NCBI GenBank assembly: GCA_947303535.1
Contig: CAMYYQ010000004.1
Location: 1 to 14,405, forward strand
Length of the DNA: 14,405 bases
Direction: 5' to 3'
DNA from: an uncultured Ruminococcus sp.
GTDB taxonomy: Bacteria > Bacillota_A > Clostridia > Oscillospirales > Ruminococcaceae
The notes under the pieces are model-generated. The model was given only the letters and a program-made list of their open reading frames with translations, was not told the DNA's origin and made no database searches. Made by a program: the position numbers and the translations under genes. Each line of letters begins with the position of its first letter. Positions within the stretch are counted from its first letter, which is position 1. Below, one piece after another: positions 1-14,405 of this stretch.

Positions 1-2
1 AG

Positions 3-410
3 AAGCTTGCATTCAATACCGCTATCAGCCAGATGATGATATTCGTCAATGCTGTGTACAAGAACGGCAAGTGCCCAAGGGAATACGCCGAGGGACTCAT
101 CAAGATGCTGTCCTGTATCACTCCCCATATGGGCGAGGAGATCTGGAGCATACTTGGTCATGACGATACCATCGCCTACGAGAGCTGGCCTGTATACGAC
201 GAGGAGCTCTGCAAGGAGGACACCATAGAGATAGTTGTTCAGGTAAACGGCAAGCTGAAGGCAAAGCTGAATATCGCTATGGACGCAGACAAGGATTCGG
301 TAATGGAAATGGCCATGTCAGACGAAAAGGTCAAGGAGTCCATTGACGGAAAGACAATAGTCAAGCAGATATATGTACCAAATAAACTTGTTAATATTGT
401 AGCAAAATAA
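3..410 (+). CDS. leuS: Leucyl-tRNA synthetase, C-terminal 135 residues (5' truncated by window edge)
   Basis: This is the end of a class I leucyl-tRNA synthetase, which charges tRNA-Leu with leucine in the cytoplasm. The reading frame is already open at base 3, before the first ATG at 33, so the gene starts outside the window. The visible part begins FNTAISQMMIFVNAVYK, typical of the helical anticodon-binding domain, and continues with the CITPHMGEEIW segment and the small C-terminal domain (EIVVQVNGKLKAKL, then VKQIYVPNKLVNIVAK), which contacts the tRNA elbow. The HIGH and KMSKS catalytic motifs and the editing domain lie upstream and cannot be judged. The stop is TAA. The next gene on this strand has its own promoter, so leuS is probably the last gene of its transcript. 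Confidence 0.95.
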   Translation, partial: KLAFNTAISQMMIFVNAVYKNGKCPREYAEGLIKMLSCITPHMGEEIWSILGHDDTIAYESWPVYDEELCKEDTIEIVVQVNGKLKAKLNIAMDADKDSVMEMAMSDEKVKESIDGKTIVKQIYVPNKLVNIVAK

Positions 411-413
411 CGA

Positions 414-435
414 ATTTTTTTCACGTTAAAAAAAT
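414..435. promoter_or_regulatory. A/T-tract inverted repeat upstream of the rpsU promoter
   Basis: An 8-base A/T arm (414-421) is repeated inverted at 428-435 around a 6-base spacer, ending two bases before the rpsU -35 box. As a hairpin it would be weak because it has only A-T pairs. The A- and T-tracts are better read as a possible UP-like element for the strong downstream promoter, or as poor termination for leuS. This interpretation is inference. Confidence 0.35.
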
Positions 436-437
436 GC

Positions 438-466
438 TTGACAATCAACTTAAAATGTGGTAAACT
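438..466 (+). promoter_or_regulatory. Sigma-A-type promoter of rpsU
   Basis: A perfect -35 box TTGACA (438-443) is followed by exactly 17 bases and a -10 box TAAACT (461-466, 4 of 6 matches to TATAAT). Transcription would start near 473 and give a leader of about 130 nt before the rpsU GTG. A/T tracts lie immediately upstream. The spacing and the match make this a confident prediction. Confidence 0.8.
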
Positions 467-499
467 ATTAATATATTCTTTATAACTATTTATATGTAA

Positions 500-605
500 T
501 CTGCTATATAGTGGGGGACGCGATGTCTACCGCTCGACAGGGTGGTTAGCATAGATGCTTCGGAGCAAAGCTCCGTGCAACCTCTGAACAAGGGAGGGAA
601 ATTTA
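500..605 (+). ncRNA. Candidate structured rpsU leader with an SD-covering hairpin
   Basis: Three consecutive hairpins can be drawn in the leader. P1 pairs 529-533 with 542-546 (one G-U pair), and the bases around it (524-529 with 552-557) can extend the pairing. P2 is a perfect 6-bp stem, CGGAGC (561-566) with GCTCCG (570-575), around an AAA loop; it can be extended by TGC/GCA across a small internal loop. P3 pairs CCTCT (581-585) with GGAGG (593-597), which is the Shine-Dalgarno sequence of rpsU. The layout suggests a translational switch or autoregulatory leader, as many ribosomal-protein genes have. I do not recognise a described RNA family here. Confidence 0.5.
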
Positions 606-779
606 GTGGCAGAAGTTCGTGTTGGCAAAAACGAGTCTTTAGACACAGCTCTTAAGAGATTTAAGAGATCATGTGCAAAGGATGGCGTAATTGCTGAGGT
701 TCGTAAGAGAGAGCACTACGAAAAGCCTTCAGTTAAGCGTAAGAAGAAGTCTGAGGCAGCTCGTAAGCGTAAGTATTGA
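606..779 (+). CDS. rpsU: 30S ribosomal protein bS21
   Basis: The 57-residue protein starts at GTG (606) with GGAGG at 593-597, eight bases upstream. It reads [20 protein letters not shown] at the N-terminus and ends in the Lys/Arg-rich tail [15 protein letters not shown], the hallmark of bS21. bS21 is a small protein of the 30S platform near the anti-Shine-Dalgarno end of 16S rRNA and is needed for efficient initiation. The length matches the family (about 57-70 residues). The gene forms its own unit, with a sigma-A promoter at 438-466 and an intrinsic terminator at 807-828. The non-ATG start and the possible masking of the SD suggest regulated translation. Confidence 0.95.
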
Positions 780-806
780 TCTTGCGAAATTATTAATGTT
801 GATAAA

Positions 807-828
807 AGCGGGCTGCGGCTCGCTTTTT
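807..828 (+). terminator. Intrinsic terminator after rpsU
   Basis: AGCGGG (807-812) pairs with CTCGCT (819-824) with one G-U pair, around a 6-base loop, and is followed by a run of T to 828. It lies 27 bases after the rpsU stop and before yqeG. Since no convincing promoter follows it, yqeG may be expressed partly by readthrough. Confidence 0.75.
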
Positions 829-857
829 CATTTGTTTGAACGGAGTTGACAAATAGC

Positions 858-1385
858 TTGGGTTTAAAACATAAGATAACAAAAACCGACGTGGATTTTG
901 CTTTCAGAAAAACTGTCCATATCACACCTGCATTTCTGGAAAAGCACGGTATCAAGGGACTTATCCTTGATGTTGACAATACTCTTACTACACATGATAA
1001 TCCCGTTCCTGCCGAGGGGATAACTGAGTGGCTGGAAAATTTGAAAAAGAACGGGATAAAGTTGATAATAGTATCGAATAATCATGCAGAGCGTGTGAGA
1101 CCCTTTGCTGATCCGCTTGGACTTGATTTCGTCAGTGACAGCGGCAAACCGCTGAAAAGGGGATATACAGCAGCTATGAAGAAAATGGGACTTTCTCCCG
1201 ATGAGACTGCTGCCGTGGGCGATCAGCTTTTTACAGACGTATGGGGAGCAAACTTCGCAAAGGTGAAAATGTTATATGTTGAACCTATGGAGCTTGAACC
1301 AAAGTCGAAAAGGTTCATAAGATTCAAGAGAGTTCTTGAAAAGCCTTTTCTTCCAAAGAAATTTGTCGATGATAAGAAGGAGTAA
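858..1385 (+). CDS. yqeG: YqeG-family HAD-IIIA phosphatase
   Basis: A cytoplasmic HAD-superfamily phosphatase of the YqeG type, 175 residues from a TTG start at 858 (GGAG at 842-845, spacing 12). A second in-frame TTG at 846 directly abuts that GGAG and is less likely. HAD motifs are in order: LILDVDNTLT with nucleophile D38 and acid/base D40, the motif II segment LIIVSNN (S73), a motif III lysine in GKPLKRG (K97 or K100), and AVGDQLFTD with acidic residues D122 and D127. The physiological substrate of this family is not established; members have been linked to phosphate monoester hydrolysis. It ends two bases before the aroQ ATG, so the two are probably co-transcribed and coupled. No strong promoter is visible between the rpsU terminator and this gene. 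Confidence 0.85.
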   Translation: MGLKHKITKTDVDFAFRKTVHITPAFLEKHGIKGLILDVDNTLTTHDNPVPAEGITEWLENLKKNGIKLIIVSNNHAERVRPFADPLGLDFVSDSGKPLKRGYTAAMKKMGLSPDETAAVGDQLFTDVWGANFAKVKMLYVEPMELEPKSKRFIRFKRVLEKPFLPKKFVDDKKE

Positions 1386-1387
1386 AT

Positions 1388-1819
1388 ATGATAAAGAAAA
1401 TACTTGTTATACACGGTCCTAATCTCAACCTCTTGGGAGAGCGTGAGCCGGGAGTTTACGGTAATTCTTCCATTGATACGCTTAACAGCAATATAATCGA
1501 CCGCGCAAAGGAACAGGGGCTTGAGTGCGAGATATTCCAGTCAAATCATGAGGGAGCTATCATTGATAAGCTCCATGCTGCAAGAACTACATTTGACGGA
1601 GTTATCCTCAATGCAGGTGCGTATACACATTACAGCTATGCTATACGCGATGCTATTGCAGCTATAAAGATACCTGTTATCGAAGTACACATCAGCAATG
1701 TTTTTGCGCGTGATGAGTTCCGCTCAAATTCAGTTATCGCACCAGTTTGCAAGGGCAGCATAAGCGGCTTCGGCTTCGGCAGCTACTATCTTGCAGTACA
1801 GGCACTTGCTGAGCTTTGA
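1388..1819 (+). CDS. aroQ: Type II 3-dehydroquinate dehydratase
   Basis: The 143-residue enzyme catalyses the third shikimate step, 3-dehydroquinate to 3-dehydroshikimate, as a dodecameric cytoplasmic type II dehydroquinase. The sequence shows the flexible lid HGPNLNLLGEREPGVYG with the catalytic Arg and Tyr, FQSNHEGAIID, the active-site segment LNAGAYTHYSYAIRDAI, the catalytic His in EVHISN, and the substrate-binding RDEFRSNSVIAPVCKG. All expected residues are present and the length is normal for the family. GGAG at 1379-1382 gives a good ribosome binding site with spacing 5. It overlaps no gene but sits tightly between yqeG and pepP. The order aroQ-pepP-efp matches the conserved yqhS-yqhT-efp cluster of Bacillus. 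Confidence 0.95.
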   Translation: MIKKILVIHGPNLNLLGEREPGVYGNSSIDTLNSNIIDRAKEQGLECEIFQSNHEGAIIDKLHAARTTFDGVILNAGAYTHYSYAIRDAIAAIKIPVIEVHISNVFARDEFRSNSVIAPVCKGSISGFGFGSYYLAVQALAEL

Positions 1820-1829
1820 GAGGTGCATA

Positions 1830-2894
1830 ATGTCGAGATTTGACAAGCTTTTCGAGGAGTTTGAGGGGGCGGACTGCGCCCTTATCACCTCGGACATAAA
1901 CAGAAGATATTTTACGGGTATGAAGTCATCAGCAGGAGTTGTTCTTGCGTTCCCCGATAAGGCGTATTTGCTTATAGATTTCCGCTATATCGAAAAGGCA
2001 AGGGCAACTGTAAAGGACGCTGAGGTAATAGAAGCCAAGAAGCTCTATCCTCAGATCATGGACCTCCTGACAAAGCACGGTGCAAAGTCTATGGCTATAG
2101 AGTCGGAGACAATGACCGTCAAGGAACTCAATGCCTACGAGCACTTTTATACAACTATTGACATCATACATAACGATAGCCTGAGTAACGCTATATCCAA
2201 TCTGAGAATGGTAAAGGACGAAAGCGAGATAGAGTGTATAAGAAAAGCTCAGGAAATTGCTGAGAAAGCTCTTGAGGACGTAAAAGGCTTCATAAAAGTG
2301 GGCGTGACAGAGCGTGAGATAGCATTGGAGCTTAATCGCCTTATGTTTGCTTACGGAGCTGAGGACTTATCCTTCGATACTATCGTACTTTCAGGCACAA
2401 ATACTTCAATGCCTCACGGAGTCCCCTCCGATAAAAAGGTGGAAAACGGCGAGTTCGTGCTCATCGACTTCGGTGCGGTATATAACGGCTATCACAGCGA
2501 TATGACACGTACTTTCTGTGTTGGAGAGCCGAGCGACGAGATGAGAAAGGTATACGATATCGTACTCAATGCACAGCTTGCAGGCATAGAGGCTGCAAAG
2601 GCAGGTATACTGGGCTGTGACCTTGACAAGATTTCCCGTGATATTATCGAGCAGGAGGGCTACGGCAGCTGTTTCGGACACTCTCTCGGTCACGGAGTAG
2701 GTATGGAGATACATGAAAAGCCCAATGCTTCGCCGAATTATAAAGCTCCGCTGAGCTGTGGTGCAGTCGTTACCATAGAGCCGGGAATTTACATAGAAGG
2801 CAAGTTTGGAGTGCGTATAGAAGATTTTGTCATTTTAACTGAAAATGGCTGCGAAAACTTGACAAAAAGTGCAAAAAATCTCATATCTTTATAA
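1830..2894 (+). CDS. pepP: M24-family Xaa-Pro aminopeptidase (YqhT-like)
   Basis: A 354-residue cytoplasmic metallopeptidase that removes N-terminal residues preceding proline. It has the two-domain layout of the family: a creatinase-like N-terminal domain (about 1-125) with ALITSDINRRYFTG, and the pita-bread catalytic domain. The five dinuclear metal ligands are visible: Asp in VLIDFGAVY, Asp in YHSDMTRTF, His in GHSLGHGVGMEIHE, Glu in VTIEPGIY and Glu in GVRIEDFV. I chose ATG 1830 because the family begins about here and GAGGTG (1820-1825) precedes it. An upstream in-frame start at 1791 would lie inside aroQ and adds a non-family extension. The gene begins 10 bases after the aroQ stop and is followed by efp. 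Confidence 0.92.
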   Translation: MSRFDKLFEEFEGADCALITSDINRRYFTGMKSSAGVVLAFPDKAYLLIDFRYIEKARATVKDAEVIEAKKLYPQIMDLLTKHGAKSMAIESETMTVKELNAYEHFYTTIDIIHNDSLSNAISNLRMVKDESEIECIRKAQEIAEKALEDVKGFIKVGVTEREIALELNRLMFAYGAEDLSFDTIVLSGTNTSMPHGVPSDKKVENGEFVLIDFGAVYNGYHSDMTRTFCVGEPSDEMRKVYDIVLNAQLAGIEAAKAGILGCDLDKISRDIIEQEGYGSCFGHSLGHGVGMEIHEKPNASPNYKAPLSCGAVVTIEPGIYIEGKFGVRIEDFVILTENGCENLTKSAKNLISL

Positions 2895-2911
2895 TAATAT
2901 CACTTTAGGTA

Positions 2912-2940
2912 TTGCAAAAATTACCGAAATGTGATAAAAT
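2912..2940 (+). promoter_or_regulatory. Sigma-A-type promoter of efp
   Basis: TTGCAA (2912-2917) and TAAAAT (2935-2940) are separated by 17 bases, and a TG dinucleotide one base before the -10 makes it an extended -10. Transcription would begin near 2947, about 36 bases before the efp ATG. This lets efp be expressed separately from aroQ-pepP. Confidence 0.75.
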
Positions 2941-2982
2941 AAAGTATCATGTTAATTTGAAAAAATACGGAGGTTATTAATA

Positions 2983-3540
2983 ATGATTTCAGCAGGAGAT
3001 TTCAGAAACGGCGTTACTTTTGAGCTCGACGGACAGGTAGTTCAGGTAATTGAATTCCAGCACGTTAAGCCTGGTAAGGGTGCCGCTTTTGTAAGAACTA
3101 AATACAAGAACGTAATCACAGGTTCAGTTGTTGAAACTTCTTTCAACCCAACTGCTAAGTTCCCAACAGCATTCGTTGAGAGAAAGGATATGCAGTACAG
3201 CTACAATGACGGTGAGCTTTACTACTTCATGGATCTTGAGACATATGAGCAGGTTCCGATCAGTGCATCTACACTCGGCGATAACTTCAAGTTTGTTAAG
3301 GAAGAGATGATCTGTAAGATCCTTTCATACAAGGGCAACGTTTTCGGTGTTGAGCCACCTAACTTCGTTGAACTCAAGGTTACACAGACTGATCCTGGCT
3401 TCAAGGGCGATACAGCTACAAACGCTACAAAGCCTGCTACACTTGAGACAGGTGCAGAGATCAAGGTTCCGCTCTTCATCGACGAAGGCGAGATCATTCA
3501 GGTCGACACAAGAACAGGCGAGTATATGTCAAGAGCATAA
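2983..3540 (+). CDS. efp: Translation elongation factor P
   Basis: EF-P (185 residues, the usual length) binds between the P and E sites of the ribosome and rescues stalling at consecutive prolines. The N-terminal KOW-like domain carries the loop [14 protein letters not shown], whose tip lysine K32 is the residue that receives the post-translational modification in this family. The two OB-fold domains follow, with the C-terminal signature [20 protein letters not shown] and the ending [12 protein letters not shown]. The ribosome binding site is GGAGG at 2969-2973. It has its own promoter at 2912-2940 and is probably co-transcribed with the CD1247-type gene 45 bases downstream. No epmA/epmB-type modification genes are visible. 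Confidence 0.97.
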
Positions 3541-3585
3541 GCTCACCATTTTATAAAGACTTTATTTTGAGAGGAGGAGCTTGTT

Positions 3586-4056
3586 ATGAAGCTTACCGAG
3601 AAAATGTCATATTTACAGGGACTTATCGACGGTCTTGAGATCGATTCTTCCACTAAGGAGGGAAAGGCTCTCATTCAGATGTCAGAGGTAATGTCCGAAA
3701 TGGTAATGTATGTTGAGGATCTTCAGTCACAGGTCGACGAGCTTACAGAGCTTTGCGATATTCTTGATGAGGATCTCGGAGCTGTAGAAGATGATTTCTA
3801 TGAAGATCTTGACAGCGACGAAGAAGACGATGATGAAGATTGGGACGACGATGACGAGTTCGATTTCGATGATGACGATGATGAGCTTTACGAGATCACT
3901 TGCCCGACCTGCGGAGATACTATCCTTCTTGATGAGGGTATGATCGAAGAGGGTTCTATGAAATGTCCTAATTGTGATGAGCTCCTTGAATTTGATTACG
4001 ATGACCTCACTATTGAGGATTTCGAGGACAAGGCTGAAGAGCCTGAAAAGAAGTAA
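3586..4056 (+). CDS. CD1247 N-terminal-domain zinc-ribbon protein, acidic linker
   Basis: This 156-residue soluble protein matches the clostridial family described as having a CD1247 N-terminal domain; its function is unknown. Residues 1-65 (KMSYLQGLIDGLEID and the following heptad-like helix) form a predicted coiled-coil. Residues 66-102 are almost entirely Asp/Glu (for example EEDDDEDWDDDDEFDFDDDD). Then comes a zinc ribbon with two CPxC knuckles: C106/C109 in CPTCGD and C127/C130 in CPNCDE. The C-terminus is again acidic. A GAGGAGGAG ribosome binding site precedes the ATG. It follows efp closely, with a terminator just after it, so efp and this gene form a two-gene unit. A role in binding a basic partner or nucleic-acid machinery is only a guess. 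Confidence 0.8.
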   Translation: MKLTEKMSYLQGLIDGLEIDSSTKEGKALIQMSEVMSEMVMYVEDLQSQVDELTELCDILDEDLGAVEDDFYEDLDSDEEDDDEDWDDDDEFDFDDDDDELYEITCPTCGDTILLDEGMIEEGSMKCPNCDELLEFDYDDLTIEDFEDKAEEPEKK

Positions 4057-4074
4057 TCTGCTTTATAAAAACAG

Positions 4075-4113
4075 GCTGCGGATAGAGCTATCTTCCGCAG
4101 CTTTTATTTTTTT
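4075..4113 (+). terminator. Strong intrinsic terminator closing the efp unit
   Basis: An 8-bp perfect stem, GCTGCGGA (4075-4082) with TCCGCAGC (4094-4101), encloses an 11-base loop and is followed by a T-rich tract to 4113. It lies 18 bases after the CD1247-type gene and insulates the sigma-factor cassette. Confidence 0.9.
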
Positions 4114-4183
4114 CGGAAATTTTTATTTTTTTCTGTATCGAAAGTTATGCAGCGTAGTCTTATAGTTGAAGGCGGTGAGAAGT

Positions 4184-4672
4184 ATGAGTCAGGTCGAAGA
4201 GCTCTACAAAGACTATTTCCATGATGTATTCCTTTATATACGGTCATTGTCAGCTGACGAATCACTTGCTGAGGACATTACTCAGGAGACATTTTTCAAG
4301 GCTATAAAGTCTGTTGACAGCTTCCGCGGAGACTGCGACATAAGGGTATGGCTGTGTCAGATAGCGAAAAATCTGCTGTATACACACAACAAGAAGCAAA
4401 AACGTTACACAGGTGAGGAAGTGCCTGAGACAGTTCCGGATACTTCCGTGACTATGGAGGAGCTTCTTGAAAACAGCCAGCAGTCAATGGAGATACACCG
4501 AGTACTTCATACTCTTGTCGAACCTTATAAAGAGGTATTCACCCTGAGAGTGTTCGGAGAACTCAGCTTCCGACAAATAGGTGATATCTTTGGAAAGACT
4601 GAAAGCTGGGCGCGAGTGACATTCCACCGTGCAAAGCTGAAGATAATAGATGAACTGGAGGTACAGAAATGA
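4184..4672 (+). CDS. ECF-type RNA polymerase sigma factor (sigma-70 family)
   Basis: The 162-residue protein has only sigma regions 2 and 4, the layout of extracytoplasmic-function sigma factors. Region 2 (about 5-72) includes LYKDYFHDVFLYI, AEDITQETFFKAIKS and the -10 recognition segment DSFRGDCDIRVWLCQIAKN. Region 4 (about 103-156) includes EPYKEVFTLRVFGELSFRQI and the helix-turn-helix FGKTESWARVTFHRAK. I chose ATG 4184, preceded by GGTGAG; an in-frame TTG at 4166 has no better site. The stop overlaps the start of the next gene (ATGA), and that gene encodes a zinc-finger membrane anti-sigma factor, so this is a self-contained signalling pair. I saw no convincing ECF-type autoregulated promoter in 4114-4183. 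The regulon is unknown. Confidence 0.9.
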   Translation: MSQVEELYKDYFHDVFLYIRSLSADESLAEDITQETFFKAIKSVDSFRGDCDIRVWLCQIAKNLLYTHNKKQKRYTGEEVPETVPDTSVTMEELLENSQQSMEIHRVLHTLVEPYKEVFTLRVFGELSFRQIGDIFGKTESWARVTFHRAKLKIIDELEVQK

Positions 4673-5316
4673 AAAACTGCGATATGATAAAGGATTTGCT
4701 TCCGCTGTATGCTGACGATGTGTGCAGCGATGAGAGCAGAAAAGCAGTTGAGGAGCATATAAGAAGCTGCCCTGACTGCAAATCAGAGCTTGAAAAGCTC
4801 CGTAAGAACGTCACTGTAAGCCCTCAGAAGGACGCAGCAGTACTTAAACGTATAAAGCGACGTCTGCGCATAGAGAAGCTTGTAGTGAGCCTTATAAGCG
4901 TTCTGGCTATATGCGGAATTTTGCTTTACGGGCTTGTATATTGCATAAATGATTACAAGTCGATGGACATTGAGAAGTACAAGATACTTGAAAATGTAAG
5001 CGCCATCGAGCATGATAATGCTGTATGGCTCGATATAAGAGGTTTTGCAGCGTCATTTGATGTAGATGTTCCGACTTTAAGCGATACAAACGGCAAACAT
5101 CTTGGGATCGACGATGATTTTGACAGTGAAAAGAAAAACGGATACGGTATTACTCTCAAACAGCGCAGGATAGACGATTTTACGTTCGATCCCACAGGAA
5201 GTCTGAAAAGCTTTGAGATGAAGTTATTCGATCTTGACGAAAAGAAAGATATGATGAAGGTTTTCTACTACGATGATGTTAATGATAAAGAGTATATTTT
5301 GTGGGAGCGTGGTTAA
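4669..5316 (+). CDS. Membrane anti-sigma factor with zf-HC2 domain
   Basis: A 215-residue single-pass protein. Residues 1-45 form the anti-sigma zinc-binding domain, MKNCDMIKDLLPLYADDV followed by EEHIRSCPDCKSEL; H30, C34 and C37 give the HxxxCxxC motif and C4 is a likely fourth ligand. After a basic stretch (KRIKRRLRIEK) comes one transmembrane helix at about 71-93, leaving an extracytoplasmic domain at 97-215 that I do not recognise. The family holds its cognate sigma factor inactive at the membrane until a signal triggers release or proteolysis. It overlaps the sigma gene by four bases, so translation is coupled. The outer domain, rich in Asp and Lys, is the probable sensor. Confidence 0.88.
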   Translation: MKNCDMIKDLLPLYADDVCSDESRKAVEEHIRSCPDCKSELEKLRKNVTVSPQKDAAVLKRIKRRLRIEKLVVSLISVLAICGILLYGLVYCINDYKSMDIEKYKILENVSAIEHDNAVWLDIRGFAASFDVDVPTLSDTNGKHLGIDDDFDSEKKNGYGITLKQRRIDDFTFDPTGSLKSFEMKLFDLDEKKDMMKVFYYDDVNDKEYILWERG

Positions 5317-5317
5317 A

Positions 5318-5599
5318 ATGACTGAGAGAAGATTTAGTATACCGCTGATACTGCTTGCTGTGGTATCCTTTGGAATAGGCTTTTTTGGATTTGCAGTGGA
5401 GAGTATAGTATTTGCTGTGGGAGTTATAATAGCTTCCATGAAACTTCGTGAGAAATATCTTATAAAGATACCCATAGCCATATGCATAATATCAATTGTC
5501 TTTTCGGCTGCATTCATTGCCTTTATGATTTATACAGGAACTAAAGGCGGTTATAATGATTACTGGCTTATGAAGCTTATTTTCGGACAGCCTAAATAA
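5318..5599 (+). CDS. Small integral membrane protein, sigma-factor cassette
   Basis: This 93-residue hydrophobic protein begins one base after the anti-sigma stop (GGGAG at 5303-5307 inside that gene) and looks translationally coupled. An upstream in-frame ATG at 5273 would add 15 residues but lies inside the anti-sigma gene. Segments at about 7-28, 29-42 (short) and 50-72 are hydrophobic (PLILLAVVSFGIGFFGFAV; IPIAICIISIVFSAAFIAF), so two to three membrane passes are likely. The Gly-rich helical hairpin is reminiscent of DUF4190-type small membrane proteins, but the match is weak. Its position suggests an accessory or target of the sigma/anti-sigma pair. Function unknown. Confidence 0.65.
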   Translation: MTERRFSIPLILLAVVSFGIGFFGFAVESIVFAVGVIIASMKLREKYLIKIPIAICIISIVFSAAFIAFMIYTGTKGGYNDYWLMKLIFGQPK

Positions 5600-5603
5600 A
5601 ATG

Positions 5604-5633
5604 ATTGCCCCCTCGGTTAACCGAGGGGGCAAT
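5604..5633. terminator. Perfect palindrome between convergent operons
   Basis: A 30-nt perfect inverted repeat with arms of 15 bases (core GCCCCCTCGG/CCGAGGGGGC) and no spacer. As RNA it gives a GC-rich hairpin of about 13 bp with a TTAA loop on either strand. It lies 4 bases after the small membrane gene and 9 bases before the end of the convergent ANTAR gene. It is therefore probably a bidirectional terminator, although neither side has a long U-tract. Confidence 0.75.
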
Positions 5634-5642
5634 GCTATATTA

Positions 5643-6212
5643 TTATTCATACTGTGCAAGAATTTTCAGAGCAGTTTCCAGTCGGGTCTGACGATTGTTC
5701 ATTGCCTGCTTTTCGATGTATTTATGAGCCTGTGGCTCTGTGAATTTCAGATATTTCATAAGAGTGGTCTTTGCGCGGTTAATGGTACGCATCTCCTCGA
5801 TACGGTTCATTATATCCGCGTTTTCCTTTTTAACACCTGCCATACGTACTCTTGCGGCGATAATAAGCCGTATTGTACGCTGAAGCTCTTCTCTTGTTAC
5901 GGGTCTTGACAGTACGTTTACGCCGCTGTCTGAGACTCTGTCGGCGATATCTTCCGAAACATCGCTGCCGCAAATGAGTATCATACCTGCGGAGGTGGAC
6001 TCTGCTATCATTTCTGCAAGCTCCTGACCGAATTCATCGGGCAGGGGCGTATTTATTATAACAAGCTCCGGCTCAGTCTCATTTTTTACCAGTCGTCGGG
6101 CTTCACTGCCACTGACAGCAACAGCTGTCCTTCCGCAGCCCTCTATGCGCAGGAGCTGCTCGCAAAGCTCGGAAATTTCGCTGTTTGAAGATACGATTAT
6201 CGCTCTGTCCAT
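5643..6212 (-). CDS. ANTAR-domain antiterminator with degenerate receiver (NitR-like)
   Basis: A 189-residue cytoplasmic regulator. Residues 1-118 resemble a response-regulator receiver, but the usual acidic pocket is missing: the first strand reads AIIVSSNSE, the phosphoacceptor position in LVIINTPLPD is N54 instead of Asp, and the conserved Lys of strand 5 is R103 (VLSRPV). A helical linker follows. Residues 135-187 are a good ANTAR RNA-binding domain (RTINRAKTTLMKYLKFTEPQ, AHKYIEKQAMNNRQTRLETA), a family that binds paired hairpins in nascent RNA and prevents termination. It starts 8 bases after the GS-like gene, with its GAGG overlapping that gene's stop, so the two form an operon. In clostridia, glnA-linked ANTAR proteins (NitR) control nitrogen genes; the same role here is inferred. 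Confidence 0.88.
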   Translation of the reverse strand: MDRAIIVSSNSEISELCEQLLRIEGCGRTAVAVSGSEARRLVKNETEPELVIINTPLPDEFGQELAEMIAESTSAGMILICGSDVSEDIADRVSDSGVNVLSRPVTREELQRTIRLIIAARVRMAGVKKENADIMNRIEEMRTINRAKTTLMKYLKFTEPQAHKYIEKQAMNNRQTRLETALKILAQYE

Positions 6213-6220
6213 AGTTTACC

Positions 6221-7513
6221 TCACACGAACTTGAAATATGACTCTTCTTCAAACTTGTCCTTATCTGATGCCTGTGAATAGTCATGTATCTGTTTGTCAA
6301 GCTGTGCGAATATATTACTGCGAATTTCCTGAGATAGTGTGTGTTTTACGAAATAACTGTTTTTAGCGATCTCAGCTGCTTCATCAAGCGATGACGGCAG
6401 CGGTTGCAGAAGCGAGTTGTCAGAGCCGTTGTGCATAGCACTTTCAAAGAGAGAGCAGTCCTGAGACTGTATTCCCTCGATACCGGCAGCAAGGATAAGC
6501 TTGAATGTGATATACGGGTTGCAGCAGGCATCTGCCGAGCGTATCTCTATACGCGGAGATATGCCCACAGGCTTAGGAACACGGATAAGCTGTGCGCAGT
6601 TCTCTGCTGACCAGTTGATATACTTTGGAGCATAGCCGATGCCAAAACGCTTGTAGGAGTTTGTCGTACTGTTGAGAAAAGCGGTTATCTCGCGCATTTT
6701 GCTCAGCACTCCTGATATGAAGCATTTACCCTCAAATGTCATGCCGTTCTGAGTGTCAAAGATGTTTTCTCCGCCTTTTTTCAGACTAATGGAGATGCTG
6801 AGTGCGCTTCCGTGCTCATTTGGGAGCGGCTTCGGCATAAATGAAGCGAAAAGACCGTTCTGAGCCGCTATGGATTTAACTACGGTCTTATAGTGTACCA
6901 TATTGTCGGCAGCGGTTATAGGCTCACTTTCGCGGAATTCGATCTCATTCTGTGCAGGACCGTGCTTATGGCAGGAGCTTTTCGGGCTCATGCCCATTTC
7001 TTCCAATGAGAGACAGATCTCACGTCTTGCGTTTTCGCACTTATCCAGCGGAGCAACATCAAGGTAGCCGCCCTTGTCGTGAGGTATCTTTGTGGGCTCA
7101 CCGCGCTCGTCCAGCTCAAAGAGGTAGAACTCGCATTTTGTCCCCATTTCGCAGGAATATCCGTCCAGTCTGAGCTGATTGATATAGTTGGTCAGCTCTG
7201 TACGCATATCGCCTACGTAGTCGCTTCCGTCCATATTTTTGAGAGCGCAGAAGAAGCGGACAACTCGTCCCGACTTAGGTCTCCACGGGAGAACGGAAAG
7301 TGTGGATATGTCGGGCACAAGAAGCAGGTCTGAACAGCCCTCGGCGATACATGAAGCATCGAAAGGTATGCCGTACTCGAATGCTCTCGGAAGTTCATTG
7401 GGCATGATAGCCACGTTTTTGAGATTGCCGAACATATCGCAGAAAGTAAGTCTTATAAATTTTACGTCGTTCTCTTCAACGAATTTCAGTATCTCTTTAG
7501 GAGAAAAGCTCAT
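6221..7513 (-). CDS. Glutamine synthetase type I-like protein, probably catalytically defective
   Basis: At 430 residues this has the length and both domains of GS type I. The beta-grasp N-terminal domain reads KFIRLTFCDMFGNLKNVAI, the Asp loop is FDASCIAEG, and the C-terminal domain includes SYKRFGIGYAPKYINWSAEN and SPRIEIRSADACCNPYITF. Compared with the family, the metal-ligand Glu of EPEFFLF is K126 (KCEFYLF), the Glu of HHEVAPGQNE is K183 (CHKHGPAQNE), the His of GSGMHC is S239 (GSALSI), the flap Glu of GYEAP is deleted, and the Arg of WSxxNR is C306. E128, E190 and E323 remain. Glutamine synthesis is therefore unlikely; a sensor or scaffold role is inferred from the ANTAR partner 8 bases downstream. 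The ribosome binding site is GGAGG at 7521-7525. Annotation pipelines would probably call it glnA. Confidence 0.85.
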   Translation of the reverse strand: MSFSPKEILKFVEENDVKFIRLTFCDMFGNLKNVAIMPNELPRAFEYGIPFDASCIAEGCSDLLLVPDISTLSVLPWRPKSGRVVRFFCALKNMDGSDYVGDMRTELTNYINQLRLDGYSCEMGTKCEFYLFELDERGEPTKIPHDKGGYLDVAPLDKCENARREICLSLEEMGMSPKSSCHKHGPAQNEIEFRESEPITAADNMVHYKTVVKSIAAQNGLFASFMPKPLPNEHGSALSISISLKKGGENIFDTQNGMTFEGKCFISGVLSKMREITAFLNSTTNSYKRFGIGYAPKYINWSAENCAQLIRVPKPVGISPRIEIRSADACCNPYITFKLILAAGIEGIQSQDCSLFESAMHNGSDNSLLQPLPSSLDEAAEIAKNSYFVKHTLSQEIRSNIFAQLDKQIHDYSQASDKDKFEEESYFKFV

Positions 7514-7532
7514 TGAAAGACCTCCAATATTA

Positions 7533-7556
7533 GTTGAGAATTGAGAGTTGAGAGTT
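7533..7556. repeat. 7-bp tandem repeat (GTTGAGA/ATTGAGA)
   Basis: Three consecutive heptamers GTTGAGA, ATTGAGA, GTTGAGA plus a partial GTT lie just upstream of the GS-like ribosome binding site. TTGAGA-type heptads recur in intergenic DNA of Firmicutes and are prone to copy-number change. On the transcribed minus strand the run is pyrimidine-rich (TCTCAAC) and would be unstructured. Confidence 0.8.
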
Positions 7557-7593
7557 ATGCTCTTCCAAACCGCAAATTCTCGTAAAAATCATT

Positions 7594-7657
7594 TTGTAGG
7601 GGCTGCCTTTGACAGTCCGAAATCTATAGCTGATGTAGGGGCAGATATTATCCGCCA
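7594..7657. repeat. Two degenerate GTAGGGGC-hairpin interspersed repeats
   Basis: Two related blocks each begin with GTAGGGGC on the plus strand, at about 7596 and 7635. Each is followed by a short imperfect inverted repeat: CTGCC..GACAG in the first and GGCAGAT..ATCCGCC in the second. The resemblance to the short GTAGGGGC(G) intergenic repeats of gut Clostridia is from memory and should be checked. With the 7-bp repeat they fill the gap between the DJ-1 and GS-like genes, where I see no clear promoter. Confidence 0.55.
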
Positions 7658-7666
7658 TATATTACT

Positions 7667-8251
7667 CTAATTTTTAAATCCCATTGCTTTTTTTATAATG
7701 AGCATTTTATCTTTACCTATAAGCTCGCTGAGCAGTACAAATGCAACTTCGGGAGCAGTCTGCGGACAATAGGAAGTAATGATGTTATCGGTCATTACGA
7801 CAGGTTCGTTGACTACTTCAACACCGTATTCCGCAAGCTGTTTTTGTCTATGACCGTTATTTAAATGATAAGTCGTGGCACGTTTGCCTGTTAATATTCC
7901 GCTATGAGCAAGAGCAAGCGCACCGACACAAACAGAAGCTATCATTTTGTTATTGGCATTGAATTGTCTTATTATATCCGATACTTTATCGGAAAAAGCT
8001 TCCTCATAGAAGCCGTATTCCTCAAAGCCGCCTGGAACTGCAAGGGCGTCATAATTTTTTACACGGACATCTTTCAGCAGGATATCGACTGTTACGGTAA
8101 CACCAAATGCGCTGGCAACAGTTTTGTTAACACCGCAGGTAATAACTTCAACATTATTATGAAAGCTGTCTTTTGCCCAGCCCATAACGTCGATAAACAC
8201 GCTTGCTTCCATTGTTTCAAAGCCCTTTGCAAGTAAAAGCAATACTTTCAT
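7667..8251 (-). CDS. DJ-1/PfpI family protein
   Basis: A 194-residue cytoplasmic protein of the DJ-1/ThiJ/PfpI superfamily, whose members include glyoxalase III/deglycase-like enzymes, chaperones and peptidases. It starts MKVLLLLAKGFETMEA, with the conserved Glu (E15) in place. The nucleophile elbow is MIASVCVGALALAHSG, with C108 as the reactive cysteine, and H129 follows in TTYHLNNG. The strand PVVMTDNIITSYCPQTA is typical of the family. I prefer ATG 8251 because the family begins with this motif. A GTG at 8260 would overlap the ychF stop (GTGA) and add three residues; the overlap shows that the gene is co-transcribed and probably coupled with ychF. The exact activity cannot be told from sequence. 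Confidence 0.88.
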   Translation of the reverse strand: MKVLLLLAKGFETMEASVFIDVMGWAKDSFHNNVEVITCGVNKTVASAFGVTVTVDILLKDVRVKNYDALAVPGGFEEYGFYEEAFSDKVSDIIRQFNANNKMIASVCVGALALAHSGILTGKRATTYHLNNGHRQKQLAEYGVEVVNEPVVMTDNIITSYCPQTAPEVAFVLLSELIGKDKMLIIKKAMGFKN

Positions 8252-8256
8252 TAAGA

Positions 8257-9351
8257 TCACACATTGAAGCGGAACAGAACTATATCTCCGTCCTGCATAA
8301 CGTATTCCTTACCCTCAAGGCGTACAAGTCCTTTTTCCTTAGCGGCAGCCATGCTTCCGCAAGCCATAAGGTCGTCGTAGGAGATGACCTCCGCACGGAT
8401 AAAGCCTTTCTCAAAGTCGGTATGTATCTTACCTGCTGCCTGTGGAGCCTTAGTACCCTTTGTGATAGTCCATGCGCGGACTTCCTGCTTGCCTGCTGTG
8501 AGGTATGAGATAAGTCCGAGGAGTGAATAGCCCTCCTTGATGATACGGTTAAGACCTGATACTTCGAGACCAAGCTCGCTGAGGAACATAGCCTTGTCCT
8601 CGTCGCCCATATCCGATATCTCAGCCTCTATCTGCGCACAGATAGGGAGTACAGCAGAGTGCTCCTCAGCTGCAAGTGCGCATACAGCCTTGTAATTCTC
8701 ATTTGTTTCGATATTGTTTGTGAAGTCCTCTTCGCTGAGGTTAGCAGCATAGATAACAGGCTTTGCGGAGAGGAGTGGAGTTGACTTTATAAGTTCTCTT
8801 TCCTCGTCAGTGAAATCAAAGCCTCTTGCGGACTTGCCGTTTTCAAAGTGAGCCTTTAATCTTTCAAGGAACTCAGCCTCTGCAAGGTACTTCTTGTCGC
8901 CCTTTGCAGCTTTTTTAGCACGGTCGATACGTCTGTCCACCATTTCGATATCTGAGAAAATAAGCTCCAGATTGATAGTTTCGATGTCACGTAGAGGGTT
9001 TATGCTTCCGTCAACGTGAATGATATTGGGGTCCTCAAAGCATCTTACAACGTGAACGATAGCGTCAACTTCACGGATATCAGCAAGGAACTTGTTTCCG
9101 AGACCTTCGCCCTTTGAAGCTCCCTTTACAAGACCTGCGATATCAACGAATTCGAGAGTTGCAGGAGTGAACTTATCAGGCTCATACATCTCAGCAAGCT
9201 TGTCAAGTCTCTCATCGGGAACAGAAACGATACCAACGTTCTTCTCAATAGTGCAGAACGGATAGTTTGCTGATTCAGCACCTGCGTTCGTAAGTGCGTT
9301 GAAAAGTGTGCTTTTGCCTACATTAGGCAGACCAACCATACCAAGTTTCAT
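8257..9351 (-). CDS. ychF: Redox-regulated ATPase YchF (OLA1 family)
   Basis: A 364-residue universally conserved P-loop protein of the Obg-related group that hydrolyses ATP rather than GTP and associates with ribosomes. It shows G1 GLPNVGKST (7-15) followed by FNALTNAGAESANYPFCTIE, the G3 segment FVDIAGLVKGASKGEGLGNK, and an altered G4 (YAANLSEED, NxxE rather than NKxD), which explains ATP preference. A coiled-coil insertion follows G3 and a TGS domain occupies about 280-362 (AWTITKGTKAPQAAGKIHTD; DGDIVLFRFNV). The ribosome binding site is weak (AAAGGTAAG). A GC-rich hairpin at 9381-9403 separates it from the EAL gene upstream, and the DJ-1 gene overlaps its 3' end. Confidence 0.97.
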   Translation of the reverse strand: MKLGMVGLPNVGKSTLFNALTNAGAESANYPFCTIEKNVGIVSVPDERLDKLAEMYEPDKFTPATLEFVDIAGLVKGASKGEGLGNKFLADIREVDAIVHVVRCFEDPNIIHVDGSINPLRDIETINLELIFSDIEMVDRRIDRAKKAAKGDKKYLAEAEFLERLKAHFENGKSARGFDFTDEERELIKSTPLLSAKPVIYAANLSEEDFTNNIETNENYKAVCALAAEEHSAVLPICAQIEAEISDMGDEDKAMFLSELGLEVSGLNRIIKEGYSLLGLISYLTAGKQEVRAWTITKGTKAPQAAGKIHTDFEKGFIRAEVISYDDLMACGSMAAAKEKGLVRLEGKEYVMQDGDIVLFRFNV

Positions 9352-9380
9352 ATTTATTTCTTACCTTTCTTATCATATGT

Positions 9381-9403
9381 TTCCCCGCCTGTAAGGCGGG
9401 GAA
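9381..9403 (-). terminator. GC-rich hairpin between the EAL gene and ychF
   Basis: A 9-bp perfect stem, TTCCCCGCC (9381-9389) with GGCGGGGAA (9395-9403), and a 5-base loop, about 10 bases after the EAL stop. Neither side has a proper U-run, so it may be a weak or factor-assisted terminator, or a processing or stabilising hairpin that allows readthrough into ychF. Confidence 0.5.
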
Positions 9404-9412
9404 CTGAATACT

Positions 9413-12151
9413 TTAATTGTTAGCGTAAGTTGTGCGCTTGTTGTTTACAAGCGAGCTTACATTTGAATTCTGTATCTGAACATCGCCGCTTTCGGTACCT
9501 ATATCCTTAGGATTTCCTGCGTTAACGACCATTGATACCTGTGAATCTATAATAGCAACATTTCCTGTACCGAGAGCATCACCGATACCTGTTACTTCAT
9601 CGCCCTCTGAGTCGATAGTGATATCGGCATTTCTTATCTTAGTATTGACGCTGCCCTTGATAGCACCGATACATGAGTTCTTGCCTGAGCGCATCTTCAT
9701 ATTTATCTTGCCCTGCTTGATGTAGATACTGCCCTCGCCGTCCTCAAGAACGCCGATTCCCACAGCCTGCGCACCGGTACAGGACATATTGATATTTGCA
9801 GAAGAGCTGATCGTTGCAATGCCCTTGCAGCTTCCTATACCTGCTATCTTGATACCCGACATATTCATATCGAGCTCGCAGTTCTCGCCGATATCGATAT
9901 TTGCATCACCGTTGAAGCTTCCGATACCAAGACCGTTATGGGAGTACATGAACAGTCTGACTTTACCCGAAACGAGCTTTATATCGGAGTCGTCATCATT
10001 ATATCCGCCGCCGATGCAAAGGGATTCAACGCTGTTAGAGACAATTTCAAGAGTACCGCCGAAGTCGATAGTGATATCGCCGTAGCCGTGATCGTAATCG
10101 TTTCCAATACCGATACCCTCGGAAGCATAGCAGTCGATAGAAAGATTACCCTTACCGTTTAGCTCAAACTGTGAACCCATAGGTACATAGATACCCGAGT
10201 AGCTCAGCTTGTTGTTCTTGACAACATTGAGTACAAGTCTTGCGTACTCGCCCACAGTGATAGTAGGCTTGCTGTTGCCGCTTATCATATTGACGTTTTT
10301 AAGTGTAAGCTCGCAGCTATGATTATCCATTACGGATATATTCATCTTCACAGGCTTGTCGGGATCACCAACGATAGTGAGCTTGCTCTGGTAAACGTGG
10401 ATATCGGTGTATTTTTCAAGAGCCAGTTTAAGGAGATCGACTTCCGTATCATTCTGTGCGGCATAGATCTTCTTAACGCCGTCAGGACGGCTTTCGAGAT
10501 TGGTCTTGATTATCTCGTCCTTGATATCAGCGGAGATGCTGTTGAGGAAGAGAGGCTTTGGTTTTGAAGTATAATAGCCCTGGATAAGATCAACACCAAG
10601 ACGTATAACTGTTTTGAGCTCTTGTACCGTCTCAACGCCCTCAGCCAGTGATGTCAGCTGGTTTTCGTGGCAGAACTCGATAACGGAAGTAACGAGCTGC
10701 TGTTTTTTGAGGTCGTTATGGATATCACTTATGAGCGAACGGTCTATCTTGATGTAATCAGGGGAGTAATGAAGCAGATTTGACGAGTTGGAATAGCCTG
10801 TGCCATAGTCGTCTATAGCAAGCTTTGTATGTGCAAATCCGCAGCGTTTTTTCAGTGTCTCGATGCCCTTTGCAGTAGCCGCAGACTCCTCGACTATTTC
10901 GATAACGGTCTTTTCAAGGAGCTCGCCGTAGGTAAGGTAAAGCTCATTGAAGTCCTCATCGGTGAGGAGATGATTGGGAAGGCAGTTGATGAACAGCTTG
11001 CGCTTTTCAAATATCTGCTGGTTATCGCTGAGAAGCTTCATGGTATTGAAGAAGGTGAGCTTTTCGATAGCATAGAGATTATTCTGAGCTTCACCTATTT
11101 TCAGTATCTGCTTGGGAGCCATTTTTATATCGCCCACAGTACGCATAAGAGCTTCATAGGCTACTATCTCGCCTGTCTGAGTTTCAACGATAGGCTGGAG
11201 ATAGTAGGTAAGGAGATTTTCCTGAACGATACGCGAGAACGTCTGAGCATTGCGGTAAGAGTCCTTTTCGCGTATGTAGTTTTCCTCCGAGAACCAGTTT
11301 ATAACAGAGCGTTTATCTGTACGTGCCTCGAAGAGCGCAAACTCGGAAAAATTCACCAGCATATTGAAGTCAGATGCTTCCTCGGGATAAGATGCACAGC
11401 CGATAGAAAGGCTTATATGGCTCTTATCGGAAATATCTATTATCTCGCCGAAGTCATCTGTGAGTATGCAGTTCTGAACCGCCTCGTCTATACTGTTGAG
11501 GATATTGTATATGCTCATCTTATCAAATTCGCGGAAGAATACGCATATCTCATAGTTGGATTTTGAGCCGATTATGAGAGTATCGCTGGCAAAGCTTTTC
11601 AGAGCTTCCGCAACAGAAGTGATACAGCTGTTGGTATTGTCAACAGTAAGGTACGAACCGAGCTTGTCTATGCCGTTTATGTAGATAGTAGCAAGGCAGG
11701 CGTGTTGTACATCGGGAAGTATCTTTTTTATCTTCTGTGAAAATGACGGATAGGAGGGGAGACGTGTTATAGGATCGTACTCTACAAAAGCCTGTCGGTC
11801 GTTGAATTCCGATATCTGACGGGTGAAGTCCTGAACGAAGCCAAGCCACTCGTCACTGCTTTCGTATATGTTCATTTTTATGTAGCGTGTTACATTTCCG
11901 TCTGTGTATTTATAGATATGTTTCTGTCCTTCAACGGGATTTTTGGAGATCATTTCAAGGAGATTGAAGAATTCAAACTCGTTGATCTTTTCACTCGGGC
12001 AGCCAAGCATATGACAGGCAGCCGTATCAAGGTAAGCAGCTTTCTCTTTTGCAATATACGTGAACGCACCTATATTGCCGACAAACTGCTGGAATACTTT
12101 CCAGTCACGGCTCAGCGCGGGAGGAGTTTGGGTAAAATCGAAAATACTCAT
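9413..12151 (-). CDS. EAL phosphodiesterase with degenerate GGDEF and C-terminal beta-solenoid repeats
   Basis: The 912-residue protein starts at ATG 12151 (GGAG at 12157-12160, spacing 5); an upstream ATG at 12202 has no ribosome binding site and lies in the leader hairpin. Residues 1-110 look PAS-like. Residues 124-288 are a GGDEF-type fold starting YDPITRLPSYPSF, but the GGDEF signature is replaced by SKSNYEI, so it is not a cyclase. Residues 306-533 form an EAL domain with every catalytic element: YLQPIVETQTGEIVAYEALMR, FINCLPNHL, VIEIVEES, AIDDYGTGYS, YIKIDRSLI, LAEGVET and IQGYY. It should hydrolyse c-di-GMP to pGpG. Residues 558-908 contain about eight Ile-Gly repeats with a 27-31-residue period, probably a beta-solenoid. 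No signal peptide or membrane segment is visible. It has its own promoter and structured leader. Confidence 0.9.
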   Translation of the reverse strand: MSIFDFTQTPPALSRDWKVFQQFVGNIGAFTYIAKEKAAYLDTAACHMLGCPSEKINEFEFFNLLEMISKNPVEGQKHIYKYTDGNVTRYIKMNIYESSDEWLGFVQDFTRQISEFNDRQAFVEYDPITRLPSYPSFSQKIKKILPDVQHACLATIYINGIDKLGSYLTVDNTNSCITSVAEALKSFASDTLIIGSKSNYEICVFFREFDKMSIYNILNSIDEAVQNCILTDDFGEIIDISDKSHISLSIGCASYPEEASDFNMLVNFSEFALFEARTDKRSVINWFSEENYIREKDSYRNAQTFSRIVQENLLTYYLQPIVETQTGEIVAYEALMRTVGDIKMAPKQILKIGEAQNNLYAIEKLTFFNTMKLLSDNQQIFEKRKLFINCLPNHLLTDEDFNELYLTYGELLEKTVIEIVEESAATAKGIETLKKRCGFAHTKLAIDDYGTGYSNSSNLLHYSPDYIKIDRSLISDIHNDLKKQQLVTSVIEFCHENQLTSLAEGVETVQELKTVIRLGVDLIQGYYTSKPKPLFLNSISADIKDEIIKTNLESRPDGVKKIYAAQNDTEVDLLKLALEKYTDIHVYQSKLTIVGDPDKPVKMNISVMDNHSCELTLKNVNMISGNSKPTITVGEYARLVLNVVKNNKLSYSGIYVPMGSQFELNGKGNLSIDCYASEGIGIGNDYDHGYGDITIDFGGTLEIVSNSVESLCIGGGYNDDDSDIKLVSGKVRLFMYSHNGLGIGSFNGDANIDIGENCELDMNMSGIKIAGIGSCKGIATISSSANINMSCTGAQAVGIGVLEDGEGSIYIKQGKINMKMRSGKNSCIGAIKGSVNTKIRNADITIDSEGDEVTGIGDALGTGNVAIIDSQVSMVVNAGNPKDIGTESGDVQIQNSNVSSLVNNKRTTYANN

Positions 12152-12257
12152 AGTTACTCCGTATACCGCATGACGGGCGCAGAATAGCCTATTGCGCCTC
12201 ATGTTGGCACCTGCATTTTACGGTCAGCAGGTGACCGTGATAACGTACGATTTATAC
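12152..12257 (-). ncRNA. Structured leader of the EAL gene with competing helices (riboswitch candidate)
   Basis: Reading the minus strand from the predicted start near 12257, ACGGTCA (12238-12232) can pair with TGACCGT (12226-12220) around loop CCTGC. That loop, extended as CACCTGC (12233-12227), can instead pair with GCAGGTG (12214-12208). The helices overlap, so they either alternate or form an H-type pseudoknot with partial stems. Next is a long hairpin at 12203-12169: CATGA plus GGCGCA pairs with TGCGCC plus TCATG with a 2-base bulge. The GGAG ribosome binding site follows at 12160-12157. I do not recognise the c-di-GMP-I or -II riboswitch consensus. Confidence 0.5.
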
Positions 12258-12263
12258 ACTTTA

Positions 12264-12292
12264 ATTATACAGTAAAAACCGCATTTTGTCAA
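12264..12292 (-). promoter_or_regulatory. Consensus sigma-A promoter of the EAL gene
   Basis: On the minus strand, TTGACA (12292-12287), exactly 17 bases, and TATAAT (12269-12264): both hexamers match consensus perfectly. The start site would be near 12257, giving a leader of about 105 nt before ATG 12151. A promoter this strong for a signalling enzyme suggests control by the structured leader or a repressor. Confidence 0.9.
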
Positions 12293-12325
12293 TAAAAATG
12301 CCGCCCATTTCAGGTGGGATTTAAT

Positions 12326-12354
12326 AATACTGATAGTTACTTCAAAACAGTATT
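12326..12354. promoter_or_regulatory. Inverted repeat upstream of the EAL promoter (possible operator)
   Basis: AATACTG (12326-12332) and CAGTATT (12348-12354) are 7-base inverted arms around a 15-base spacer, 34 bases upstream of the -35 box. It could be an operator for a dimeric regulator. The match could also be chance; no regulator gene is adjacent. Confidence 0.3.
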
Positions 12355-12357
12355 CCG

Positions 12358-12392
12358 ATATAAAATAAAGGCTGCATTTATTGCAGCCTTTA
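12358..12392 (-). terminator. Intrinsic terminator after the acyltransferase gene
   Basis: Arms AAAGGCTGCA (12367-12376) and TGCAGCCTTT (12382-12391) form a perfect 10-bp stem, 11 bp with the flanking T-A pair, around a 5-base loop. On the minus strand an A/T-rich tail ATTTTAT follows. It lies about 40 bases after the acyltransferase stop and ahead of the EAL promoter. On the plus strand the tail is poorer. Confidence 0.8.
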
Positions 12393-12430
12393 TCCTGATC
12401 ATATGATATGTTATACATTGATAATATGAG

Positions 12431-13537
12431 TTAAGGACCGTATCCTAACCAATTTCCTGCCTTTTTAAACATTTGGCGCATCCATTTTGTTGTCACTGGA
12501 CTTATTTTGCGTTTCCACATCCATGCTATTGCAAGTGTCATAATTAAAGCAACTAATGATATCAGCCATATGTTGACCACAGAAAAATAACGCAAGAGCA
12601 GGACAGAACTATACTCTAACATTACCTGATGCAGCATGAATATCTCGAATTCATAGCATGAAAGCATAGCTAATACTTTTGCCAAAGGATTTCTTTTAAA
12701 TGCCAGATCATTCGTGATAATAGAGACAACGCCTTTATTGAACGAGAAAACAAATACTAAGCAGCAGAATAACAAAACATAGTGTCCTCTCATCCAGCTG
12801 TTGTTTTGGGTAACGACCAGCCAGATCGTAAGAAATAGCATCAAAAACTCTGAAATTGAATACAATAATATGTTGTTTTCTTTTTTGTGCCGAATCAAAA
12901 AATTATTGAGGTATTCGCGGAATCGGTACAATGTCATGCCGCAGTAAAACTCCATAGCACGGATCACAGGAAAAGTATGCATCGAAAAAGGAACAAACAC
13001 GTTGTATCCTTTTATTTGAAGAAATTCTGCAAAAAGTCTTAAAGAAGCAATAACTGTAAAAGAAACGATCACGGACCTCTTGGTTTTTAGTCCCTTCAAC
13101 AGAAGCGGAGACAAAAAATAGCAAAATAAGATCGCAGATAAAAACCAGCTTACACCGTTGAAGGAAAAAAATACATTTGCATCATTTATCCAGGCGTGCA
13201 GCAGAAAAATATTAAAAAGCGCAGTTACCGATCTTTCAAGGAAGTCTCCGAATACTCCGTCATTTAACAGAACAAGCAGAAAACAGAAACAATGAAGCGG
13301 CCACATTTTGCATATTTTTTCTTTCAGGTAAGAAAATGAATCCTTCCATTTCGCATCTTTATTTTTATCAGCGTGCTGATATGCAACAAGAAATCCTGAA
13401 ACAACAAAATAAAACTCGCAGGCTCTTGCGCCGATATCAAACGGAGGTTTCATTAAAGGACTGTGCCACCAAAACAAAAGAAAAACGCAAATCACTTTCA
13501 TTGCCCGAAGTCCGGTCAGTGTTTGCTTTTTTTCCAT
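12431..13537 (-). CDS. Acyltransferase family 3 membrane protein (OatA/NolL-like)
   Basis: A 368-residue polytopic membrane protein of the acyltransferase-3 family, which O-acylates cell-surface sugars such as peptidoglycan, lipid-linked glycans or exopolysaccharide. Family features are the N-terminal segment GLRAMKVICVFLLFWWHSPL with the Arg and the catalytic His about ten residues apart, the motif EFYFVVSGFLVAYQH, and roughly ten hydrophobic helices to the C-terminal basic tail. There is no SGNH domain, so acyl transfer would need a partner or occur directly. GGGGG (13546-13542) precedes the ATG closely. The gene has a terminator behind it and is visibly richer in A and T than rpoD, ychF or the EAL gene, which suggests a later acquisition. 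The acceptor sugar cannot be predicted. Confidence 0.88.
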   Translation of the reverse strand: MEKKQTLTGLRAMKVICVFLLFWWHSPLMKPPFDIGARACEFYFVVSGFLVAYQHADKNKDAKWKDSFSYLKEKICKMWPLHCFCFLLVLLNDGVFGDFLERSVTALFNIFLLHAWINDANVFFSFNGVSWFLSAILFCYFLSPLLLKGLKTKRSVIVSFTVIASLRLFAEFLQIKGYNVFVPFSMHTFPVIRAMEFYCGMTLYRFREYLNNFLIRHKKENNILLYSISEFLMLFLTIWLVVTQNNSWMRGHYVLLFCCLVFVFSFNKGVVSIITNDLAFKRNPLAKVLAMLSCYEFEIFMLHQVMLEYSSVLLLRYFSVVNIWLISLVALIMTLAIAWMWKRKISPVTTKWMRQMFKKAGNWLGYGP

Positions 13538-13569
13538 AGCTCCCCCTTGTATATGTTTTGATCTATTGT

Positions 13570-13575
13570 ATTATA
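13570..13575 (-). promoter_or_regulatory. Possible -10 box for the acyltransferase gene
   Basis: The rpoD-acyltransferase gap has a perfect minus-strand TATAAT at 13575-13570, about 33 bases before the ATG, but the best -35 at suitable distance is poor (GATAAA near 13598). The rest of the gap (13576-13646) shows no strong terminator for rpoD, so readthrough is also possible. Confidence 0.35.
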
Positions 13576-13646
13576 AAAAACATCAATTAGTATTTATCAG
13601 ATAAAAGTGCTGTAATCAGCGGATCATTGCCATTACTGAATATGTA

Positions 13647-14405
13647 TCAGTCAAGGAAGTCCTTGACCTTTTTGCTTCTGCTTGGGTGACGGAGGGTTCT
13701 GAGCGCTTTTGCCTCTATCTGGCGTATACGCTCACGGGTAACGTCGAAACGCTGACCAACTTCCTCAAGAGTACGTGACTTGCCGTCCTCAAGACCGAAA
13801 CGGAGCTTGAGCACCTTTGCTTCACGGTCTGTAAGTGTGGAAAGGACCTCGTTGAGCTGCTCTTTGAGGAGAGTATGTGAAGCTGCTTCAGCAGGAGCAG
13901 GAGCATCATCATCAGGGATAAAGTCACCCAGGTGGCTGTCCTCCTCCTCACCGATAGGAGTTTCGAGAGATACAGGATCCTGAGCCACACGCATGATCTC
14001 ACGAACCTTGTCCACAGGCATATTGAGCTTGTCAGCTATTTCCTCGGGGCTTGGGTCGTGACCGTTCTCATGGAGAAGCTGGCTTGAAACCTTCTTTACC
14101 TTTGTGATAGTTTCCACCATATGAACGGGGATACGGATAGTTCTTGCCTGATCGGCAATAGCTCTGGTGATAGCCTGTCTTATCCACCATGTAGCGTATG
14201 TGGAGAACTTGAAGCCCTTGGTGTAATCAAACTTTTCAACAGCCTTTATAAGACCCAGATTGCCCTCCTGTATAAGGTCGAGGAACTGCATACCTCTTCC
14301 TACATACTTCTTAGCGATAGAAACAACAAGACGAAGGTTAGCTTCCGAAAGCCTCTTTTTAGCGTAAGGATCGCCCTTAGCCATTCTCTGAGCAAGCTCT
14401 ATTTC
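13647..14405 (-). CDS. rpoD: Primary sigma factor RpoD/SigA, C-terminal 252 residues (5' part beyond window)
   Basis: This is the primary sigma factor that directs RNA polymerase to housekeeping promoters, like the TTGACA/TATAAT sites seen here. The frame is open to the right edge ([20 protein letters not shown]), so regions 1.1 and most of 1.2 are missing from the window. Region 2 is complete: [39 protein letters not shown] and the -10 binding segment [20 protein letters not shown]. Region 3 follows ([20 protein letters not shown]), then the linker with an acidic stretch, and region 4 with [16 protein letters not shown] and the helix-turn-helix [20 protein letters not shown] ending in VKDFLD. 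All expected recognition residues are intact. The next gene on the strand is the acyltransferase, about 110 bases downstream. Confidence 0.97.

What the first reader, a model, noticed from the sequence alone, without database searches (positions are those of the whole stretch)
6221..7513. Glutamine synthetase homologue that has lost most of its active site
Seen: in a 430-residue GS-I-like protein, family motifs read KCEFYLF, CHKHGPAQNE, GSALSI, YKRFGIGYAPKY and WSAENC. Known: the standard motifs are EPEFFLF, HHEVAPGQNE, GSGMHC, YKRLVPGYEAP and WSxxNR, carrying metal ligands E129, E212 and H269, flap E327 and Arg339 (Salmonella numbering). Three of six metal ligands are replaced (Lys, Lys, Ser), the flap Glu is deleted by a one-residue gap, and Arg339 is Cys, while the fold motifs and length are kept. 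Inference: this is a GS pseudoenzyme kept for another job, perhaps sensing glutamine, nucleotide or another GS, and would be mis-annotated as glnA.
Basis: partly seen in the sequence, partly recalled or inferred. Interest (0 to 1): 0.8.

Follow-up and report, generated by a model that had tools for sequence, protein, structure and literature searches.

The report
Inactive glutamine synthetase as nitrogen sensor
A rumen bacterium keeps a copy of the ammonia-fixing enzyme glutamine synthetase whose catalytic site looks destroyed, next to a gene for an RNA-binding switch protein, and related genomes suggest that the pair works as a nitrogen gauge that turns ammonia-uptake and ammonia-fixing genes on and off.

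Summary
The 430-aa ORF at 6221-7513(-) is a full-length type I GS fold lacking E129 (K), E212 (K), H269 (S) and flap E327 (Y). Corrections: the flap Glu is substituted, not deleted (relatives with an intact site share the gap); Cys339 is not a family trait (Arg in 40/80). The losses are old and selected: K129 in 79/80 and K212 in 80/80 relatives, dN/dS about 0.055. An ANTAR gene follows in 80/80 loci; its receiver lacks the acid pair and usually the phospho-Asp, like AmiR-type pseudo-receivers. In 14 host genomes all 23 type I GS-like genes are degenerate, and all 14 have GSIII. In five genomes where this is the only such pair, an ANTAR-type hairpin precedes GSIII in 5/5, with an overlapping terminator (strict rule 1, relaxed rule 4). 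Elsewhere such leaders precede amt, glutamate synthase and asnA. Order-wide, GSIII leaders carry hairpin plus terminator in 15/40 from genomes with ANTAR, 0/20 without. Best reading: a dedicated non-catalytic GS-fold sensor controlling an ANTAR antiterminator of nitrogen assimilation. Binding, ligand and polarity are inferred. Metal-ligand loss has more than one origin in the ANTAR-linked GS clade.

The parts
6221..7513 (-). GS-fold pseudoenzyme (family A), 430 aa
   Evidence: ORF; Pfam Gln-synt_N and Gln-synt_C; TIGR00653 302.9 bits, below the equivalog cut-off 429.15; AF2 model pLDDT 84.3, pTM 0.89; the 50 PDB matches shown are all GS chains, TM by query length 0.86-0.90
7136..7138 (-). codon of K126 = metal ligand E129
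   Evidence: alignment to B. subtilis and M. mazei GS; K 79/80, R 1/80
6965..6967 (-). codon of K183 = metal ligand E212
   Evidence: K 80/80
6797..6799 (-). codon of S239 = metal ligand H269
   Evidence: S66 C6 T4 N2 A2
6632..6634 (-). codon of Y294 = flap E327
   Evidence: alignment; Y71 G5 F4
6596..6598 (-). codon of C306 = Arg339 (variable in the family)
   Evidence: R40 C30 L6 N2 H1 K1
5643..6212 (-). partner gene, pseudo-receiver plus ANTAR, 189 aa, starts 8 bp after the GS-like stop codon
   Evidence: ANTAR ORF downstream of the GS-like gene in 80/80 loci
5871..6200 (-). receiver domain (residues 5-114), no acid pair
   Evidence: Pfam Response_reg; alignment
6051..6053 (-). codon of N54 at the phospho-acceptor Asp position
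   Evidence: family A N54 D13 C7 S2 V2 G1 (six commonest letters), family B N 9/9
5661..5807 (-). ANTAR RNA-binding domain (residues 136-184)
   Evidence: Pfam ANTAR E=1.2e-12

Best explanation
The gene encodes a dedicated, non-catalytic glutamine-synthetase-fold sensor that works with the ANTAR protein encoded 8 bp downstream. Proposed mechanism: the amino-acid half of the old active site (E128, E190, G235, R289, R325 and neighbours) still binds a nitrogen-status ligand, most likely glutamine, while two lysines take the place of lost metal-binding carboxylates so that binding needs no catalytic metal pair. The ligand state of the pseudo-GS decides whether it holds the pseudo-receiver of the ANTAR protein. 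When nitrogen is short the ANTAR protein is free, binds hexaloop hairpins (C[AANGRN]G) in the leaders of GSIII, amt/PII, glutamate synthase and asnA transcripts, blocks the overlapping terminator and turns the genes on. Shown by sequence: loss of the site, selection, pairing, pseudo-receiver, GSIII in hosts, hairpin/terminator leaders in related genomes. Inferred: inactivity itself, GS-ANTAR binding, ligand, direction of control, and that the window's own pair has these targets.
For: Ligand loss in 80/80 with substrate-side residues conserved: E131, E220, G265, R321, R344, E357, R359 each 80/80. Purifying selection: dN/dS median 0.055 for the GS-like gene (152 pairs among 19 sequences), 0.069 for ANTAR (108 pairs). 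Pairing: 80/80 loci; in 14 genomes 23 of 23 ANTAR genes lie beside a GSI-like gene; order-wide 82 of 108 ANTAR matches directly downstream of one. Pseudo-receiver. All 23 GSI-like genes of 14 host genomes degenerate (14 family A, 9 family B), GSIII-type matches in 14/14. ANTAR-type hairpin before GSIII in 5/5 genomes whose only GS-I/ANTAR pair is family A; overlapping terminator by the strict rule in 1, by a relaxed rule in 4. Hairpin before amt and before a split-GOGAT operon that contains GS-A and ANTAR-A (L028); before amt near pair A (L074, L076, L077); before gltB-gltD-GS_B-ANTAR_B and the divergent amt-GSIII (L226). GSIII leaders: hairpin plus terminator 15/40 from ANTAR+ vs 0/20 from ANTAR- genomes, Fisher P=0.001; shuffled leaders 0.1. 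Hairpin model, 30 fetched hits each: ANTAR+ genomes 12 non-coding, 4 with strict terminator; ANTAR- genomes 4 and 0.
Against: No assay, no complex structure, no expression data. Arg62 and the flap Glu, which bind feedback glutamine in B. subtilis GS (recalled), are lost in 80/80, so glutamine sensing would need another binding mode. Only 5 of 80 family A loci have a nitrogen gene within the fetched stretch, and the window itself shows no hairpin with terminator. In two-pair R. flavefaciens genomes targets cannot be assigned to pair A or B, and several of their GSIII copies have no hairpin directly upstream. The phospho-Asp is present in 13 family A partners. A clear second hairpin was found only in L076/L077 and L195. 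The hairpin model alone gives as many rows in ANTAR- genomes (62) as in ANTAR+ genomes (55), and 18 of 30 fetched ANTAR+ hits are coding. One ANTAR- genome (L343) has a similar hairpin before an asnA-like start. 26 of 108 ANTAR matches are not beside a GSI-like gene. 25 of 40 GSIII leaders from ANTAR+ genomes lack the motif at the main setting.
Confidence: 0.7

Rival explanations
1. The protein is still an enzyme: a ligase for another amine or another acid, or a weak GS, and the ANTAR protein merely regulates its own operon.
For: The fold and several substrate residues are kept. Other GS-fold ligases with altered specificity exist (NCBIfam GGputSyn match, 185.1 bits against a cut-off of 650). 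Many ANTAR-linked relatives keep all six metal ligands.
Against: E129, E212 and H269 are replaced in 80/80; the first two are turned into Lys (one Arg), so the n2 metal site should be gone, and the flap Glu is missing in 80/80. Known specificity variants keep the metal ligands (recalled).
Confidence: 0.1
2. The pseudo-GS regulates GSIII by protein contact (for example forming mixed oligomers), and the ANTAR protein is a co-transcribed neighbour with a different input.
For: No catalytically intact type I GS was found in the 14 host genomes, all of which have GSIII-type matches.
Against: GSIII and the GS-like proteins differ in length (about 700 vs 430 aa). The constant neighbour is ANTAR, in 80/80 loci. 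ANTAR has a pseudo-receiver of the kind that in AmiR is controlled by a partner protein (PMC3369931 passage).
Confidence: 0.1
3. AmiC-like polarity: the ligand-free pseudo-GS holds the ANTAR protein and a starvation ligand (2-oxoglutarate, glutamate or ADP) frees it, so it is not a glutamine sensor. This is a variant of the best explanation.
For: The feedback-glutamine residues Arg62 and flap Glu are absent (their role recalled). AmiC binding of its ligand allows AmiR to act (passage).
Against: GS of B. subtilis type binds its regulator GlnR in the glutamine-inhibited state (passage). The retained residues are those recalled to hold glutamate/glutamine.
Confidence: 0.3
4. A decaying duplicate or assembly artefact.
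For: None found beyond the substitutions themselves.
Against: 97% identical copies in R. flavefaciens YAD2003 and ATCC 19208; dN/dS 0.055; nearly invariant replacement residues.
Confidence: 0.01

Closest known systems
AmiC-AmiR (Pseudomonas aeruginosa) and NasS-NasT
   Same: A ligand-binding partner protein controls an ANTAR antiterminator; AmiR-class ANTARs have a pseudo-receiver (AmiC-AmiR in PMC3369931, passages read; NasS-NasT from the search listing and abstract start of PMC3795266).
   Different: The sensor is a GS-fold protein, not a periplasmic-binding-protein fold (recalled for AmiC); the predicted targets are GSIII, amt, GOGAT and asnA, not amidase or nitrate genes.
Feedback-inhibited GS with GlnR/TnrA (B. 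subtilis and relatives)
   Same: A type I GS reports nitrogen status to a regulator by protein contact (PMC9249791, passages read).
   Different: There GS is an active enzyme and the regulator binds DNA; here the GS has lost catalytic residues and the partner is an RNA-binding antiterminator.
NitR of Clostridium saccharobutylicum
   Same: An ANTAR protein capable of antitermination that induces GS/GOGAT genes upon nitrogen limitation (PMC6316151, passage read; also mentioned in PMC4676874, passage read).
   Different: No inactive GS sensor is mentioned in those passages; the primary papers were not read.
ANTAR target RNAs of nitrogen genes (Ramesh et al. 2012)
   Same: Hexaloop hairpins with A1 and G4 overlapping terminators; hits upstream of ammonium transporter, PII, glutamate and glutamine synthesis genes (PMC3369931, passages read).
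   Different: The passages read do not link these RNAs to a GS-like partner and do not mention Ruminococcus (0 occurrences).
Lengsin (LGSN, PDB 2j9i)
   Same: A GS-fold protein without GS activity (recalled).
   Different: A vertebrate lens protein, distant in sequence (E=3.2e-5), with no RNA-switch partner known to me.

Membership tests
Type I glutamine synthetase (GlnA, catalytic) | GSI fold and full length | tested here: met
Type I glutamine synthetase (GlnA, catalytic) | Equivalog model TIGR00653 above cut-off | tested here: not met
   302.9 vs 429.15 bits
Type I glutamine synthetase (GlnA, catalytic) | Six metal ligands and flap Glu | tested here: not met
   three of six ligands and the flap Glu replaced
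Type I glutamine synthetase (GlnA, catalytic) | Glutamine synthesis activity | not testable with these tools
   needs an assay
AmiC-AmiR-type ligand-controlled ANTAR pair | ANTAR protein with pseudo-receiver | tested here: met
   no acid pair, N at the phospho site in the window and most relatives; D in 13 family A rows
AmiC-AmiR-type ligand-controlled ANTAR pair | Partner gene beside the ANTAR gene on the same strand | tested here: met
   80/80 loci
AmiC-AmiR-type ligand-controlled ANTAR pair | Partner of the AmiC (periplasmic-binding) fold | tested here: not met
   partner has the GSI fold
AmiC-AmiR-type ligand-controlled ANTAR pair | Ligand-dependent complex | not testable with these tools
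   needs protein work
ANTAR target RNA | Hexaloop hairpin with A1, G4 overlapping an intrinsic terminator | tested here: met
   in related genomes: GSIII, amt, GOGAT and asnA leaders; none in the window
ANTAR target RNA | Two such hairpins in tandem | tested here: inconclusive
   clear in L076/L077 and L195; one recognised hairpin per terminator in the other leaders looked at
Feedback-inhibited GS (TnrA/GlnR type) | Residues Arg62 and flap Glu that bind feedback glutamine (recalled) | tested here: not met
   Arg62 position gapped in 80/80, flap Glu absent in 80/80

The most novel reading that the evidence does not exclude
A new class of bacterial nitrogen sensor: glutamine synthetase-fold proteins that have more than once lost catalysis and serve as ligand-responsive partners of pseudo-receiver ANTAR antiterminators, controlling the true enzyme (GSIII), ammonium uptake and glutamate synthase through RNA. 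The enzyme's own fold has become the gauge for its distantly related replacement.
Probability: 0.6. Interest if true: 0.88.

Novelty: new variant of a known kind. Interest (0 to 1): 0.75.

Why it matters
If true, it shows a metabolic enzyme turned into a pure sensor more than once, joins two known ideas (GS as nitrogen reporter, partner-controlled ANTAR antitermination) in one circuit, and supplies a testable nitrogen-control system for rumen and gut Ruminococcus. It also warns that these genes, named glutamine synthetase where a public source gives a name in the listing, should not be counted as GS in metabolic models.

Tried and rejected
Own genome: none held, so relatives were used. Rfam on the window: nothing at gathering score. 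Strict dual-hairpin scans found few sites and none in the window (with the window included; on fetched loci). A genome-wide 16-nt hairpin model is not specific by itself: 55 rows in 6 ANTAR+ genomes against 62 rows in 6 ANTAR- genomes, of which 30 and 30 were fetched; only position, terminator overlap and downstream genes separate the sets. An exact-pattern search gave 8 matches in 14 genomes against 3 for the reversed control, with none in eight of the 14. The scan exceeds mononucleotide shuffles (18 vs 1-5 in L222-L241 plus window; 36 vs 8 and 6 in L001-L080; 32 vs 2-4 in L134-L213), but many of the L001-L080 hits look coding.

First pass of the GSIII-leader test had some loci in the wrong orientation (13/43 vs 0/27); one search corrects it. 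One search tried three motif settings; all are in the full report, and the loosest, hairpin alone, is not significant. It dropped 3 of 43 leaders (L292, L294, L295; the first two have hairpin plus terminator) and 7 of 27 for lack of a recognisable start; genome G107 is in the set twice; the leaders come from the listed rows of a capped table, not a random draw; kinship is not corrected for. Several GSIII copies of two-pair genomes have no such hairpin directly upstream.

Grouping all 33 metal-ligand-losing rows as one clade is rejected (p-AU 7e-6), but grouping families A and B is not (p-AU 0.66, likelihood slightly higher), so A and B may share a loss. The tree is a quick search with 26 open forks. 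The gdhA start-codon hairpin (L329, L338, L340) may be chance of coding plus ribosome-site sequence and is not counted as support. No coordinates of the AF2 model were at hand, so the pocket was not inspected.

Full report
1. The observation. The ORF at 6221-7513 on the minus strand (430 aa) matches both GS domains, scores below the cut-off of the catalytic GlnA model (302.9 vs 429.15 bits) and aligns over most of its length with B. subtilis- and M. mazei-type GS. Three of the six metal ligands are replaced: E129>K126, E212>K183, H269>S239; E131, E220 and E357 are kept. The one-residue gap before the flap Glu is not a loss of that Glu: relatives with an intact site carry the same gap and still have the Glu, and in the window the position holds Tyr. 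Cys at 339 is not a family feature: 80 relatives have R40 C30 L6 N2 H1 K1. Salmonella numbering and residue roles are recalled.

2. Old and selected. A scan of species genomes returned 80 loci (60-97% identity; the best 80 of 117 relatives), from records titled Ruminococcus, Oscillospiraceae, Clostridia, Clostridiales or Bacillota. In these 80: no Glu at 129 (K79 R1), K at 212 in 80, no His at 269 (S66 C6 T4 N2 A2), no flap Glu (Y71 G5 F4). Kept in 80/80: D50, E131, E220, G265, R321, R344, E357, R359. In 19 close sequences (window and 18 loci) median dN/dS is 0.055 for the GS-like gene (152 pairs) and 0.069 for the neighbouring ANTAR gene (108 pairs). An AlphaFold2 model from 46 family sequences has pLDDT 84.3 and pTM 0.89; the 50 PDB matches shown are all GS chains. 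So by sequence it is a maintained pseudoenzyme; lack of activity itself is inferred.

3. The partner. The next gene, 5643-6212, starts 8 bp after the GS-like stop and encodes a receiver plus ANTAR domain. An ANTAR ORF follows the GS-like gene in 80/80 loci. The receiver has no acid pair in the window and Asn at the phospho-acceptor site; across family A the six commonest letters there are N54 D13 C7 S2 V2 G1, in family B N 9/9. Such pseudo-receivers are described as acting through a partner protein, as AmiR with AmiC (PMC3369931, passages read).

4. Genome census. Fourteen genomes that hold family A were searched (14 chosen from the hosts of the 80 loci). They have 23 type I GS-like genes: 14 of family A and 9 of a second family B (E129>S 9/9, flap Glu absent, R339>G8 N1, D50>A5 T4), and 23 ANTAR genes, each beside one of them. 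All 14 have further PF00120 matches in frames of about 700 aa, 1 to 3 per genome, which I take as GSIII; GSIII_N confirms this in G001 and L226 of G002. One GSIII (L105, G012) aligns with 3o6x and keeps the catalytic motifs by my inspection of the alignment. None of the 23 type I genes has an intact set of metal ligands.

5. Wider clade. In 147 genomes of the order, 94 have ANTAR and 142 a PF00120 match. Of 108 ANTAR matches (one gene counted twice) 82 lie directly downstream of a GSI-like gene; of 95 GSI-like genes (23 matches of about 480 aa left out) 82 have ANTAR. I fetched 80 regions (78 of the 95 and 2 of the 23); 67 of 80 have ANTAR downstream. A quick tree of 101 rows (2 references, window, 14 of 80 family A, 4 of 9 family B, 80 fetched; site columns removed) splits canonical GlnA (24 fetched rows, none with metal-ligand loss) from a 73-row, mostly ANTAR-linked clade (SH-aLRT 99): 12 rows intact at the scored sites, 28 with all six ligands but the flap Glu changed (24 of them to Lys), 33 with metal ligands lost. 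The fewest changes for metal-ligand loss are 9, for flap loss 6. One origin of all 33 is rejected (p-AU 7e-6); A plus B as one group is not (p-AU 0.66), so these two may share a loss. L185, the nearest relative of family A in the tree, has both lysines but keeps H269 and the flap Glu, and has no ANTAR beside it; it looks like a stage of the loss.

6. RNA targets. Published ANTAR sites are hairpins with a six-base loop, A first and G fourth, overlapping a terminator; eut sites share AGCAANGRRGCUY (PMC3369931, passages). In GSIII loci of family A hosts the hairpin GAAAC[AATGGC]GTTTC lies upstream of GSIII in 6 of 7 loci examined (L104-L109; not L110). This includes the five genomes with one ANTAR gene, whose only GS-I/ANTAR pair is family A (G007, G010, G012, G013, G014). 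The pattern AAACAATGGNGTTT occurs 8 times in the 14 genomes, in 6 of them, against 3 for the reversed control. In L028 (G007) the hairpin-terminator precedes both amt (identified by BLAST) and a divergent operon of split glutamate synthase, GS-A and ANTAR-A. In L074 it precedes amt 1.6 kb from pair A; in L076/L077 a clear double hairpin precedes amt right after ANTAR-A. In two-pair genomes modules precede the gltB-gltD-GS_B-ANTAR_B-purF-like operon and the divergent amt/PII-GSIII operon (L226 and relatives). Only 5 of 80 family A loci show a nitrogen gene in the fetched stretch, and the window has no such hairpin.

7. Tests of the RNA link. GSIII leaders (450 nt) from genomes with and without ANTAR, hairpin with overlapping terminator: AANGRN stem>=5, 15/40 vs 0/20 (Fisher 0.001); AANGRN stem>=4, 21/40 vs 0/20 (2.4e-5); ANNGNN stem>=5, 16/40 vs 1/20 (0.005). 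Hairpin alone: 18/40 vs 1/20 (0.0013), 26/40 vs 1/20 (6e-6), 23/40 vs 6/20 (0.058). Shuffled ANTAR+ leaders give 0.1-0.3 with terminator. The settings came from the published motif after first examples had been seen, and kinship is not corrected. A 16-nt covariance model on six ANTAR+ genomes gave 55 rows, 30 fetched: 18 coding, 12 not. The 12 precede GSIII (5), asnA, a hydantoinase-type gene, gltB, gdhA (3, at the start codon, perhaps chance) and one unidentified stretch; 4 have a terminator by the strict rule and 4 more by a relaxed one. Six ANTAR- genomes gave 62 rows, 30 fetched: 26 coding, 4 not, none with a terminator by either rule, although one (L343) has such a hairpin before an asnA-like start. 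Some GSIII leaders were also seeds of the model.

8. Mechanism. Best fit: a GS-fold protein that no longer catalyses, reads a nitrogen signal in the kept amino-acid pocket and controls the ANTAR protein by contact; free ANTAR antiterminates GSIII, amt, glutamate synthase and asnA. Glutamine is the favoured ligand because GS of B. subtilis type reports nitrogen excess to GlnR in its glutamine-inhibited state (PMC9249791, passages read). Against this, the residues recalled as binding feedback glutamine (Arg62, flap Glu) are gone, so another ligand or the opposite polarity (AmiC-like) is a serious rival. Binding, ligand and polarity are inferred.

9. Novelty. Pseudo-receiver ANTAR partners, ANTAR control of nitrogen genes, an ANTAR regulator (NitR) of GS/GOGAT in Clostridium saccharobutylicum (PMC6316151, passage read), GS as reporter, and an inactive GS-fold protein (lengsin, recalled) are known. 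I saw no description of a catalytically dead GS paired with ANTAR in the listings of searches, which cover open-licence PubMed Central only; listings and abstract starts were read, and passages of five papers. I rate it a new variant of a known kind.

Noticed in passing
L226:2562-3839 (-); L095-L103: A second degenerate GS-ANTAR pair (family B) is carried by 9 of the 14 host genomes searched; in L226 it sits behind glutamate synthase genes (gltB-gltD-GS_B-ANTAR_B-purF-like).
   Followed up: partly
L178-L191, L194-L209, L212, L213 (most of these): A large group of about 400-aa GS-like proteins, most next to ANTAR, keeps all six metal ligands but has Lys in place of the flap Glu: possibly another route to a non-synthesising sensor.
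   Followed up: partly
L329, L338, L340; also L057 (-) 9755: A hairpin tttaac[AATGGC]gttaaa overlaps the start codon of glutamate dehydrogenase in several genomes; it could be translational ANTAR control or chance.
   Followed up: partly
genomes G126, G069, G097; L292, L294: Some genomes have ANTAR and one GSIII-type match but no type I GS-like gene; G126 and G069 still show AAAGGC hairpins with terminator before GSIII, so another input to ANTAR is likely there.
   Followed up: no
window 9413-12202 (-): 929-aa protein with matches to c-di-GMP phosphodiesterase (EAL) families in about residues 112-551, below their cut-offs, and a repetitive-looking C-terminal part of unknown role.
   Followed up: no
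window 7667-8260 (-): DJ-1/PfpI family gene upstream of the GS-like gene; found by BLAST in 1 of 80 related loci, so not part of the conserved unit.
   Followed up: partly
window 4166-5316 (+): Two neighbouring ORFs that look like an ECF sigma factor followed by a membrane protein with a zinc-finger-like start (judged by eye only).
   Followed up: no
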